64,000 bases of DNA from a virus, in the IMG/VR virus record IMGVR_UViG_3300020455_000892, positions 18,032-82,031 of that record; one strand, 5' to 3'. The translations under genes and the position numbers were made by a program. Shown piece by piece: positions 1 through 64,000 of the stretch; position 1 is the stretch's first letter, and each line of letters begins with the position of its first letter. The notes under the pieces were generated by a model. The model was not told the DNA's origin. It searched no databases and saw only the letters and a list, made by a program, of their open reading frames with translations.

Positions 1-509
1 TTTGCGGCGGCTGTACCAGGTTCAAATTTTCCACTAGTACTATTCCAAACAATAGTTTGCCCATTTGTGGGAGGTGTTGTATTAGTATCAACATCAGTTA
101 AATCATTAATGCTCATACCTTCAATGGTTGCAAACAAAGACTTGTTCATTGTCCAACGATCATTGGTAGCATCGTATGTAAATGTTGCATTAGCTCCATC
201 TACAGTTAGTCCAGCTCCATCTGCCGCGGCGGCATTTGCCGATCCTTTGGCTACAGTGATATTAAGATCATCTACGTCAAGTGTTGTACTGTTTATAGTA
301 GTTGTTGTACCATCAACTTGTAGATTACCTTTGATTTGTAATAAGCCAGTTGCATCACCTACAGCCGCAGGATCAATAATAAATGTACTTGGACCTCTTA
401 GTTCACCTGTAAGTGTGATATTGTTGGAAATTTCTGTATCACCAGTACTTGGATCATGATCCACATTATTTGCAAAACTACCTAATTCAAAGTTCTTACT
501 TGTTGGCAT
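1..509 (-). CDS. Tail-fibre-like structural protein, partial
   Basis: An open frame starts with ATG at 507-509 and runs off the left edge, so only about 169 N-terminal residues are present. The N-terminus reads MPTSKNFELGSFANN. It is followed by a fibre module (GTTTTINSTTLDVDDLNITV, then ADGAGLTVDG) that recurs in the fibre genes at 4.4-7.9 kb and 16.5-17.6 kb. A SINDLTDVDT segment follows. The composition (Thr, Asn, Asp, Gly, no membrane segment) is that of a beta-rich fibre shaft. It is the last visible member of the minus-strand fibre array and is separated from the next small gene by only 11 bases. Function as a fibre or fibre adaptor is inferred from the shared modules; the receptor-binding end is outside the window. 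Confidence 0.75.
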   Translation of the reverse strand, partial: MPTSKNFELGSFANNVDHDPSTGDTEISNNITLTGELRGPSTFIIDPAAVGDATGLLQIKGNLQVDGTTTTINSTTLDVDDLNITVAKGSANAAAADGAGLTVDGANATFTYDATNDRWTMNKSLFATIEGMSINDLTDVDTNTTPPTNGQTIVWNSTSGKFEPGTAAA

Positions 510-520
510 CTTTTATTCCT

Positions 521-763
521 TTATGATTTCCAATATGTACGACCAGTTGCTATTACTTCATTGATTCTTGTCAAACTTTTACCTGCTGTGGTATATTTGT
601 CGTCCAGTATCTCTGCTTCTAATTGCATTACTATACCTCCCACAGAGCTTTTTTTATCTGTGTCAGGTGCATCAGCCATTTTCATACCAGCGATAATATT
701 TTCTATTATATCACAACTGTGTAACATTCTCTGATAATCTCTGTCAAGTTCGTTAACTGCCAT
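521..763 (-). CDS. Small hypothetical protein in fibre array
   Basis: An 80-residue protein starting MAVNELDRDYQRMLHSCDI, mostly helical in character with mixed charge, two Cys-free halves after Cys17 and a C-terminal TGRTYWKS. It lies between two fibre genes, two bases downstream of the S74-type fibre, and has no signal peptide or membrane segment. I do not recognise the family. Small genes placed directly after fibre genes in T4-like phages are often fibre-assembly chaperones or minor structural proteins, so a helper role for the preceding fibre is possible but not shown. Confidence 0.65.
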   Translation of the reverse strand: MAVNELDRDYQRMLHSCDIIENIIAGMKMADAPDTDKKSSVGGIVMQLEAEILDDKYTTAGKSLTRINEVIATGRTYWKS

Positions 764-765
764 TT

Positions 766-3102
766 TTAACCTCCATTTTTCAATGTATTTACTTCAGCTT
801 GTAAGCTGTCAACTTTAGCTGATAATTCTTGTATTGCTTTAATTAGTATTGGATATGATTGCATAGGTGCCGCAAGTAATTTGCTAGGATCCTCATCATT
901 GACCATGTGAGTTCTATTTTTTGTGTTGAAATCCATTTCAACTTCTTGCAGTTCTTGTGCTATAAATCCTACTTCTTTTCTAGTACCTAGTGTACCATCT
1001 CTGCGATTCCAAGTGAATTGTACTGGTCTCATTGCTTTGATAAAATCCAGTCCAAGTGTCAAATCTTGTATATCTGTTTTGTCTCTTTCGTCTGATAATG
1101 CACTGATAGATTGTACATTACATGTAAAACTTGTAATATTAGCATCTCCTAGTACAATAGTATTGGACATACTATCACTTGTACTTTGTGCGAGAGCACC
1201 AATAATTGTATTGTTAGATCCACTGATTAAATCATTTGAACTAGTTTGTGCCGCGGCATATCCAACGAATGTATTATTACTTCCAGTGGTAAGATCAAAT
1301 CCTGCATTATTGCCTACGAATGTATTATTATTACCGCTTTCTACGTTGCGACCAGCTCCTCTGCCACAGGCGGCATTATGTGCTCCGTTGGTTAGATCTC
1401 TAAGAGAATCCACACCAATTGCGGTGTTATAGCTACCACTACCTCCTGCATAACCTGAGGCATATCCTATGAAAGTACATTGATCTCCGCCATCCATGTC
1501 ATAGCCAGCATATCCTCCAACCAATGTAGTATAGTCACTTTGATTATACATACTAGAACCAGCATATGATCCTAAACTTGTACCATTTGTATGACCGTGT
1601 TTAGTATTATAACCTAAACTAACTCCATAACTACTGTTATTGTAGTAGCTTCTAGCATAACTGCCTATTTGTGTGTTATAATCGCCAGTTGCAGTGTATT
1701 GACCTGCTCCAACGCCAATAAAAGTGTTGTATTGTAGACTGGCGGCAGAACCATGTGTGCCTACGTTTATACTACCTATTGCTGTATTGTAATTATGACC
1801 GGTTCCAACTCCCAGAACACTTTCGCCTATAGCAATGTTGCCACTGCCGGTTGTTTCTGAGTCTATGCAATTCTTACCTATCGCAAAATTCCTATCACCT
1901 GTTGTCAGAGCAGTTAAATTTTGATTACCAATAACTATATTTTTGATTGCACCAGCTTCGATGCTAGCCATTGGTTGTCCTGTGGCTCCATGAGAAATAA
2001 TTAAATTTCCATTATCATTAGCAGGATCACCGCCTAGGTTTTCGTTTGTTAAAACTGTGTTGATATCAAGTACGTTTGCATCAAACATATTGTATGCAAT
2101 TACATCTACAAGATCATTTTGGTAGAGATTGCTAGCAAACACAACACTGTTTCCTGTGGTTGCTTGATAATCTTTGCCTGTACCTTCTTGTTGTTTAACA
2201 CCATTAACAAATACTTCAACTACATTGTTTCCAGCAGTATAACTTAGTGTGTTGCCATTTACGTCAGCACCACTTACGCTGGTCACTGTACTAGATATTT
2301 CATATATGTATTTTGCATAAGCAGTTGAGGGTCCACCGATACCTAAATCTGCTGGAGTAATTTTTTTCAACACACCGCCGTCGCTGATTAAAATATGATC
2401 TGCGTCACTGCTACTAGTTGAAGTTGCTCCAACATCTGCATTTCCGGTAGTGACCACAGTACCACTAGCATCAGGTAGTGTGATTGTTTTGTCTGAAACA
2501 GTAGGGTCTTCAACAGTTAAGGTTGTTTCATAAGCATCACCTGTACTTCCTTCAAATCTTAAAGTTTTTCCAGTAGTTAAATAAAGACCACTAGAAGTAA
2601 TACTTGCAACATTACCATTACCATTATTAAAAAATATAGAATAACCAGCTTTTGCATTTATATAAGTTGAACCACTAGCATTTGCTAATAGTGCATAATC
2701 ATTTATTGAAGTACGATCTACATGGCTAAAAGTAGCATTATCTGAAGTTGGTGAATGTATTAATGCTCTGCCTAATGAAGCTGTTGCGTCTGTATCTGCA
2801 TCTACTGATAGAGTTCCAGTAATAGTTTGACTATTCAAGTCTAATTGACCACCCAGTTGTGGCGTAGTATCATCTACTAAATCTGACATGCTACCGCCAC
2901 CACCACCAGCGCCTGGTTCCCATTGACTGTTAGCATTTACCCAAATCAGTGTTTGACCATCTATTGCTCCACTTTGATGCAGTTTGGCGGCAGTTATTTC
3001 ACCGTCATTGATATCTGCTAATGTAATAGATCCTGTAGCCAACAAGTCGGCTGTAATAGCATCTATTTCAATTGATGTTGTTTTTAATTTATTTAAAGGC
3101 AT
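766..3102 (-). CDS. Tail fibre with YadA-like head repeats and S74 chaperone
   Basis: A 778-residue trimeric-fibre-type protein. The N-terminal part has shaft modules, including one copy of the DDTTPQLGGQLDLN motif near residue 85. Residues about 390-650 contain many repeats of the kind GSGNNTFVGNNAG / NTAIGxxSL, which resemble the left-handed beta-roll of YadA/trimeric autotransporter heads. The last 110 residues (from about 669) match the Peptidase_S74 intramolecular chaperone: LSDERDKTDI, then RPVQFTWN, EVGFIAQELQEV and a C-terminal coiled coil (IKAIQELSAKVDSLQAEV). In this family the chaperone trimerises the fibre and cuts itself off just before the Ser of the SDxR motif, here Ser670. A late-type promoter box lies 31 bases upstream of the start. 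A fibre or receptor-binding role is strongly supported by the domain order; the receptor is unknown. Confidence 0.88.
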   Translation of the reverse strand: MPLNKLKTTSIEIDAITADLLATGSITLADINDGEITAAKLHQSGAIDGQTLIWVNANSQWEPGAGGGGGSMSDLVDDTTPQLGGQLDLNSQTITGTLSVDADTDATASLGRALIHSPTSDNATFSHVDRTSINDYALLANASGSTYINAKAGYSIFFNNGNGNVASITSSGLYLTTGKTLRFEGSTGDAYETTLTVEDPTVSDKTITLPDASGTVVTTGNADVGATSTSSSDADHILISDGGVLKKITPADLGIGGPSTAYAKYIYEISSTVTSVSGADVNGNTLSYTAGNNVVEVFVNGVKQQEGTGKDYQATTGNSVVFASNLYQNDLVDVIAYNMFDANVLDINTVLTNENLGGDPANDNGNLIISHGATGQPMASIEAGAIKNIVIGNQNLTALTTGDRNFAIGKNCIDSETTGSGNIAIGESVLGVGTGHNYNTAIGSINVGTHGSAASLQYNTFIGVGAGQYTATGDYNTQIGSYARSYYNNSSYGVSLGYNTKHGHTNGTSLGSYAGSSMYNQSDYTTLVGGYAGYDMDGGDQCTFIGYASGYAGGSGSYNTAIGVDSLRDLTNGAHNAACGRGAGRNVESGNNNTFVGNNAGFDLTTGSNNTFVGYAAAQTSSNDLISGSNNTIIGALAQSTSDSMSNTIVLGDANITSFTCNVQSISALSDERDKTDIQDLTLGLDFIKAMRPVQFTWNRRDGTLGTRKEVGFIAQELQEVEMDFNTKNRTHMVNDEDPSKLLAAPMQSYPILIKAIQELSAKVDSLQAEVNTLKNGG

Positions 3103-3125
3103 TTATTGCGTCCATCTGCTATACA

Positions 3126-3133
3126 TATTTAGC
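3126..3133 (-). promoter_or_regulatory. Late-type promoter box
   Basis: On the minus strand the box reads GCTAAATA followed by TGTATAGC. It lies in the 34-base gap between two fibre genes, 31 bases before the start of the S74 fibre. The same TAAATATGTATA core at the same distance precedes two other fibre genes (7.9 and 12.1 kb). It is a variant of the T4 late -10 element TATAAATA; a match at TAAATA only. Confidence 0.5.
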
Positions 3134-3136
3134 GGA

Positions 3137-4396
3137 TTATCCCGCAACTGTGAACTCGTAGAAATAAGTATCACTTGTTAGCCCTTGTGCATCAACATCG
3201 AAGAACCAGCTTTTGTAATCATTATTTCCAAAATATCCAATTTGACTGCTTACGCCGCCTGAAATAGTAAATGTTTTACTAGGACTAAACGGAGCTCCTA
3301 CTGTAATAGTATCGCCCGCTGTCTTATCATCTAATGCATTTCGAAGATTTACTGCTAGTGTAGATTGTGATTGTCCACCTATTATTTGTTGTCTAATCCA
3401 TATCTGTGTATTACTTGTTGTACTAGTTGATGCAGTTCTCCATTGTCCATGTGTTATAGAAGATGCAGAATAATATTCACCTCCTGTATAATTTTGATAT
3501 GAATGATTAAAAGGATTGGTTACTCCCCATACTATTCTAACTGCTCCGTGTGCTCCGTTACGCATACCTTCGTTGTGGTATCCACCTGCGGCTCCACCTC
3601 CGTAAAGTCCACCAGTGCCTGCGGGCCATGCCGCGGCATCACCGCCTCCAGCACCACCTGTAGCCGGAGGATATGGATAAGTGCCGTATTCACCACCTTG
3701 TCCATCATTTGCATTATATCCAGTAGGACCGTCGAGACCAACACCTCCGCCACCTCCAGCATAAGAGCCACCAGTAGGTCCACCAGCACCTCCGCCACCT
3801 CCGTATCCTATAGATCCTCCAGATGTTGTCCATGCTATCTGTCCTGTATCACCACCAGGTCCGCCTGCTCCAGTGTAGCCTCCTGCTCCACCTCCGCCTC
3901 CTGGACTATGATATTGACCTCCTGTACTATCTCCACCATCGCCGCCGTTACCACCGCCTAGTCCGTTAAACTCACCGCCAGTCCCTCCTGCTTTTAATCC
4001 GCTTTCATTTAAAGCTCTACTTGCTCCATTTCCTCCACCATATCCGGCAACAGTTTGTTCATTGATGAAAGAACTGTCGGCGCCACTAGCACCACCAGAT
4101 CCACTGCCAACTACTACTGTATAGCTTTGTCCAGGAGTTACTGCTATATTATTTCTATAAGCAAGACCGCCTCCGCCTCCGCCTCCAGCGTAACCATATG
4201 TTATACTACCCGGTGCAGATCCTCCTCGTCCGCCGGCTCCAACAGCCACAACGTGTACTGTGGTTACACCAGCTGGTGCTGTCCATGAATCTATTCCAGG
4301 AGTTGTAAATATTTCGTCACTTCCACCAGCGGCTCCAGATGATCCACCTATACCGCCGAAAGCTCTAACACTTGTTGCTGAACAAATTATAGGCAT
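3137..4396 (-). CDS. Glycine-rich tail adhesin-like protein
   Basis: A 419-residue protein of which residues about 30-290 are extremely Gly-rich. It has an opening FTTPGIDSWTAPAGVTTVHV sandwich-type motif and then many GGGGGAGG-type tracts separated by short polar stretches. This pattern is seen in phage glycine-rich adhesin domains; by analogy with T-even gp38-type adhesins the tracts may pack as polyglycine-II helices. The C-terminal 120 residues (from about HSYQNYTGGEYY) are non-repetitive and beta-rich and may be the binding or capping domain. It sits between an S74 fibre and another fibre, with 9 bases to the upstream gene. Role as a host-recognition tip is inferred from composition and context. 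Confidence 0.75.
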   Translation of the reverse strand: MPIICSATSVRAFGGIGGSSGAAGGSDEIFTTPGIDSWTAPAGVTTVHVVAVGAGGRGGSAPGSITYGYAGGGGGGGLAYRNNIAVTPGQSYTVVVGSGSGGASGADSSFINEQTVAGYGGGNGASRALNESGLKAGGTGGEFNGLGGGNGGDGGDSTGGQYHSPGGGGGAGGYTGAGGPGGDTGQIAWTTSGGSIGYGGGGGAGGPTGGSYAGGGGGVGLDGPTGYNANDGQGGEYGTYPYPPATGGAGGGDAAAWPAGTGGLYGGGAAGGYHNEGMRNGAHGAVRIVWGVTNPFNHSYQNYTGGEYYSASSITHGQWRTASTSTTSNTQIWIRQQIIGGQSQSTLAVNLRNALDDKTAGDTITVGAPFSPSKTFTISGGVSSQIGYFGNNDYKSWFFDVDAQGLTSDTYFYEFTVAG

Positions 4397-4405
4397 TTTA
4401 TCTCC

Positions 4406-6364
4406 TTATGCAAATTGTGTAAATGTACCATAAACTTCAAACTGTGAGGCGCCTGTTTTTACTATACTGAAAGTATACCAATCATCACTACTAGCATTGC
4501 CACCACTTGGTGCAGTACCACCTGACCATTTAGGTGTAACTGAGCTACCATCAATTTGTACAGCGTTTATGTAATAAGGAGTTGTACCATTTTGAAATGA
4601 TACTGCTATTGTTCTAACTTCATTAGTAGCCATACTATTATTAAATGTAGTGCCACTGTCGCCACTTATACTCAATGTTCTATTGTTATTTTGATCTACA
4701 TTCAGTCTTAAAATTTGATAATCGTTAGCAAAGAAAGTAATAGTACCAGCATTGGTATTTGAAGTAGTTGACTGTTCTATTAGACTTCCTACAGTTCCAT
4801 ACTCAGAGGAAGTTGTTACAATGTTTTTCCAAGCACCATTTTCTGAAACGTAGGTTTTATTCAAAGTACTATCATAAACCAAGTCTCCGTCTGCTAGTGT
4901 AATTAAATTTCTGTTTGTTGTTGATACATTGTACAATCTTAAAGGACTTTGACTAACATGTACTCTACTGCTAGTATCAGCTTCTAGTGTAATACTACTG
5001 GCACTTGTTAATACAGGAGCACCTGCTTGACTACTAGTGAGTGTACCTGTTACTGTTAAATTATCATCAACTGTAACTGTAGTTCCACTACTGGTTATTG
5101 TACTACCGCTAAAACTTATATCGCCTGTTGTTGCACTTGGGCCTAGTATTTTTATAGTTCCATTCATACTACTGTGTGCATTACAATAGTAATACAATTC
5201 ACTAGGAGCATCCATTGGAGGTATAAAGGTTACTGTACCACTACCATTATTATTACTAACACCTGCGTTGTATAAGGAACCGCCCGCAGTGTTTTGGCTT
5301 TGTATTCTAAATGGGTGACTGCTACTAATATTAGTAAATTTGTATTTTACGCCTCTCGACAAGTAAAGCGTAGGATTGTTTGTAGCACCACTAAAAAAGT
5401 GATTACCTCCAGCAAATATATAGTTAGGCGATGAACTGCCTGATAAACTAAAACTGTATTCAATAGCATTTCCGTTGACATCTAAATCACCACCAAGTTG
5501 AGGTGTCACGTCATCAACTACATCTCCTCCAGAACCAATGTCACTGTAGGTTGCGCCGTCATTTGTAAACTCCCATTTATCAGTGGTTTCGTTCCATCTA
5601 ATATCAACATTTGAACTTGTGCCTCTTTCAACAGCAATACCTGCATTTTGACTTGGTGTGCCTGTTTCGTCATTGTTGAGTGTGATAATATTGTCGCTTA
5701 CTGTTAGTTCAGTTGTGTTAATCGTAGTTGTAGTTCCATTAACTGTAAAGTCACCACTTACTGTAAGATTGCCTGTTACTTCTATACCTGTTGATATTGT
5801 TTTAAATTTTTCAATTCCATAATGATATAATATTGCTTCGCCAGTTGATCCATCTGCCTTAAAGTAATTTGCGATACTACCGACGCCATCATCTGAAACT
5901 ATTGTAACATCTGCATCGTCAGCATAAGTTCTAATAACAATATCGCCAGTATTCACATTAACAACAAATCTTGTACCAGTATGTTTGATATTTGCATCAT
6001 CATTACTTCCAAACACAACTTCATCACTGTCAGCCATTTTAATGTTACTGCCGTTTGATAGTAGATTACCACCTAGCTGTGGAGTCGTATCATCAAGCAC
6101 ATCATTCATTGTTCCGCCGCCACCGCCACTTACTTGTGACCAAGCAAAGCTGGTAGTTGCATGATCGTATTTTAAATAATACCCATCGTTACTGGCACTT
6201 ACTGCGGCTACATCTGCTATGTCTTGTAAATGTATATTGGAAATTGTACCATTTGCATCCAAATCAGTTGTTTGGATCATATTTGCAATATATTTGACTC
6301 CGGCACCGTGTGTGTAATCTTCACCTGCAAATTGAAAATCTGCTTTATCTCTTACTCTACTCAT
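4406..6364 (-). CDS. Tail-fibre-like protein with cupredoxin-like domain
   Basis: A 652-residue fibre-array protein. It has two copies of the DDxTPQLGG motif (near residues 91 and 284), one VNGTTTTINTTELTV module near residue 208 and repeated shaft segments. Between about residues 310 and 405 lies a segment with HPF (His350) and YYYCNAHSSMNG (Cys394, His397, Met400). The order His...Cys-x2-His-x2-Met is that of a type-1 copper (cupredoxin) site; plastocyanin has Cys-x2-His-x4-Met. A second fibre-array protein, the subtilase at 21.9-24.3 kb, carries the same domain. The start overlaps the stop of the upstream gene by four bases, implying coupled translation. Fibre role is well supported; copper binding is inference. 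Confidence 0.8.
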   Translation of the reverse strand: MSRVRDKADFQFAGEDYTHGAGVKYIANMIQTTDLDANGTISNIHLQDIADVAAVSASNDGYYLKYDHATTSFAWSQVSGGGGGTMNDVLDDTTPQLGGNLLSNGSNIKMADSDEVVFGSNDDANIKHTGTRFVVNVNTGDIVIRTYADDADVTIVSDDGVGSIANYFKADGSTGEAILYHYGIEKFKTISTGIEVTGNLTVSGDFTVNGTTTTINTTELTVSDNIITLNNDETGTPSQNAGIAVERGTSSNVDIRWNETTDKWEFTNDGATYSDIGSGGDVVDDVTPQLGGDLDVNGNAIEYSFSLSGSSSPNYIFAGGNHFFSGATNNPTLYLSRGVKYKFTNISSSHPFRIQSQNTAGGSLYNAGVSNNNGSGTVTFIPPMDAPSELYYYCNAHSSMNGTIKILGPSATTGDISFSGSTITSSGTTVTVDDNLTVTGTLTSSQAGAPVLTSASSITLEADTSSRVHVSQSPLRLYNVSTTNRNLITLADGDLVYDSTLNKTYVSENGAWKNIVTTSSEYGTVGSLIEQSTTSNTNAGTITFFANDYQILRLNVDQNNNRTLSISGDSGTTFNNSMATNEVRTIAVSFQNGTTPYYINAVQIDGSSVTPKWSGGTAPSGGNASSDDWYTFSIVKTGASQFEVYGTFTQFA

Positions 6365-7887
6365 ACTGGCATATACCTTAGATCTATTTGTTGTCCGTTA
6401 AGCGGAGCACTACCAAATGTAAGTGTTGTTCCGCTTACACTATAATCAGCTGGAGGAAGTATAAGTCCATCTAATATTACAAGAATGTCAGCTGAAGTAT
6501 GTCCTGCTTCTATAGTAAAATCAGTTAGTGTTCCGTTACCTGTGTACTGATTACTTGTATATGTTAAGTTCAGTTTTACATTTGTAACAGTGCCATCGCT
6601 AGGTGCACCAATATTATTAAGTATTCCATATCCTCTGGCTTCAACTATTTGTCCGTTACTTGGTGTTCCACCAAGTGTTAAACTTGTGCCACTTAATGTA
6701 ATGTTGCTGTTAAGCTGTGGAACTCCATCTACAAATATCAATAAATTTGTTTTTGATCCTGGATCTTGACTAAGTGTAAAACTTGCTGATCCGCCATTTG
6801 CTGTAAACTCGTCTACAAAACTGTTTGTGGTATTAATATTAGATGGAGAAATTAAACCTGGTTGATATTCACCAGCACTTTGGTTGTAAATTAAAACTCT
6901 ATTGTCTGCCAATCCAGTATTGACAACATCACTTAAATCATGTATACTTTTTGTTGCAAAGTCAGTATTGAAGTTACCAGTTGCATATCCATCTCCTGCA
7001 ACAAATTTACTGCTCGAACTATTGTATACAAGTATTTGACCATTTGTGATACCTGTAGTATCAATTTTTGCGGCAAAATCAGTGTTAAAATTTCCTGTAT
7101 CATATGGAACAGCTGGCACAAATTTATTGACATCCCATACAAGCATATTGCCTTGTGAAGGTGCGTTGGTAGTTATATCAACATCACTTAATTCACCAAT
7201 ACTATTTGTGCTTAAACTTGTTACACTACCAGAACTACCACTTGTATTTCCTGTAACATTACCTATTACATCTCCAGTAAGATTACCATGTACTCTAGAA
7301 ACTGTAAGTTCTCTATTTAGGTTCCATCTATTATTACTAGCTGAATATGTAAATGTAGCTCCAGAACCATCAACTGTGAGTCCTGCGCCATCAGCGTCTA
7401 GTGCAGTAGCCGCACCACTAGCTATAGTAATATTAACGTCATCTACGTCTAATTGGGTACTATTTATAGTGGTGGTAGTTCCATTCACGGTCAAGTTACC
7501 ATCAATGACTGCATTACCCGCCATATGCAAGTCTTTCCACTTTTTAGCTGTACTACCTATGTCTCTTAAATTATTTTGATCTGGTATCAAATCTGATGTA
7601 AGATTAGATGTATCAACAACTGCATTTAAGGTAAGTTGATTATTAGCATCATCATAGTTTACTGTAATATTGTTACCAGCTTGTATTAATGATCCGACTC
7701 TATCGTCAATACTTTCGTTGGTTGCATACAAGTTTGTTGTACCTTGTGCAACATCATCACTATCAAATGCAGTGTTAACACGGATCAACGCTTCCCAACT
7801 GCCAGAAGTTGAATTGTATTGCCAACCTCTGCCTAGTGCTACGAATGTTTGTCCATTAGTTGGATTTGTAGGAAAATTTATTGCCAT
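6361..7887 (-). CDS. Tail-fibre-like structural protein
   Basis: A 508-residue protein with a modular fibre composition. An N-terminal NGQTFVALGRGWQYNSTSGS segment is followed by NLYATNESIDDRVGSLI, then one VNGTTTTINSTQLDVDDVNI module near residue 130 with an ADGAGLTVDGSG tail. Two similar LIFVDGVPQLNSN / ILVILDGLILPP beta-repeats make up the C-terminal third; these resemble a repeat found in the 676-, 634- and 1216-residue fibre proteins of the same array. The start is ATG at 7885-7887 with AGGATATACAT ahead of it and a CATAAATA late-type box 32 bases upstream. It heads the gene pair with the cupredoxin-bearing fibre. Fibre shaft or adaptor role is inferred. Confidence 0.8.
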   Translation of the reverse strand: MAINFPTNPTNGQTFVALGRGWQYNSTSGSWEALIRVNTAFDSDDVAQGTTNLYATNESIDDRVGSLIQAGNNITVNYDDANNQLTLNAVVDTSNLTSDLIPDQNNLRDIGSTAKKWKDLHMAGNAVIDGNLTVNGTTTTINSTQLDVDDVNITIASGAATALDADGAGLTVDGSGATFTYSASNNRWNLNRELTVSRVHGNLTGDVIGNVTGNTSGSSGSVTSLSTNSIGELSDVDITTNAPSQGNMLVWDVNKFVPAVPYDTGNFNTDFAAKIDTTGITNGQILVYNSSSSKFVAGDGYATGNFNTDFATKSIHDLSDVVNTGLADNRVLIYNQSAGEYQPGLISPSNINTTNSFVDEFTANGGSASFTLSQDPGSKTNLLIFVDGVPQLNSNITLSGTSLTLGGTPSNGQIVEARGYGILNNIGAPSDGTVTNVKLNLTYTSNQYTGNGTLTDFTIEAGHTSADILVILDGLILPPADYSVSGTTLTFGSAPLNGQQIDLRYMPV

Positions 7888-7911
7888 ATGTATATCCTAG
7901 TCTGTTATACA

Positions 7912-7919
7912 TATTTATG
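7912..7919 (-). promoter_or_regulatory. Late-type promoter box
   Basis: The minus strand reads CATAAATA followed by TGTATAAC. One mismatch to the T4 late -10 TATAAATA. Its first base is 32 bases from the fibre start codon, predicting a leader of about 19 bases with an AGGA. It is part of a near-identical cassette at three fibre genes. Confidence 0.65.
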
Positions 7920-7925
7920 TTTAAG

Positions 7926-8219
7926 TTAGATGTCTTCTACTTTTTCTCTAGCTTCTTGTCTTTTGGTCAAAACATCATCAGGTATAGCTTTGCCAGTTTC
8001 TGCTTTTCTAGTCACATACCAATCTGTTTCTGTTAGGTATTTCCTAGCTTCATAATTTTCCATTGCTACTAAATTATTGGCAATTTCTTCTGCTGTAGGT
8101 TCTTGTCTTTCTAACTCAGGCATGTCTTCTACAGTATCACCTTCCTCTACAATGCTGTCTAAGAATGCTTCTACCACATAAGTTACTGTACCATCTGCTT
8201 TTGTAACTTTTTTTGTCAT
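7926..8219 (-). CDS. Small hypothetical protein, fibre-associated
   Basis: A 97-residue acidic protein. It has a small N-terminal beta part (TKADGTVTYVVEAFLD) and a C-terminal helix containing ARKYLTETDWYVTRKAETGK and IPDDVLTKRQEAREKV. The YLTxTDWYVxRKxETGxxIPxxVLxKRxxAR pattern is one I associate with short proteins encoded beside phage tail fibres, where it resembles the C-terminal part of tail-fibre assembly chaperones. Its start overlaps the last base of the upstream 523-residue fibre gene, so the two are probably translated together. An assembly-chaperone role for that fibre is a reasonable inference but not demonstrated. Confidence 0.72.
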   Translation of the reverse strand: MTKKVTKADGTVTYVVEAFLDSIVEEGDTVEDMPELERQEPTAEEIANNLVAMENYEARKYLTETDWYVTRKAETGKAIPDDVLTKRQEAREKVEDI

Positions 8220-9790
8220 TAGTATTGCCTTCCTGTACTACCGTTCCATGTATATTGAGTGAGTGTAAGTGGACTATTTCCAGTAATTGTATCAGTGCCT
8301 CCAAAAAACAAATAGCTACCCCATCTATTACCAGTACCACCTGCACCTGTATCAATTACTAGTTCAACTCTATTTTGAATATTTTGGTATACTGCTACAC
8401 AATGCCCACTAACTGCACTAGAATACAAACCTGCCTGACCAGCGGTGTTATAGATGTATCCACCGGCGCCTCCACTCCTGTATCTTCCGCCATAATCATA
8501 ACCTAAGAAATGAATGTGTAACATATCTCCACCTTGTGCTTGAAACTGTACATGCATGTATTGACCACCACTGCCATTATTACTAACACTACAAATTGGA
8601 AATGTCATATCTCCTTGTTGACCTACTTCAGGATAAAATACTACACCATTATTTCTAAATTCAATATTTTTTCTTCCGCCACCTAATAAGTTAATAGTGT
8701 TGGTGCTTCCTGTTGCACCACCAATGTTAATATTATCGGGTGAATAAAACCAAACTTCTCCAGCATTAGCGCCATGAGCACCATAACTGGAACCTAGTAC
8801 TGCTATATCAAGTGTAGCACTACCATCACTGTTATCAACATATATGCCAGATGCTGTAGCACTGGCTCCTCCAACATTCAAACCTGTGTTGGTTCTAGCA
8901 TTTGAATTTATTCTCACTGAAGTAGTTGTATTAGTTGCAAGATCTAAATTACCATTTGTATAAAATATTGCTTCGTCATTACCTACACCATTGTAATTAA
9001 ATCTCAAAGTATCATCATTGTAAGTGTATACATACCATTGATTTGTTTGGTCATCTATAGTTCTTAACCGTAGATGTTGATCTGCTACTATGTCTCCATT
9101 AAACTCACTAACACCACCATGAGTAACAATAATAGCACTTCCTGCTAGATCTAAATTACCACCATCATAGTTAATATGTAGCGTTTGACTAACATCACTG
9201 GAGTCATAAAAGTTAAGCTCGTTAGTATCTTTTAAAGACAAATAGTTTGTGGTTACTCCATTAACAGGATGAATTTTTCCACTAAAACCAGCTGATGTAG
9301 TAATGCCAGTAATATTAACATTACCGCTACTGTCTGCTGTGAGTAATGTGCCATCAGCATCTGGAAAGTTTATAGCTCTACCCGCAGTTAAATCATTTAC
9401 ACCTACAAATAGATCATTTGTCGTTCCTTTGTGGTCAACCCATCCTAATTTAGGATTATAACCTTGGAAATATATATCACCCCAACTGTTCATAAACATA
9501 GTTTCTTGCAAGGTGCCTTGCCTCATACTCATAAATTGAAGTCTTCCGTTTTCAGTACCATCTGCTACATCTTCAATTTGAGAATTTATCCGAAAATACT
9601 CTATACTTTCATCTGCATCGTTTCTTCCTGTGAATACTATCGTACCAGTTTTATCCCAATTGGCAGGGCTTGCTGAATTTCTGTCAAGAGTTATAATTGG
9701 GCCTACATCAGAACCAGCATCAGTTGATCCTAAGGTAAGTGTATCAAATGATAAATCTGCTTGATTTGCTAAATCTCTTGCCCTAGTCAT
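8219..9790 (-). CDS. Tail-fibre-like structural protein
   Basis: A 523-residue protein starting MTRARDLANQADLSFDTL. It has repeated beta-shaft segments rich in Asn, Asp and Gly, with FPDADGTLLTADSSGNVNIT near residue 145 and several SVRINSNARTNTG-type strands. The C-terminal 150 residues (from about FPICSVSNNGSGG) form a distinct domain with aromatic and Gly-rich stretches that ends WNGSTGRQY, a likely receptor-facing tip. It differs from the C1q-like tips of two neighbours. It lies between two small genes, six bases from the next gene upstream. Fibre function is inferred from composition and context. Confidence 0.78.
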   Translation of the reverse strand: MTRARDLANQADLSFDTLTLGSTDAGSDVGPIITLDRNSASPANWDKTGTIVFTGRNDADESIEYFRINSQIEDVADGTENGRLQFMSMRQGTLQETMFMNSWGDIYFQGYNPKLGWVDHKGTTNDLFVGVNDLTAGRAINFPDADGTLLTADSSGNVNITGITTSAGFSGKIHPVNGVTTNYLSLKDTNELNFYDSSDVSQTLHINYDGGNLDLAGSAIIVTHGGVSEFNGDIVADQHLRLRTIDDQTNQWYVYTYNDDTLRFNYNGVGNDEAIFYTNGNLDLATNTTTSVRINSNARTNTGLNVGGASATASGIYVDNSDGSATLDIAVLGSSYGAHGANAGEVWFYSPDNINIGGATGSTNTINLLGGGRKNIEFRNNGVVFYPEVGQQGDMTFPICSVSNNGSGGQYMHVQFQAQGGDMLHIHFLGYDYGGRYRSGGAGGYIYNTAGQAGLYSSAVSGHCVAVYQNIQNRVELVIDTGAGGTGNRWGSYLFFGGTDTITGNSPLTLTQYTWNGSTGRQY

Positions 9791-9795
9791 AATTG

Positions 9796-10077
9796 TTATC
9801 CTTTAGCGTCTAATTCATCATCAAATTCAGCGTTGCGTTGTGCAACTGTTTTGGTCCAACCTCTATCAAAAGCGTCCAATACTATTTCATCTTTAGAACC
9901 AGGCACTGTAATTCCTTCTTCTAAATATCTGTCAACAGTAGTACTATATATTTCATTATATGCTTCTCTGCATCTTAACTCTATTGCACTTTTTGCCCAT
10001 TCAGCAGGATCTAATGCCGCTGATTCTAATGCTTTGTACATTGCATCGCTTATTTCAGTTGTAATTGTTTTTGTCAT
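9796..10077 (-). CDS. Small hypothetical protein, fibre-associated
   Basis: A 93-residue protein (MTKTITTEISDAMYKALESA...) preceded by a good AAGGA ribosome site. It resembles the 92-residue product at 14.3-14.6 kb. Both open with a short beta segment containing I(S/T)D, continue with an Ala/Trp helix (DPAEWAKSAIELR here, DDLDVWADAIIKN there), and end with an acidic tail. It lies directly downstream of the 676-residue C1q-tipped fibre gene, while its paralogue follows the 515-residue C1q-tipped fibre. The parallel placement suggests a matched helper for C1q-tipped fibres. No known catalytic motif is present. Confidence 0.68.
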   Translation of the reverse strand: MTKTITTEISDAMYKALESAALDPAEWAKSAIELRCREAYNEIYSTTVDRYLEEGITVPGSKDEIVLDAFDRGWTKTVAQRNAEFDDELDAKG

Positions 10078-10083
10078 TTTTCC

Positions 10084-12114
10084 TTATCCTAAAAAGTATA
10101 TTGCACAGGCAGTTTCAACGCCACCTTTTACTGTGTGTCCGCCGCCTGATCCAGTCATTTTCCATTCTATATAATCACCACTGCTACACTTTAAAATACA
10201 ACTGTGAGTATGATGATAGTATGTAGCATTTGGTGAATCTTGAGGTACAAAGTCTGCAAAGTTCATACCATTACTTGCATTAGTTGCTCCGTTTATACAT
10301 GGAAAAAAGTATCGCCATACTGATCCACCGTTGTTTTCCATTTGTACACTTGTTGTACACAAATATAGTCCAGTTTCTGGACAGGTATATCTTCCATTGC
10401 CACTATCCCAAGCACTGGTGTTTCCCTTTTGATAAACCACAGTAGTTAAATTTACTTTTACCCAATTATTACCACTTGCCCAGGTCTGACTGCTGGGTAA
10501 TGTAAGACAAATACCACTTTGTCTCGGACGCAGATTGTTGCCGTTGGATTTAAGTTCAAGTGCTGGATCGTCTGTAATTTGATGTGCAAGTTTTGTTGCC
10601 GCCGGTGTAGCAGGTATTTTGAATTGCATACTACCATAACTACTCCAAAGAGTCATACGTTCATTGCCTTTGTGATCGTATTGTATTCCGCCTCTGGTAT
10701 TGTTGTCATAACCAAATGCCATACCCCATACAGTGTGATCGCCGCTAGTATCTCTGTTGTTGTTATCATGGAAAAAGTTCATGTAATGTCTTCCAAGATA
10801 AGTTGTTTCAGTAGTATACAGTTGAGCTATATCTTCTTGATATCCAGTTGAATGTCCAGTGGCAGGTTTGTTTACTGTAAATTTTGCTGATAAATTTCCA
10901 CTAGCACCAACACCAACAACACCACCATACGGATTTATTAAAAAGTCATTTGCAGTATTATCGCTTGTATCAAATGTTTGTAGACCACTTTGATTTCCTT
11001 GACCCATTGAACCCATTGAAAAGCCTTTTGTTCTTGCTTCTCTATGAGGTGATACAACTAAAGCCATATTTGCATTGCTCGCTTCTGCAACACTAACAGC
11101 GGTCCATGCCGCCGCACTATTATCTATTGTTAAACCTCTACCGCCAGTTTTTACAACTCCATCGCCATCTATTTGCAGACTCACTCTGCTGTCTGTAACA
11201 TCATAAAACTGCAATGCACCATTTATAGTCTCTCCGTCTACTATTCTCCAAGACTGTGTAGTTGATCCTGTTTTTTTAATTTCTAATCCAACAGTACTGT
11301 TTGCGTTGACTTCTGCTTTGTATAAAGTTGTACCTGCACCAGTATAGAGATGCATTTTTTGATCAGGACTAGCAGTGCCAATACCAACATTACCAGTTGA
11401 CATTAAAGTCATTACCACACTGTCATTGTCATCTTCCCAAAACTGGTATTTTCCTGCTACTCTTTCTCCAATTTCCCAATTTGTACCAGATGTAGTTGCG
11501 TCTTGTCTGATGATACTGTCCATAGATGCAGTACCCCCAAGATGAAGTTTTTGGCTTGGACTCGTTGTACCAATGCCAATTCTGTTATTAGAACTATCCA
11601 CATGTAACGTATTTGTATCCACTGTCAATCCGTTACTGACTATTGTTCCTGTAGTAGTAATGTTAAATGCTTGTCCATCTAAATTACCACCTAGCTGTGG
11701 AGTAATGTCGAGTACTAAATCTGTTGATATGCCACTAAGATTGCTTCCGTCTCCACTATAACTGGTAGCTGTTACTGTACCTGTTACACTTACATTACCA
11801 CCAAATGCACCACCTGATGCTTTGCTTACTGCATCGCCTACTTCAAATACTGCGAAACTTTTAACACTCATGACATCGCCAGTTGTTGCTCCTATTGCAA
11901 GCACAACACTGGTACCGTTTGTTGCTGTAAAGTCTGCTTCTTCTAAGCGTACACCATTCAAAAATACTTCCATATTACCAGGATTGTATTCCAGCGTTTT
12001 GCCGTCAGAATCTACACCAGTAAATGTAGTTTGATTACTGGTTGCAGTAAAATTAAATTCGTCAAAAGTATTTTCACTTACTATTGTGCTTGGAGCTTGT
12101 CCAATATATGCCAT
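10084..12114 (-). CDS. Tail fibre with C1q-like C-terminal tip
   Basis: A 676-residue fibre. The N-terminal 130 residues have a FNGVRLEEADFTATNGT-like beta-repeat shared with the 634-residue fibre and one ITPQLGGNLDG motif near residue 138. The middle carries RIGIGTTSPSQKLHLGG and VGIGTASPDQKMHLYTG segments, a common knob/shaft element in phage fibres. The last 150 residues look like a C1q/TNF jelly-roll: GNGRYTCPETGLYLCTTSV, then YHHTHSCILKCSSGDYIEW and a closing ETACAIYFLG. The FTCPxxGxY and final beta-strand pattern are family hallmarks. C1q-like heads trimerise and bind ligands, fitting a receptor-binding tip. A CATAAATA late-type box stands 31 bases upstream. Confidence 0.85.
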   Translation of the reverse strand: MAYIGQAPSTIVSENTFDEFNFTATSNQTTFTGVDSDGKTLEYNPGNMEVFLNGVRLEEADFTATNGTSVVLAIGATTGDVMSVKSFAVFEVGDAVSKASGGAFGGNVSVTGTVTATSYSGDGSNLSGISTDLVLDITPQLGGNLDGQAFNITTTGTIVSNGLTVDTNTLHVDSSNNRIGIGTTSPSQKLHLGGTASMDSIIRQDATTSGTNWEIGERVAGKYQFWEDDNDSVVMTLMSTGNVGIGTASPDQKMHLYTGAGTTLYKAEVNANSTVGLEIKKTGSTTQSWRIVDGETINGALQFYDVTDSRVSLQIDGDGVVKTGGRGLTIDNSAAAWTAVSVAEASNANMALVVSPHREARTKGFSMGSMGQGNQSGLQTFDTSDNTANDFLINPYGGVVGVGASGNLSAKFTVNKPATGHSTGYQEDIAQLYTTETTYLGRHYMNFFHDNNNRDTSGDHTVWGMAFGYDNNTRGGIQYDHKGNERMTLWSSYGSMQFKIPATPAATKLAHQITDDPALELKSNGNNLRPRQSGICLTLPSSQTWASGNNWVKVNLTTVVYQKGNTSAWDSGNGRYTCPETGLYLCTTSVQMENNGGSVWRYFFPCINGATNASNGMNFADFVPQDSPNATYYHHTHSCILKCSSGDYIEWKMTGSGGGHTVKGGVETACAIYFLG

Positions 12115-12137
12115 ATGTACACCTTATTTGCTATACA

Positions 12138-12145
12138 TATTTATG
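12138..12145 (-). promoter_or_regulatory. Late-type promoter box
   Basis: The minus strand reads CATAAATA followed by TGTATAGC. It is 31 bases before the start codon of the 676-residue fibre and within the 32-base gap after the 85-residue gene. Same cassette as at 3.1 and 7.9 kb; one mismatch to the T4 late box. Confidence 0.65.
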
Positions 12146-12146
12146 T

Positions 12147-12404
12147 TTAACTTGGTGCTGGAGGATCTTCTACGTCAAATGCCGCTTCTATCAATTCATC
12201 ACTAAAAATTGTTTTACAATGAGCTAAAAGTTCAGCATCAGTCATTGTTGCGATGCCTAGTTCATCAGCTTCGCCTATAACTTCTTGTGCTGATATTTTT
12301 TTGGTTACGCCATCTTTTACAAGTGTTACTCTATGTGCAATACCCAACAGATCTCCAAAGTCATCTGTTCTTTTGTTGTATGCGTATGTTTTTGTTATTG
12401 CCAT
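12147..12404 (-). CDS. Small hypothetical protein, fibre-associated
   Basis: An 85-residue protein (MAITKTYAYNKRTDDFGDLL...) with a basic N-terminal strand region, the segment VTLVKDGVTKKISAQEV, and a helical acidic C-terminus ending DVEDPPAPS. A clear AAGGATATAAA sequence precedes the ATG. It lies 10 bases downstream of the 634-residue fibre gene. I do not recognise the family; position suggests a fibre-assembly helper or minor structural protein. Confidence 0.65.
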   Translation of the reverse strand: MAITKTYAYNKRTDDFGDLLGIAHRVTLVKDGVTKKISAQEVIGEADELGIATMTDAELLAHCKTIFSDELIEAAFDVEDPPAPS

Positions 12405-12413
12405 TTTATATCC

Positions 12414-14318
12414 TTATGAATGCGACTGTATACAATTTACTTTAGTAGTTAATGAACCCGAACTGTATCTTAAGTATAATGCATACCCACTTCCTGTATA
12501 AATTCTGCTAGGTGGTGATCCAGCAATAGTCTGTTGTGCTATTATTGTAGGACTAGCATTGTATCCAAAGTAAACTAGATCACAAAACTGCCCGTTGCCA
12601 TATCCAGCTACAAATACCAATGCTCCAAAAGCACTGTTTACGACCTGTATATTTGACGTTCCTATACTTGTTCCTGAGCCACCTGTATACTGTGAAGTTT
12701 TGATCGACAGTTGATTCCCTCCATTGCCCCAAAAATTAAATGAACCACTGCCACTTGGAGTAAAATCCATACCGCCTGTTGACATTACTGCCATTTCATT
12801 ATAGGTTCCTGCACCTTGAGGATCAACTGATTTCTGAAAACTAATTTCGCCGCCAGTATAGATATCAGTTGAATTACTTGAAATTCCCAAACCACTTACC
12901 CAGCTACCGTCATTTTGTAGCACAATCTTATTCGGTCCTCGTTGAGTATCTGAATAGTCAGTATCAAAGCCAATTCTTCCATCCATAGAGGTAAAAGCTG
13001 TTGAACTGTTTGTTCCAATAGAACTATTTAAAGTAAGTGTCTGATCTGGAGCATTTGTACCAATACCAACATTGCCACCTGATAGTATAGTTAGTTTATC
13101 ACCTACTCCGTTTTCATGTATTTTAAAACTGCTAGCACTTGCCACAATCCACCATTCAGAAGTTCCATTTTTTTGAAATTCTAACTGATAATCTGTATTA
13201 GTACTATCAAGTGATAATGGATAAGCAGATGAACTGCCAACTATTCTCATTTTTCTTGCACCTGGATTATCAGTACCAATACCAACATTACCATTATTTT
13301 TAGCAACTAAAATATTATCAAAAGTTCCATGTGTGGCATTATTAGCGGCAATTCTTAGTACATTACCTGTACCAGACACCGCATTTGTGCCTTCTGTTTT
13401 AACTACTAATCCTTGATCTACATTATTATTACCACCTCCGCCAGATTGAGTAATATACATAACAGCTTCATTGCTTGCCGAAGCTATAGTTGCCATTACT
13501 TGACCAGTTGCTCTGGCTTCAAAACCTGTCGTAGCACCATCAGAAATATTTTTAGCTACTAATAAATTACCAGACGTATCAATAACTAACCTATTTGCAC
13601 CTGCATCAAAATCTACAACAGAAAAATATGAACCTGCTCTGTCTGCTCTAATTCCAAAAGTTTTATTATCATTTATTAGTTTAATATCTGTGTCTGTAGT
13701 TTGAGCACTTATTCCTACGTTTATTCCAGCTGTGGTTGTTTCAAATTTAGTAATATTATTATGTCGTAACTGCACTTGTGCATCTGCGTAAAATATAGCA
13801 TAATATTCAGCGGCATTTTTCTTAGTTAATGCTAGATTTCCGTCTGTTTGAATCCAAGTATTATGACCATTGGTGGCTCTTATAATGTTATTATTCCCGT
13901 CATGATGTATTGTAAAATCACCGTTATCACCCAGGCTAATTTTATCAGCATCACCCATTGCCAGTGTTTGTGCAGTTGAAGTATCAACTGTTATAGTTGT
14001 GCCTTGTACAGTTAGGTTACCTGTCACTGTAACGTCACCTGTAAAGGTTCCGCCAGTACTAGCACTTACTACATCTGCTAAACTAAACAAATGTTGTGAA
14101 ATAATTGTAATTTCATCATTGACAGCGGCGCCAACAGCTAGTACAACTGTGGTTCCATTGGTTGCAGTATAATCACTAGGTGCTAGCAAAATACCATTTT
14201 GATAAACGTCTACATAACCTTGTGTGTATGAAGCACTAAAAGTTGTCTGGCTGGCTGTAGCAGTAAATGTATTGAGCTGTCGTCTACCTTGTTGTAAACC
14301 TTGTCCAATATATGGCAT
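12414..14318 (-). CDS. Tail-fibre-like structural protein
   Basis: A 634-residue fibre. The N-terminal part repeats the VDVYQNGILLAPSDYTATNG beta-module found in the 676-residue fibre, followed by VTVTGNLTVQGTTITVDTST. The middle has knob segments NVGIGTDNPGARKMRIVG and NVGIGTNAPDQTLTLNS. The C-terminal 120 residues (from about QLSIKTSQYTGGSG) form a separate domain ending SGSLTTKVNCIQSHS, unlike the C1q-like ends nearby. The stop and start of adjacent genes overlap by one base at 14318. Fibre role is inferred from shared modules and position; the different tip implies a different ligand from its neighbours. Confidence 0.8.
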   Translation of the reverse strand: MPYIGQGLQQGRRQLNTFTATASQTTFSASYTQGYVDVYQNGILLAPSDYTATNGTTVVLAVGAAVNDEITIISQHLFSLADVVSASTGGTFTGDVTVTGNLTVQGTTITVDTSTAQTLAMGDADKISLGDNGDFTIHHDGNNNIIRATNGHNTWIQTDGNLALTKKNAAEYYAIFYADAQVQLRHNNITKFETTTAGINVGISAQTTDTDIKLINDNKTFGIRADRAGSYFSVVDFDAGANRLVIDTSGNLLVAKNISDGATTGFEARATGQVMATIASASNEAVMYITQSGGGGNNNVDQGLVVKTEGTNAVSGTGNVLRIAANNATHGTFDNILVAKNNGNVGIGTDNPGARKMRIVGSSSAYPLSLDSTNTDYQLEFQKNGTSEWWIVASASSFKIHENGVGDKLTILSGGNVGIGTNAPDQTLTLNSSIGTNSSTAFTSMDGRIGFDTDYSDTQRGPNKIVLQNDGSWVSGLGISSNSTDIYTGGEISFQKSVDPQGAGTYNEMAVMSTGGMDFTPSGSGSFNFWGNGGNQLSIKTSQYTGGSGTSIGTSNIQVVNSAFGALVFVAGYGNGQFCDLVYFGYNASPTIIAQQTIAGSPPSRIYTGSGYALYLRYSSGSLTTKVNCIQSHS

Positions 14319-14596
14319 TAACTCTCACCTGGCGCATCTGGCACATCATTTAATCTATCTTTTGCAGTTTTTACTACACCCAAATCATATGCTTGTGTAA
14401 TTTGTGCATCTTCTCCGGTTGCAATAGCTATATCATTTGCGTTGCAATGTGCAACCAACGCTGATATAATTTGTGATTTCAGAACATTGGCTTTGTTTTT
14501 AATAATAGCATCTGCCCACACGTCCAAATCATCTGCAATATCATATTGCAAACATTTTTCTTCTGTGTCTGAGATAGTAACTGTTATATCTGGCAT
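14318..14596 (-). CDS. Small hypothetical protein, fibre-associated
   Basis: A 92-residue protein (MPDITVTISDTEEKCLQYDI...) similar in layout to the 93-residue product at 9.8-10.1 kb: a short beta start with an ISD motif, an Asp/Trp helix (DDLDVWADAIIKN), a second helix and an acidic end. It directly follows the C1q-tipped 515-residue fibre and overlaps the start of the next fibre by one base. The paired arrangement with its paralogue suggests a helper for C1q-tipped fibres. No enzymatic motif is seen. Confidence 0.68.
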   Translation of the reverse strand: MPDITVTISDTEEKCLQYDIADDLDVWADAIIKNKANVLKSQIISALVAHCNANDIAIATGEDAQITQAYDLGVVKTAKDRLNDVPDAPGES

Positions 14597-14617
14597 GTTT
14601 TCTCCTATTTGTATTAT

Positions 14618-16165
14618 TTAACCTAAAAAGTATACCCAATAACCACAGTATGGCGAATATACTTGGAATGAACCAGTCCCAGCGACATATACGCCTATTT
14701 GTACATAATCAGTATCAGTCATATAGACTATAACACTATGGCTGTTCATTTTGTCATTTGTATCTCCACCATAGTTAATAATATGTCCACCAAACTGATT
14801 ACTGCCATTTTTATATACATTTGCATATCCATAAGGACTGCTGTTTGAACCTGTGGTAGCATAAATTTCTGGGTTAACCAAATACCAACCTGCTACGGGG
14901 GCGTAAAATCTACCAGCGTCATCTATTGTATTAGCACCAGAGTTTTGTTGCCATGCCGCCGGAGTGTACCAACTGCTAAAAATATTATGATTGTTACCAT
15001 TTAAAGTAATCCAAGTGTTAGAAGCAGAAACATTTCTTCTATATCCAACTGGTTGATTAGGTGTTGAAATATGACCATCTTCAGTTATTTGCATTTGCTT
15101 GGTGTAAGCACCTGTAGCACTATCTGTGTAGAACTCCATTTGACCACCATGACTTGTATCAACTTGCCTAAATCTTATACCAGAGGCATAACTAGAGTCT
15201 GCTGACGAGTACTGCCATTTTAAATCACTATACGTTCCTGCTGAGTTATTGTTATTTGTTAATAGTATGCCACCACCTGTTGCTGATGCTTCTTGTATAT
15301 GCAGTTTTGTTCCAGGATTAGCTGTACCAATACCAACATTACCACCCTCAGCCTGTAATGCAATTTGATAAGCCGCATTGGAACTGATTGTTTTACCTTG
15401 TATGTTTAGTAAAGCACCAGTTGTAGTCCCTAGCAGTAATTGTAAATTGTCTGCTGTGTTTCTAATAGAACTGGCATATTGTGCAGTCGTTCCATGATCT
15501 ACTTGTAATTTGTACCCAGAACCAGTTGTACCAATACCAACATTTCCAACACTATCAATTTTCATATGTGAAGTCATAGTAGTCAAATTATTATCTGTAG
15601 CACCAAGGTCATCGGTAGTTTGAAAAACTATTTCTCCAGATTGTTGATAAATCCTACTAGCTTTACCTGAGCCTAAATACTTAAAAGCTGAACCGTTCCA
15701 ATAAAAATTATGTCCTATTTGAGTACTCGTATCATTTCCAAGAAGCACACCTTGTTCTCCTAGTGAAATATTACCAGGAAAAGTAGAAGCACTTATATTA
15801 CTATTAGGAGTTACACCAATACCTATTCTACCACCGTCATCAATTCTCAAGCGTTCATTTGTGCCAGTGGCAAATCTCAAAGTTGATGCTCGCATACCCA
15901 TACTACGCAAGCCGTCATTTGCATCATTTGTTGCTTGAAATCCTGGTACACTACCTATTTCACCTATATTACCAGAGAATCTAATCTTTTTATTAGTACC
16001 CATGTCTATAGCAGGATCAGTAATAGGTAACTTTGTTGCTAGACTATTTGTTACTGTGGTTGCAAAGTTTGCGTCATCACCTAATGCCGCGGCAAGTTCA
16101 TCCAGTGTGTCTAGTGCCGCCGGAGCATCTGTCAACATTGTTGCTATTTGTTTTGACTTACCCAT
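14618..16165 (-). CDS. Tail fibre with C1q-like C-terminal tip
   Basis: A 515-residue fibre. It begins MGKSKQIATMLTDAPAALDT, a helical segment (LDTLDELAAALGDDANFATT) used in phage fibres as an attachment or oligomerisation region. Knob segments follow (RIGIGVTPNSNISA, NVGIGTTGSGYKLQVD, NVGIGTANPGTKLHIQ). The last 140 residues look C1q-like: WITLNGN, DDAGRFYAPVAGWYLVNPEI, YANVYKNGSNQFGG, VIVYMTDTDYVQIGVYVAG and GYWVYFLG. The GRFxxPxxGxYL and terminal strand match those of the 676-residue fibre, so the array holds two C1q-like tips. The start overlaps the stop of the 102-residue gene. Confidence 0.83.
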   Translation of the reverse strand: MGKSKQIATMLTDAPAALDTLDELAAALGDDANFATTVTNSLATKLPITDPAIDMGTNKKIRFSGNIGEIGSVPGFQATNDANDGLRSMGMRASTLRFATGTNERLRIDDGGRIGIGVTPNSNISASTFPGNISLGEQGVLLGNDTSTQIGHNFYWNGSAFKYLGSGKASRIYQQSGEIVFQTTDDLGATDNNLTTMTSHMKIDSVGNVGIGTTGSGYKLQVDHGTTAQYASSIRNTADNLQLLLGTTTGALLNIQGKTISSNAAYQIALQAEGGNVGIGTANPGTKLHIQEASATGGGILLTNNNNSAGTYSDLKWQYSSADSSYASGIRFRQVDTSHGGQMEFYTDSATGAYTKQMQITEDGHISTPNQPVGYRRNVSASNTWITLNGNNHNIFSSWYTPAAWQQNSGANTIDDAGRFYAPVAGWYLVNPEIYATTGSNSSPYGYANVYKNGSNQFGGHIINYGGDTNDKMNSHSVIVYMTDTDYVQIGVYVAGTGSFQVYSPYCGYWVYFLG

Positions 16166-16473
16166 TACGTCTGCTCTAGTACACTTATTATAGCATCACA
16201 GCTACTAGCAGTGTCACTGGTTACTACAATAGTATCAGCGGCTTCTGCAATAATTTTTCCTTCTAGTACACTTAATGCACCACCACTCGGTATAGGTGCA
16301 TCTTTAACAATGTATGTCGTTCCTAGTTGAGCACTAACTGTAATTTGTGATGCTGTTGTATTTGCTAAGTTAACTCCTATTAGTATAGAAGTTGTTGCAC
16401 TTGCTACTGTGTAAACAGTTGTTGGTGATGTTCCTATGCTAGCTGATGTATAATTTTTAAATGTTTGTGCCAT
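16165..16473 (-). CDS. Small beta-rich structural protein
   Basis: A 102-residue protein (MAQTFKNYTSASIGTSPTTV...) that appears all-beta with alternating hydrophobic strands (ILIGVNLANTTASQITVSA, TTYIVKDAPIPSGGALSVLE) and almost no helix-forming segments. The length and strand pattern resemble small phage virion proteins with a single beta-sandwich. I do not recognise the exact family. It lies between the 377-residue fibre-like gene (3 bases away) and the C1q-tipped fibre (one-base overlap), so it is probably made with them. A connector or decoration role is possible. Confidence 0.68.
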   Translation of the reverse strand: MAQTFKNYTSASIGTSPTTVYTVASATTSILIGVNLANTTASQITVSAQLGTTYIVKDAPIPSGGALSVLEGKIIAEAADTIVVTSDTASSCDAIISVLEQT

Positions 16474-16476
16474 ATT

Positions 16477-17610
16477 CTATCCTAACGCTATTGCCAATGC
16501 AGTTGCTTCAGCAATAATATCTGTAAATTCCTTGTCGTCTAATTTGTCAGCGTTCAAGTTGCTGACCATTGTTGTACTTGTTACTGTTAATGGTGCAGTA
16601 CCTGTTGCTATTGTACTTATTAGTGTTTCACTTGTTGTACTTCCTGTGACTGCTACACCAGTACTAGTTGTTGCAATTTTCTTAGAACCATAATGATATA
16701 ATTCAGTTGCACCAGTTGAACCGTCTGCTATAATGTAGTTTGCTATACCACCACTGCCGTCATCTGAACTGATTGCAATAACTTCGTCATTGTCATAAGT
16801 TCTAATATCAATGCCACCAGTAGTACTGAAAAGTAGTAACTTGCCACTAGCACCAGTGTGTTCTAACTTGCCTCTTTCACCTGTGCCTAATGCAATTTTA
16901 TTATTGTCGGCCATTTCTATATTAAAGCCGTTTGATTCTAAATCGCCACCTAGCTGTGGACTTGTATCATCTACTACATCAGCAATACCACTTGATTGTG
17001 CCACCCATGCATAATCTGAACCATTCCAACTTAATACATATCCTGATGTTGGATTGCTTTGATTTAAATGTGTGTCAACTCTTGCATCTGTGTAATATAA
17101 ATTAGTACCTTCTGATAAATCTGATGTTGACTTTGCACTTAATCTTGTGTCAAATCTTGCATCTGTATAATATAGATTTGTTGTTCCTTCGCTCAATGAG
17201 TCTGTGTCGTGATTGCTTATATCACTTACTGTGCCTGTAATATTTCCTGTAACATTTCCTACTATATTACCAGAAAGATCCTTGTTGATTGCCCAACGAT
17301 CATTTGTACTATCATATGTAAGTGTTGCTCCAGCTCCGTCTACCGTAAGTCCAGCTCCGTCGGCGGCTCCTGCATTTGCCGCTCCTTTGGCTACTGTAAT
17401 GTTGAGATCTGCTACATCAAGTGTTGCACTGTTGACAGTAGTTGTTGTGCCGTTTACTTGTAGGCTACCTTTTATTTCAACAGTACCGGTATCATCACCA
17501 ACACCTGCTGGATCAATTACCAAGTTACTTGGACCTGCTAAGTATCCGCCTACAGTAATATGCCCTGCCATTTGGGCATTGCTTTTAATCATAAAATCTT
17601 TTAATGCCAT
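16477..17610 (-). CDS. Tail-fibre-like structural protein
   Basis: A 377-residue protein starting MALKDFMIKSNAQMAGHITV. It carries one QVNGTTTTVNSATLDVADLN module with an ADGAGLTVDGAG tail and LSEGTTNLYYTDARFDTRL / LSEGTNLYYTDARVDTHL tandem segments. A VDDTSPQLGGDLESN motif lies near residue 212, then a stretch similar to the cupredoxin-bearing fibre (IDIRTYDNDEVIAISSDDG). The C-terminus ends in a short helix (IIAEATALAIALG). The first 170 residues are clearly related to the partial gene at the left edge of the window. It lies one base from the 1216-residue gene upstream. Shaft or adaptor role is inferred. Confidence 0.78.
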   Translation of the reverse strand: MALKDFMIKSNAQMAGHITVGGYLAGPSNLVIDPAGVGDDTGTVEIKGSLQVNGTTTTVNSATLDVADLNITVAKGAANAGAADGAGLTVDGAGATLTYDSTNDRWAINKDLSGNIVGNVTGNITGTVSDISNHDTDSLSEGTTNLYYTDARFDTRLSAKSTSDLSEGTNLYYTDARVDTHLNQSNPTSGYVLSWNGSDYAWVAQSSGIADVVDDTSPQLGGDLESNGFNIEMADNNKIALGTGERGKLEHTGASGKLLLFSTTGGIDIRTYDNDEVIAISSDDGSGGIANYIIADGSTGATELYHYGSKKIATTSTGVAVTGSTTSETLISTIATGTAPLTVTSTTMVSNLNADKLDDKEFTDIIAEATALAIALG

Positions 17611-17611
17611 A

Positions 17612-20600
17612 TTACACCAACATACTTTGTCTAATTACTTTATATTGTGTGCTATTAGTACTAGCACCGGTTGCTAATAATCTAGCATTGCCACTGTTTG
17701 TATCTGCATCTAGTGTAAACAATTCTGCACTACCTGTCATTACAATACCATAAACACTGACATATGCAGTGGAGCCATCATGTACCAGTAATGCTTCTGT
17801 TATTTGATATTCGCTACTGACTGTATCAGTAGCTTGGATTACATATTTGCAACTTCTAAATTTTGTAAGTGCAAAAGTGTCTATTGCCGTCTGAGTTGTT
17901 GTTGCGAGAGTGGTTGCGGCTGTTTCGAGTGTGCTTACACCATTAATACGGATGGCTCCATCTACATGTAGTTTTTCCAACGGATTTGTCTGACCGATGC
18001 CAACATTACCTGTAGTGTCTGGCATGATCTCAATGTCTCTGCCACTACTGCTTACAATTTGATGTGTTATTACATCTAAGTTGCCACCTAGTTCTGGACT
18101 AGTGTCTTCGTTAACATTTTGCATGCCACTGCCACTTAGGTTTTGTACACTGGTAAACACCAGTTGTCCACTACCGTTAGTTGCTAGTACTTGGTCTATA
18201 TTTCCATCTGCTGTTGGATAATTAATACCACTGATTTGTACTTTACCAGTACCATCAGGTTGAATAACAATATTACCACTATTAGTACTAGTAATTGTTT
18301 TATTGTTAACTACTAAGTTACCACCTAATTGAGGAGTTGTATCGTTTACAAGATCAGCTCTAGCTTGTGTAAAGTATAAGTTTGTGCTACCTTCTGGTAA
18401 ATCATCTGTGCTAACTTGATTTGTACCTGTACCGAAATCAATGTGTGTATCATTTATACTGTTTGCTGTTGGACTAAAAGTTGGAGTAACTGTGCTTACT
18501 CCAGTAACATGTCCTTCTGCATCAACAGTTACTATTGGTATAAGTGTAGCTGATCCATAAGCGCCTGCACTAACACCACTATTTCCACTATGTACATTAG
18601 CACCATTTATTTGTGTTGCGCCGGTTGTGTAATCTATTGTAAACTTGTTTAAGCTAGCTCCAAAAGCAAAATTACCAGTTGCGCCAATTTGCATACGCTG
18701 TGTGCCAGCAGTAAAGAAATCCATTTCATCATTGTCACTGGTACCTGTTTCAAATTCAATTTTTGTATCACCGTCGCCGTCTTGTGTTGCACCAGCACCT
18801 TCAACTGCTAGTTTTTTCCATACAGTATTAGTACCATCATAGTACTCCATTTTTTGGTCATCTGTATTGTACCTAAAAATACCTTGCACAGGAGTTGGTC
18901 GTTGTGCAGTTGTTCCAGTTGGCCCTTGTATACCTCCTGTACCTACTGCACCGAATACATTACCTGTCCAGTATAATGCGTTTGATCCAATTAATTCACC
19001 GCTTATAGCTGTGTAAGGAATCTGTGTAGAACTTAAATTTTGTGCTTTTAAACTAGTTGCTTCTAAGTTACCTGCATTATCAATACTAATTAATGTGTGG
19101 TTTGACAACCCTAATTGTGGAAGTGTAATAGCAACTATCTCACCAGTAACAATAATATCAATCTGATCACCATTCTGAGGAGTTGATAAAAATGTGATTA
19201 CACCACTTGACTCAGTATAGTCATTTGTTTTTTGCATCAACACACCGTTTAAAAACACCATGCTTACAGTACCATCACCTGCAACAGGATCAAATACTGT
19301 AGTTGATCCATTAGCTGTAAAGTTTACTGGAATAAAACCTGTGTCAGCACCACTAACAACAGATACCCATTCGCCGCCTGTATATACATAAAGTTCAGCT
19401 GTAGTACCTGTATCAAACCAAAGGTCACCAGCATTAACACCTACAGTAGGTGCATTGTTTTGATAGTATGCTGTTCCGCTTCCGCTAGCAATAGTTTGGA
19501 ATGTTGCAACTCCATTTGCATCTAATACCGGTACTTGTCCTGTTGTTCCTCGTACAGTTGGTAATTTATAGAATGTTGAACTGCTGGAATCACCAATAAT
19601 AAAATCACCATTGGCATCTATCATTGCTCTTTCTGTGCCAGCTGTAGTGAATCTTATTTTGTCTTCATCAGCTGAAGCTTCTACTTTAATATGTGTGTCT
19701 GCATCTTGGTCTGTGATTGCATCACCAGAACCTCCACCACCACCGCCTGTGATAGTTATAGTTTTGGTTGCGCCTGTACCTGTTGCTGTAACACCAGGCC
19801 CTACAAAATTAAGTGTAGTAGCGGCTGTGGTTAAATTTGTACCTTCGTCTTGTACTGTAATTTGACCACCAACAGTTCCCCAACTGTAATCTGCACCATC
19901 ATAAATTAATGCTTGACCAGTTGTTGCTGTGCTTAGATTTAAGTGTGCGTCAACATCACTATCGCCATATTGAGCTACACCTGTAATTGTAATTTCATCT
20001 GTAGTAGCATCTGTGGTAATTGTAATACCTGTTCCTGCTACTAGTGTTAGTGTGTCAGTACTGCTATCTGCTTCTACTGTAGTTTGTCCACTTACTGCAA
20101 TCTTATCAAATACATTTTGTGAACCACCAGAAACAGAAAATATAACTCTGTCGTTGATGTCATCAGTTGTAAGAGTCATACCAGGACCAGCAACAAATGT
20201 TAATGTGTCTGCTACGTTATCAGCATGGATAGTATTTTGTCCACTTATAGCAATTTTATCAAACAAGTTCTGTGCAGATCCACCTCCACCTCCTACAGTT
20301 TGAATAGTAATTTCATCTGTATTAGGATTAGTTGTAATCGAAATACCAGTGCCACCTACAAGTGTTAGTGTATCAGTACTGCTATCTGCAACAACATCTG
20401 ATTGTCCACTTACTGAAATAGTTTTGAATGTTTCAGTAACTTGTGAATTTTCTATTGTTATTTCATCTGTAGTTGCATCTGTACTAATTGTAATACCTGT
20501 GCCAGCTACAAGCGTGAGTATATCTTCTGCTTGATCTGCTACTATGCTGTCTTGTCCAGTTACTGAAATAGTTTTAAATGCTTCATTAACTGGAGGTGTT

Positions 20601-21262
20601 GTGCCAACTTCTACCCAAGCTGTACCATTGTAAACTTCTGCTTTGTTATTAGTTGTACTAAAACGTAACATACCAGTTTGAGCAGTACCTGGTCTTTCTG
20701 CATCTGTACCTTGAGGAAGGATAAATGACTCTGTGCTAGCACTAGCATCTATAGTGCCTCCTATAAAAATATTTTTCCATTTTTTAAGAGAACTACCTAA
20801 ATTGTATGTACTATCTAAATTAGGAAGTAAACTGTTATTAAAGTCTGAATTAACGTTGATGCCATCTGTGTCTGCATCACCTATTGTAATATCTCCTCCA
20901 ATAGTAACATTACCTTTTAATTCTGTATTGCCTTCAACTGTAAATTTACCAGTGTTATCAATGCTTACACGTTCTGTGCCAGCAGTAAAGAATTTTATAG
21001 TATCATTATCTAGAGGATTATCAACTTCAATATATGTATCTTGGTCGGCATCGATTACGCCACCAATATTTTTCCATGCTACACCATTGTAGCCTTCAAA
21101 CCTGTTAAGTTGTGAATTAAATCTTATTTGACCTGTAGCCGCTGTACTAGGTCGTTGAGCTGTATTACCAACAGGAATTCTGATACTCCCGTTGGTGTTA
21201 ATGTTAAGTGTACCACTTTGAGTGGTAATTCTATCCTTCTGATGATCTAAATTTAATGCCAT
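17612..21262 (-). CDS. Large tail-fibre-like protein with tandem repeats
   Basis: A 1216-residue protein, the largest of the fibre array. It begins MALNLDHQKDRITTQSGTLN and has several NTAQRPSTAATGQIRFNS / TGMLRFSTTNNKAEVYNG segments, a phage-fibre element that also recurs near residue 780. Residues about 225-427 are four tandem copies of a roughly 50-residue unit with the pattern KIxVSGQxxVxADxxxDTLTLVAGTGI then TDxxTDEITI. Two PQLGG/PELGG motifs lie near residues 970 and 1050. The C-terminal 100 residues (FALTKFRSCKYVIQATDTVS onward) form a distinct beta domain ending VIRQSMLV. A late-type box lies upstream, overlapping the end of the heme oxygenase gene. A long shaft fibre is the likeliest role. 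Confidence 0.82.
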   Translation of the reverse strand: MALNLDHQKDRITTQSGTLNINTNGSIRIPVGNTAQRPSTAATGQIRFNSQLNRFEGYNGVAWKNIGGVIDADQDTYIEVDNPLDNDTIKFFTAGTERVSIDNTGKFTVEGNTELKGNVTIGGDITIGDADTDGINVNSDFNNSLLPNLDSTYNLGSSLKKWKNIFIGGTIDASASTESFILPQGTDAERPGTAQTGMLRFSTTNNKAEVYNGTAWVEVGTTPPVNEAFKTISVTGQDSIVADQAEDILTLVAGTGITISTDATTDEITIENSQVTETFKTISVSGQSDVVADSSTDTLTLVGGTGISITTNPNTDEITIQTVGGGGGSAQNLFDKIAISGQNTIHADNVADTLTFVAGPGMTLTTDDINDRVIFSVSGGSQNVFDKIAVSGQTTVEADSSTDTLTLVAGTGITITTDATTDEITITGVAQYGDSDVDAHLNLSTATTGQALIYDGADYSWGTVGGQITVQDEGTNLTTAATTLNFVGPGVTATGTGATKTITITGGGGGGSGDAITDQDADTHIKVEASADEDKIRFTTAGTERAMIDANGDFIIGDSSSSTFYKLPTVRGTTGQVPVLDANGVATFQTIASGSGTAYYQNNAPTVGVNAGDLWFDTGTTAELYVYTGGEWVSVVSGADTGFIPVNFTANGSTTVFDPVAGDGTVSMVFLNGVLMQKTNDYTESSGVITFLSTPQNGDQIDIIVTGEIVAITLPQLGLSNHTLISIDNAGNLEATSLKAQNLSSTQIPYTAISGELIGSNALYWTGNVFGAVGTGGIQGPTGTTAQRPTPVQGIFRYNTDDQKMEYYDGTNTVWKKLAVEGAGATQDGDGDTKIEFETGTSDNDEMDFFTAGTQRMQIGATGNFAFGASLNKFTIDYTTGATQINGANVHSGNSGVSAGAYGSATLIPIVTVDAEGHVTGVSTVTPTFSPTANSINDTHIDFGTGTNQVSTDDLPEGSTNLYFTQARADLVNDTTPQLGGNLVVNNKTITSTNSGNIVIQPDGTGKVQISGINYPTADGNIDQVLATNGSGQLVFTSVQNLSGSGMQNVNEDTSPELGGNLDVITHQIVSSSGRDIEIMPDTTGNVGIGQTNPLEKLHVDGAIRINGVSTLETAATTLATTTQTAIDTFALTKFRSCKYVIQATDTVSSEYQITEALLVHDGSTAYVSVYGIVMTGSAELFTLDADTNSGNARLLATGASTNSTQYKVIRQSMLV
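19985..20590 (-). repeat. Four tandem ~50-residue repeats in the large fibre
   Basis: Inside the 1216-residue gene four consecutive coding repeats share the pattern F(K/D)xIxVSGQ, then AD...DTLTLVAGTGI and TDE(I)TI. The third copy is the most divergent (TLTFVAGPGM and DRVIFSV). Read directly from the translation; boundaries are approximate. Confidence 0.75.
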
Positions 21263-21287
21263 GCATGTCTCTCACAACTGTTTTATA

Positions 21288-21295
21288 TATTTAGT
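21288..21295 (-). promoter_or_regulatory. Late-type promoter box, weak
   Basis: The minus strand reads ACTAAATA, 33 bases before the start of the 1216-residue fibre and overlapping the stop codon of the heme oxygenase gene. It keeps the TAAATA core of the other fibre promoters but has two mismatches to TATAAATA. Confidence 0.4.
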
Positions 21296-21824
21296 TGTTT
21301 GAGACCGCCATTTGTTTAAAAAGCTCTGTGGCAAAGTCGAAACATATTTTTGCTTCATCTGCCATACTATCATCTAGTTTTGTACGAATTTTGTCTTTGA
21401 GTACATCTACTTCTTCATCAAATTGGTACATAGTTCCTGCACCAGGAGTGCGTTTAGCAATCATTTGTCCACCACTAAGGTCACCCATATGACGTACATA
21501 TATGTGTGCCATAAGTTTGTTAGGGTCGTCTTTGATTGTTAACAAATGATTTGCATACTTTTCAACTACAGGATATATTGTTGGTTTATAATCTGTAAGT
21601 TGTTGTTCTAATTCTAGTATATCGGCATGTATCTTCGGAGCAATAATTACATCAGTGAGGTTATGCAATCTTGCAAAATTTTCTAATATATTATATTGAG
21701 GGTGTTGGTTGTGTAAAAAATCACAGTAACGCTCGGCACTAATACCGCCCATTAGTTCTTTCACAAAATCTTGCCGTTCAGCATTTTTGTGATGTTCCCA
21801 AGTTAGTTCTTTAAGATTACTCAT
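21291..21824 (-). CDS. ho: Heme oxygenase
   Basis: A 177-residue HO-family protein, shorter than the usual 230-240. The N-terminal helix has HHKNAERQDFVKELMGG (His11/His12, with the proximal heme ligand probably His12). The distal-helix signature GDLSGGQ lies at 114-120, in YVRHMGDLSGGQMIAKR. Heme oxygenase opens heme to biliverdin, CO and iron using ferredoxin; in cyanophages it feeds bilin synthesis, and in other hosts it can release iron. No bilin reductase is in the window. The gene sits inside the late fibre array, 29 bases after the subtilase gene. A TTGACA-16-TACATT promoter with an extended -10 TGC overlaps the end of that gene and would start transcription at or next to the ATG, so the mRNA could be leaderless. 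The start is favoured because the heme-ligand helix begins at residue 8. Confidence 0.88.
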   Translation of the reverse strand: MSNLKELTWEHHKNAERQDFVKELMGGISAERYCDFLHNQHPQYNILENFARLHNLTDVIIAPKIHADILELEQQLTDYKPTIYPVVEKYANHLLTIKDDPNKLMAHIYVRHMGDLSGGQMIAKRTPGAGTMYQFDEEVDVLKDKIRTKLDDSMADEAKICFDFATELFKQMAVSNN

Positions 21825-21829
21825 ACTTT

Positions 21830-21857
21830 AATGTAGCACACTTCTTAGATTTGTCAA
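21830..21857 (-). promoter_or_regulatory. Sigma70-like promoter of heme oxygenase
   Basis: On the minus strand TTGACA (21852-21857) is followed after 16 bases by TACATT (21830-21835), preceded by TGC as an extended -10. The -35 is perfect and the -10 matches 4 of 6. The predicted start site is essentially the ATG at 21824. It is the only sigma70-type promoter seen inside the late fibre array. Confidence 0.5.
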
Positions 21858-24262
21858 TCTCTTTGAATATTCCAAGTACCACTAACAGTTAACCCACTTC
21901 CGATGGTAAGATCTTTAGCTGTTGTTTCTTTAGTAGTATGACTGTATGTACCACCTTGATATATTACTCTAGCAGTTGCACCTTGAAGTTTATTATAATC
22001 ACCATGTCCTGCATCTGTAGCACCAGTATCTTCTACACCATCATAAAAATCATTTGTAGTGTCTTGATTCTGTAGTGTTGCAAGCCAAGTTTTTATATCA
22101 GCTGTTGACCAACTACGATTGAATTCAACTACTGTTGCAATTAATCCTGCCGCTATAGGACATGCCGCACTAGTGCCACTGAATCTTACATCTCTGCTAG
22201 TACTAGCTGATCCAGTTTGTCCATCACTCCAGGTTGTATTGCCACTTTTACTCACATATGAATTATCATATCTAGGAATGTCAGTACCATAAGTTCCTAC
22301 AGTTGCGGCTAAACTTCCATCTCCTGGTGAAAACAAATCAATCATATTTCCCATATCACTGTAATTTACTTTGCGTTCTTTTGTGCCAGTGGCAAATTGA
22401 TCATCTAAACAACCAACATTAATTGCTGGGTTTGTTCTATTTCCTGGCTGTACAATAATACTACCTTGCATTGCACCGTGGTATTCGCAATTATAATAAA
22501 ACTGTTCACCACCTGTGCTTGATGCTGTACGCTGGTTAGGTGACCAGATTACTGTACCACTTTGTGCTCCGTTACCTGATGCTGTAGGGTAATCCACAGC
22601 ATTTGCTGTGCCTGTACCAGCTGTATGATTGATATAAAAAGGATGCCCGTTAGCACTTACACTAAATTGAACAGTATCTCCTCTGTTAATAGTAACAGTA
22701 GGATTGCTTCCGCTTACACTTCCGTTTCTATCTGTACCACTTAATGTATAAGCACTTGATCCACTTGCGGTTACTGTAATATTAAATGTCTGAGGATCTC
22801 CCCAAGTCGCTCCTGCATGTTGTGGGAACCCTGGTCTATTAGTTGTGGGCATAACTTGATATCCAAATTGATAAATGCCTACACCATCTCCAAAGTGTCC
22901 TGTATTACTAGTATGCCAGTAGTTGTCATAGTCTGGATGATCCCATCGTGTTTGTTTTTGATTACTGTTTCCAGATGCACATACAAAAAGAACACCAGCG
23001 TCAACCATTTCTTTTGCACTTGTTACTATACTTGAATCTAAGAATTCACTTTTCATTCTACCGCCATCACCTGTATCGCCTACATAACGCATAAACTGTG
23101 GTTTGTTGGAATCTTGAGTGTAAGATATTGCACTACCGGTTCTATGAAATGCATAAGCACTACTGTTAGGGGTTGCTCTATATCCCCAACTGTTTGAACT
23201 TATTGTTGGATCTTGTGTTCCGTAGTTTGGATTAACAGGTTTAGCTTGATGAAATATTTTTTGTACGTCCCATACTCTGGTGAGTCCTAATCCATATCCA
23301 CTATATCCATCAATTACCCATTTGTTGGCATTGTATGCCCATCCGTGTGTTCTTCCATATATTTGACTACCACACTGTGTACCATGTGTACCGTCATATG
23401 TATTTGTGTTAAAATCACCGTTTGCTCTTAGTCTTGTATAACCTGATGGTACTGCTACTGTACCATAACTAGAAAAAGCGGCACTTCTATTACTTGTGCT
23501 TCCCCACCAACTTCTAGCTTCTGATTCAGTAGGCACTGTAGTTCCATCCCATCTAGTTTCTAGTCTACTGCCAGGAGCGGCATCAAACCATGCAGGGTCT
23601 ATATAATAAGGACCGTCCAAAACTAAATCTAAACAATCGCATATACCATCACCTGGTAATACATTTCCACCAATGTAATCTTGTGGTGATTCACTAGCTG
23701 GTCGGTTGTTAATAAATTCTATATGTCCAATCCAAGTACCATTGTCCATGCACACAACATCTACATCTTTACCTGTGCCATACTTTTTAATATTAGCATT
23801 TACTGTAAGTGCATCACTTGACCAAATATCTCTTTTTGCTTTTGGACCATTTTCTCTTGTTGTTCTTAATAACTGATATCCACATCTTTTTAAGTCAGTG
23901 ATGTCCGGAACAGAAGGATAATCACTAGCACTTGCATATCGATTCCTATGCTTGACTGGTGCGTTATATCTATAAGTTTCTGTAATCATACAGTGTAATT
24001 CATCAGCAGGTGGTTGAGGATAGTCATCAGGGTTTCTGTCTGGATCTTTATGTAAAAAAGCAATCTGCGGATCTTTTTCTAGTTCTGCCGCTTCCTCTTC
24101 GCTTAACCAAAACACACCTCTTGTAGGACTATGTAATATATCATCAGTTTGCTCTACTTCTCTAGCAATATATGTTGGATCATCAGGATCACGTAAACTA
24201 GAGTCTAGTGCGTCATATTGTTCTTTGGTATGTGTACCTAAATGATAATGAAAACTTGCCAT
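21854..24262 (-). CDS. Subtilisin-like (S8) protease with inserted cupredoxin-like domain
   Basis: An 802-residue serine protease of the subtilase family. The catalytic triad is visible: Asp173 (VVCMDNGTWIGHIEF), His293 (YDGTHGTQCGSQIYG) and Ser698 (SGTSAACPIAAG). The oxyanion Asn432 is in VLFVCASGNSN. Between the Asn and Ser blocks, at about residues 490-605, is an inserted cupredoxin-like domain with HPF (His540) and YYNCEYHGAMQG (Cys592, His595, Met598). The same domain occurs in the 652-residue fibre. No signal peptide is seen, consistent with a virion or cytoplasmic protein. The C-terminus (YSHTTKETTAKDLTIGSG) resembles fibre-type beta repeats. It lies 11 bases downstream of a 79-residue gene within the fibre array. 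A virion-borne protease acting on host surface proteins or on fibre maturation is inferred. Confidence 0.85.
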   Translation of the reverse strand: MASFHYHLGTHTKEQYDALDSSLRDPDDPTYIAREVEQTDDILHSPTRGVFWLSEEEAAELEKDPQIAFLHKDPDRNPDDYPQPPADELHCMITETYRYNAPVKHRNRYASASDYPSVPDITDLKRCGYQLLRTTRENGPKAKRDIWSSDALTVNANIKKYGTGKDVDVVCMDNGTWIGHIEFINNRPASESPQDYIGGNVLPGDGICDCLDLVLDGPYYIDPAWFDAAPGSRLETRWDGTTVPTESEARSWWGSTSNRSAAFSSYGTVAVPSGYTRLRANGDFNTNTYDGTHGTQCGSQIYGRTHGWAYNANKWVIDGYSGYGLGLTRVWDVQKIFHQAKPVNPNYGTQDPTISSNSWGYRATPNSSAYAFHRTGSAISYTQDSNKPQFMRYVGDTGDGGRMKSEFLDSSIVTSAKEMVDAGVLFVCASGNSNQKQTRWDHPDYDNYWHTSNTGHFGDGVGIYQFGYQVMPTTNRPGFPQHAGATWGDPQTFNITVTASGSSAYTLSGTDRNGSVSGSNPTVTINRGDTVQFSVSANGHPFYINHTAGTGTANAVDYPTASGNGAQSGTVIWSPNQRTASSTGGEQFYYNCEYHGAMQGSIIVQPGNRTNPAINVGCLDDQFATGTKERKVNYSDMGNMIDLFSPGDGSLAATVGTYGTDIPRYDNSYVSKSGNTTWSDGQTGSASTSRDVRFSGTSAACPIAAGLIATVVEFNRSWSTADIKTWLATLQNQDTTNDFYDGVEDTGATDAGHGDYNKLQGATARVIYQGGTYSHTTKETTAKDLTIGSGLTVSGTWNIQRD

Positions 24263-24272
24263 TTATATCTCC

Positions 24273-24512
24273 TTATGGGGCAAAAGGTCGCCCGTTTTTT
24301 AATCCACCTGTGTTTGGGTTATCTATCATGCTAGAATGAGTGTTGTCATTTGGTCTATATCTAGTTGGTAATTCTGTTGCATCTGCTGTGGTTACTGCAT
24401 AGCGTCCTGGTGTTACAGTATTTGCATTTGTTCTATCCGTGCTAGCTAGTGCTAGTTTTTGATCTTGCCTATCTCTTTTATAGGTTAGTGTGGATATTCC
24501 GTTCTGTGCCAT
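24273..24512 (-). CDS. Small hypothetical protein
   Basis: A 79-residue protein (MAQNGISTLTYKRDRQDQKL...), polar and Thr/Asn/Pro-rich, ending in a Gly/Pro tail (NPNTGGLKNGRPFAP) with little predicted secondary structure beyond a short N-terminal helix. A GGAATAAC sequence precedes the ATG. It lies between the subtilase and the 224-residue fibre-like gene, 9-10 bases from each, so it is cotranscribed with them. I do not recognise it; a small virion component is possible. Confidence 0.62.
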   Translation of the reverse strand: MAQNGISTLTYKRDRQDQKLALASTDRTNANTVTPGRYAVTTADATELPTRYRPNDNTHSSMIDNPNTGGLKNGRPFAP

Positions 24513-24521
24513 TGTTATTCC

Positions 24522-25196
24522 TTAATGTAAATCTACCCAACTACCATTTGCGTAGCCTTGAAATTTGTTTGTTGTACTATTATAAATCATATCGCCGTCT
24601 GCACTAGTAAGTGCATCTCTTTGGGTTGTAGTAAAACTATGTAACTTTAGAGGAGTATCTGCAACGATAGTTCTTGTTGTTGCTTGTAAGGTAAGTGTTG
24701 TAGCACTAGTTAAAACTGGTGCACCTGCTTGACTACTAGTAAGTGTGCCTGTTACAGTTACATTATCGTCTAGTGTAATTGTTGTTCCACTACTGCTCAT
24801 TGTACTTCCGCTTACAGATAAATCTCCTAATGCGCCACCACCTGATGTTGCATCATCTGCTATTTCCCAATTACCTGAAGTACTATTATATTTTAAAATT
24901 TTGTCATTTGCTACTCCAGTTGTATCTACATCTGTTAGTCCGCCTATTGTACTTGACCCGCCTGCGATTGTAACAGTTTTAGTAGCACCAGTACCACTAG
25001 CTGTAACACCTGCACCAACAAAGTTAATTGTTGTAGCCGCAGTAGCTAATGCACTACCTTCATCTTGAATATTCAGTGGATTTCCGCCACCGCCTCCACC
25101 GCCTGGTAAATTTGTTAAAGCACTTCCATCACCAACAAATGCTGTTGCTGTTGCTGTACCTGTAACATTTATATTTTGTTCAAAGTTTGTTGCCAT
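24522..25196 (-). CDS. Short tail-fibre-like protein
   Basis: A 224-residue protein. It has the fibre segments FEQNINVTGTATATAFVGDG and NLPGGGGGGGNP near the N-terminus, then GGSSTIGGLTDVDTTGVAND and VTGTLTSSQAGAPVLTS. The last is nearly identical to a segment of the 652-residue cupredoxin-bearing fibre, as is the ending LTSADGDMIYNSTTNKFQGY. Two ATGs are adjacent; the second (25194-25196) has the better spacing to AGGAG and was chosen. It is the first gene of the fibre array transcribed from a late-type box placed just after the capsid-operon terminator. Confidence 0.78.
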   Translation of the reverse strand: MATNFEQNINVTGTATATAFVGDGSALTNLPGGGGGGGNPLNIQDEGSALATAATTINFVGAGVTASGTGATKTVTIAGGSSTIGGLTDVDTTGVANDKILKYNSTSGNWEIADDATSGGGALGDLSVSGSTMSSSGTTITLDDNVTVTGTLTSSQAGAPVLTSATTLTLQATTRTIVADTPLKLHSFTTTQRDALTSADGDMIYNSTTNKFQGYANGSWVDLH

Positions 25197-25215
25197 CATA
25201 CACTCCTATTAAACA

Positions 25216-25223
25216 TATTTATT
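25216..25223 (-). promoter_or_regulatory. Late-type promoter box
   Basis: The minus strand reads AATAAATA followed by TGTTTA. One mismatch to TATAAATA, 27 bases before the chosen start of the 224-residue fibre gene. It directly follows the capsid terminator, so it would restart transcription for the fibre array. Confidence 0.55.
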
Positions 25224-25239
25224 AGAAATCCACAAACAA

Positions 25240-25263
25240 AAACAGGGCCCGTAGGCCCTGTTT
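25240..25263 (-). terminator. Rho-independent terminator after the capsid gene
   Basis: A perfect 10-bp stem (minus strand AACAGGGCC ... GGCCCTGTT core) with a four-base loop is followed on the minus strand by TTTTTGTTTGT. It starts about 20 bases after the gp23 stop. A strong terminator at this point separates the head operon from the fibre array. Confidence 0.88.
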
Positions 25264-25283
25264 CGTTTCTTTGAAAATACCTA

Positions 25284-26444
25284 TTAGGTAAATGCAAGTT
25301 GACCAGTTGTAACTGCGATTTTGCTGAGGTAATCAGCCGCGTTACCAAGTGAGCTAGCCTGGTTTGAAAGCTCTACATAACCATATCTGGTCATAAAGCT
25401 AACTACTGGCTCAAATGTTTGTGGGTCAAGTACTGTACCGCTTGACATCAACGGAATGTATGGGCAATAGAACGCCGCGGCGTCTGTCTCTGTTGCACCT
25501 TTGTAACCAACTAGTACGTCATCATCTGCCGCATACTGGTTTACATAAATTCTCATTGTGCCGTTCAAAGTACCTACAAATTTAGTATTTGTTGGTGCTT
25601 CAAAAGCGCCTTCAGTTGATCTTGCGAACGCTGAAGTTGTAGCACTTTGTAGTACTGTTAGTACTGTTGGGCTTACAACTGCCCAGTTACCAGCGCCACG
25701 TCTTGTTCTTGCGGCGATAGTGTTTGCGTTCTTGTTGATAAGAACTGCAAGAGCGGCATGCTCGTCACCTACGAATGTTGCAGTACCTGATACGCTACCT
25801 TGAGCATATGTATCAGCCGCCGCACCAGCAAGTGATGTTAAGCTAGCAATGATCTCTTGATCGATTTCAGCAGTAATCTCTTGGGCTAGTGCCTGCATGA
25901 TTTCTGCTTCTACGTCCAAGCCATGCATTGATTGTGCATCTTGAGCCGCTTCAAAAGTCCAGCGAGCTGATAGCTTTCTGGTTTTTGCTTCGACTGTTTG
26001 CTTCAATACTTGGATTGAAAGCTTCTTACCACCAAGACCCTCTAGGGCTGAAGTAGCATCTGCTTTGTTAGTACCTGCATTACCTGAATATCCAGTTGCG
26101 ATTTGGAATGGGCTCAATGCCTCATCACCAGCTACAGCTGAATCAAAAGTTTCTGCATAACGCACTCTAAGAGTGTGAATTTGTCCAACAGGGCCTGTCA
26201 TAGGCTGTACACCAACGATCTCGTTGGCGATAACTGTTGGCATGACACGTCTAATCACTGGAAGAATAACCTTGTTAAGTGTCGCAATGTTGCCTGCTTG
26301 AGTAGCACCACCGGAAGCCGCCTCTGAGAGGTACTTCTTAGTGTTTTCAAGCGTAGTTTCCATTACTTGCTTTTTGGTTCCAGTTAGACCGTCAGTTAGA
26401 GCTATTTTAGTTTCGCTCCAATTTTCCATTAAATTGTCTGCCAT
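25284..26444 (-). CDS. gp23: Major capsid protein
   Basis: A 386-residue gp23 homologue. Family features include ATLNKVILPVIRRVMPTVIA near residue 55, IVGVQPMTGPVGQIHTLRVR near residue 77 and the C-terminal LMSSGTVLDPQTFEPVVSFM followed by TRYGYVEL. gp23 forms the hexamers of the prolate head and is normally trimmed at its N-terminus by gp21. The protein is shorter than T4 gp23 (521), with much of the difference in the N-terminal and insertion regions. An AAGGAGACCGAAA ribosome site precedes the ATG. It is the last gene of the head operon, 12 bases after the scaffold gene, and a strong terminator follows. Confidence 0.95.
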   Translation of the reverse strand: MADNLMENWSETKIALTDGLTGTKKQVMETTLENTKKYLSEAASGGATQAGNIATLNKVILPVIRRVMPTVIANEIVGVQPMTGPVGQIHTLRVRYAETFDSAVAGDEALSPFQIATGYSGNAGTNKADATSALEGLGGKKLSIQVLKQTVEAKTRKLSARWTFEAAQDAQSMHGLDVEAEIMQALAQEITAEIDQEIIASLTSLAGAAADTYAQGSVSGTATFVGDEHAALAVLINKNANTIAARTRRGAGNWAVVSPTVLTVLQSATTSAFARSTEGAFEAPTNTKFVGTLNGTMRIYVNQYAADDDVLVGYKGATETDAAAFYCPYIPLMSSGTVLDPQTFEPVVSFMTRYGYVELSNQASSLGNAADYLSKIAVTTGQLAFT

Positions 26445-26455
26445 TTTCGGTCTCC

Positions 26456-27553
26456 TTAACTTATACCGGCTAATTTTTGAAGGTAAACAATATCAGCTGT
26501 CTTGCCGTCAGCTGATGCTGATGCTTCTGCTTTGTTTCCAGTGATTTCTGTAGTAGATTCACTTAATACCTTCTTTTCTGGTTGTTTAGCGTCTTCCTTC
26601 AAAACTGAAGGGAGATACTTGTTGAATGCATTTTGTAACTTGTCTGTTTTAACACTTTCAAGTAACGCACCCATAATTTCTTTGTGATCTTTGCTGAGGG
26701 GTTGCATCATTTCTTGCATAATTGCTTTTCTTTCTGCTGTGTCTTTAGCAATCCGTACAGTTTTTGCACTTTCTGCTATCATCACTTCCTTATCAGCAAT
26801 GGCTTTATCTTTGTTTTTAATCTCGCCTTGCAGATCTTCTACTACCTTATTCAACTTAGCAACTTCCGTTCCTTCGTTGAGGTAGCTTGACATAAATTCA
26901 GCGGCAAATGTTTCAAATATCTTACGTCCAAAGGTATTTTCTTTGGCTGATTTGATATCTTCACGCAATGTATTAAGTTCTGACTTAATGGTGTTTTCCA
27001 TTATGCCTTCAACTTTCTTTGCGGCTGTGTTTACAAAGTTCTGTTTAGTTTGATTAATAACCTCTTTGCCTTCTTTGATCATTTTGACTTTTGCTTCAAC
27101 TAGTGAGCGTTTGTCTTCATGAAACTCATTGAGCTCTTTAGTTAACTGCTCTAGTACAAATCCTTCCAACTTGGACATATTTGCATCTTGAGCAGAACGG
27201 TCATTACGAAGTTCGTCAATTTCCTTCGCAAGTGTCTCCATCACAAACTTATCAAGAACTTTTGCATGTTCTTTCATGTGCTTGCGATATGCAACACGGT
27301 CTTCGCTGACTTTTGCTTTATCTTCTTTGAACTCTTCGAGTTCTTTTCCGATAACATCGCCAATCATTTTATCCATAGCTTCTACCATTTGCTCTTTGTC
27401 ATTTTCATAACGCTGTGCAAACTCTTCTCTAAGTTCTGCTGTGATTGTCTCACGAGCTTCCGTTAGTTGGGTATCCCAAGCTTCAGATATCGAAGATCTA
27501 ACCTCTTCGGAGAGCGTATTTGAGTTTAATAGTTCATCCATTGCATGAGCCAT
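26456..27553 (-). CDS. gp22: Prohead core scaffolding protein
   Basis: A 365-residue protein, mostly long charged helices and coiled coil (RETITAELREEFAQRYENDK, DKMIGDVIGKELEEF, VVEDLQGEIKNKDKAIADKE). The helical, Glu/Lys-rich composition and position between gp21 and gp23 identify the T4-type scaffold gp22. It forms the inner prohead core around which gp23 assembles and is degraded by gp21 during maturation. The C-terminal 50 residues are polar and Ala/Ser-rich (TGNKAEASASADGKTADIVY). It is longer than T4 gp22 (269). It begins one base before the end of gp21, so translation is probably coupled. Confidence 0.88.
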   Translation of the reverse strand: MAHAMDELLNSNTLSEEVRSSISEAWDTQLTEARETITAELREEFAQRYENDKEQMVEAMDKMIGDVIGKELEEFKEDKAKVSEDRVAYRKHMKEHAKVLDKFVMETLAKEIDELRNDRSAQDANMSKLEGFVLEQLTKELNEFHEDKRSLVEAKVKMIKEGKEVINQTKQNFVNTAAKKVEGIMENTIKSELNTLREDIKSAKENTFGRKIFETFAAEFMSSYLNEGTEVAKLNKVVEDLQGEIKNKDKAIADKEVMIAESAKTVRIAKDTAERKAIMQEMMQPLSKDHKEIMGALLESVKTDKLQNAFNKYLPSVLKEDAKQPEKKVLSESTTEITGNKAEASASADGKTADIVYLQKLAGIS

Positions 27554-27554
27554 A

Positions 27555-28193
27555 TTAATCTCTCCTGTATCTTAGGTTTTTAATAAAGTTAGTCACCTCT
27601 TCCTGGAGATAACGTTGTGCGCCACGGTCGTGTCTAGTTGCATCAGCGACATCCATCAACACATTACCCCGTCTATGATTCATTATTCTTTCATAGATTG
27701 GATCAGGGTAGGCATCTGGAGCACTTGGATTTGCAACGATATCGACAGTAATGATTTCAAAATCCTTTACTATGCCGCTTTCGTTAACATTGCCACTGCC
27801 TCGGCTTGACACGCCTAATTTTACACCACTCTCCAATAAGGTTTTACAAATATTTCCCATTGGAGTTGGTAAGATTTTTAGCTTGCCGATCCCATTTGCG
27901 CCATCAGTATCCATTTCAGTGATCATGTGACTTACACGATCTAAATTGATATTCAGGTCATCTGGGTGATCAGCTTCGCCTAATACACTATATCCACCTT
28001 TGATTTTTTCATTGATTGCTTTAACTGCACTATGAATTTCTTCTTTGGTGTATATCCTGTTGTTCTGGTTTCGAACATCGCCTTCAATAAAAATACCTTT
28101 CATATACAAGTTCTTACCGTTACCTTCTTCTAATGTTTCAGTAACAATATTCGCTTGATTATATGTTAAGTGTTCTTTTAGCGAGGTCATCAT
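27555..28193 (-). CDS. gp21: Prohead core protease
   Basis: A 212-residue gp21-type serine protease. Family blocks are visible: NRIYTKEEIHSAVKAINEKI, the His-bearing GEADHPDDLNINLDRVSHMI (His76) and the Ser-bearing KLGVSSRGSGNV (Ser129/130), followed by the IITVDIVANPSAPDA segment. It matures the prohead by cleaving the scaffold, gp23 and core proteins. Two adjacent ATGs are available; the first is used here, one base beyond the stop of the upstream acidic gene. The length matches T4 gp21 (212). Confidence 0.93.
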   Translation of the reverse strand: MMTSLKEHLTYNQANIVTETLEEGNGKNLYMKGIFIEGDVRNQNNRIYTKEEIHSAVKAINEKIKGGYSVLGEADHPDDLNINLDRVSHMITEMDTDGANGIGKLKILPTPMGNICKTLLESGVKLGVSSRGSGNVNESGIVKDFEIITVDIVANPSAPDAYPDPIYERIMNHRRGNVLMDVADATRHDRGAQRYLQEEVTNFIKNLRYRRD

Positions 28194-28194
28194 A

Positions 28195-29019
28195 TTACTT
28201 TACGCCTTTAATTGGACTATCGGACTTGGTGTCTTCGTCTTTTGCTTTAGGCGCCGCACTTGGTGAACCAGCTTCTTGTGGACCATCAACACCCATATCC
28301 TTAGCCGCTGGAGCAGGTCTACCCTTCTCTTCACCGCCTGGGGCTGAGTGTGCTTTAGCATCGTTAGGTGCTTTAGCTTGTGATGCTACAGGTGAGCCTT
28401 TGTCAGATGTGTCACTGTGTGATACACTAACTGCACTCATTGAAGCGCCTTCTTCAACGGCTTCCACTTCTTCAGTTGCTACTGATTCCATTTCGTCGTC
28501 CATTTCTGGCTCTTCATCACCTGGCTCTTCACCTTGCATTTCTGCAAAAGCGGCTCTAAGTTCGGCAATAGCATCTTCTACGTTGTCCATAGCTTCTTCA
28601 GCGTCTGGGGCTTCTTCGTCGCCCATTTCTTCTGCGTCTGCTTCTGGTTCCATGTCCATAGCTAAATCCATTTCAGCTTCTGGCTCTTCCATGTCGTCGT
28701 CGTCCATGATTTCTTCTTGGTCAATCTCTTCTTCAGCTGTTTCAATGTCGTCTAAGAAATCTTCTTCAGCATCGGAAGCGTCAATCGCTTCTTCTACTTC
28801 ATCCTCAGAATCATCGTCAGCTTCGTCAAGATCGATAGTTTCGTCTAGGTCTTCATCGGCAATCTCGTCTTCTACAATTTCATCATTCTCTTGTAGTGAT
28901 GCCCAATGATTTTTAGCTTTTTCTACAAACACGTTGTGAAGTAGATCAGCCGCTTTATCTTGCTCATCATTAACGATATATTCGAGGACCTTTACTAAAG
29001 ATTCCTTGTGTTCGCTCAT
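28195..29019 (-). CDS. gp67: Acidic prohead core protein, gp67-like
   Basis: A 274-residue highly acidic protein. An N-terminal amphipathic region (SLVKVLEYIVNDEQDKAADL) resembles the start of T4 gp67. It is followed by about 160 residues dominated by Asp and Glu with few basic residues, then a polar, Ala/Pro/Gly-rich tail ending in GVK. T4 gp67 is an 80-residue acidic core protein encoded between gp20 and gp21; this gene has the same place and character but is over three times as long. It probably forms part of the prohead core and is cleaved by gp21. An AAGGAGAATG ribosome site precedes the ATG. Assignment rests on position and composition more than on alignment. Confidence 0.72.
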   Translation of the reverse strand: MSEHKESLVKVLEYIVNDEQDKAADLLHNVFVEKAKNHWASLQENDEIVEDEIADEDLDETIDLDEADDDSEDEVEEAIDASDAEEDFLDDIETAEEEIDQEEIMDDDDMEEPEAEMDLAMDMEPEADAEEMGDEEAPDAEEAMDNVEDAIAELRAAFAEMQGEEPGDEEPEMDDEMESVATEEVEAVEEGASMSAVSVSHSDTSDKGSPVASQAKAPNDAKAHSAPGGEEKGRPAPAAKDMGVDGPQEAGSPSAAPKAKDEDTKSDSPIKGVK

Positions 29020-29067
29020 ATCATTCTCCTTAAAAAATTACAGGCTTACCAAGATGGTTTACATCTA

Positions 29068-29075
29068 TATTTACA
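29068..29075 (-). promoter_or_regulatory. Possible late-type promoter box
   Basis: The minus strand reads TGTAAATA in the 144-base gap before the gp67-like gene, 56 bases from its ATG. One mismatch to TATAAATA. No other feature is evident in this gap. Confidence 0.3.
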
Positions 29076-29163
29076 CAACCAAGACGTTTTGCTTGGAAAA
29101 CACCCTAAAAAATGGGTATTTTATGATTATCTCTCTGAGATAAGTAAATTTTACGTTAAAAAA

Positions 29164-29367
29164 TTACTGTGCAGGGGGTTTTGCATAGATCTTTTTAATC
29201 TTTTCAATACGAGTAGCATGTTCAATATTATGCACTTCTCTTTGCTTTCTAAGACGATTAATATGCTTTAAAGTTAGTCTCTGCTTACGAACATCGTCTA
29301 TCTTTCTGTTACTATAATTGTCTTTTTCTGCATCATAATACTCGTTTAAAATATCTGTACTACGCAT
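29164..29367 (-). CDS. Small basic protein between portal and core genes
   Basis: A 67-residue basic protein starting MRSTDILNEYYDAEKDNYSN, with a strongly charged helix (DVRKQRLTLKHINRLRKQRE) and a short Pro/Ala end. Upstream in-frame ATGs exist within the portal gene, but the ATG at 29365-29367 has AGGAG six bases before it and gives an 8-base overlap with the portal stop. T4 encodes gp67 and gp68 between gp20 and gp21; this could be a gp68-like core component by position, but I see no convincing similarity. Confidence 0.68.
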   Translation of the reverse strand: MRSTDILNEYYDAEKDNYSNRKIDDVRKQRLTLKHINRLRKQREVHNIEHATRIEKIKKIYAKPPAQ

Positions 29368-31039
29368 TCTCATCTCCTGCTGGTGCCGCTTCTGCTCCAC
29401 TAATTGGGCTTGCACCTTCCTCTGTACCTTCTGCTCCGTCTACATCTGGGATATCCATATCTGCACCGCCATCTGGTACATCAAATCCTCTTACACCAAC
29501 ATTGCCTAATCCTGGTAATGCATCTCCTTCAGGAGCAACGCCACTTGAGTTCTCTTCTTCCCACATACGTTCATTTTTAATGATTTCTTCTTCAGATAGA
29601 CCCAAGTATTTTTCCATTAAGAAACGTCTACTCATGTAAGGTACACCTTCTAATCCACTGAATACATTGGCTCTAGCCGCATGTACTTCAATTTCTTTAT
29701 ATTGACTAAAGCTCTGTGGTTCAACAAATTGTAAATCAAACAATCCAGCATCAATATTAATACCTTTGTTTTTCATAAACAATTTAAATTCTTTATCCAT
29801 TACAGGTGCAACTGCATTTTGTAATCTCATACAGTATTGATTAAATCTGTATTCTTGTATAAATGCTGTACCAACTCTTCCATCTACATAGCTTGCTGTT
29901 CCATCATCTGGTCCTGTTGGCAAGTAACTGCTAGGCACACGCAATGCTCTAAGCATTTTGTTTGTAAAGTATCTCAGATCATCAATCTGACCTAAGTTCT
30001 CACCACCCGGAAGAACTTCAACTTTACTACCTCTGCCTTCACTAGTCTGTGCAAAAAAGTAGTCTTCCATAATTGATAGCGGATTATAAGCCGCATCCAT
30101 AATAGTAGTACCGCCACCTGTTTTGTTTGGAATACGTTTTTGATGTATTTCATTTTTAACACGTTCAACAAAACCCATTGCTTTGTTAGGTGGCATGTTA
30201 CCTACGTCTACATAAAACACACGTCTTTCAGGTGCTCTTTGTACTCTGTAGATAATAATACTATCTTCTAATAATTCTTTTTGTTTGTATGTTTTAAAGA
30301 TTGGATCAAGTATACTGCTTCCAAAAGGCCAATTCATGTCCATGCCTTCGGTCATACCCATATGAACTATGTGTTGTGCATCTACTGTGTACTCTTGTAT
30401 GTTACCCATGTTTCCGCCATAATCTCCTGGCGCACCACCATAGTTACTTCGATCCATAGTTTGACCACGCATCATACTGTTAACTGTACCGTATGTTTGT
30501 GCATGTTGCACAGGTTTACTTACAGTTTTTTCCTGCATGTTCATATCTATATTTTTTACAATATACTGCTCAGGCTTTTTGCCTTTTGCTTCATTGACAA
30601 CTGCTTTGGTTACATCAACTGGATTGACATAATACAGTTCCCAAGTTTCAGGATCTCTGATAAAAAATTGATCTCCATATTTAATAGTGTTTCTAAACAT
30701 ACGGAAAATACGTTTATCCCAATCTTGCAACGCACACCATTGACTTAGTGTTTGCTCAAGTATTTTTGTTTCACTTTCTGTTGCTTGTTCTTTGAATTCT
30801 ATTTTAAACGGAAGACCATTTGTCTCATCGACTTGTGTACTAAACTCACTAATAATGTCAAGAGCCGCGTTGATTTCGCTGTCCATATCCATTTGATCGT
30901 ATTGTGTATATCTTTCAACACGATTAGGTTGTCCACTATAGACTTCAGGTAGCCAGCTTTGAAAACGGCTAGCACTACTAGGCTTCATGCTATCTGAGCC
31001 TTGTGCTCCGTATGCGGTAAAATGTTTTTTCCAACTCAT
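29360..31039 (-). CDS. gp20: Portal vertex protein
   Basis: A 559-residue T4-type portal. Recognisable blocks are RFQSWLPEVYSGQPNRVERY near the start, YDQMDMDSEINAALDIISEF, PFGSSILDPIFKTYKQKELL, IYRVQRAPERRVFYVDVGNM, MEDYFFAQTSEGRGSKVEVL and LGQIDDLRYFTNKMLRALRV. gp20 forms the dodecameric ring through which DNA enters and to which the neck attaches. The size is close to T4 gp20 (524). The C-terminal 60 residues are an acidic Gly/Pro-rich extension (GGADMDIPDVDGAEGTEEGA). Upstream is a nested pair of promoters, one early-type and one late-type. It heads the head operon. Confidence 0.95.
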   Translation of the reverse strand: MSWKKHFTAYGAQGSDSMKPSSASRFQSWLPEVYSGQPNRVERYTQYDQMDMDSEINAALDIISEFSTQVDETNGLPFKIEFKEQATESETKILEQTLSQWCALQDWDKRIFRMFRNTIKYGDQFFIRDPETWELYYVNPVDVTKAVVNEAKGKKPEQYIVKNIDMNMQEKTVSKPVQHAQTYGTVNSMMRGQTMDRSNYGGAPGDYGGNMGNIQEYTVDAQHIVHMGMTEGMDMNWPFGSSILDPIFKTYKQKELLEDSIIIYRVQRAPERRVFYVDVGNMPPNKAMGFVERVKNEIHQKRIPNKTGGGTTIMDAAYNPLSIMEDYFFAQTSEGRGSKVEVLPGGENLGQIDDLRYFTNKMLRALRVPSSYLPTGPDDGTASYVDGRVGTAFIQEYRFNQYCMRLQNAVAPVMDKEFKLFMKNKGINIDAGLFDLQFVEPQSFSQYKEIEVHAARANVFSGLEGVPYMSRRFLMEKYLGLSEEEIIKNERMWEEENSSGVAPEGDALPGLGNVGVRGFDVPDGGADMDIPDVDGAEGTEEGASPISGAEAAPAGDENA

Positions 31040-31060
31040 TGAGTACTCGATTCCTGTTTT

Positions 31061-31088
31061 ATTATAATGTATTTATAGGATTTGTCAA
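31061..31088 (-). promoter_or_regulatory. Sigma70-like promoter of the head operon
   Basis: On the minus strand TTGACA (31083-31088) and TATAAT (31061-31066) are both perfect with a 16-base spacer. The late-type box TATAAATA lies inside the spacer. The leader to the portal ATG is about 15 bases. Confidence 0.65.
31070..31077 (-). promoter_or_regulatory. Late promoter box of the head operon
   Basis: A perfect T4 late -10 element TATAAATA on the minus strand, 38 bases before the portal start codon, nested between the -35 and -10 of an early-type promoter. Confidence 0.75.
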
Positions 31089-31094
31089 CCATTA

Positions 31095-32972
31095 TTAATC
31101 CGTAGGATTAATATCAGTGTTTTGGTTTGGTGTAGTTTTAAATGCGTTTGCTAGCTTCTCTATTGATGACTGTGCAATCGCAACTGTCGAAGATCCCATG
31201 TGTTCTACAATTTTGTTATAATCTAAATCTGGTTTACCGTCTCCATCAGCATCTTGACCTGTTAGAAAGTTTGGGTCATTGCCGTACTGAGCTCGAAGGA
31301 ATGCGTCACCTCCAGCCAGCAAAGCTCTACCTCGTTGAGGCGTCTGCATTAGATTTGCTAAATCCTCAGGTATAACACCTGCCGCATTTCCAAATAAACC
31401 TGCTAAGAACATCGCTTCAAGTCCATCTACATCACCATTAAATGCATTTAAGAAAGGTTGCACAGTTACCATACCGATTGAAGTACCAAATGCTTCAAAC
31501 AACCCTTTTGTAAATTCGCTTGACATCATTTCAGTTGATCTATCAATAAAGCCTTTCATACTAGTTACTAAGTCAGCATCTGATCCACCACCTAGTTTCA
31601 TTATAGCACTAAGAGCAAGATTTGCCGCTTCAGCATCTCTTTTGTTAAGTCCAAGTGTAAAAGATCTCATAATTTCTAATTCTTTTTGTCTTTCAGTTAT
31701 GAATTGTTTTTCAACTTCGTTACGTTCTTTTGCAAGATCAATTCCTGTTTCATTGATATTAACTGCCATTTGCATTAGTTTCATAGCATCTTCGTTACCA
31801 CCAAATGCTTGAACTTGAAACAGTTTAGTATCAGCATTTTGTTTAAAATTTTGTAATAATTGTGCTATAGCAACATTTGTATCAGTACCACTGTCTCCTG
31901 ATCGAATTCTAGCAATGCCTTCTGTTATAATAGCCATAAGATTTCCGGTTGTATCTAACTGTGCCATTCTACCACCAGCAGTTGCCATTTCACTACCTTC
32001 TACAGCAACACCTTGAATAATAGCATTCATTATTTCTTTTCCAGCTGGTCCCAAGTTGTCTGTTAAATTGCCAGTTACATCTTTAATTGCTTGAATTTGA
32101 TCTTTTGTCATACCTTGCATAGCAACTTGTAGTCTTACATCTTCTTGTGCCGCCATTTGAGCTCGTATTCTTTCACGAGTATTTTGACCAGTGACCCTAG
32201 CCATTTTTTCTTGTTCTCTATAATTGGCAACCATAGCATCAGTAAGATCATTTTGTACATAAAGTCTAAGCTGTTCAGCATCCATACTTTTTCTTCGTAT
32301 GTCAATTTCTTCAGCTAAAAACTGTGCTTGTTCATCTGCCGCCAGTCCGAAGTTTCCAAACTGTTCTGAACTTTTTTGTAGATTTTCTAAAATACCTATA
32401 AAATTCTGACTTCCTTCTTCAACACTGCCTCCAAGTTCTCTCATAGCACCTGTGTTTTGTGCAATAATATTTCCAAACATATCAAGTTGTAAACCTGTTT
32501 TAGCAAGTCTTCTCTGAGTAAGCATTACATCTTCGCCAAATGTAACACCAACATCTCCTGCAAAAGCAAATGTACTGCCAAGCTCTTTAGCTAGTCCAGA
32601 TACCATACCAAATGCAGTAGCCATTGTGCCTAAGCCAAGTGCTTTCATAAAACTTGTAACCATACCAGGTTTAGCTACACTTTGCATCACACCCATAGAA
32701 CTTGCTTTGCCAACTTCTTTAGCAAACTTAGTATTTTGTACTCTGCTTTTTGTTTCGTTCCAAACTTTTTGATAACCTTTAAGATCATCAACAGCAGATT
32801 TAATACTCATTTCACCTGCACTTGTGCCTTTGTTACTTGTTTGTAAACCTGTTAGATTTGTGGCTAAATCGGATAAAACCGCTTTGATATCTGACTGTGT
32901 TGACTCCATTGCAAAGTCTGGAACGTCAACAGTCATTGGTCTTCCGCCCATATTAATTTGGATAACTGCCAT
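31095..32972 (-). CDS. Probable tail tape-measure protein
   Basis: A 625-residue protein, largely helical, with a Gly/Ala/Met-rich hydrophobic stretch near residues 105-145 (SFMKALGLGTMATAFGMVSG) and long charged helices (RRKSMDAEQLRLYVQNDLTD, KERNEVEKQFITERQKELEI). This is typical of tape measures. T4 gp29 is 590 residues and sets a tail of about 100 nm; at about 1.5 angstrom per helical residue this protein predicts about 94 nm. The divergent neighbour is a gp26-like tail-assembly gene with a frameshift, an association seen with tape measures. Near the C-terminus DADGDGKPDLDY resembles a calcium-binding D-x-D-x-D loop. A TATAAATA late box lies 51 bases upstream. It could instead be another inner tail or virion protein. 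Confidence 0.6.
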   Translation of the reverse strand: MAVIQINMGGRPMTVDVPDFAMESTQSDIKAVLSDLATNLTGLQTSNKGTSAGEMSIKSAVDDLKGYQKVWNETKSRVQNTKFAKEVGKASSMGVMQSVAKPGMVTSFMKALGLGTMATAFGMVSGLAKELGSTFAFAGDVGVTFGEDVMLTQRRLAKTGLQLDMFGNIIAQNTGAMRELGGSVEEGSQNFIGILENLQKSSEQFGNFGLAADEQAQFLAEEIDIRRKSMDAEQLRLYVQNDLTDAMVANYREQEKMARVTGQNTRERIRAQMAAQEDVRLQVAMQGMTKDQIQAIKDVTGNLTDNLGPAGKEIMNAIIQGVAVEGSEMATAGGRMAQLDTTGNLMAIITEGIARIRSGDSGTDTNVAIAQLLQNFKQNADTKLFQVQAFGGNEDAMKLMQMAVNINETGIDLAKERNEVEKQFITERQKELEIMRSFTLGLNKRDAEAANLALSAIMKLGGGSDADLVTSMKGFIDRSTEMMSSEFTKGLFEAFGTSIGMVTVQPFLNAFNGDVDGLEAMFLAGLFGNAAGVIPEDLANLMQTPQRGRALLAGGDAFLRAQYGNDPNFLTGQDADGDGKPDLDYNKIVEHMGSSTVAIAQSSIEKLANAFKTTPNQNTDINPTD

Positions 32973-32991
32973 TAACTACTCACTTAACTAT

Positions 32992-32999
32992 GATAAATA
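32992..32999 (+). promoter_or_regulatory. Late-type promoter box for gp26
   Basis: GATAAATA on the plus strand, one mismatch to TATAAATA, 43 bases before the chosen gp26 ATG. It shares a 62-base divergent region with the oppositely oriented late box at 33016-33023. Confidence 0.5.
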
Positions 33000-33015
33000 A
33001 CTTTAACATATATTG

Positions 33016-33023
33016 TATTTATA
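33016..33023 (-). promoter_or_regulatory. Late promoter box for the tape-measure gene
   Basis: A perfect TATAAATA on the minus strand, in the divergent gap between the probable tape-measure gene and gp26, 51 bases before the former's ATG. Confidence 0.7.
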
Positions 33024-33034
33024 GGCAAAAACTA

Positions 33035-33898
33035 ATGGAAAATCCACTACAGAATTATTATCGACATAAAGATATCTATGTTAGACTTCCAACTGGAGGT
33101 AAATGGATGAGAGAACAACCAAATCTTACCGCTGATGGTGAAATTGGTGTTAGAGCTATGACTGTAAGAGATGAACTTTTGCTTAACATACCAGATGCAT
33201 TATACAATGGGCAAGCCATTTACGAGCTTATAGAAAGCATTTGTCCTGACATTGGTGATGCTAGCGATATGAGTTTGCCTGATGTAGATGTAATTATGCT
33301 AGCCAGCAGGGCTACCAGTTACGAAAAAACTTTTCCTGTTGAGGCAACATGTTCACATTGTGAAACTGCTCAAATGTTTGAAGTAGATTTACAAAAAGTT
33401 TTAGGTAATGTGAAAAGTGTATGGGAGCAAACAGAATTAGAAGTTGATGGTCTAGTTGTAGAAATGAGACCAAACACTGTATCTGCCATACATGCAAGCA
33501 ATATCAAAGTAAGTGAGACCAGCAGAGTGCTATCTTCAATGAAAGAGACTGAAACAGTAGATGAGCAATTAAAAGTACAGTACAGCGAAAACATTCAGCA
33601 GATTGCGGCGGCAAATGTAGTTTTACTAGCAGATTCTATTGTTAAAGTTACAATGCCAGACGGAAAGACAGTCGATGAACCACAACACATTATTGATTGG
33701 TTAACAAATTCAAATAGAAAAGTAAATGACATACTCACCAAACAACGCTTGAGAATGAATCTAAATGGAATAGATAAAACTTTTAAGTTTACTTGTGCTC
33801 AAGAAGATTGTGCAAAAACATTTAGTGCAGATATAGAATTTAACCCAAGTTTTTTTTTCACCAGCAACTCCGACTTCAAAAGAACTCTGAACAAGTAA
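33035..33898 (+). CDS. gp26: Baseplate hub / tail assembly protein, gp26-like
   Basis: A 287-residue protein beginning MENPLQNYYRHKDIYVRLPT; the LPTGGKWM segment matches the T4 gp26 (T4_baseplate) family. Two CxxC-type pairs occur: CSHC (residues about 109-112) and CAQEDC near residue 254, suggesting a metal-binding knuckle. Upstream in-frame ATG (32990) would add 15 residues without family similarity and would overlap the late promoter, so the ATG at 33035 was chosen. Near the end the reading frame crosses a run of nine T (33850-33858); the -1 frame from this run is open for 84 codons and has no start. A longer 359-residue product by -1 frameshift is therefore likely. gp26 acts in hub/tail assembly; in many tailed phages a frameshifted pair next to the tape measure are tail-assembly chaperones. 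Confidence 0.82.
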   Translation: MENPLQNYYRHKDIYVRLPTGGKWMREQPNLTADGEIGVRAMTVRDELLLNIPDALYNGQAIYELIESICPDIGDASDMSLPDVDVIMLASRATSYEKTFPVEATCSHCETAQMFEVDLQKVLGNVKSVWEQTELEVDGLVVEMRPNTVSAIHASNIKVSETSRVLSSMKETETVDEQLKVQYSENIQQIAAANVVLLADSIVKVTMPDGKTVDEPQHIIDWLTNSNRKVNDILTKQRLRMNLNGIDKTFKFTCAQEDCAKTFSADIEFNPSFFFTSNSDFKRTLNK

Positions 33899-34113
33899 AC
33901 AAACTTATTTCATACCACGAAAACAATAGTCAACGCATAAGAGAAAGTCTATTAGAAATAGTTCTATATACTGAAGGTGCATTTAATTACACAGACCTTG
34001 AACAATATCCTTTGAGATTAATACAAGATATCAACAAAGCAATCAAGAACAAGAATGACAAGATGTCTGAAGCTATGGATAAAGCAAAAGGTACTAATCG
34101 TAGAAGATTTTAA
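33844..34113 (+). CDS. -1 frame extension of gp26 (frameshift product)
   Basis: The -1 frame opens after a TAA at 33841-33843, crosses the T9 run and stays open to the TAA at 34111-34113. It reads HQQLRLQKNSEQVNKLISYH and continues through LLEIVLYTEGAFNYTDLEQY and PLRLIQDINKAIKNK to a basic end (KGTNRRRF). The first in-frame ATG is only about 16 codons from the stop, and no plausible GTG or TTG start with a ribosome site is seen, so it can hardly be expressed on its own. The sequence is coding-like and ends the plus-strand unit. Joined to gp26 by a -1 slip at the T run it gives a 359-residue protein. It might be the functional counterpart of T4 gp51, which is a guess. Confidence 0.75.
   Translation, partial: PKFFFHQQLRLQKNSEQVNKLISYHENNSQRIRESLLEIVLYTEGAFNYTDLEQYPLRLIQDINKAIKNKNDKMSEAMDKAKGTNRRRF
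33850..33858 (+). other. Slippery site for -1 frameshift
   Basis: Nine consecutive T, read in the gp26 frame as AGT TTT TTT TTC, provide the T-TTT-TTC type heptamer of classical -1 sites. The frame-0 stop follows 38 bases after the run. Slippage here joins gp26 to the start-less -1 frame. Confidence 0.7.
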
Positions 34114-34142
34114 ACATTCTTTCGAAGAGCTAAAGCTCATCG

Positions 34143-34177
34143 TCATACTCATTTCATTTCGTATGATAATTTTTTTA
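34143..34177 (+). terminator. Possible terminator after gp26
   Basis: A 6-bp perfect stem (TCATAC / GTATGA) with a 12-base loop is followed by TAA and eight T on the plus strand, 30 bases after the frameshift stop. The loop is long and the stem AT-rich, so strength is doubtful. Confidence 0.4.
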
Positions 34178-34244
34178 AACATTTTTTTATATGATACGTT
34201 ATTACCTTGTTTTCAGTCGCACTTAGCTTGTTACAGCCAAGTGC

Positions 34245-34507
34245 AAAAAAAAAACGAAACGGTCATTACCCCTCTCCAGCTCGCATCGTTATAGTATAAC
34301 CTATTGCTAGGCAGAGGCGGTTTTGCTATACCCCTTTACATACTGCTTAAAACGCAGAAACACTCTAAGCCATAACGACGACTTTTGAGTTATCCGTGGG
34401 TTACAATGGCACAGTAGAGCCCACTCTTTTGGTTCGTTTCCCTCAGGCAAGTTCCGACGGCCCGCATTGCTACGAACAATCTCAATGCTTTTAACAAAGA
34501 GGGTATG
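34245..34507 (-). ncRNA. Candidate structured RNA in a non-coding gap
   Basis: The gap 34114-34507 has no credible coding frame. From 34255 to 34507 its G+C rises to about 47% (hand count over 34261-34500) against roughly 35% around it. Read on the minus strand, it holds GCATTG/CAATGC (6 bp), a possible loop pairing GTTCGT/ACGAAC that would make a pseudoknot, CTCTTT/AAAGAG enclosing these, GTGGG/CCCAC, ATAAC/GTTAT, CTGC/GCAG, and CCTA-GCAA-TAGG with a GNRA tetraloop. The segment ends in ten T on the minus strand (34245-34254). It lies immediately downstream of the GIY-YIG gene, so it would be the 3' part of that transcript. No known RNA family was recognised. Function is unknown. Confidence 0.45.
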
Positions 34508-34936
34508 TTACGACTGTTGTCTGTTAAGTGATTCTATAAGTGCCTTGGAACTGCCAACTCTTACGTTTATAATGCCGTTATAGTATTCATCAGTTTTAAG
34601 AACTTCACGGTCAAACTGTTCTTTGGCTTCTAAATAGCTTAGTTCGCCTCTGCTGGTGCAGTAGTACAGTATTTCTCTTGTAAAGTTTTCAGGGCCTAAT
34701 TGTTCAACATCTTCATTTAAATGGTCACTGCTTCCCCAATAAGTTCGCCAGTCACTTTCTTTAGTTGAACGTCTTTTGTTTTTCTTGCCTTTGAGAGGTT
34801 TTTTAGTTACTTTAAATTTTGCCAGTTTTTTGCCAATGTACTTTTTGCCGTTTGTGAGGTTGGTAATAAGATATACAAATCCTATGTATTCCTCACTGAT
34901 CTCTTCTACTATTTTGCCTTGATAAGTCCATTGCAT
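34508..34936 (-). CDS. GIY-YIG endonuclease-like protein
   Basis: A 142-residue GIY-YIG domain protein. The motif pair is GFVYLIT (residues 19-25) and KYIGKK (32-37), followed by a basic stretch (KPLKGKKNKRRS), the conserved Arg in SDWRTYWGSS (Arg64) and the catalytic Glu in YLEAKEQFD (Glu103). The Gly-Phe-Val-Tyr form replaces canonical GIY. Members cut DNA as homing, restriction or repair-type nucleases; no separate DNA-binding domain is seen, and the family is common in T4-like phages. A TTGACA-18-TATAAT promoter lies just upstream. The adjacent downstream non-coding block is a candidate structured RNA. Homing activity is possible but not shown. Confidence 0.8.
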   Translation of the reverse strand: MQWTYQGKIVEEISEEYIGFVYLITNLTNGKKYIGKKLAKFKVTKKPLKGKKNKRRSTKESDWRTYWGSSDHLNEDVEQLGPENFTREILYYCTSRGELSYLEAKEQFDREVLKTDEYYNGIINVRVGSSKALIESLNRQQS

Positions 34937-34953
34937 TGTTATTCATTACAACA

Positions 34954-34983
34954 ATTATATATATCTTCTTTGCCGTTTGTCAA
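34954..34983 (-). promoter_or_regulatory. Sigma70-like promoter of the GIY-YIG gene
   Basis: TTGACA (34978-34983) and TATAAT (34954-34959) on the minus strand, both perfect, with an 18-base spacer, in the 52-base gap after the phosphomannomutase-like gene. Confidence 0.7.
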
Positions 34984-34988
34984 CCGGT

Positions 34989-35681
34989 TTAGTGCATGTT
35001 TTTTAAGATTTCCCAAGTTTGTTTATATCCTTGATCAATCTGATGAAAATGTGTACTTGCTTGTGCGGCTGTAAAATCATTACCGCCTGGGTTGCAATGG
35101 TCACCAAAATAAATTGTTGTACCTTCTTGTTCTCTTATAGCTTGACTCTTGTCACAGCTTTTCTTAAAAATATCTATGCTGGTCTGACCAGCTACTTGTG
35201 CAATGCTATCATCGAATTCTTGATTGTAATACATTGCTACTGTATCTCTACCTTTGTTAGTCTTTTCCCAATTGGCGTATCTAGCACGTTGATCCCAGTT
35301 AGCATTACGTCCAACTATGCTAAAGTTTGCAGTACCTGTACGGTGTTCGATATGATTACCAGTCATTTCAGGATAATCAAAAGTGTGTAAGATAGTTTGT
35401 AAAAAAGTTTGTTGAGCTTCTGATAATGTCCAATCGCTTTTGTATACTTCTTTATTACCAACAAACACATGGTTACCACTGCAATGATATACTCGTGCAA
35501 AACTATTGGTCAAGTCTTCTCCAATTTGTTCAATTGTTTTAGGTCTATCACTTCCTGTTACAATCATACATGTATTGTTTGCAACAAAATCAAACATAAA
35601 CTCTTCGAAATCTGGCTCTATTGCACGTCTTGGGTCAGTAAGTGTGCCATCAACATCAAACATAAAAATTTTATTCGTCAT
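34989..35681 (-). CDS. Phosphomannomutase-like HAD enzyme, eukaryotic type
   Basis: A 230-residue HAD-superfamily protein. Motif I is FMFDVDGTLTDPRRAI (Asp9 nucleophile, Asp11) and motif II is VTGSD (41-45). The cap segment ANFSIVGRNANWDQRARY (118-135), GQTSIDIFKKSCDK (165-178) and the motif IV-type IYFGDHCNPGGND (190-202) match eukaryotic PMM (PMM1/PMM2). In those enzymes the segments read roughly NFSxVGRxAxxxER, GGQISFDVFPxGWDK and FFGDKTxPGGND. PMM interconverts mannose-6-P and mannose-1-P for GDP-mannose synthesis. It is the last gene of the gp47-gp46 operon, overlapping its neighbour by 11 bases. It may supply sugar for glycosylation or remodelling, or act as a more general HAD phosphatase. 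Confidence 0.8.
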   Translation of the reverse strand: MTNKIFMFDVDGTLTDPRRAIEPDFEEFMFDFVANNTCMIVTGSDRPKTIEQIGEDLTNSFARVYHCSGNHVFVGNKEVYKSDWTLSEAQQTFLQTILHTFDYPEMTGNHIEHRTGTANFSIVGRNANWDQRARYANWEKTNKGRDTVAMYYNQEFDDSIAQVAGQTSIDIFKKSCDKSQAIREQEGTTIYFGDHCNPGGNDFTAAQASTHFHQIDQGYKQTWEILKNMH

Positions 35682-36018
35682 CTATTTCTTTCATTTGTTC
35701 AGGATACCATTTGTGTAGTAAATCGATTGGCAACTTTTTTTGTTTTGTTGGTGCAAAATGTGGCATGTCTTTTATAGTAAACGTTGGCGACAGTCCTGTG
35801 ATAGTACTACCGCCGCCTAGCATAGTGCTTGTGCATGTAGCATGTTGTGACAAATCAACTGTATATGCCATTGAGCCTTCTGCAAGTGTTCCAATAGTTG
35901 CGTCTTCAGGTACAAATGGTGCTTCATTTGCCATCCATGTTTCAAAGTCGTCATCACCTTTGTTACCTTTATTATTAAAGCTATCTATGTGTATTGTGTA
36001 TTCGTCATCATCATTCAT
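35671..36018 (-). CDS. Hypothetical protein in the gp46/47 operon
   Basis: A 115-residue acidic protein (MNDDDEYTIHIDSFNNKG...). A frame upstream is open to a TTG at 36051, but the ATG at 36016-36018 is preferred because it is ATG and reduces overlap with the upstream gene to 8 bases. A Gly-rich loop (TSTMLGGGSTITGLSPTFTI) lies in the middle and the C-terminus is DLLHKWYPEQMKEIDDE. I do not recognise the family. It is translated between the 105-residue gene and the phosphomannomutase-like gene with overlaps at both ends. Confidence 0.65.
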   Translation of the reverse strand: MNDDDEYTIHIDSFNNKGNKGDDDFETWMANEAPFVPEDATIGTLAEGSMAYTVDLSQHATCTSTMLGGGSTITGLSPTFTIKDMPHFAPTKQKKLPIDLLHKWYPEQMKEIDDE

Positions 36019-36328
36019 TGCTTTGTCCAAATAGTTTATAGTATACGTCAATAGGTAATATCTTGCTTGTTAGTAATTCTTGTGGATAATATCCGAATAG
36101 TTTTTCACCTGTAGTTTTGTACATCTTCTTCTGAAAAGGAGTTTGCTTCCTATTTCCTGTTGCTTCAGTTTCTCCACACCAATCACATTCTGTACCTTTT
36201 GGAAATCCCATAACATCTTGTTGGGATTCACAATAGTGTTCCCAAAATGTATCCTGCTTCCATGCACTTTGATCATGTCTTGGATCCATCATTTGTTTAA
36301 TATGTTCTTTAGAGTAATTACTTGGCAT
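36011..36328 (-). CDS. Hypothetical protein with a CxxC pair
   Basis: A 105-residue protein (MPSNYSKEHIKQMMDPRHDQ...). ECDWCGETE around residues 48-56 gives a CxxC pair, which with His31 and Cys33 could form a small metal site. The rest is helical and polar. The start overlaps the end of gp46 by 11 bases. The family is not recognised; placement suggests expression with the gp46/gp47 recombination nuclease. Confidence 0.68.
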   Translation of the reverse strand: MPSNYSKEHIKQMMDPRHDQSAWKQDTFWEHYCESQQDVMGFPKGTECDWCGETEATGNRKQTPFQKKMYKTTGEKLFGYYPQELLTSKILPIDVYYKLFGQSNE

Positions 36329-38087
36329 CTACAAACTCCGTATCAGTACTGAATGTAGTAAAGCCACCTTCTTTGATAACTTGTAGTATTGTGTTTACAC
36401 GACCTACAAGTTCGTCTCTGTGTGAGATTAAGAAGATGTTTTTACTACGTTCACGTTCTATCTTTTTAAGTACACCCAATGCACCATCAACACCATTAGT
36501 GTCCATACCACTATCAATAAGCTCGTCAATAGCTAAAAAGTTTATTGGTGTGTTCATACTTTCAAAAACATCTCTGAAACTCCAACTAAGTCCTAGTATA
36601 AGTCTATTACGTTCTCCTCTGCTAAGATTGTCAAAGTCTAAATCTCTGCCTAACTCTGTTATTTCAACTGTTAGGTCTGGCTGGAACGCAACCTCATGTG
36701 GCAAGCCTAGCTTTGTCAAATAGTAAGCTAATCTACTGTTCAAGTATTGCAAGTTCTGTTCAATAATGCGTTTTCTAATAAAACTATCTTTGTTTGTTAA
36801 CAGTTTATACAAAAAGTCCTGATGATCTTTTACTGTATTCAATTGATTCATAGTATCCCAGGTTATCTCTTGTACGCCAGTTTCTCTTAAACTTTCTATC
36901 TGTTCCTGATAAGTGTCAACTTCGCTAGACTTTGTAGTAGCTTGACTACGCAAGTTTTCTAGTTCCATATTGTGTTTGTGTGCTTCTGTTTCTGTATTGT
37001 AGTGTGTAGCAGGAATCTGTCCAAGTTCTCCAAGTTGTGTAATAGCATCAAACCACTCTTTTTCTTGTTCATGATTTGTTTTAACTTGCTGTTGAGCATC
37101 ACTAAGTTGTTCTTGTTTGCTACCTAAAATACTTTCTTGTTTTTCGTCGTGTAAATCTTGTCCGCAAGAGTGGCACTTGTGGTCTTTCAATAAATTGATT
37201 TCTTTGTTAAGTTTATCAATCAGCTTTTGCTGTTTAGTATTATCAGTTTGAATATTAGATAACCAACGTTCTGCTTCGTCTTTCAGCTTTTTCTTTTCTA
37301 GGTAATCACTTAACAGTGTATGATTGCTAAGTTCAGTTTGGATATCTATTTTTTCCAGTGTGTTTATTTGTTTCTGGATACCTTGGACAGTAGTTTCTTG
37401 TTGATCCCGCCAAATTTTCTGCCTGCGTTCCAAATCACTGATACTTTTCTCAATCCTGGAATTTGCTTCTTCAACTGCATTAATTCGATACTCTTCTTCT
37501 TTAATTGCATCTCTCGTTAACCTTTGTTGTTCTTTGAGAACCTCTGCTTTTTCACTAAGCATTGTTATGCCTAGTAACTGCTCAATAATTGCTCGCTGAT
37601 CGTTTGCCCGCATACTGAGAAAAGGTTCTGTGTATGTGTTGAGTGCAACAATGTGTTTAAACATGTCATGGCTCATACCAAACAGTTTTTCTATTTGTGT
37701 CTGAGTTTGACGATTTTCACCTTGTGCTTCGTCTTCTTCAACATTCTCTTCGTTGACATAGTATTTAAGCACATTAGGCTTTCTACCCCGCTCAATGCGG
37801 TATTGAGTACCATCTATTACAAAATCCAGTGTAACCATCATGCTTTTGCCGTTGGTTTTGTTTACTAGATTGTCTTTTCTAATATTAGTAAGTGCATTTC
37901 CAAATATTGCATAACTGAGTGCATTTATAATAGTAGTCTTGCCAGTACCATTTCTACTACCATCTCCACCCAAGTCTACATTGTTTCCAAGTACAAGTGT
38001 TAGTCCATTATTAGTAAAACGTACAGCTTGTGTAACGTTGCCAACACTCATAAAGTTTTTTACAGTTAAATCTTTGATTACTATCAT
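36318..38087 (-). CDS. gp46: Recombination endonuclease subunit gp46 (Rad50/SbcC-like)
   Basis: A 589-residue ABC-type ATPase of the SMC/Rad50 class. Walker A is GSRNGTGKTTIINALSYAIF (Lys50). Long coiled-coil arms flank a zinc hook with Cys305 and Cys308 (KCHSCGQDL). The signature is LSRGERNRLILGLSWSF near residue 490, and Walker B plus D-loop are NFLAIDELIDSGMD. With gp47 it forms a nuclease complex that processes DNA ends for recombination-dependent replication and host DNA breakdown. Length is close to T4 gp46 (560). It overlaps gp47 by four bases (ATGA) and shares the gp47 promoter. Confidence 0.95.
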   Translation of the reverse strand: MIVIKDLTVKNFMSVGNVTQAVRFTNNGLTLVLGNNVDLGGDGSRNGTGKTTIINALSYAIFGNALTNIRKDNLVNKTNGKSMMVTLDFVIDGTQYRIERGRKPNVLKYYVNEENVEEDEAQGENRQTQTQIEKLFGMSHDMFKHIVALNTYTEPFLSMRANDQRAIIEQLLGITMLSEKAEVLKEQQRLTRDAIKEEEYRINAVEEANSRIEKSISDLERRQKIWRDQQETTVQGIQKQINTLEKIDIQTELSNHTLLSDYLEKKKLKDEAERWLSNIQTDNTKQQKLIDKLNKEINLLKDHKCHSCGQDLHDEKQESILGSKQEQLSDAQQQVKTNHEQEKEWFDAITQLGELGQIPATHYNTETEAHKHNMELENLRSQATTKSSEVDTYQEQIESLRETGVQEITWDTMNQLNTVKDHQDFLYKLLTNKDSFIRKRIIEQNLQYLNSRLAYYLTKLGLPHEVAFQPDLTVEITELGRDLDFDNLSRGERNRLILGLSWSFRDVFESMNTPINFLAIDELIDSGMDTNGVDGALGVLKKIERERSKNIFLISHRDELVGRVNTILQVIKEGGFTTFSTDTEFVDAK

Positions 38088-39100
38088 AGGTTGTTATATA
38101 TGTCCACTAGCAGTTTCTTATCTATTAGATCGCTGTCCACAGCATTTAAACTATTATACACTATTTGGTCTACATTTTCAACTTCAATATCTTCTACTAC
38201 TCGCCAATCTTGTGCATGTTCTTCTTTCTTAGTAGGCATAAGTGTTATCTCTCTTACGCCATACTGTTGACTAAATGTTTCTTTAATAAATGTTGCTTCT
38301 TCATAACTTATTGCAATATCCAGTGTAGCTCTACAATAAGTTTTGTTGTTGAGTATTACATCTGGTTCATCAATCAGTCTGCTCAAACTTACTGTTCTAT
38401 AACGTGGACCTGCAAAGTCTATGTACTCAGGTTTACCTCCCCACTCTAATACCATCATACCACGCTCGTCGTCCCAAGCATCAGCATAGTTGTGTGGAAA
38501 AGGTGATCCCAAGTAATGTACATTGCCTTTGTTTTGCCGTTTGTGAAAATGTCCAGTAAACACATACTCTGGACCTTGCAAGTGTTCTGCATTCAGTTGT
38601 CCGTGGTCTGGCATTTCTACCATAGCATTCATTTTAAAGTAAGGAAGTTCGAAGTGTCCAAACATATATCTACATTTTGTTTTGCTTATGTGTGTCCACT
38701 CATCTCCAACTAACCACGGAACAAGTGCAACATCATCTTGTACAAGTGTTTGCTCGTTTATAAGATGAACATTCTCAAACAGTTCTGCATAAGGTAAACT
38801 GTTATAGTCACGTTTTTCTCTGTAATATAAATCATGATTGCCAGTAATCATGTATACTTGCTTAAATGCACGACTGAGCTTTGCTACGTTTTCCACACTA
38901 TAGTTAAGTGTACTCACGTTTACACTAGCACGATGATGGTGCCAATCTCCTAAGAATATACAAGTTTCACAGTTTTGCTCTTTGGCTTGTTCAACAAACC
39001 AATCAACAAATTCTACACAATCGCGATTGTGTTGTTTGCTATTATTCTTGTTTCCGAAATGTATGTCCGTGAAACAAGCCGCACGGTTAAAGAATGTCAT
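38084..39100 (-). CDS. gp47: Recombination endonuclease subunit gp47 (Mre11/SbcD-like)
   Basis: A 338-residue calcineurin-like metallophosphoesterase. Motifs are CFTDIHFGN (Asp12, His14), FLGDWHHH (Asp52, His54), ITGNHDLYY (Asn88, His89) and YVFTGHFHKRQ (His-x-His). With gp46 it makes the phage Mre11/Rad50 nuclease. Length equals that of T4 gp47 (339). A strong early-type promoter (TTGACA-17-TATACT) lies 34-62 bases upstream, which would drive gp47, gp46, two small genes and the phosphomannomutase-like gene. Confidence 0.95.
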   Translation of the reverse strand: MTFFNRAACFTDIHFGNKNNSKQHNRDCVEFVDWFVEQAKEQNCETCIFLGDWHHHRASVNVSTLNYSVENVAKLSRAFKQVYMITGNHDLYYREKRDYNSLPYAELFENVHLINEQTLVQDDVALVPWLVGDEWTHISKTKCRYMFGHFELPYFKMNAMVEMPDHGQLNAEHLQGPEYVFTGHFHKRQNKGNVHYLGSPFPHNYADAWDDERGMMVLEWGGKPEYIDFAGPRYRTVSLSRLIDEPDVILNNKTYCRATLDIAISYEEATFIKETFSQQYGVREITLMPTKKEEHAQDWRVVEDIEVENVDQIVYNSLNAVDSDLIDKKLLVDIYNNL

Positions 39101-39133
39101 GGATTTCCGTTCACTCAGTTTAAACTTTCACTT

Positions 39134-39162
39134 AGTATAGCTTCATAACTATACATTGTCAA
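39134..39162 (-). promoter_or_regulatory. Sigma70-like promoter of the gp47-gp46 operon
   Basis: TTGACA (39157-39162) and TATACT (39134-39139) on the minus strand with a 17-base spacer, in the 65-base gap between gp55 and gp47. The predicted leader is about 27 bases. Confidence 0.75.
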
Positions 39163-39165
39163 TAC

Positions 39166-40044
39166 CTAAACGTTGTATCCGTGTTCTTTACGTTCTTTGT
39201 CAGCTTTTTCGTCCCATTTGGCTCTTTCTGCCATCTCATGTTCAATTTGGCGTGTCCAACTAGGCATTTGACCTGCTTCTTGCAATAGGTCATCTCTTAT
39301 GTTTTGATTACGTTTCTCTAGGTTAAGCACCCTAGTAAAACTGTTAGTAACTGCCGCTGTATAGTATGCAAATGGATTTTCACTTTTCAGTTCGTTAAAC
39401 TGCAATCCAATCTGCGATAGTTGCAATAATGCATGACTACGCATCTCATCTACATATGTATATCCACGCCAGTTGCTACGCATACTGTAACGTTCGCAAA
39501 GTTTAATATACATCTTTGCTAAATTATTTGTAATTTTACCATGTTGTGTATTAAATTTACCGTTATCTAATCCACCTTCCCAATGACTACGCAAACATTC
39601 TTTTATGTCATCATTGATATAAGCATAATGTTTAAAAGGTGGAAAGTTGCATTTACTATGATGATCAGCAGTTGTTTTAGGTTTATTTTTTCTACCAGGT
39701 TCCAATGGTATATGATCATAAGTCATCAATCTAAAAACTAATGATTTCTCTTCAATTGTGTTTGGATCGATTTTAAAATTAATCTGTTTTGGTTTTTGAC
39801 TTTGTTTTCTACTACTGTTGTCATACCATTCTAAATATGCTGTTTCATATGCTTGAGTACTTAATTGCCTAGCTCTATTTTCTTTAGCAGTTTGTATTAC
39901 TTCTGGAAGTTTAATATCATCTATTGATTCTACTATTGTATCAAACCTACTATATTCATCGTCTAAGACATAACAATAGCTTAATTTGCTTTTGTGTATT
40001 TCTTTAAGCATATCTTTGTTGTTTAAATAATTTTGTTTCCTCAT
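39166..40044 (-). CDS. gp55: Late transcription sigma factor gp55
   Basis: A 292-residue protein related to T4 gp55. The N-terminus MRKQNYLNNKDMLKEIHK resembles the T4 YNYVNNKELL segment. The sigma-2-like core is at about 195-250: GYTYVDEMRSHALLQLSQIG, then SENPFAYYTAAVTNSFTRVL and NLEKRNQNIRDDLL. T4 gp55 (185 residues) directs RNA polymerase to TATAAATA late promoters with the sliding clamp, and exact matches of that box occur in this window. The extra length lies mainly between residues 30 and 190, including KNKPKTTADHHSKCNFPPF, which has no T4 counterpart. A perfect TTGACA-17-TATAAT promoter precedes it. Confidence 0.85.
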   Translation of the reverse strand: MRKQNYLNNKDMLKEIHKSKLSYCYVLDDEYSRFDTIVESIDDIKLPEVIQTAKENRARQLSTQAYETAYLEWYDNSSRKQSQKPKQINFKIDPNTIEEKSLVFRLMTYDHIPLEPGRKNKPKTTADHHSKCNFPPFKHYAYINDDIKECLRSHWEGGLDNGKFNTQHGKITNNLAKMYIKLCERYSMRSNWRGYTYVDEMRSHALLQLSQIGLQFNELKSENPFAYYTAAVTNSFTRVLNLEKRNQNIRDDLLQEAGQMPSWTRQIEHEMAERAKWDEKADKERKEHGYNV

Positions 40045-40066
40045 CGTAATTCCTTATTCTGATTTC

Positions 40067-40095
40067 ATTATACACAATTTAATTCGAGTTGTCAA
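40067..40095 (-). promoter_or_regulatory. Consensus sigma70 promoter of gp55
   Basis: On the minus strand TTGACA (40090-40095) and TATAAT (40067-40072) are perfect with a 17-base spacer. It is the best promoter match in the window and drives the late sigma factor gene with a short leader containing AAGGA. Confidence 0.85.
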
Positions 40096-40116
40096 TAACT
40101 ACACATATAATTATTC

Positions 40117-40124
40117 TATAAATA
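40117..40124 (+). promoter_or_regulatory. Late promoter box of the baseplate region
   Basis: A perfect TATAAATA on the plus strand, 26 bases before the nucleotidyltransferase ATG, with AGGAGACACC as ribosome site. It is divergent from the gp55 promoter and opens the 24-kb baseplate region. Confidence 0.82.
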
Positions 40125-40142
40125 CAACTATAGGAGACACCA

Positions 40143-40736
40143 ATGAGAATATCGCATTTGAAAGAAGATATTGCAAAAGATGTTGCTGTATTTTACGGTG
40201 GCAGATTCCAGCCTATGCACAAAGGTCATAACAAAGTGTATATGGGTTTGGTAGAGCAATTTGGTTCCTCTAACGTATTTATCGCTACTACAGTTAGCAA
40301 GACAGCAACACCGGAACGTGATCCATTTTCGTTTGAGGAAAAGAGAAAAATAATGAATGAGATGTTTAACATTCCTACTAGCAATGTTATTCAAACACAA
40401 CCTTACAGACCAGATGTAAGTTTAACCGGAAAAGACCCTAACAACACTGCGGTAATATTAGTTTTTAGTGCTAAAGATGCTGGCAGACTCAAGCGTGGAG
40501 GTTTCCTCAGAGATTATGTACCAGGTGCTGAAATGGTGCCTAGTGACCAAGGTGCATACATATTAGAAGTACCAATCCAAGAAGGTGGCATGAGTGCTAC
40601 AGACTTTCGAAATGGTATGAAAAATGACAGTCTAAATGACAATCAAAAAGTTATGCTGTTTAGAGAATTTTTTGGTTCTATTGAGCCAAAAACATACGAA
40701 TTTGTAAGGGATAAACTAAATGCCGGTACTAGCTGA
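40143..40736 (+). CDS. Nucleotidyltransferase (cytidylyl/adenylyltransferase-like)
   Basis: A 197-residue nucleotidylyltransferase of the HxGH class. FYGGRFQPMHKGH (residues 17-29) holds the nucleotide-binding His26/His29, and GGMSATDFRNGMK near residue 150 corresponds to the ISSTxxR motif. Such enzymes transfer AMP or CMP to NMN, pantetheine phosphate or sugar/choline phosphates; the specificity is not readable. T4-like marine phages often have a gene like this beside their structural genes. The ATG has AGGAGACACC before it and a late TATAAATA box upstream. It overlaps the next gene by 17 bases, so it is expressed with the baseplate genes, which is odd for a metabolic enzyme. Confidence 0.82.
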   Translation: MRISHLKEDIAKDVAVFYGGRFQPMHKGHNKVYMGLVEQFGSSNVFIATTVSKTATPERDPFSFEEKRKIMNEMFNIPTSNVIQTQPYRPDVSLTGKDPNNTAVILVFSAKDAGRLKRGGFLRDYVPGAEMVPSDQGAYILEVPIQEGGMSATDFRNGMKNDSLNDNQKVMLFREFFGSIEPKTYEFVRDKLNAGTS

Positions 40737-41337
40737 AAATAGAGCAAGACTAATGTTAAAACCTGGTGCAAGAAGCATTTACTTCAATGGTAATAGTATA
40801 TTGTCTCCTCTAGTACCACATCATGGTATTATGTTTCCAATACAACCTGACATCACATATTCACAAAGTGTATCATATACTCCATATGACCTTACACATA
40901 CCAACTATACATTCCAAGCATATAGAAATACACCTAGTCCTGATATACAGTTGACTTGTCAATTTGCTAGTGTTACAGATGAAGAAGCTAGATATACATA
41001 TGCAGTGATACATTTTTTAAGAAGTGTTTCCAAAATGTGGTTTGGAGCAAATGAAGGCGCAAGCGGTGTTGCACCTGGTACACCTCCTCCTGTTTTATTG
41101 TTTAGTGCATTTGGTCAACAACAATTTTCAAATATTCCGGTAGTAGTTACACAGTTTAGTACGACTTATGATAGTAATGTAGACTTAAAATTAATCGATG
41201 GTAATTTACAAATTCCAGCAATGATGAATATGTTTATTGGAATTGCAGTTCAACAAAATCCAGATAGACAAAAGAACGTGTATAGTACTACTGATTTCAT
41301 ATCAGGTAGATTATATGGCGAGCAAGGATTTATTTAA
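40720..41337 (+). CDS. Baseplate protein, gp48-like
   Basis: A 205-residue beta-rich protein. The block YTFQAYRNTPSPDIQLTCQF followed by DEEARYTYAVIHFLRSVSKM and a PPPVLLFSAFGQ segment resembles the tail-tube/baseplate-cap proteins (gp48/gp54 class) of T4-like marine phages. In T4, gp48 caps the baseplate hub and starts tail-tube polymerisation. T4 gp48 is longer (364). The position directly before gp53 supports a baseplate role. It overlaps the nucleotidyltransferase by 17 bases and gp53 by one base. The identity as gp48 is tentative. Confidence 0.65.
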   Translation: MPVLAENRARLMLKPGARSIYFNGNSILSPLVPHHGIMFPIQPDITYSQSVSYTPYDLTHTNYTFQAYRNTPSPDIQLTCQFASVTDEEARYTYAVIHFLRSVSKMWFGANEGASGVAPGTPPPVLLFSAFGQQQFSNIPVVVTQFSTTYDSNVDLKLIDGNLQIPAMMNMFIGIAVQQNPDRQKNVYSTTDFISGRLYGEQGFI

Positions 41338-41639
41338 TGGCTACAAGATATAATGAAAGAAGTAATTACGCAGGTACAAGTCAAAACAAAAAGTATCTAG
41401 AATTATACGACCCACCGCTAACTACTGAAACACTTTCTGAACAGACAGTAACATTTGTAATAGAAGCAAAATACAATAGACGTCCTGATTTACTTGCATT
41501 TGATATGTATGGAAGTCCAAAAATCTGGTGGGTGTTTGCACACTACAACAGAGATCAATTAAAAGACCCTGTGATGGATTTTACGTCAGGTCTTAAAATA
41601 AAAGCACCAAAGACGTTTAGAGTATTAGGGGCTACCTAA
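41337..41639 (+). CDS. gp53: Baseplate wedge protein gp53
   Basis: A 100-residue protein with the gp53 core: NRRPDLLAFDMYGSPKIWWV, then FAHYNRDQLKDPVMDFTSGL and KIKAPK. This is a LysM-like fold in which the Trp-Trp and DPxxDFxxG segments are typical. gp53 joins the baseplate wedges to the hub. It is shorter than T4 gp53 (196), lacking its C-terminal part. One-base overlaps with both neighbours indicate coupled translation. Confidence 0.88.
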   Translation: MATRYNERSNYAGTSQNKKYLELYDPPLTTETLSEQTVTFVIEAKYNRRPDLLAFDMYGSPKIWWVFAHYNRDQLKDPVMDFTSGLKIKAPKTFRVLGAT

Positions 41640-44359
41640 TGGCTATACAGCAAATCTTCGAAGATAACGTACTCAACAAGTACGATAACGTTACTTATAA
41701 ATGGACCATGTATATGATGCGTCCAGAAGATGTCAATCAATATGATGCAATTCTAAATACAAATCCTCCTGCATATAGAATTATTGCTGAATCCGGAGTT
41801 GAGAGTGAAATCAACATCGAAAGTGTTGAACATGATATGAAACTTACGTTTAACAAGCGTATGACTGACAGAGAAGCAGTTGCAAATATGTTTAGTATAC
41901 AACTTGTTGAACCACAAGGTGCAACATTGTACACAAGAATATTTGTTGCGGCTCAAGAATTAAAAATTATAAATCATCTTAAAGCATGTTATCTATTAGA
42001 ATTAAAATTCTTAGGTTATCATGAAGATGGCTCACCAGCAAATAATATCACTTCTCCTTATTACTATGCTTGTACAATGACTGGTTTAGATTTTCAATAC
42101 AACGAAGGTGCTACACGATACAGAGCTGATCTAATCGAAACTACACAAGATGCATTTAAAAGACTTACACTACACCTCAAAGAAGATCTTACAATACAAG
42201 CAAGTACATTTGGAACGTTCTTACAAAATTTAGAAGTTAAAGTAAATGAACAAGAAGCAAGGCAAGTCCTTAATAGTATTTCTAAACAATGGCCTCATGT
42301 TTACAGGTTTGCAACTGGAGGTAATGGAGCTGAAAGTTGGGGTAGCTGGGCTTTTGATACTGGTGCAGGCATAAGTGGTGAAACACCAGATCTTAGCAGT
42401 GTGAGTATTACAGGTAGTGGTAATTTAACTTTTGTAATCAAACAAGGTACAAGTATCAGTGATATTATTATTATAGCTTTGATGCAGACAAAAAACTTTA
42501 GAAAATTGCCTACAGATGACGGAGGATTTCACAAAGACAATCCAAATGATCAGGTAGCTAAACCACCTACATTTAGAGAACTAAGCAAATGGTTTGCTTT
42601 TGATTGTAAAACTGTGTACATGATATACGACACAGTTGCAAAAGATTTTGCAAAAGAGTTTACACTCAGTATAGCAGGTTATACTGTACCTGAATTATCG
42701 CATGATGCTAAAACATTCGAAGAAGTAGTTACTAACAAGTCAATACAAGTTGCAAGACTTAGAAATCTAGTAAGCAAAGAACTATTGAAAAAACGTTTTG
42801 ATTATCATTATACTGGTCTTAACACAGAAGTTTTAGGTTTAGATATCTATTTAAACAACACTTACTATCAAATTCAAGCCCTAAACCAAGGTGAAGGTAG
42901 ATTTGAAGGACAAAGTCAAGCTGGAGAAGGAAAACCAGATAATGAATTTAACCGTAACTCAACAGAGATCGATGCCTTAAAGAAAAAACTAAGGATCTTA
43001 GAAGATGAACTTGTAACACTCAGAGGACAGAAGGATAGTTTTTTCAGTGATCAAAACAGACTGAGAACAATGAATCCACCAGAACTAGCCGCCAAAGAGG
43101 CAGAGTTCAAAAATCAAATAGATGCAAAAGAAGCAGAAATAAAACAGACTAAAGAAGCAACAGAACAAATTGTAGAAAAAACTATACCGTTATTACAAGA
43201 AGCGGCGGCGGAAGAAAGACTAAGACAAGGCGCCGGAGTTAACTTAGTAAGTGGTGATAGATATCTTACGCAAAGTGAATTGTTTGGAAGAAGCAAACTT
43301 GATGATAATAAAAGTCACCCTGTAAGTTTTGATATTACAAACATTAATAGTAAAGCAACCAATGGTCCTGATGAAAATGACACAAGTGGTGCTGTTTTTC
43401 TAGGAGCTGTTGAACTTAATCTAAACAGTATGGGTGATTTAGTACAACAGCAAATTAATATTAGAGGAGATCCTTATTGGCTTGGCAGACCTAAAAGTAG
43501 AAAATCTACTTTGTTTGGTGCAAACTACGAAAAAGGTGGCGTAAGTTACTTTTTAAATGTTAACTTTCCTACATATCCAAATCAAGATTCAGGTTTGATG
43601 CAAATACCAGAAGCAAACTTTGGTATAGTAGGCGCTTATCGTGTGCATACTGTAGTTGCTAGATACCAAGATGGTCAATTTACTATGACGTTGCAATCCT
43701 ACAGAGACATACAAACTAATGTTGGATTGTTATACGACCTATTGCAAAAAGGCACAATAGAAGCAGACGAAACTGACCAATTAGATCCAAATAAAATAGA
43801 AGAGCAAGGTGAAGGTGACAGTGAAGGCGAAACAACAGAAGAAAACCAAGGACCACAAATAATTGAACCTCCAGTAGATGGTGATGCAACTGGTGTAGTT
43901 ACACAAAGTCAACTTGGTTCAAGTAAAATTAGAAATCAAGCGGTTGCAAGTGATTTAACTAGCATTCTACAACAAGCAGGTGCGGCGGCTGGAGTTAATG
44001 TTAATGTTACTAGTGGCGGACAACCTGCAAAAGGTAGTGGTGGTAGAAGAACAGGAAGTACAAGACATGATAATGGACATGCGGCTGATGTGCAACTATC
44101 ATTAGCTAACGGAAGAGTGCTTAGTTTGAATAATCCTGGTGATGTGCCTATTATTCAAAACTTTATCAGAGAAACAAAAAGATTTGGAGCTACTGGTGTT
44201 GGTGCAGGAAACGGATACATGGGAGATAATACTTTCCATATTGACAATGCTAGTTTATATGGACAAGGCAGTGCAGGTTATTGGGGTGGACATTTCGACA
44301 ATGGCACATACAGAGCAAGAAATGCTCCGCGGTGGTTAAGAGATATATTTACAGCATAG
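41639..44359 (+). CDS. Baseplate hub-type protein with C-terminal M15-like peptidase
   Basis: A 906-residue protein. The N-terminal 420 residues are beta-rich (MAIQQIFEDNVLNKYDNVTY, then YYACTMTGLDFQYNEGATRY) and resemble a hub component by position between gp53 and gp5, the place of T4 gp27-like function. Residues about 440-545 are coiled coil. A beta-rich block follows (GDPYWLGRPKSRKSTLFGAN, FTMTLQSYRDIQ). The last 140 residues form a peptidase domain with SGGQPAKGSGGRR and GSTRHDNGHAADVQL (His810, Asp817), then NTFHID (His867). This is the His/Asp/His zinc pattern of M15/VanX-type DD-peptidases. It could digest peptidoglycan during injection, since the adjacent spike lacks a lysozyme. The hub assignment is inferred from context. 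Confidence 0.75.
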   Translation: MAIQQIFEDNVLNKYDNVTYKWTMYMMRPEDVNQYDAILNTNPPAYRIIAESGVESEINIESVEHDMKLTFNKRMTDREAVANMFSIQLVEPQGATLYTRIFVAAQELKIINHLKACYLLELKFLGYHEDGSPANNITSPYYYACTMTGLDFQYNEGATRYRADLIETTQDAFKRLTLHLKEDLTIQASTFGTFLQNLEVKVNEQEARQVLNSISKQWPHVYRFATGGNGAESWGSWAFDTGAGISGETPDLSSVSITGSGNLTFVIKQGTSISDIIIIALMQTKNFRKLPTDDGGFHKDNPNDQVAKPPTFRELSKWFAFDCKTVYMIYDTVAKDFAKEFTLSIAGYTVPELSHDAKTFEEVVTNKSIQVARLRNLVSKELLKKRFDYHYTGLNTEVLGLDIYLNNTYYQIQALNQGEGRFEGQSQAGEGKPDNEFNRNSTEIDALKKKLRILEDELVTLRGQKDSFFSDQNRLRTMNPPELAAKEAEFKNQIDAKEAEIKQTKEATEQIVEKTIPLLQEAAAEERLRQGAGVNLVSGDRYLTQSELFGRSKLDDNKSHPVSFDITNINSKATNGPDENDTSGAVFLGAVELNLNSMGDLVQQQINIRGDPYWLGRPKSRKSTLFGANYEKGGVSYFLNVNFPTYPNQDSGLMQIPEANFGIVGAYRVHTVVARYQDGQFTMTLQSYRDIQTNVGLLYDLLQKGTIEADETDQLDPNKIEEQGEGDSEGETTEENQGPQIIEPPVDGDATGVVTQSQLGSSKIRNQAVASDLTSILQQAGAAAGVNVNVTSGGQPAKGSGGRRTGSTRHDNGHAADVQLSLANGRVLSLNNPGDVPIIQNFIRETKRFGATGVGAGNGYMGDNTFHIDNASLYGQGSAGYWGGHFDNGTYRARNAPRWLRDIFTA

Positions 44360-44368
44360 GAAAAAACA

Positions 44369-45790
44369 ATGAGATACAACGCAAGTAATACACCAAGTCA
44401 AGGAGTACCAAGAACTACTTTTAACAAAAACGCAAGCGTCGGCGGTGTAGTTAAAAATGCTGGTTTGTTTGTAGGAAAAGTTATCGAGACAGTTGATGAT
44501 CGCTATGAAGGTTATTTGCATGTAGAAATTTTTGGACAAGGCTATGTTGGCGAAACTGATAGCAAGGCAGAACGTGCAAATTATGTAAGAGTAAGACGAG
44601 GTAGTCCTTACGGAGGCAGTTATCAATTTGCAAATGCAACAAATAGCTACGGAATGAGTAGTCACCCACCAGCACCGGGTACATCAGTATTGGTTGCTTT
44701 TCCTGCTAATAGTAATACAGGAATAATGGTATGTGTACTACCTGATATTACAAGAAACGCAAGTGTTCCGACAGATCCTACAGCTTTTGTAGATAGTGAA
44801 AACAATGCTATTGGACCTACATTAGATCCAAGTGTAAAAAAACAAACAGGCAAGAATAAAAAACCAAGAGCTACTCCTGAAACAATTCAAAGCGAAGCAA
44901 CAGATCAAAAAGACAAAATAAATGACAGTGAAATTACAAGTCAAGGTATTGGTTTAGACAGTATTAGAGGATTAAGCAGTAGTAGCCAAAGAAGAGAATC
45001 TCCTACACAAGTTTTTGGTTTTAACACACCGGGTGGACATCAGTTTGTTATGGATGATGGTACACTGCCTAACAGTGACACATGCTTAACTCCTGACAAA
45101 GAAAGAGAAGGTGGATTAAGCAAACTTACACGTTTTAGAAGTGCCGGCGGTGCTCAAATATTATTCCATGATGGTGTAGGGATTGTTTACATTATTAATC
45201 AAAACGGAAGCAGTTGGATTCAAATGGGAAGTGATGGCAAAATTGATGTCTATTCTGAGAGTGATATTAGTATGCACACAGAAACTGATTTTAATTTTCA
45301 CTGTGGTGGAGATTTTAACATAGATGCTGATAGTATTAATATGAAAGCCAGAGGAACTGATGGTGCTACTATTGAAACTGCAACTGGAGAATTTAATTTA
45401 CATGCAAACAAAGATATAAAATTAACATCTGATCTAAATGGACACATAAAATGTAGTGGATTTATTAGAGAAACAGCAAGTTTAATTGATATGAATGGTC
45501 CCGAAGCCACAGCCGCTACAAAAACCACTGCTAACAATCTCACAGTTAATAGAACAGTAAAAGAAAGTATTACAGGTAGAGTACCCGAAGCAGAGCCTTG
45601 GGGCGGACATGATGAGGAACAAGAAAACGTTCCACAAGCCGCTAGTCCTGATACTAACTTTGCCGCAACTGATATTGACATGGCAAGTATTATGAATAAT
45701 CAGCAACCTGCTCCTGAACAAACTACACAGCAAAAATCAAATACAAGAGTTGCCAATCCAAGAGCATTTGCAAAGGATGTGCCAAGATGA
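44369..45790 (+). CDS. gp5: Baseplate spike / hub protein gp5 without lysozyme domain
   Basis: A 473-residue gp5/VgrG-type spike. The OB-fold segment is AGLFVGKVIETVDDRYEGYL, GYVGETDSKAERANYVRVRR and PPAPGTSVLVAFPANSNTGI near residues 30-130. A linker and a domain with TQVFGFNTPGGHQFVMDDGT follow, and residues about 285-365 are short beta repeats (IDVYSESDISMHTETDFNFH, GDFNIDADSINMKA) forming a triangular beta-helix. The T4 gp5 lysozyme insert is absent. The C-terminal tail is polar and Gln/Asn-rich. The stop overlaps the next gene by four bases (ATGA). A peptidase in the preceding gene may supply the missing wall-degrading activity. Confidence 0.85.
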   Translation: MRYNASNTPSQGVPRTTFNKNASVGGVVKNAGLFVGKVIETVDDRYEGYLHVEIFGQGYVGETDSKAERANYVRVRRGSPYGGSYQFANATNSYGMSSHPPAPGTSVLVAFPANSNTGIMVCVLPDITRNASVPTDPTAFVDSENNAIGPTLDPSVKKQTGKNKKPRATPETIQSEATDQKDKINDSEITSQGIGLDSIRGLSSSSQRRESPTQVFGFNTPGGHQFVMDDGTLPNSDTCLTPDKEREGGLSKLTRFRSAGGAQILFHDGVGIVYIINQNGSSWIQMGSDGKIDVYSESDISMHTETDFNFHCGGDFNIDADSINMKARGTDGATIETATGEFNLHANKDIKLTSDLNGHIKCSGFIRETASLIDMNGPEATAATKTTANNLTVNRTVKESITGRVPEAEPWGGHDEEQENVPQAASPDTNFAATDIDMASIMNNQQPAPEQTTQQKSNTRVANPRAFAKDVPR

Positions 45791-46689
45791 CAACTACAGT
45801 TGAAGAAAGATTTACAAGAAATTGGAATGACTACACAGTAAAGGATCATACTGCATATCACACTGTTCTCAATATAGCAAATGTAACATCTAGTCAAAAA
45901 GCTATAGATTGTGCATTAGGCTTTTTCTCAAATTACAGTGGATTTGATCAAACTGCATACGGAGAAGGAAGTTATATCACAGGATTAACTGAACAACAAG
46001 CATTTGATTTATGGAAAGATGCTTACAACAAACAAGAAATACTTGCTAAAAAACAATTAATATCAAATGGAATCGCAACAATTACTCAATCAGTTTATGA
46101 TGCAATAATACTTTATCATTGGGCAACAGGCAAATTGTTTAAAGTATTTCACGGAAAAGTAATTTATGAAATATTACCTGTACTAAAACAAGGTAAGTAT
46201 GATACTTTAGCTGATATGATTATAAACAGTCAACTTAACAAACCTTTGTGTATCAAAATAGCAACTATTCTAAGACTTGCAGATTACGGAAAGATTAAAA
46301 CGAGAACATGGTATCGCAGTAATGGCGTATTCAAAATACGTGATTTCAATGAAAAAGGTACACTAAACAATGATCAACTGTCAAGAGCAAGATTTGCTTA
46401 CTATGCCGAGACAGGAAATTTTTTGCCCAACACTCCGGAAGGACTAAGCAGAAAAATTGTTACAGATTATAACAAAACTTTGGTCACACAAATTTTTACT
46501 TTTGACGGGTCTTCTACCAGCTTTAGTCTGCTTGCTAATGCTAGTATGAGTCCAGTAGAAAAACTAGCAGTTACTATAAATGATGAAATACAACAGCATT
46601 TCTTTGATTTTACTTTGGACGGATTTACAGTTACAATTACAAAAGCAATGAATACCGGTGATATTATAAAAACAACTATAAAGATTTAA
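45787..46689 (+). CDS. Hypothetical structural protein between gp5 and gp25
   Basis: A 300-residue protein. The first 200 residues are helical, with AYNKQEILAKKQLISNGIAT, VYDAIILYHWATGKLFK and DTLADMIINSQLNKPLCIKI. DYGKIKTRTWYRSNGVFKIR then leads into a helical stretch (QLSRARFAYYAETGNFLPNT). The C-terminal 70 residues are a beta domain (IFTFDGSSTSFSLLANASMS) similar to fibre or appendage beta-repeats. The helical part is loosely lysozyme-like in pattern, but I cannot identify catalytic residues. Its place between gp5 and gp25 argues for a baseplate or inner-tail role. Confidence 0.65.
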   Translation: MTTTVEERFTRNWNDYTVKDHTAYHTVLNIANVTSSQKAIDCALGFFSNYSGFDQTAYGEGSYITGLTEQQAFDLWKDAYNKQEILAKKQLISNGIATITQSVYDAIILYHWATGKLFKVFHGKVIYEILPVLKQGKYDTLADMIINSQLNKPLCIKIATILRLADYGKIKTRTWYRSNGVFKIRDFNEKGTLNNDQLSRARFAYYAETGNFLPNTPEGLSRKIVTDYNKTLVTQIFTFDGSSTSFSLLANASMSPVEKLAVTINDEIQQHFFDFTLDGFTVTITKAMNTGDIIKTTIKI

Positions 46690-46707
46690 CTGAGTATTTA
46701 ATTTTAC

Positions 46708-46715
46708 CATAAATA
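46708..46715 (+). promoter_or_regulatory. Possible late-type box before gp25
   Basis: CATAAATA in the 31-base gap before gp25, one mismatch to TATAAATA. Its first base is only 13 bases from the ATG, so transcription from it would be leaderless; it may be coincidental. Confidence 0.35.
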
Positions 46716-46720
46716 ATAGT

Positions 46721-47083
46721 ATGGTAACCTACATCGGATATAGCACAATAGACAGCATAAGTGGTAGTAAAACATTAACAGATGTTAATCTTGCCAAACG
46801 TGATTTATTAAATCATTTTTACACAAGACGTGGTGAAAGGGTAGGATTTCCTAGTTTTGGAAGTATACTACCTAATTTAGTATTTGAACCATTGGATAGT
46901 GCAACAGAAAGAGAAGCATTAGATGATGTAAACAAAATTGTTAACAATGACCCACGTTGGCGAGTATTAGAAACACTTCTAAGTAAACCCGATGATCATA
47001 CATTAGAAATTAAAGTTAGGTTAGAATACAACGACACAGGAACAGCAGAAGAACTGTTTCTGAGATTTATAGGTGAAGAATAA
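46721..47083 (+). CDS. gp25: Baseplate wedge protein gp25
   Basis: A 120-residue gp25 homologue (GPW_gp25 family). Family features are LAKRDLLNHFYTRRGERVGF, PSFGSILPNLVFEPLD, NDPRWRVLETLLSK and IKVRLEYNDTGTAEELFLRF. gp25 is a lysozyme-like-fold baseplate protein conserved in all contractile systems that anchors the sheath to the wedge with gp6. The length matches T4 gp25 (132). It overlaps the start of gp6 by one base. Confidence 0.93.
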   Translation: MVTYIGYSTIDSISGSKTLTDVNLAKRDLLNHFYTRRGERVGFPSFGSILPNLVFEPLDSATEREALDDVNKIVNNDPRWRVLETLLSKPDDHTLEIKVRLEYNDTGTAEELFLRFIGEE

Positions 47084-50000
47084 TGGCACAAGGCGCAAGA
47101 CAAGCTAGTTTATTTGCCGCAGAAGACTTTACAGTAGCATACGAAAGTTTTGCTCAAGCTAATCTGCAAGCATATGATTTTGATACAATCAGAACTGCAA
47201 TGGTAAACTATATTAGCACAAACTATCCAGAAAATTTTAATGATTACATTAATTCAAGTGAATTTATAGCACTTATCGAATTAATGGCATTCTTAGGACA
47301 TAACCTAGCATTTAGAGCTGACCTCGGGCAAAGAGAAAACTATCTAAGTACAGCAGAACGCAGAGAAAGCGCCTTGCGTATTGCTGAATTTTTAGGATAT
47401 ACACCTACTAGAAATGTTGTTGCAAGTGGTTATTTAAAAATAGATACAGTTGAAACAAATGAACAAGTTTTTGATTCAAACGGAAACAGTTTAGCAAATG
47501 TTAACACACAGTTTGAAGATGCAACAAATCCAACAAGCTACCAAAACTTTTTAACTATTATGAATGCTATTTTTCAAAGTAGTAGTAAGTTTGGATCTCC
47601 GTTTGCTACATCAACAACGGGAACGGTTACAAATGAAATTTATAGAACAAATAGTACCAATAACACAGCTACAAGAGAATTTACAAATAAAATAAATGGT
47701 GCTAGTGCTACATTTAGTTTGTACAGTGCAGGAGTTGATACTGCAACAAACGCACTAATAGAAAAGATTCCTAATCCTTATGGTGCAGTTGACTTACTTT
47801 ATAGAAATGATAACAGTGGATTTGGTTCACCAAACACAGGATTCTTTATTGGATTTAAGCAAGGATCTTTATCATTCAAAGACTTTGAAATCAACAACGG
47901 ATTGCCTAATCTTTCAGTTGATATCAATGCAGACAATGTAGCCAACGGACAAATTTGGGTACAGACTGTTGACGAAGTCGGACAAGTACAAAAAACATGG
48001 ACAAGAGTTGATAGATTGTTTGGCGCAAGTGCAATGTTTAACGCAAGACAAAATAAAATACGTGATATCTATTCTGTAAGCAGTAGAGAAAACGACCAAG
48101 TAAGTATTGTATTCAGCGATGGCAACTTTGGTAATATTCCAAGGGGAATTATTAGAGTCTGGTATAGAACAGGACTTAACCAAACATATAGTTTAGTACC
48201 TGATTCGTTTAATCAAACTTCATTTAGTATTGATTACATTAGTTCTTCAGGTAACCTACACACTGCTAAGTTTAGAGCAAGTTTAAAATCTATTGTTAGT
48301 AACGCAAGCGAAAGAGAAACAGTATCTAGCATTAAAGCTAATGCTCCTAGATTCTTTGCTACACAAGATAGAATGATTACAGCAGAAGATTATGCAATTA
48401 CACCATTGACTGCTAGTGAGAATATTAGAAAAATTAAAAGTATAAACAGAGTACACAGCGGACACAGTAGATTCAGAGATATATACGATCCAACTGCAAC
48501 TTACAGTGATGCTACACAGTATAGTGATGACATTTATCTTTATGAACAAGGTATTACAAACAGAAGTGTAATTAGTTTACCGTCAAGTTTAACTGGTACA
48601 CAAATATATGACAAGTATATTAAACCTATGCTTGCTGATCCAGAAATATTTAATTTTTACTACAGCAGACAAGGATGGTCATCTACAACACATGATGCAA
48701 AGTATGATTTCAACAACACTATAGATGGAATTACATTCTTTAATTCCAGTGGCACTGAAACAAATGTTTTTAGATGGAATCAAATTACAAGAGGCAGTGA
48801 TGGTTGTAGCGGATATTTTACTTACAATAGTATTGTACAAAGAGTTGGAGATACAGCAACAAATAGTTTAAAGAAAGCTGATATAAATGGACTAGTTGAA
48901 TTTATTGATTCTCCTTATAAAATGGGATATATCAGTGATGCTACAATATTAAGTGCAGGTAGTGGATACACAACTACACCTACAGTTACAATTACTGGAA
49001 AAGGTAGTGGTGCTACAGCGACTTGTACTATTGCTAATGGAGCAGTCACTAGTATTGCAATTACTGACAGTGGCAGTGGATACGATCAAAGCACAAGTAT
49101 TTCAATTACTGGCGGTGGCGGAACAGGTGCTCTTGTAAAAGGCACTATTGTAGACGCAAAGACACAATGGGTAAAAGTAGACAGACTTTATAAAAATGGA
49201 CTAGGTGATGATAATAGTGCAGGCAATCCAACAGGTATTGATAATACTGGTAAAGGTTCAATAGTGCTTAATGCAGTTGTTAGCAGTGGAGCAAGAGTAA
49301 GACGAATAGTTCCAAGATTAAGCATAGATTTAGATGAAACAACTAGAACAAATGTAATTGCAAAAATAAACAATAAAAATACTTTTGGATTACGATACAA
49401 TGCAAGCTCGCAGAAATGGATTATTATTGATAGTGCAAATCTTCCAGCCAATAGCACAACACTTAATTCAGTTGCCAACTGGAGTTTAGAACATGCAGGC
49501 GATGGAAGCAGTACTGGTATTGACAATAGTTGGGTTGTAAGATTAAATCATGGCACAACAGAATGGGAAATGCTAACAAGAAGAACGCAATACATTATAG
49601 GAAGTGCGAATAAGTTGAAGTTTACTAATCTAAACTTTAATAACACATTTAGTAGTGAAACAAACAAACCTCTCAGAGATAATATTAAGGTATTGAAGAT
49701 CAATTCTAAGAGTGAATCTGACCCAAATCCATTGGGAAAAGATTACAAGTTTAATGCATACGGATACTTTACATATGCAGATGGTTACACAGATCCAAAT
49801 AATATTAGAGTTACACTTGCTGATCCTGACAATGATGGTTATCCAAATGATCCTGAAGCATTCAGCAATATTGTAGGTAGTTCAACTATAAAGTTAGGAA
49901 CTAAAACTGTAGATGGATTTAATTATACAACAATAGACCCAGATAGCGGAACAACAGTTGTAAGTGGAGTTGGAAATTTACACACACAATACAACAGAAT

Positions 50001-50652
50001 AGCTGACTTGAATTCATTGATTGATCCTAGTACAACTAATATTATTGATACATATGTTCTATTAAACAGTTTCAACAATGAGTATAGGAATTGGGCACAG
50101 TATGATGGTAGGGCAGAAACACAACCAAATCCTCCAACTATAAGTGAACTTACAGATACTTTTCAAAGTTTAAACACTAAAAAATCTATAAGCGACCAAG
50201 TGATTTATAGACCAGTAAAATATAAACTATTGTTTGGAGATCTAGCTAGTGGTGAACTGCAAGCAACATTCAATGTTACAAAAACAAGCAACAGTACAAT
50301 AAGTGACACAGAAGTCAAGCAGAGAGTAATTGGTCTTATCAATCAATATTTTAACATTGATAATTGGGACTTTGGAGAAGATTTTTACTTTACTGAAATG
50401 GCGGCTTTCATACATAATAACATGATTGGTGAGATAAGTCAAGTAACAATTTCAAGTGTAAGTAACCCAGCAGATGGTACAAGTTTATTTGAAATTTCAA
50501 GTAACAGTGATGAATTGTTTTTACCGTTAGTAAAACAAAACAATATTACTGTACAAAGTTCATCTAATGCTAATTTAACAACTATAGGTGAAAATACAAG
50601 TGGCAACATTTCTGCAAGTAATGTTTCTAGCACATCAGGCGGAGGCTACTAA
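47083..50652 (+). CDS. gp6: Baseplate wedge protein gp6, enlarged
   Basis: A 1189-residue gp6 homologue, against 660 in T4. The N-terminus has the family block ADLGQRENYLSTAERRESAL, then RIAEFLGYTPTRNVVASGYL; the middle has REHDQVSIVFSDGNFGN-like wedge strands, and EDYAITPLTASENIRKIKSI is typical of the gp6/BaseplateJ fold. The C-terminal 100 residues (VKQRVIGLINQYFNIDNWDF, AAFIHNNMIGEISQVTISSV) match the gp6 end. An insertion at about residues 619-686 has two GSGY motifs with a Gly/Thr beta repeat (TILSAGSGYTTTPTVTITGK). gp6 forms the inner wedge ring. Overlaps at both ends imply coupled translation with gp25 and the giant gene. Confidence 0.9.
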   Translation: MAQGARQASLFAAEDFTVAYESFAQANLQAYDFDTIRTAMVNYISTNYPENFNDYINSSEFIALIELMAFLGHNLAFRADLGQRENYLSTAERRESALRIAEFLGYTPTRNVVASGYLKIDTVETNEQVFDSNGNSLANVNTQFEDATNPTSYQNFLTIMNAIFQSSSKFGSPFATSTTGTVTNEIYRTNSTNNTATREFTNKINGASATFSLYSAGVDTATNALIEKIPNPYGAVDLLYRNDNSGFGSPNTGFFIGFKQGSLSFKDFEINNGLPNLSVDINADNVANGQIWVQTVDEVGQVQKTWTRVDRLFGASAMFNARQNKIRDIYSVSSRENDQVSIVFSDGNFGNIPRGIIRVWYRTGLNQTYSLVPDSFNQTSFSIDYISSSGNLHTAKFRASLKSIVSNASERETVSSIKANAPRFFATQDRMITAEDYAITPLTASENIRKIKSINRVHSGHSRFRDIYDPTATYSDATQYSDDIYLYEQGITNRSVISLPSSLTGTQIYDKYIKPMLADPEIFNFYYSRQGWSSTTHDAKYDFNNTIDGITFFNSSGTETNVFRWNQITRGSDGCSGYFTYNSIVQRVGDTATNSLKKADINGLVEFIDSPYKMGYISDATILSAGSGYTTTPTVTITGKGSGATATCTIANGAVTSIAITDSGSGYDQSTSISITGGGGTGALVKGTIVDAKTQWVKVDRLYKNGLGDDNSAGNPTGIDNTGKGSIVLNAVVSSGARVRRIVPRLSIDLDETTRTNVIAKINNKNTFGLRYNASSQKWIIIDSANLPANSTTLNSVANWSLEHAGDGSSTGIDNSWVVRLNHGTTEWEMLTRRTQYIIGSANKLKFTNLNFNNTFSSETNKPLRDNIKVLKINSKSESDPNPLGKDYKFNAYGYFTYADGYTDPNNIRVTLADPDNDGYPNDPEAFSNIVGSSTIKLGTKTVDGFNYTTIDPDSGTTVVSGVGNLHTQYNRIADLNSLIDPSTTNIIDTYVLLNSFNNEYRNWAQYDGRAETQPNPPTISELTDTFQSLNTKKSISDQVIYRPVKYKLLFGDLASGELQATFNVTKTSNSTISDTEVKQRVIGLINQYFNIDNWDFGEDFYFTEMAAFIHNNMIGEISQVTISSVSNPADGTSLFEISSNSDELFLPLVKQNNITVQSSSNANLTTIGENTSGNISASNVSSTSGGGY

Positions 50653-53600
50653 TGAGCGAACGTAAACCGAATCCTAGTTTAGCACCTAATATACAGAGGC
50701 CAGGCGAAAGTTTAGAAAAAACAGGTACCAAACGTGTAACTGAACTGCTACCCGATATTCTCAAAACAACTGTAAACAAACAATTTTTTGATTCAACATT
50801 TGAACAATTACTAGCTAGTGGTAGTTTAGAATCCATTAAACATTTTGTTGGTGAAACTACAGGTGATGATGTTAGAGATGCGGTTCCAGCTATAACTGAC
50901 AACTATTTGCTTGATAATAGATCTAATGATCCGTACCAGTTTCAACCTGGAATGGTTAACAAGAATGAAGACAATAGTATAAGCCATGCACTAGCATATG
51001 ATGACTTATTAAGAAGTTTTGATTATAATGAAGTTGATACAAACAATCATCATAAATTTTTAGCTGAAGTAGGATACACACTAGACTTACCCATTAACTA
51101 TGATATGTTTATAAACTATCACAGATACTATTGGGTTTTAGATGTTATGCCACCGTGTGAATTACAATACACAACTGGATTTGATATGGATACAATCAAT
51201 GGCGAAACATCCTATACAACTCCTGTGATGAAAAATGGTAAAACACTTACGTTAGAAAACGGAATGAGAATAAAACTTGCTCCGCATACTGTAGACAGAT
51301 TTACACAAACCAATAGTGCAAATACTACTTTTACAGCAACAGTACAGAACGGGGTTCAAGACTCGTTACGAGTTTATAAAAATAACTCAAAACAAGATAT
51401 TACAACAGATTATACATACAACGCAACAACTGGTGTTGTTACCTTTACAACTGCACCAGCAGTGAACGAGGAAATAGAAATACACACATACTATTCCTAT
51501 AGTACTTCAGGGACTTATGAGAATGATGCAATTCTTATAGTTGACGGAGTTGGAGATCCAAATGGTATAGTACTAACAACGCAATTTAGTCCAGGACAAT
51601 ACGAAGGCAAACAAGGCAAAAGAGTGTGGTGTAATATTACAACCTATAGTGCTCAAGAGCCAAGTGGATTTGACGAAGATCAATATAGTTTTGATTTTAG
51701 AAAATTTGATCTCAGAGAACATAGAATGACTACAAGGGACTACACTTGTGAACAAAGACAATCACCAGATCAAAGTGCATGGAGTAGAAGTAATTTATGG
51801 GTGCATGAAGAAACAATTAAAAATGCTTTGATATATCAAGGTGTAACAGATGATGTCTATACGTTGGATCGTTACAGAGCAGTTAGACCGATCATTGAAT
51901 ACAAAGCAAATCTAGAGAAATTTAATTTTGGTAAAAAACATGTTGTAAATGTAGATCATGCATTAGAAAGTGCAATAGATCCAGCAACTGTAATAGTTGG
52001 ACAAACAAGTTTTAATGTATTTCCAATTGGATTTAATACTGAGTGGACAGCAAGAGGATATGACTTTGGAGAAAAAGTTAAAGTAACAAGCGGATCGAGT
52101 CCTAACTTTGTAATTACATATTGGGAATGTGTGAAAGCACATGGTGAAGAACGCAAACCAACACATGGTGAACATTTAGAATTCTGGGAGCAAGTTACTC
52201 CTGTAGAATTAGAAAACAATGACTTAATTATATTCTTTAATACTACAAATAGTGCATACACCAATAAAATTTTTACAGTTACCGGAGTAGGCGTTAGTAT
52301 AGCACTAACCGAAACATATAACTTTGATGGTAGCAATAGTGCAACACAATTAACCGCTGGCGAAAAAATACTAATTCTCAATGGTCATAATGTTACTGAT
52401 AAAGTTTTGGCTGGTGAGAGTATATCAAACAGAGAAGCTCCACTAAGTGGTAGTGAGATATATTTCGACGGCACTACATGGATACAAAGTCAACAAAAAG
52501 AACACAGAAGTCAGGGTATGAAAGTACAGCTATATGATGTAGACTTAATTAAGTTGGATAGTGCAACACAATACCCAGACAGTGATTTTAACGGTTCTAC
52601 TATTTTTGATTTTGTACACAGTACTACGAGTAGTTATGATGATGCACTAGGGTTTAACGCTGAGTATGTTGATTATGGAAATACACCAGGTCTAAATTTT
52701 GATGCACAGCTATTGAGTAAAAAGTCTACCTATGTACAAAAAAGTAGCGATGGTAGTAAAAATCAAATCAAAAACATAATAGGTCAATACTATTATAAAG
52801 ATTTTGTTAATGACAGATATTACAACGGCTGGACAGCAGATAGATTTGGACAGGTTGTTAAAAAACGTATTAGAAAAGTAATTACTGATCCTTCAAAACC
52901 TTTACTAGTAGATGTTGGACATTCAAAAACAATTTCTGATAGATACTACAACATATTCCAAGAAAGTAGTACACTAGCAGTAAGCACACAGCCAACAGCA
53001 AATGTATCTGATGGCAGAGTTACTAGGGTTGGCGGCAAATTACCTACATTGTTTTTCTTTAACGATAACACCTATACAATATCAACACACTTTCCTCAAG
53101 CAGAAATAGAGTTTGTAAACATGGATGGTTCTCCAGTTGGTGGTGGCATTTTGAGAACAGCGGGTAGTGGCAACACTTTTACTATAGTAATTACAACACC
53201 AACTGTTAACAGTATAAAGTATAGATTAGTTTCGGATCCAGCTAAGTTTGGCGTAATATTTTTTACCGAAAATGCAAATGAAACAAATGTTGAAGTAAGG
53301 AAAAATGGTAAAGCATTTACAAACTTTACACATACAAATAACATTGTAACCATTAGCAGTGGACTAGTATTAGATGACATTTATGAATTTGTATTCAAAT
53401 CAGATGCAAATTATAGTGCTACAGGCGAAGGAAACTTTGAAGTTGCAAGTACACAACTTAGTAACCCACTCAATCAAAATTTTGAGAAAGTAAGCTATGG
53501 AGATCTTATTAGACATTTGACTTCACAAATGAAATCAAATCCATTGTTTACAGGAAACTTGCACGGCACAAACAACTATAGAAACATTGTGCAAACACAT

Positions 53601-56600
53601 GATACAGGTGGACTGATAAAACAACAACCATTTAGTACAGAACTAGCAAACCAATTATTGGTTGATAATAATACTAATCCATACAGTGCTTTGCAATTTA
53701 CAAATGCAAATTACAACGAATTTATAAACAAATTTAAAAATAAAATTACACAGCTTCATAATAGTACAGAAATAAACGTACCAGTGTACCAACTAGTTGA
53801 CAAAACACTTGAAGCACTAAACATTGGAAAGAACAGTAGCAATGCTTTTGCAACCAGTCAAATGGCAATGTATAGAGATTATAAAAGTTTTGATGGTAGT
53901 TGGGTACTCAATCAAACACCTACATTTGATTTACCAGAAGAAGTAAACATTTATGATGATACATTTAATCATGTACAAGTATGGATACAAATTCCAGATT
54001 CAAATGGTGAACATATTTGGAGAGGACTGGTTAAAGATGTAGATTACACAATGGACGATTATAGTGTAACAGTTACATTAAGTGGTATAACTTTTCCAGG
54101 CTCTGGTAAAAACAATATTCACATAAGATGGTACAAAAGAGGAAGTGTAAGTTTTGTACCTTACAGTGCAGTCAAACTAGGAATGATAAAACCATTTGTT
54201 CCTGAATTAAGAACGGACTACAGTAAAGATAGCACAGGCACAGCAACAGATAGTGTTATTATTGGACACGATGGTAATGTACATGTACGAAACGGAACAG
54301 AATTATACGCTAGAACAGTAGTAGGATTTGATCCTGTAGATGCAGGATTATGGGATCTGGAACTGAGAATATACAATAACCTTAACAGTAATCTTGACAA
54401 TGTTGTAAATCAAAGCACCTGGACGCCAAATGCTCATAGACCAGCAGTGTATACCTGGAGTGAAGTAAACAATACAATTAGAAGTGAATTTAACAAATAC
54501 AAATCTGCTAACAATATTGTGGCTCTCAATAGTACAACATACTTTGATGGTAGCGATAAGTTTACTTGGAACTACAGTACTGTGTCTCCTAACATTGGTG
54601 GCTGGAGAGGCATATATCATTACTTCTTTAGAACTGATAGACCACATACTCATCCTTGGGAAATGTTAGGATTTAATAAGAAACCTACTTGGTGGGACGC
54701 AAACTACAGTTGGACTGATGCACCAAAACGTACTGCACTTTTACTAGCACTTGAATTTGGTAAAACAAGTAATCCAAGTAGTAGTGATACATATGATGTT
54801 GATTACAGTTATAAAAATTACGATTGGCAAAATAACACATTGGTTACACTGTTAGGGGCATTAAATGATCCTATTACAGCAGGTGTATGTTCTACGCCAA
54901 CACTAACAGATAGACAAAAAGATTTTGAGTTTGGAGACTGGGGTCCTGTAGAAGCTGAATGGCGCAGAACAAGTCAAGGAAAGATTGCAAACATAATTTC
55001 ATTTATGAGAACAAGACCATTAATTGCACTTAACAATTATTTTAGAACACAAAGAAGAGTAGTTAAAAATCTTGCAGGCTATGATATACCTTACATTATG
55101 GATATTGCTTACAAAGGATTAAACAGTTGGGCAGACATGGCATTAACTGGATCCAGCAACATAGGTAAAATTATTGAAAGTGTTAATATTATAAATCCAG
55201 GAAGTGGATATACTAGTTCGCCTAATGTGATTGTTACAGATAATTTTGGTAGCGGTGGATCTGTTGTAGTTAAAGTAGAAAATGGATCTGTTGTTGGAGC
55301 CAAAGTAAATTTCCAAGGTGTACAATATTATAATAGACCTCAGCTAGATGTAAGCACAGGTAATGCAGTATTAGATCCTATACTAGCTGACGATACTAAA
55401 ACATATTTTGATGGACTAGCAAATGCAATTATTGAATTTGGTAACACATACGGCACAGATGCAGATGCTTTAGCAAAAAGATTTTATAACATAAGTTTTA
55501 GACCTATAATTAAAGCAGGAGGCTTTGTTAGTAGAAATCAACAGTTTATTTTAGAAAGCAGTCAAGATAAAGGTAGAGTCTTTGTACCAGAAGAAAATAT
55601 TGATACAATTTTATATACAAACAAACCTTCACAAGAATATTTCTTTGGTGGTATCAAAGTAAACAAAACTGCAAACGGTTATACAATAGATGGTTATGAC
55701 AATAGCCTAGCATACTTTAACTATTATAAGCCAAGAACATCTACTCCAGGTATTACTGTAACTTTTGAAGGAGTTACAACTGTACAGGTGTTGAGATATA
55801 ACGAGTATGAGAATATTCTATCACAGTTGGATTACAATACTGAACTTACATCAATCCAAGAAGTGTACAACTTTATTAATGGATATGGTCATTACTTGAA
55901 TACCTTAGGATTTAATCAGCAATGGAGATCTTCTGCAAGCAACTTTGTAACTTGGGCAGTAGGCTCAAGCACCGTACAGTTACCGCTTATTCCAGACTCA
56001 TCCAAAGTTACAGTCAATGACGGACAAGATGGTTACTTTGATAATATAGACAAAAAATATGACGGAGTCTACAATATTATAGATGCTAACGGAAATCAGA
56101 TTAGAGCATATGATGTTTTAATTGACAGAAAAAGTATGGAGCCAGATAGCGAAACAGTATTCCAAGTAAAGGATGAAGAAGCAACACAAATTTATGGTAT
56201 AAGGCTTTACAAGGTACAACTTGAACACATATTCATTTTTGATAATATTACAAATTTCGACGATGCTATACACGATCCTACTATTTTCCTTGCACACAAA
56301 AGAATTATATGGAGAGGAAGTAGAACAAAAAATTGGAATGGTAAATTATATTCACCAGGCTATATTGTAAATGAAAATTCAATACTTCCAAACTTCGATA
56401 CTACAGCTAGAGAAGTAGATCAATACTATGGTAGAACAAAAACCTTAGGCAACAAACAGATAAGTGATATAGCAAGATTCAACGCAGGATATAATAGACC
56501 AGAATGGAGTCATAAACTTGATTTAGATGATGATGCAGTTTATGAATTTGTAAAAGGTAGTTACAAGTATAGAGGAACAGATCATGCTCTGAGTGCATTT

Positions 56601-59600
56601 ATGAGAAACAATAGTCTGTTTGACGGAAACGCTACAGCAGAACTATTAGAAAACTGGGCAATAAGAACTGCTGATTTTGGTGATACAAGAAAAAGAGAAA
56701 CACTAGAATTTCAAATTACACCTGATTTATTAACAACAAGTCCTCAACCTGTTAGATTTACAGATGGATTGAAACATGATGTGCTGAGTGATATAGTGAT
56801 TGACATAGACAGTATTAGTCCATTAAAAGTTTACGACAGTGGAACAACTTTTAATACAAGACCCGTAAACAATTACAAAAGTACTAGTGATGAATTATTC
56901 GATAGCGATCTCAACAAAGCAGGATTACCATTATTACTAGAAAGTGATTATAGAGTAATCAACAAAGAAGACTTCACACAGTTTCCAACTGAAGTAAAAC
57001 CTGCATATGACCACAGTGGTGATTGGCAAGATATTGGACAATGGGATAGTACTGTAAGTTATAAGTTTAACGAAAAGGTACTTTACACCGGTAGAAGTTG
57101 GGCAATGCTCGACGAAGATGGAAGCAGTGGATTCAGTACAGCAAACGATCCTATTGATGTGTTAGGATCTAATCAACTTCCTGTAATACCTAGTGCAGGA
57201 CAAACTTTAATTATTGACGGTAATACTATTACCCTATCAAAAACAGCAACAAGTCAAACTAGAAATACAATTACTGTAACAGGTAGTAATAATATATCTA
57301 GTAGCAATGTTGTTACACATGGCTCTACAGTAATATTTGGTGAAAGTTCAACAAACAATACAACAATTACTTTTAGCAATAGTGTTATCACTACAACTTT
57401 TAATGACATAACAAAAACAGGTTCAGTAATTAATCCTTCGTTTACAGGTAGTAATTCATCTACACTTATTATCGACGGAACTACAATTACATTCAATGAT
57501 ACAACATCCAGCAGTTCAAATATTACTGCACAAACAGCCTACGAAAATGCCTTTAATGCCAGTTGGACACAAAATCAGTCTAGTATTGCTTCAACGGCTA
57601 CAACAAGGATATCAAGAATAGAAGGTCTAAGAGCGGCATACATTGCATCTAATAGTGCGGCGGCATGGACAACTTGGATTACAACTTACTATGCAAATAA
57701 CGCAGGTCTTAATATAAGTCAGTTAATAACTGAAATTGGGTTAGCTGGTTCTACGCAAACAGCGGCACAGTTTTTACTGGATCAAGACTTAATTATTATC
57801 AACAATATTCAAGGAACAAATTATATAGGAACAAATGTAGCAAATGGTACAGAAACAGTTGCACCAGCTGATATTACAAATTCACAAGCGGCATTAAACA
57901 ATGGTAGCTTTACTGCTAATATAGCCAACTATCTTAAAAGTGCATCAAATGCCTCGACTACGTTTACAATAAACACAATAGTAACCACACAAAGCAGTAG
58001 TAATTTTAAAGTTTATCAGTTGTCGGATATTATACAAGAAATTAATGATGCAAGTATTAGTAATGTAACAGCAAGTGCAGATACAAGTAGTAAACTAAAA
58101 ATAACTAAAACCACAAATGATAATACAACATCTTTTTCATTAAGTATTAGTGTAGGTTCTCTTAATAATACAGTTGGATTTAACAGTGCTACAGAAACAA
58201 TTAACAGTACAAGTTCTAGCACACAATCTACACCAAATCTTACAATACAGCAAGTGCTAGATCAAATTAATGGTGCAGGAGTCAGCGGAGTAAGTGCTCA
58301 GTTAGGTACAAATAACAATACAGTATTACAAATTAATGCAACACTGCCTAACTTGTTTATTGGTAGTGGTACAGCAAATAGCGTAATTGGATTACCTACT
58401 GGACTTGTACCAGCAACAGTAACAACTGCAACATCATCTATAGGATTGAATATTACTGATATTGTAGAAAGAATTAATAGTGCGGCTATAAGCGGAGTAA
58501 CAGCAGTCAACCAATCCAACAAAGTCAAACTTACAAGCACAAACAGTACACTTGTAATTGGTTCTGGAACAGCTAACAGTACAATAGGTTTAATAGCTCA
58601 GACTTATAGTGCAACACAATCACAAGTTAGTGCAGTATTCAATGCTTTGGTTGATGCAAACGGCGTTCCGGTATTCAAAGAACAAAGCAACGATCCAAAC
58701 ATTTTCAATATATGGGTAGCAGATGACAGTGAGTTTGGCAATTACAACTTGGGATATCAAGTTTATCAAACTATGGACTTTGGTATGTACACTTATGATA
58801 TTTGTGCAGGTGTAGTAAGTGCTGACGAAGCACAGATAAAAGTAAGAAGACAAACAGGTGATACACAAGCACATAACTTATCAATTGGAGACTACATACT
58901 GGTTAGAGGCAGTGATAGTGTTCCTAACATTGATGGTATACATAGAGTAACAAGAATTGATAATGATCCAGCAATATTCTACATAGATGAGTTTATTGAA
59001 ACAAACGGGCATGTGGGTAACATTTATCCTTTAAGAAAAATGAGATTTAAAAGTTACGCAGATTTAGAAGCAAATAGACAAGACAAAGTTAATGATATTT
59101 TCAAATATAATTTTGCAGATATAAGACAAAACAATACAAGCAATCCAATTTATGCTTTTGTAGATGATGATGGCACAGGTACTAGTGCAGTTTATAGTTG
59201 GCTAGGTACTTGGAGTGAAAATAATGGTCATGTTGGTTCGTGGAATAAAGTTAGATCAGGTATTAAACAAGCAAGAAATGATCTCATTGAAAACATCAAA
59301 CTTTATAATGCAGATACACAAACTACTATAACAAACCTTGAAATATTTGATCCAGCAAAAGGAATACTATTTGGATTTGTAGATAATGAAATAGATTTTA
59401 AAATTACAAATGATATTGCAAATTACAATTATAATAACATAGACGGTGAAGTTATTAACGTAGAAGCATGGGGAAGACAACATATCGGAAAACGCTGGTG
59501 GAATACAAGCACATCTGTTTACCTAGATTATGAACAAGGTTCAATAGACTATCAACAAAATAATTGGGGTAGACTAGCTGATGGTGCAAGTGTTGACATT

Positions 59601-62600
59601 TATGAATGGACAGCAAGTCCTGTGCTTCCAGAACAATGGGTTGACTTAGTTTCTAAAAAAGTTCAAGTAGATGGTAACGAAGCAAGTGGCGAAGTTTACG
59701 GCAATGTAATAAATGGTCAAACTGTATATAACTGGACAGAAGAAAACTATTATAACGATAAACGAAAACAAACTGAGACAGTTTATTACTTCTGGGTAAA
59801 AAATAAAACTTCTAGTGTAAGAAAGAGTAATTATAATATACTTCAAGTAGCTCAAATAATAACCAATCCTGCTAATTTTAATCTTGCATGGGCGGCTCAA
59901 ACAGGAAATGATACTATATTGCTAGCAAACATTAGACCATTTGTATCAGAAAGCACAGTAGCACAAGTAAATCTAAAAGTTACAAGTAATGCTAGTTCAA
60001 TGCAAGAGTGGTTAATGTTAGCTGAAGGTGATCCTAATTGTACTGTACCAGAATACTTGCATATTAAGATGCGTGATAGTTTAGCTGGATTCAACAGGTA
60101 CAGCGTAGATTTCCCATTTGGAGATTGGTCAAGTTCATCAGTATATGTAAAAGATGCAGTAGTAAGAGAAAACAATGAGTTTTATATTAGTTTGGTTGAT
60201 AACAATGTTAATCAACAACCTAATTTAGATACAAATATGAGTCATTGGAGTAGAGTATATGACTTTAATTTTGTTGAAAGCACACAAAGTGATGATATTA
60301 GTATATGGAGAGGACAGCCTGTACCAGATTTAAAACTGCACAAGTATAACAGATACGGACATCAAATACGTCCAAGACAAAGTTTGTTTAGAAATTTAAA
60401 AGATGCTAGACAAAACTTTGTTCATAGTGTAAACTCATTGTTAAGTGAAGTAAATGTTATTGACGAAATTAATAATTGGGAAAATGCATTTAGTACAACG
60501 TTTGTTGAAGGTACAGTAACTTACAGAGTAAAAGATTATGTTAATTTAATAGATTGGCATCTTGTAGAAAAAGATAATGACGGGAATGTTACATATAGGT
60601 TCAATCCAAATATAGTAGCTGACTTAGTTTACGATACATTTGACGATTACTTAAATGCAGGAGAGCCTGAGTCAGATGGCAGTTATGTGTTAATTAAGTC
60701 TTCATCTCCTGGAGCAGATATTGATAGAAGTGAAATGTACCACTTTACAGGAGGCACAGATAAACTGGTTTTCAAAGAAAAAGCAACAGTACAAATCAGT
60801 GAGGAAATGTGGAATCAAGCAAAGTTTGGACATGGGTTTGATACAATTGGTTTTGATGTAACTCCTTTTGATAGTTGTAGTGATAATGTTATTGGTAAAC
60901 TTATGGATCTACTTAGAACAGAAATATTCATAGGCAGACATCATGTTATGTACAATAAAATGTGGTTTAAACTATTATACAATGCAATACTACAAAACAC
61001 AGCAAGTGATTTTGCATTCAAAACAACTTATACACACTTAGGAGTAAAGAGACCATTGCTTACTGAAAAGCAAAATTATCAAGAATACAATATACAAACT
61101 GTTGAAGATTTTGTTAAAGATATTAAACCATTCCATACAAAACTTCTAAGCAGTATGGAAAGCAATACCTTTGGTGAATCAACTAACATAGAGATAGACG
61201 AAGAACCTAGAACTGGCGTTATTACTTTGAAGTATGAAGATCACAGCACCAGAGATTGGGCATGTGATGTAGTATTAACTGGAGGTCAATTTGGTGTACC
61301 TCACAATACAAACTTAGATGAATCTCAATTCACAACTGCACAATCTAGTTTTACTGATATCTACAACGGCAATGTGTTTATACAACCTGTTTGTGAAGGT
61401 TGGGGCGAAGAACTTGTTCCTACAGACTTCACAGAGAATATCAACATGCTAGTACAAACAAACGCAAGCGGTTCTGTTACAGTTACAGCAGGTGCAACTT
61501 ACAGTGTAAATTCTGAGGAAACTGGTCCTAGAGGAATTACATTTAACAACGATGGAACAAAAATGTTTGTTTGTGGTACAACTGGAGATGATGTGAATGA
61601 ATATACTCTTTCAGTTGGATTTGATTTAACTTCTACAGTAACCTTTATAGACAGTTATGCAGTTACTGAATGTCCAAATCCAACCGCAGTAAAATTTAAT
61701 GCTAACGGTACACAAATGTATGTTACTGGTGTAGGCAATAGTAATGTTCATGAGTATGCATTAACAACTGGCTTTGATGTTTCAACAGCAAGTTTCACAC
61801 AAACACTTGTTACAACTGTAGACAGTGATAACTTTGGACTTGACTTTAAAGATGATGGTACTAAAATGTATATCACCGGAGATCAAACTAACAAGATTCA
61901 TGAATACAATTTATCCAGTGCATTTGATATTTCAACAGCAACATTTAACCAAGATTTAAGTGTAACTGCTACAGACATAGAACCATTTGGTATAGAGTGG
62001 AGTCCCGACGGTCAAAGATTGTTTATAGTAGGAACACGTGGTAATGGTGTAGATGAATTTAAAGTACCTACACCTTGGGATATTTCAACAGCAACGCATG
62101 TAGGATTTTATTTTATAGGTGGTAATCCTTCCGGCATACATTTTAGTCCAGATGGATTAAACATGTTTATTACTGGAAATACAAGTGACCTAGTTAAATC
62201 ATATGCATTATCCGATCCTTACAGATTAATATTACTAGACGGAACTTCTGCTACAGCAGACAGTAGATCATTTAGAATGATGCAATACCAACCAATGGAT
62301 ATTCAAATAAGCAATGTTATTGTAGATACACAAAAAACAACACTAACTGCGAATATAACTGAGTTTGATACAACAATACCAGTTACAGACGCTACTGTAT
62401 TAGATGATCCTAATACAATTTCAGCAGTGCCTGGAGTAATTTATATTGGAAATGAAAGAATAGAATACCAAGCTATAGAACAAAATAACTTGTTGTTCTG
62501 TACAAGAGGTACATTAGGTACAAGTATTAAAGCACATACAAGCGGTGATACAGTTATTAACAATGGTCCAACAACTAAGATTCCAACAGTAGATAAGTTC

Positions 62601-62717
62601 TCACATTATGGTGACGGACTACGCCTAGCATACAATGATAGTGGCATAAGTTTAACTGCCGCTGGAACTACGCCCGAACATGCTTTCATTAGAAATGCAG
62701 GCAAAGGAACGATATAA
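50652..62717 (+). CDS. Giant baseplate-region structural protein
   Basis: A single frame of 4021 residues, one of the largest phage structural genes. The first 180 residues (MSERKPNPSLAPNIQRPGES, NYDMFINYHRYYWVLDVM) look like an N-terminal anchoring domain, and the position directly after gp6 is that of T4 gp7, the wedge initiator (1032 residues). The middle has repeated beta-rich and helical blocks, a GSGY beta repeat at about 1506-1570 like that of gp6, and at about 2180-2650 Ser/Thr/Asn-rich strands with three flagellin-IN-like repeats. Residues about 3617-3862 form five propeller-type blades (DGTKMYITG, FDISTATF). The C-terminus ends VDKFSHYGDGLRLAYND. It may be a gp7-like wedge with added appendage domains; no closer identity is claimed. 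Confidence 0.8.
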   Translation: MSERKPNPSLAPNIQRPGESLEKTGTKRVTELLPDILKTTVNKQFFDSTFEQLLASGSLESIKHFVGETTGDDVRDAVPAITDNYLLDNRSNDPYQFQPGMVNKNEDNSISHALAYDDLLRSFDYNEVDTNNHHKFLAEVGYTLDLPINYDMFINYHRYYWVLDVMPPCELQYTTGFDMDTINGETSYTTPVMKNGKTLTLENGMRIKLAPHTVDRFTQTNSANTTFTATVQNGVQDSLRVYKNNSKQDITTDYTYNATTGVVTFTTAPAVNEEIEIHTYYSYSTSGTYENDAILIVDGVGDPNGIVLTTQFSPGQYEGKQGKRVWCNITTYSAQEPSGFDEDQYSFDFRKFDLREHRMTTRDYTCEQRQSPDQSAWSRSNLWVHEETIKNALIYQGVTDDVYTLDRYRAVRPIIEYKANLEKFNFGKKHVVNVDHALESAIDPATVIVGQTSFNVFPIGFNTEWTARGYDFGEKVKVTSGSSPNFVITYWECVKAHGEERKPTHGEHLEFWEQVTPVELENNDLIIFFNTTNSAYTNKIFTVTGVGVSIALTETYNFDGSNSATQLTAGEKILILNGHNVTDKVLAGESISNREAPLSGSEIYFDGTTWIQSQQKEHRSQGMKVQLYDVDLIKLDSATQYPDSDFNGSTIFDFVHSTTSSYDDALGFNAEYVDYGNTPGLNFDAQLLSKKSTYVQKSSDGSKNQIKNIIGQYYYKDFVNDRYYNGWTADRFGQVVKKRIRKVITDPSKPLLVDVGHSKTISDRYYNIFQESSTLAVSTQPTANVSDGRVTRVGGKLPTLFFFNDNTYTISTHFPQAEIEFVNMDGSPVGGGILRTAGSGNTFTIVITTPTVNSIKYRLVSDPAKFGVIFFTENANETNVEVRKNGKAFTNFTHTNNIVTISSGLVLDDIYEFVFKSDANYSATGEGNFEVASTQLSNPLNQNFEKVSYGDLIRHLTSQMKSNPLFTGNLHGTNNYRNIVQTHDTGGLIKQQPFSTELANQLLVDNNTNPYSALQFTNANYNEFINKFKNKITQLHNSTEINVPVYQLVDKTLEALNIGKNSSNAFATSQMAMYRDYKSFDGSWVLNQTPTFDLPEEVNIYDDTFNHVQVWIQIPDSNGEHIWRGLVKDVDYTMDDYSVTVTLSGITFPGSGKNNIHIRWYKRGSVSFVPYSAVKLGMIKPFVPELRTDYSKDSTGTATDSVIIGHDGNVHVRNGTELYARTVVGFDPVDAGLWDLELRIYNNLNSNLDNVVNQSTWTPNAHRPAVYTWSEVNNTIRSEFNKYKSANNIVALNSTTYFDGSDKFTWNYSTVSPNIGGWRGIYHYFFRTDRPHTHPWEMLGFNKKPTWWDANYSWTDAPKRTALLLALEFGKTSNPSSSDTYDVDYSYKNYDWQNNTLVTLLGALNDPITAGVCSTPTLTDRQKDFEFGDWGPVEAEWRRTSQGKIANIISFMRTRPLIALNNYFRTQRRVVKNLAGYDIPYIMDIAYKGLNSWADMALTGSSNIGKIIESVNIINPGSGYTSSPNVIVTDNFGSGGSVVVKVENGSVVGAKVNFQGVQYYNRPQLDVSTGNAVLDPILADDTKTYFDGLANAIIEFGNTYGTDADALAKRFYNISFRPIIKAGGFVSRNQQFILESSQDKGRVFVPEENIDTILYTNKPSQEYFFGGIKVNKTANGYTIDGYDNSLAYFNYYKPRTSTPGITVTFEGVTTVQVLRYNEYENILSQLDYNTELTSIQEVYNFINGYGHYLNTLGFNQQWRSSASNFVTWAVGSSTVQLPLIPDSSKVTVNDGQDGYFDNIDKKYDGVYNIIDANGNQIRAYDVLIDRKSMEPDSETVFQVKDEEATQIYGIRLYKVQLEHIFIFDNITNFDDAIHDPTIFLAHKRIIWRGSRTKNWNGKLYSPGYIVNENSILPNFDTTAREVDQYYGRTKTLGNKQISDIARFNAGYNRPEWSHKLDLDDDAVYEFVKGSYKYRGTDHALSAFMRNNSLFDGNATAELLENWAIRTADFGDTRKRETLEFQITPDLLTTSPQPVRFTDGLKHDVLSDIVIDIDSISPLKVYDSGTTFNTRPVNNYKSTSDELFDSDLNKAGLPLLLESDYRVINKEDFTQFPTEVKPAYDHSGDWQDIGQWDSTVSYKFNEKVLYTGRSWAMLDEDGSSGFSTANDPIDVLGSNQLPVIPSAGQTLIIDGNTITLSKTATSQTRNTITVTGSNNISSSNVVTHGSTVIFGESSTNNTTITFSNSVITTTFNDITKTGSVINPSFTGSNSSTLIIDGTTITFNDTTSSSSNITAQTAYENAFNASWTQNQSSIASTATTRISRIEGLRAAYIASNSAAAWTTWITTYYANNAGLNISQLITEIGLAGSTQTAAQFLLDQDLIIINNIQGTNYIGTNVANGTETVAPADITNSQAALNNGSFTANIANYLKSASNASTTFTINTIVTTQSSSNFKVYQLSDIIQEINDASISNVTASADTSSKLKITKTTNDNTTSFSLSISVGSLNNTVGFNSATETINSTSSSTQSTPNLTIQQVLDQINGAGVSGVSAQLGTNNNTVLQINATLPNLFIGSGTANSVIGLPTGLVPATVTTATSSIGLNITDIVERINSAAISGVTAVNQSNKVKLTSTNSTLVIGSGTANSTIGLIAQTYSATQSQVSAVFNALVDANGVPVFKEQSNDPNIFNIWVADDSEFGNYNLGYQVYQTMDFGMYTYDICAGVVSADEAQIKVRRQTGDTQAHNLSIGDYILVRGSDSVPNIDGIHRVTRIDNDPAIFYIDEFIETNGHVGNIYPLRKMRFKSYADLEANRQDKVNDIFKYNFADIRQNNTSNPIYAFVDDDGTGTSAVYSWLGTWSENNGHVGSWNKVRSGIKQARNDLIENIKLYNADTQTTITNLEIFDPAKGILFGFVDNEIDFKITNDIANYNYNNIDGEVINVEAWGRQHIGKRWWNTSTSVYLDYEQGSIDYQQNNWGRLADGASVDIYEWTASPVLPEQWVDLVSKKVQVDGNEASGEVYGNVINGQTVYNWTEENYYNDKRKQTETVYYFWVKNKTSSVRKSNYNILQVAQIITNPANFNLAWAAQTGNDTILLANIRPFVSESTVAQVNLKVTSNASSMQEWLMLAEGDPNCTVPEYLHIKMRDSLAGFNRYSVDFPFGDWSSSSVYVKDAVVRENNEFYISLVDNNVNQQPNLDTNMSHWSRVYDFNFVESTQSDDISIWRGQPVPDLKLHKYNRYGHQIRPRQSLFRNLKDARQNFVHSVNSLLSEVNVIDEINNWENAFSTTFVEGTVTYRVKDYVNLIDWHLVEKDNDGNVTYRFNPNIVADLVYDTFDDYLNAGEPESDGSYVLIKSSSPGADIDRSEMYHFTGGTDKLVFKEKATVQISEEMWNQAKFGHGFDTIGFDVTPFDSCSDNVIGKLMDLLRTEIFIGRHHVMYNKMWFKLLYNAILQNTASDFAFKTTYTHLGVKRPLLTEKQNYQEYNIQTVEDFVKDIKPFHTKLLSSMESNTFGESTNIEIDEEPRTGVITLKYEDHSTRDWACDVVLTGGQFGVPHNTNLDESQFTTAQSSFTDIYNGNVFIQPVCEGWGEELVPTDFTENINMLVQTNASGSVTVTAGATYSVNSEETGPRGITFNNDGTKMFVCGTTGDDVNEYTLSVGFDLTSTVTFIDSYAVTECPNPTAVKFNANGTQMYVTGVGNSNVHEYALTTGFDVSTASFTQTLVTTVDSDNFGLDFKDDGTKMYITGDQTNKIHEYNLSSAFDISTATFNQDLSVTATDIEPFGIEWSPDGQRLFIVGTRGNGVDEFKVPTPWDISTATHVGFYFIGGNPSGIHFSPDGLNMFITGNTSDLVKSYALSDPYRLILLDGTSATADSRSFRMMQYQPMDIQISNVIVDTQKTTLTANITEFDTTIPVTDATVLDDPNTISAVPGVIYIGNERIEYQAIEQNNLLFCTRGTLGTSIKAHTSGDTVINNGPTTKIPTVDKFSHYGDGLRLAYNDSGISLTAAGTTPEHAFIRNAGKGTI
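58015..58605 (+). repeat. Three flagellin-IN-like repeats in the giant protein
   Basis: Three consecutive coding repeats share the pattern (D/E)IxxxINxAxISxVTA ... L(K/Q)I(T/N) ... IGSGTANSxIGL (the first copy more divergent). The pattern resembles the Flagellin_IN motif of flagellin and hook-associated proteins. Boundaries are approximate. Confidence 0.6.
61500..62235 (+). repeat. Five-blade propeller-like repeat
   Basis: Five successive units of about 47 residues with the pattern P.GI.F..DGT(K/Q)M(Y/F)ITG ... (H/N)EY.LS..FDISTATF. This is the YncE/NHL-type propeller pattern near the C-terminus of the giant protein. Read directly from the translation. Confidence 0.7.
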
Positions 62718-62720
62718 ATA
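62713..62720 (+). promoter_or_regulatory. Late promoter box after the giant gene
   Basis: A perfect TATAAATA overlapping the end of the giant gene, 26 bases before the chosen ATG at 62739. Spacing equals that of the box at 40117. Confidence 0.65.
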
Positions 62721-62738
62721 CATTAAATGGAAAGAGCT

Positions 62739-63341
62739 ATGAGTTTAGACAAGATAAATGATACATCACTAATAGGCATTGAGGGACATATTAAGATATG
62801 GGATCCAGAGTCTGGTGAAATTCTAGTCAAAAGAAGAAACGCTATTAATTATGAAAACATGAGTATTGCTCTTGCAAGTTTACTTGCAAACGAAGCTGGC
62901 AACACAGGTTCACATCAGATAGCTACAATGAGATTTGGAAACGGTGGTACAACTATAGACGGACTAGGAAATGTTACATATAAAGCAACCAACACTAACA
63001 GTTCAAGTGGAGCATTATATAATCAAACATTTAGTCAAGCAGTAGATGAAGCCGTAAGTGGAAGTGCATTAAACGGCACAGAAATTAGTCATACTGCACC
63101 AAATACGTTTACAGATGTTATAACAACATGCACATTAGATTATGGAAGTGTTAGTGGACAAGATAGCACAGATACAGCCACTAGCATGGATGGAACATAT
63201 GTATTTGACGAGCTGGCAATATACAGTGGCAACAACGATTTGTTGACACATGTAGTCTTTCACCCAGTACAAAAAAGTGAAAACAGAAAAATACAAGTAA
63301 TTTATACATTAAGAATTAGGTCAAGTTTCGCAGACTTGTAA
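62739..63341 (+). CDS. Virion structural protein, baseplate region
   Basis: A 200-residue protein starting MSLDKINDTSLIGIEGHIKI. An in-frame ATG lies four codons upstream (62727), but it would fall at the predicted start of the TATAAATA transcript; the ATG at 62739 has GGAAAGAG before it and was chosen. The segments RRNAINYENMSIALASLLAN, IATMRFGNGGTTIDGLGNVT and VFDELAIYSGNNDLLTHVVF form a beta-rich structural protein type that I associate with T4-like marine phages. The product is a likely baseplate or fibre-attachment component; T4 numbering is not assignable. Confidence 0.75.
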   Translation: MSLDKINDTSLIGIEGHIKIWDPESGEILVKRRNAINYENMSIALASLLANEAGNTGSHQIATMRFGNGGTTIDGLGNVTYKATNTNSSSGALYNQTFSQAVDEAVSGSALNGTEISHTAPNTFTDVITTCTLDYGSVSGQDSTDTATSMDGTYVFDELAIYSGNNDLLTHVVFHPVQKSENRKIQVIYTLRIRSSFADL

Positions 63342-63352
63342 GGAATAAGAAT

Positions 63353-64000
63353 ATGCCATATACAATAGATTATAGTCAAAGTAGTAAAACAGCAATAGTT
63401 GTAAATGACGGTACAATAGATACCAGTACAAGTATCGGACTTATAGGTAAAAACTACACACGTTTTGGTGAAACACTAAACGAAAACATGTTGCATCTAT
63501 TAGAAAATTTTGCTAATACTAGTGCTCCAACAAATCCAACTGAAGGTATGTTGTGGTATGACACAGCAAACAGCCAACTTAAAATATACGATAACGGTGT
63601 TTGGAGTGTAATTTTAAGTGGTGCTGGTACAACAAAAATTGAATTTAGAAACAGAAAAGACACTGGCGGTAACTACCACAAAACAATAGAAATGATAGTT
63701 GATGCAAACATTGTTACAATTACAGTAGATGATACAGTAGCTTGGACACCTCATGCAGATGAAAAACTAGAGGATGGTGTAACGGCATTAAGCACACAAT
63801 TTCCAAGTATAGCGGCTGGTGTAAACATGAACAATACTACAAATTATAAATTTAGAGGTTTGGCAACTAGTGCAGAATATGCCGACCTTGCTGAAAGATA
63901 TGAAGCAGATGCAGAATACGAAGAAGGTACAGTGGTAAGACTAGGCGGAACACACGAAATTACACAAACAATGCAAGCACATGACAGTGATGTGTTTGGT
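63353..64000 (+). CDS. Tail-fibre/baseplate-type protein, partial
   Basis: An open frame starting at the ATG 63353 (AAGGA ribosome site nine bases upstream) and running off the right edge, about 216 residues. It reads MPYTIDYSQSSKTAIVVNDG, then GLIGKNYTRFGETLNENMLH and PTNPTEGMLWYDTANSQLKI, a common phage fibre N-terminal element. AEYADLAERYEADAEYEEGT with VVRLGGTHEIT follows, another segment typical of T4-like fibre and S74 chaperone-containing proteins. No frame-0 stop is seen to the end. A fibre or short tail fibre is likely. Confidence 0.75.
   Translation, partial: MPYTIDYSQSSKTAIVVNDGTIDTSTSIGLIGKNYTRFGETLNENMLHLLENFANTSAPTNPTEGMLWYDTANSQLKIYDNGVWSVILSGAGTTKIEFRNRKDTGGNYHKTIEMIVDANIVTITVDDTVAWTPHADEKLEDGVTALSTQFPSIAAGVNMNNTTNYKFRGLATSAEYADLAERYEADAEYEEGTVVRLGGTHEITQTMQAHDSDVFG

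What the first reader, a model, noticed from the sequence alone, without database searches (positions are those of the whole stretch)
33844..34113. Start-less reading frame fused to gp26 by a probable -1 frameshift
Seen: gp26 crosses nine T at 33850-33858 in the frame AGT TTT TTT TTC, and frame 0 stops at 33898. The -1 frame opens after a stop at 33841-33843, crosses the same run and stays open 84 codons to 34113, ending in KGTNRRRF. It has no usable start codon. Known: many tailed phages make two tail-assembly chaperones next to the tape measure by -1 frameshifting. The neighbour here is a probable tape measure, though divergent. Inference: the 359-residue product is a T4-lineage version of this device, making gp26 a chaperone pair.
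Basis: partly seen in the sequence, partly recalled or inferred. Interest (0 to 1): 0.85.

Follow-up and report, generated by a model that had tools for sequence, protein, structure and literature searches.

The report
Frameshifted tail-assembly chaperone pair in T4-like phage
This marine T4-like phage gene makes a short and a longer version of a tail-building helper protein by slipping back one base on a run of nine T's; the trick is well conserved and already reported for T4-like phages, so this is a solid new example, not a new kind of thing.

Summary
Frame 0 of gp26 reads AGT TTT TTT TTC and stops at 33896-33898. The -1 frame opens after TAA 33841-33843, runs 84 codons past the slip, and stops at 34111-34113. 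It has no ATG/GTG/TTG before codon 51. All 82 loci surveyed (78 metagenomic viral contigs, three jumbo phages and the window; 62 distinct extensions) keep a slippery heptamer at this point: T_TTT_TTC in 59, A_AAT_TTT in 3. In each, the -1 frame stays open 53-81 codons past the gp26 stop. The extension evolves under purifying selection in the -1 frame (dN/dS 0.05-0.35); the other frames contain stops. Seven of eight further cultured phages share the layout, including RaK2-like and cyanophage members. gp26 belongs to the T4 gp26 family (PF12322). T4 gp51 is a gp26 paralogue with an added C-terminal domain, and the cyanophage 'gp51' is the -1 extension. Best reading: gp26 is TAC-N and the 359-residue product is TAC-NC, made by programmed -1 frameshifting. 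This device was described for T4-like phages by Vladimirov et al. 2022, so I call it a new member of a known kind. Untested: frameshift efficiency, ribosomal versus transcriptional slippage at T9, and binding to the tape measure.

The parts
32992..32999 (+). T4-type late-promoter-like motif GATAAATA upstream of gp26
   Evidence: at most 1 mismatch to TATAAATA within 100 nt upstream in 52 of 59 distinct loci versus 38 of 354 in-gene control windows
33016..33023 (-). Late-promoter-like motif TATAAATA on the - strand, facing the tape-measure candidate
   Evidence: TATTTATA on the + strand; visible at the same place in the upstream sequences of close relatives
33035..33898 (+). gp26 (TAC-N), 287 aa, short product; PF12322 T4_baseplate / phrog_150
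   Evidence: Pfam E 4.1e-14, PHROG E 5.1e-20; start set by alignment of relatives; AF2 pLDDT 84 with only residues 276-287 (the frame-0 tail after the slip) below 50
33850..33859 (+). Slippery site TTTTTTTTTC, containing T_TTT_TTT and T_TTT_TTC in frame 0
   Evidence: TTT TTC in 59 of 62 distinct loci against about 17% expected from Phe codon usage
33896..33898 (+). Frame-0 stop of gp26, 12 codons after the slip site
33859..34113 (+). -1 frame extension (TAC-C), 84 codons plus stop; the fusion is 359 aa
   Evidence: open in all loci, dN/dS 0.05-0.35, no usable start, AF2 helical pLDDT 88.7
31095..32972 (-). Candidate tape measure protein (625 aa), divergently transcribed
   Evidence: no Pfam/PHROG hit; between portal gp20 and gp26 as in 121Q, MIJ3 and RaK2; weak match to 121Q gp597, E 5e-5, not to the MIJ3 protein; RaK2 ORF088 is annotated as similar to a tape measure

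Best explanation
gp26 is a T4-lineage tail-assembly chaperone. Most ribosomes make the 287-residue short form (TAC-N). A minority reaching T_TTT_TTC (33853-33859), with tRNA-Phe in both P and A sites, slip back one base onto TTT TTT and read on in the -1 frame. They add 84 residues (TAC-C) to give a 359-residue TAC-NC. By analogy with lambda gpG/gpGT, the gp26 part would coat the tape measure (probably the divergent 625-aa gene) and the extension would recruit tail-tube protein. Shown: the architecture, its conservation, selection on the -1 frame and family membership of gp26. Inferred: that the shift occurs, its rate, and the binding roles.
For: Slip site, -1 frame and nearby frame-0 stop in 82 of 82 loci down to about 27% gp26 identity, plus 7 of 8 further cultured phages. 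Synonymous conservation of the slip codons: TTT TTC in 59/62, expected about 17%. Purifying selection in the -1 frame past the stop, dN/dS 0.05-0.35, with other frames holding 3-18 stops. No conserved internal start; the MIJ3 extension has none at all. The frame-0 tail varies from 1 to 30 residues and is predicted disordered in the window. T4 gp51 matches PF12322 over residues 1-201 (E 3.9e-52) and has a C-terminus of the same family (phrog_634) as cyanophage 'gp51', which is the -1 extension of S-SM1 gp26. Lambda mechanism reviewed in PMC5009743; T4-like TAC frameshifting cited in PMC12846349 and PMC10274946.
Against: No consistent downstream RNA structure (mean z -0.72 over 62 loci; window z +1.15 for 131 nt) and an SD-like upstream motif in only 3 of 62, so a stimulator beyond the homopolymer was not found. 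Similarity of the window extension to gp51 is modest. The partner's identity as tape measure rests on position and weak similarity. No proteomic data.
Confidence: 0.9

Rival explanations
1. Transcriptional slippage: RNA polymerase stutters on T9 and adds one U (or drops two), so normal translation of the edited mRNA gives the fusion.
For: Runs of about nine T or A are known substrates for polymerase slippage (background knowledge; Wagner et al. 1990 is cited in PMC3711429). All 28 distinct loci of the T9 group keep exactly nine T.
Against: 31 of 62 distinct homologous loci carry only T6 and 3 only T5, with the same -1 extension and a tandem-slippage heptamer; the shared feature is X_XXY_YYZ, a ribosomal signal. 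It could still add to ribosomal slippage in the T9 clade.
Confidence: 0.07
2. The extension is a separate gene with its own start, translationally coupled to gp26 (as annotated in 121Q gp595 and cyanophage gp51).
For: Some relatives have an ATG near the gp26 stop and were annotated as separate genes.
Against: Starts are not conserved in position; the window has none before codon 51 and MIJ3 none at all. Conservation of the -1 frame begins directly after the slip site, upstream of any start.
Confidence: 0.02
3. Sequencing or assembly error in T9 splits one normal gene.
For: Homopolymers are error-prone, and the window comes from a metagenomic virus record.
Against: Independent contigs from many samples keep T9, and T6 relatives including cultured complete genomes show the same split.
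Confidence: 0.005
4. The -1 frame is a chance open frame or a decayed remnant.
For: None found.
Against: 7/5000 shuffles, universal openness, dN/dS 0.05-0.35, confident helical model.
Confidence: 0.003

Closest known systems
T4-like phage tail assembly chaperones with frameshift (Vladimirov, Gautam and Davidson 2022, Virology 566:9-15; text not held, known here through citing papers and from memory)
   Same: gp26-family TAC-N with a TAC-C extension reached by a -1 slip on a poly-T site
   Different: This window is a marine phage fragment; I do not know whether this clade (T9 site, divergent from the tape measure) was included
Phage T4 gp26 / gp51
   Same: Same family (PF12322, phrog_150); gp51 is gp26-like plus a C-terminal domain, i.e. 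a TAC-NC
   Different: In T4 the two forms are separate genes; T4 gp26 has no slippery site or -1 extension
RaK2/121Q/MIJ3/Atu_ph07-type jumbo phages
   Same: Same T_TTT_TTC site and -1 extension; in 121Q, MIJ3 and RaK2 also the same order portal, tape-measure candidate (opposite strand), gp26, extension
   Different: T6 instead of T9; about 26-31% identity; extension unannotated or called a separate hypothetical gene
Lambda gpG/gpGT
   Same: Short chaperone plus -1 frameshifted long form (PMC5009743)
   Different: Different slippery sequence (G_GGA_AAG, from memory); no sequence similarity tested; in lambda the tape measure lies downstream on the same strand

Membership tests
T4 gp26 family (PF12322 T4_baseplate) | Profile match above the curated cut-off | tested here: met
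   53.2 bits against cut-off 24.5, E 4.1e-14; phrog_150 E 5.1e-20; BFVD fold matches to T4-like baseplate hub assembly proteins, E 5e-23
Frameshifted tail assembly chaperone (TAC-N/TAC-NC) | Slippery heptamer near the 3' end of TAC-N | tested here: met
   T_TTT_TTC conserved
Frameshifted tail assembly chaperone (TAC-N/TAC-NC) | Conserved overlapping C-terminal frame without its own start | tested here: met
Frameshifted tail assembly chaperone (TAC-N/TAC-NC) | TAC-C homologous to a known TAC-C | tested here: inconclusive
   hhalign to T4 gp51/cyanophage C-terminal domain E 1.4e-4 for one comparison, probability 52% over 34 columns; no significant PHROG/Pfam match
Frameshifted tail assembly chaperone (TAC-N/TAC-NC) | Adjacent to the tape measure gene | tested here: inconclusive
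   Neighbour at 31095-32972 lies as in jumbo phages but has no family match
Frameshifted tail assembly chaperone (TAC-N/TAC-NC) | Both products made; long form binds tape measure and tail tube; absent from the virion | not testable with these tools
   needs protein work

The most novel reading that the evidence does not exclude
In the T9 clade the same fused protein is made partly or wholly by RNA polymerase slippage, so one conserved phage locus switched between ribosomal (T6) and transcriptional (T9) recoding.
Probability: 0.1. Interest if true: 0.5.

Novelty: new member of a known kind. Interest (0 to 1): 0.3.

Why it matters
It fixes the annotation of a widely shared tail gene: 'gp26 baseplate hub subunit' is better read as a chaperone with two products. 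The small downstream genes called gp51 or hypothetical in cyanophages and jumbo phages are its frameshifted tail. It also shows the ancestral-looking frameshifted state from which T4's separate 26 and 51 genes could have arisen by duplication.

Tried and rejected
RNA stimulator: folding 60 nt downstream in 62 loci and 131 nt in the window gave no consistent structure. SD-like upstream stimulator: 3 of 62 only. Foldseek of gp26 against PDB: no significant match. Foldseek of the extension against BFVD: only E >= 0.04 to small unnamed phage proteins. Sequencing error, separate start and chance openness were rejected as described. Rfam and tRNA scans of the window: none.

Full report
What is there. 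The sequence confirms every coordinate: T9 at 33850-33858, frame 0 AGT TTT TTT TTC with a stop at 33896-33898, and a -1 frame opening after TAA 33841-33843 and closing at 34111-34113. Relatives start at the ATG equivalent to 33035. The ATG at 32990 lies at a T4-late-promoter-like GATAAATA that is common upstream of gp26 (52 of 59 loci with at most one mismatch, against 38 of 354 control windows). The short product is then 287 residues and the fusion 275 + 84 = 359.

Is it more than chance. Five IMG/VR contigs (57-92% identical) keep T9 and the extension. A profile search gave 80 loci. In the 82 loci analysed, all have a slippery heptamer near the end of gp26 and a -1 frame running 53-81 codons past its stop, whereas the +1 frame never runs beyond 29. 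Of 62 distinct extensions, 59 have TTT TTC at the slip and 3 AAT TTT; the run is T9 in 28, T6 in 31 and T5 in 3. Phe codon usage elsewhere in these genes predicts TTT TTC about 17% of the time. Past the frame-0 stop the -1 frame shows dN/dS of 0.05-0.35 in 14 of 17 comparable pairs, the other three being saturated; the alternative frames contain stops and mostly show higher ratios. Start codons are not positionally conserved, are absent before codon 51 in the window, and are wholly absent in MIJ3. The frame-0 tail after the slip varies from 1 to 30 residues and is the only stretch of three or more residues with pLDDT below 50 in the gp26 model.

What family. gp26 matches PF12322 and phrog_150. 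Cultured relatives are jumbo phages of the RaK2/121Q/MIJ3/Atu_ph07 type, which also carry T_TTT_TTC and the -1 extension. Cyanophages S-SM1 and C48C1 have a -1 extension too; there it is annotated as gp51 / hub assembly catalyst. T4 gp51 matches PF12322 over residues 1-201 and phrog_634 over 147-246, and the S-SM1 'gp51' matches phrog_634 at profile positions 61-118. So T4 carries the short form (26) and the long form (51) as two genes, while the window's lineage makes both from one gene. T4 gp26 itself has no -1 extension. The direct profile match between the window-type extension and the gp51 C-terminus is modest: E 1.4e-4 for a single comparison, probability 52%, aligned at the expected place.

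Mechanism. P-site TTT and A-site TTC re-pair on TTT TTT; both codons are read by tRNA-Phe (established knowledge). No conserved RNA structure or SD-like element was found. Transcriptional slippage is possible at T9, but the T6 and T5 homologues, which keep a tandem-slip heptamer, favour ribosomal slippage as the shared mechanism. Function follows the lambda gpG/gpGT model (PMC5009743). T4 gp26 and gp51 are listed as hub assembly chaperones in PMC3004832.

Prior knowledge. PMC10274946 (PRFect) cites Vladimirov et al. 2022 for T4-like phages that encode short and fused forms as separate genes. PMC12846349 cites the same paper for poly-T -1 sites in TAC-N genes of T4-like phages and reports the same layout in Vandenendeviridae. 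The 2022 paper itself is not held; from memory, its abstract says frameshifting is conserved in several T4-like groups and that T4 uses genes 26 and 51. The present locus is therefore a new member of a known kind.

Surroundings. The window is part of an 82,031-base virus record with a T4-like portal and major capsid protein. The 625-aa divergent neighbour is the tape-measure candidate by position, by weak similarity to 121Q gp597 and by the RaK2 annotation. It showed no match to the MIJ3 equivalent and no family hit, so its identity remains probable rather than shown.

Noticed in passing
L093 (Bacillus phage SP-15), 3093-3416: The gp26 homologue in SP-15 has its C-terminal extension (with an ESMAIFER motif like other TAC-C) in the +1 rather than the -1 frame, suggesting a +1 or -2 shift, or a separate start.
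   Followed up: partly
32992-32999 (+) and 33016-33023 (-): Facing T4-late-promoter-like motifs between gp26 and the divergent tape-measure candidate; the gp26-side motif is conserved across relatives.
   Followed up: partly
34508-34936 (-): SegE-like GIY-YIG homing endonuclease (PF19835, E 3e-36) directly downstream of the extension.
   Followed up: no
34114-34507: About 390 bases without a family-matched gene, with an A10 run at 34245 and sequence that looks structured by eye; no Rfam or tRNA match.
   Followed up: partly
gp26, conserved Cys 106, 109, 254, 259 (numbering from 33035): Two conserved cysteine pairs (CxxC and CxxxxC) that could bind zinc, shared with jumbo-phage homologues.
   Followed up: no
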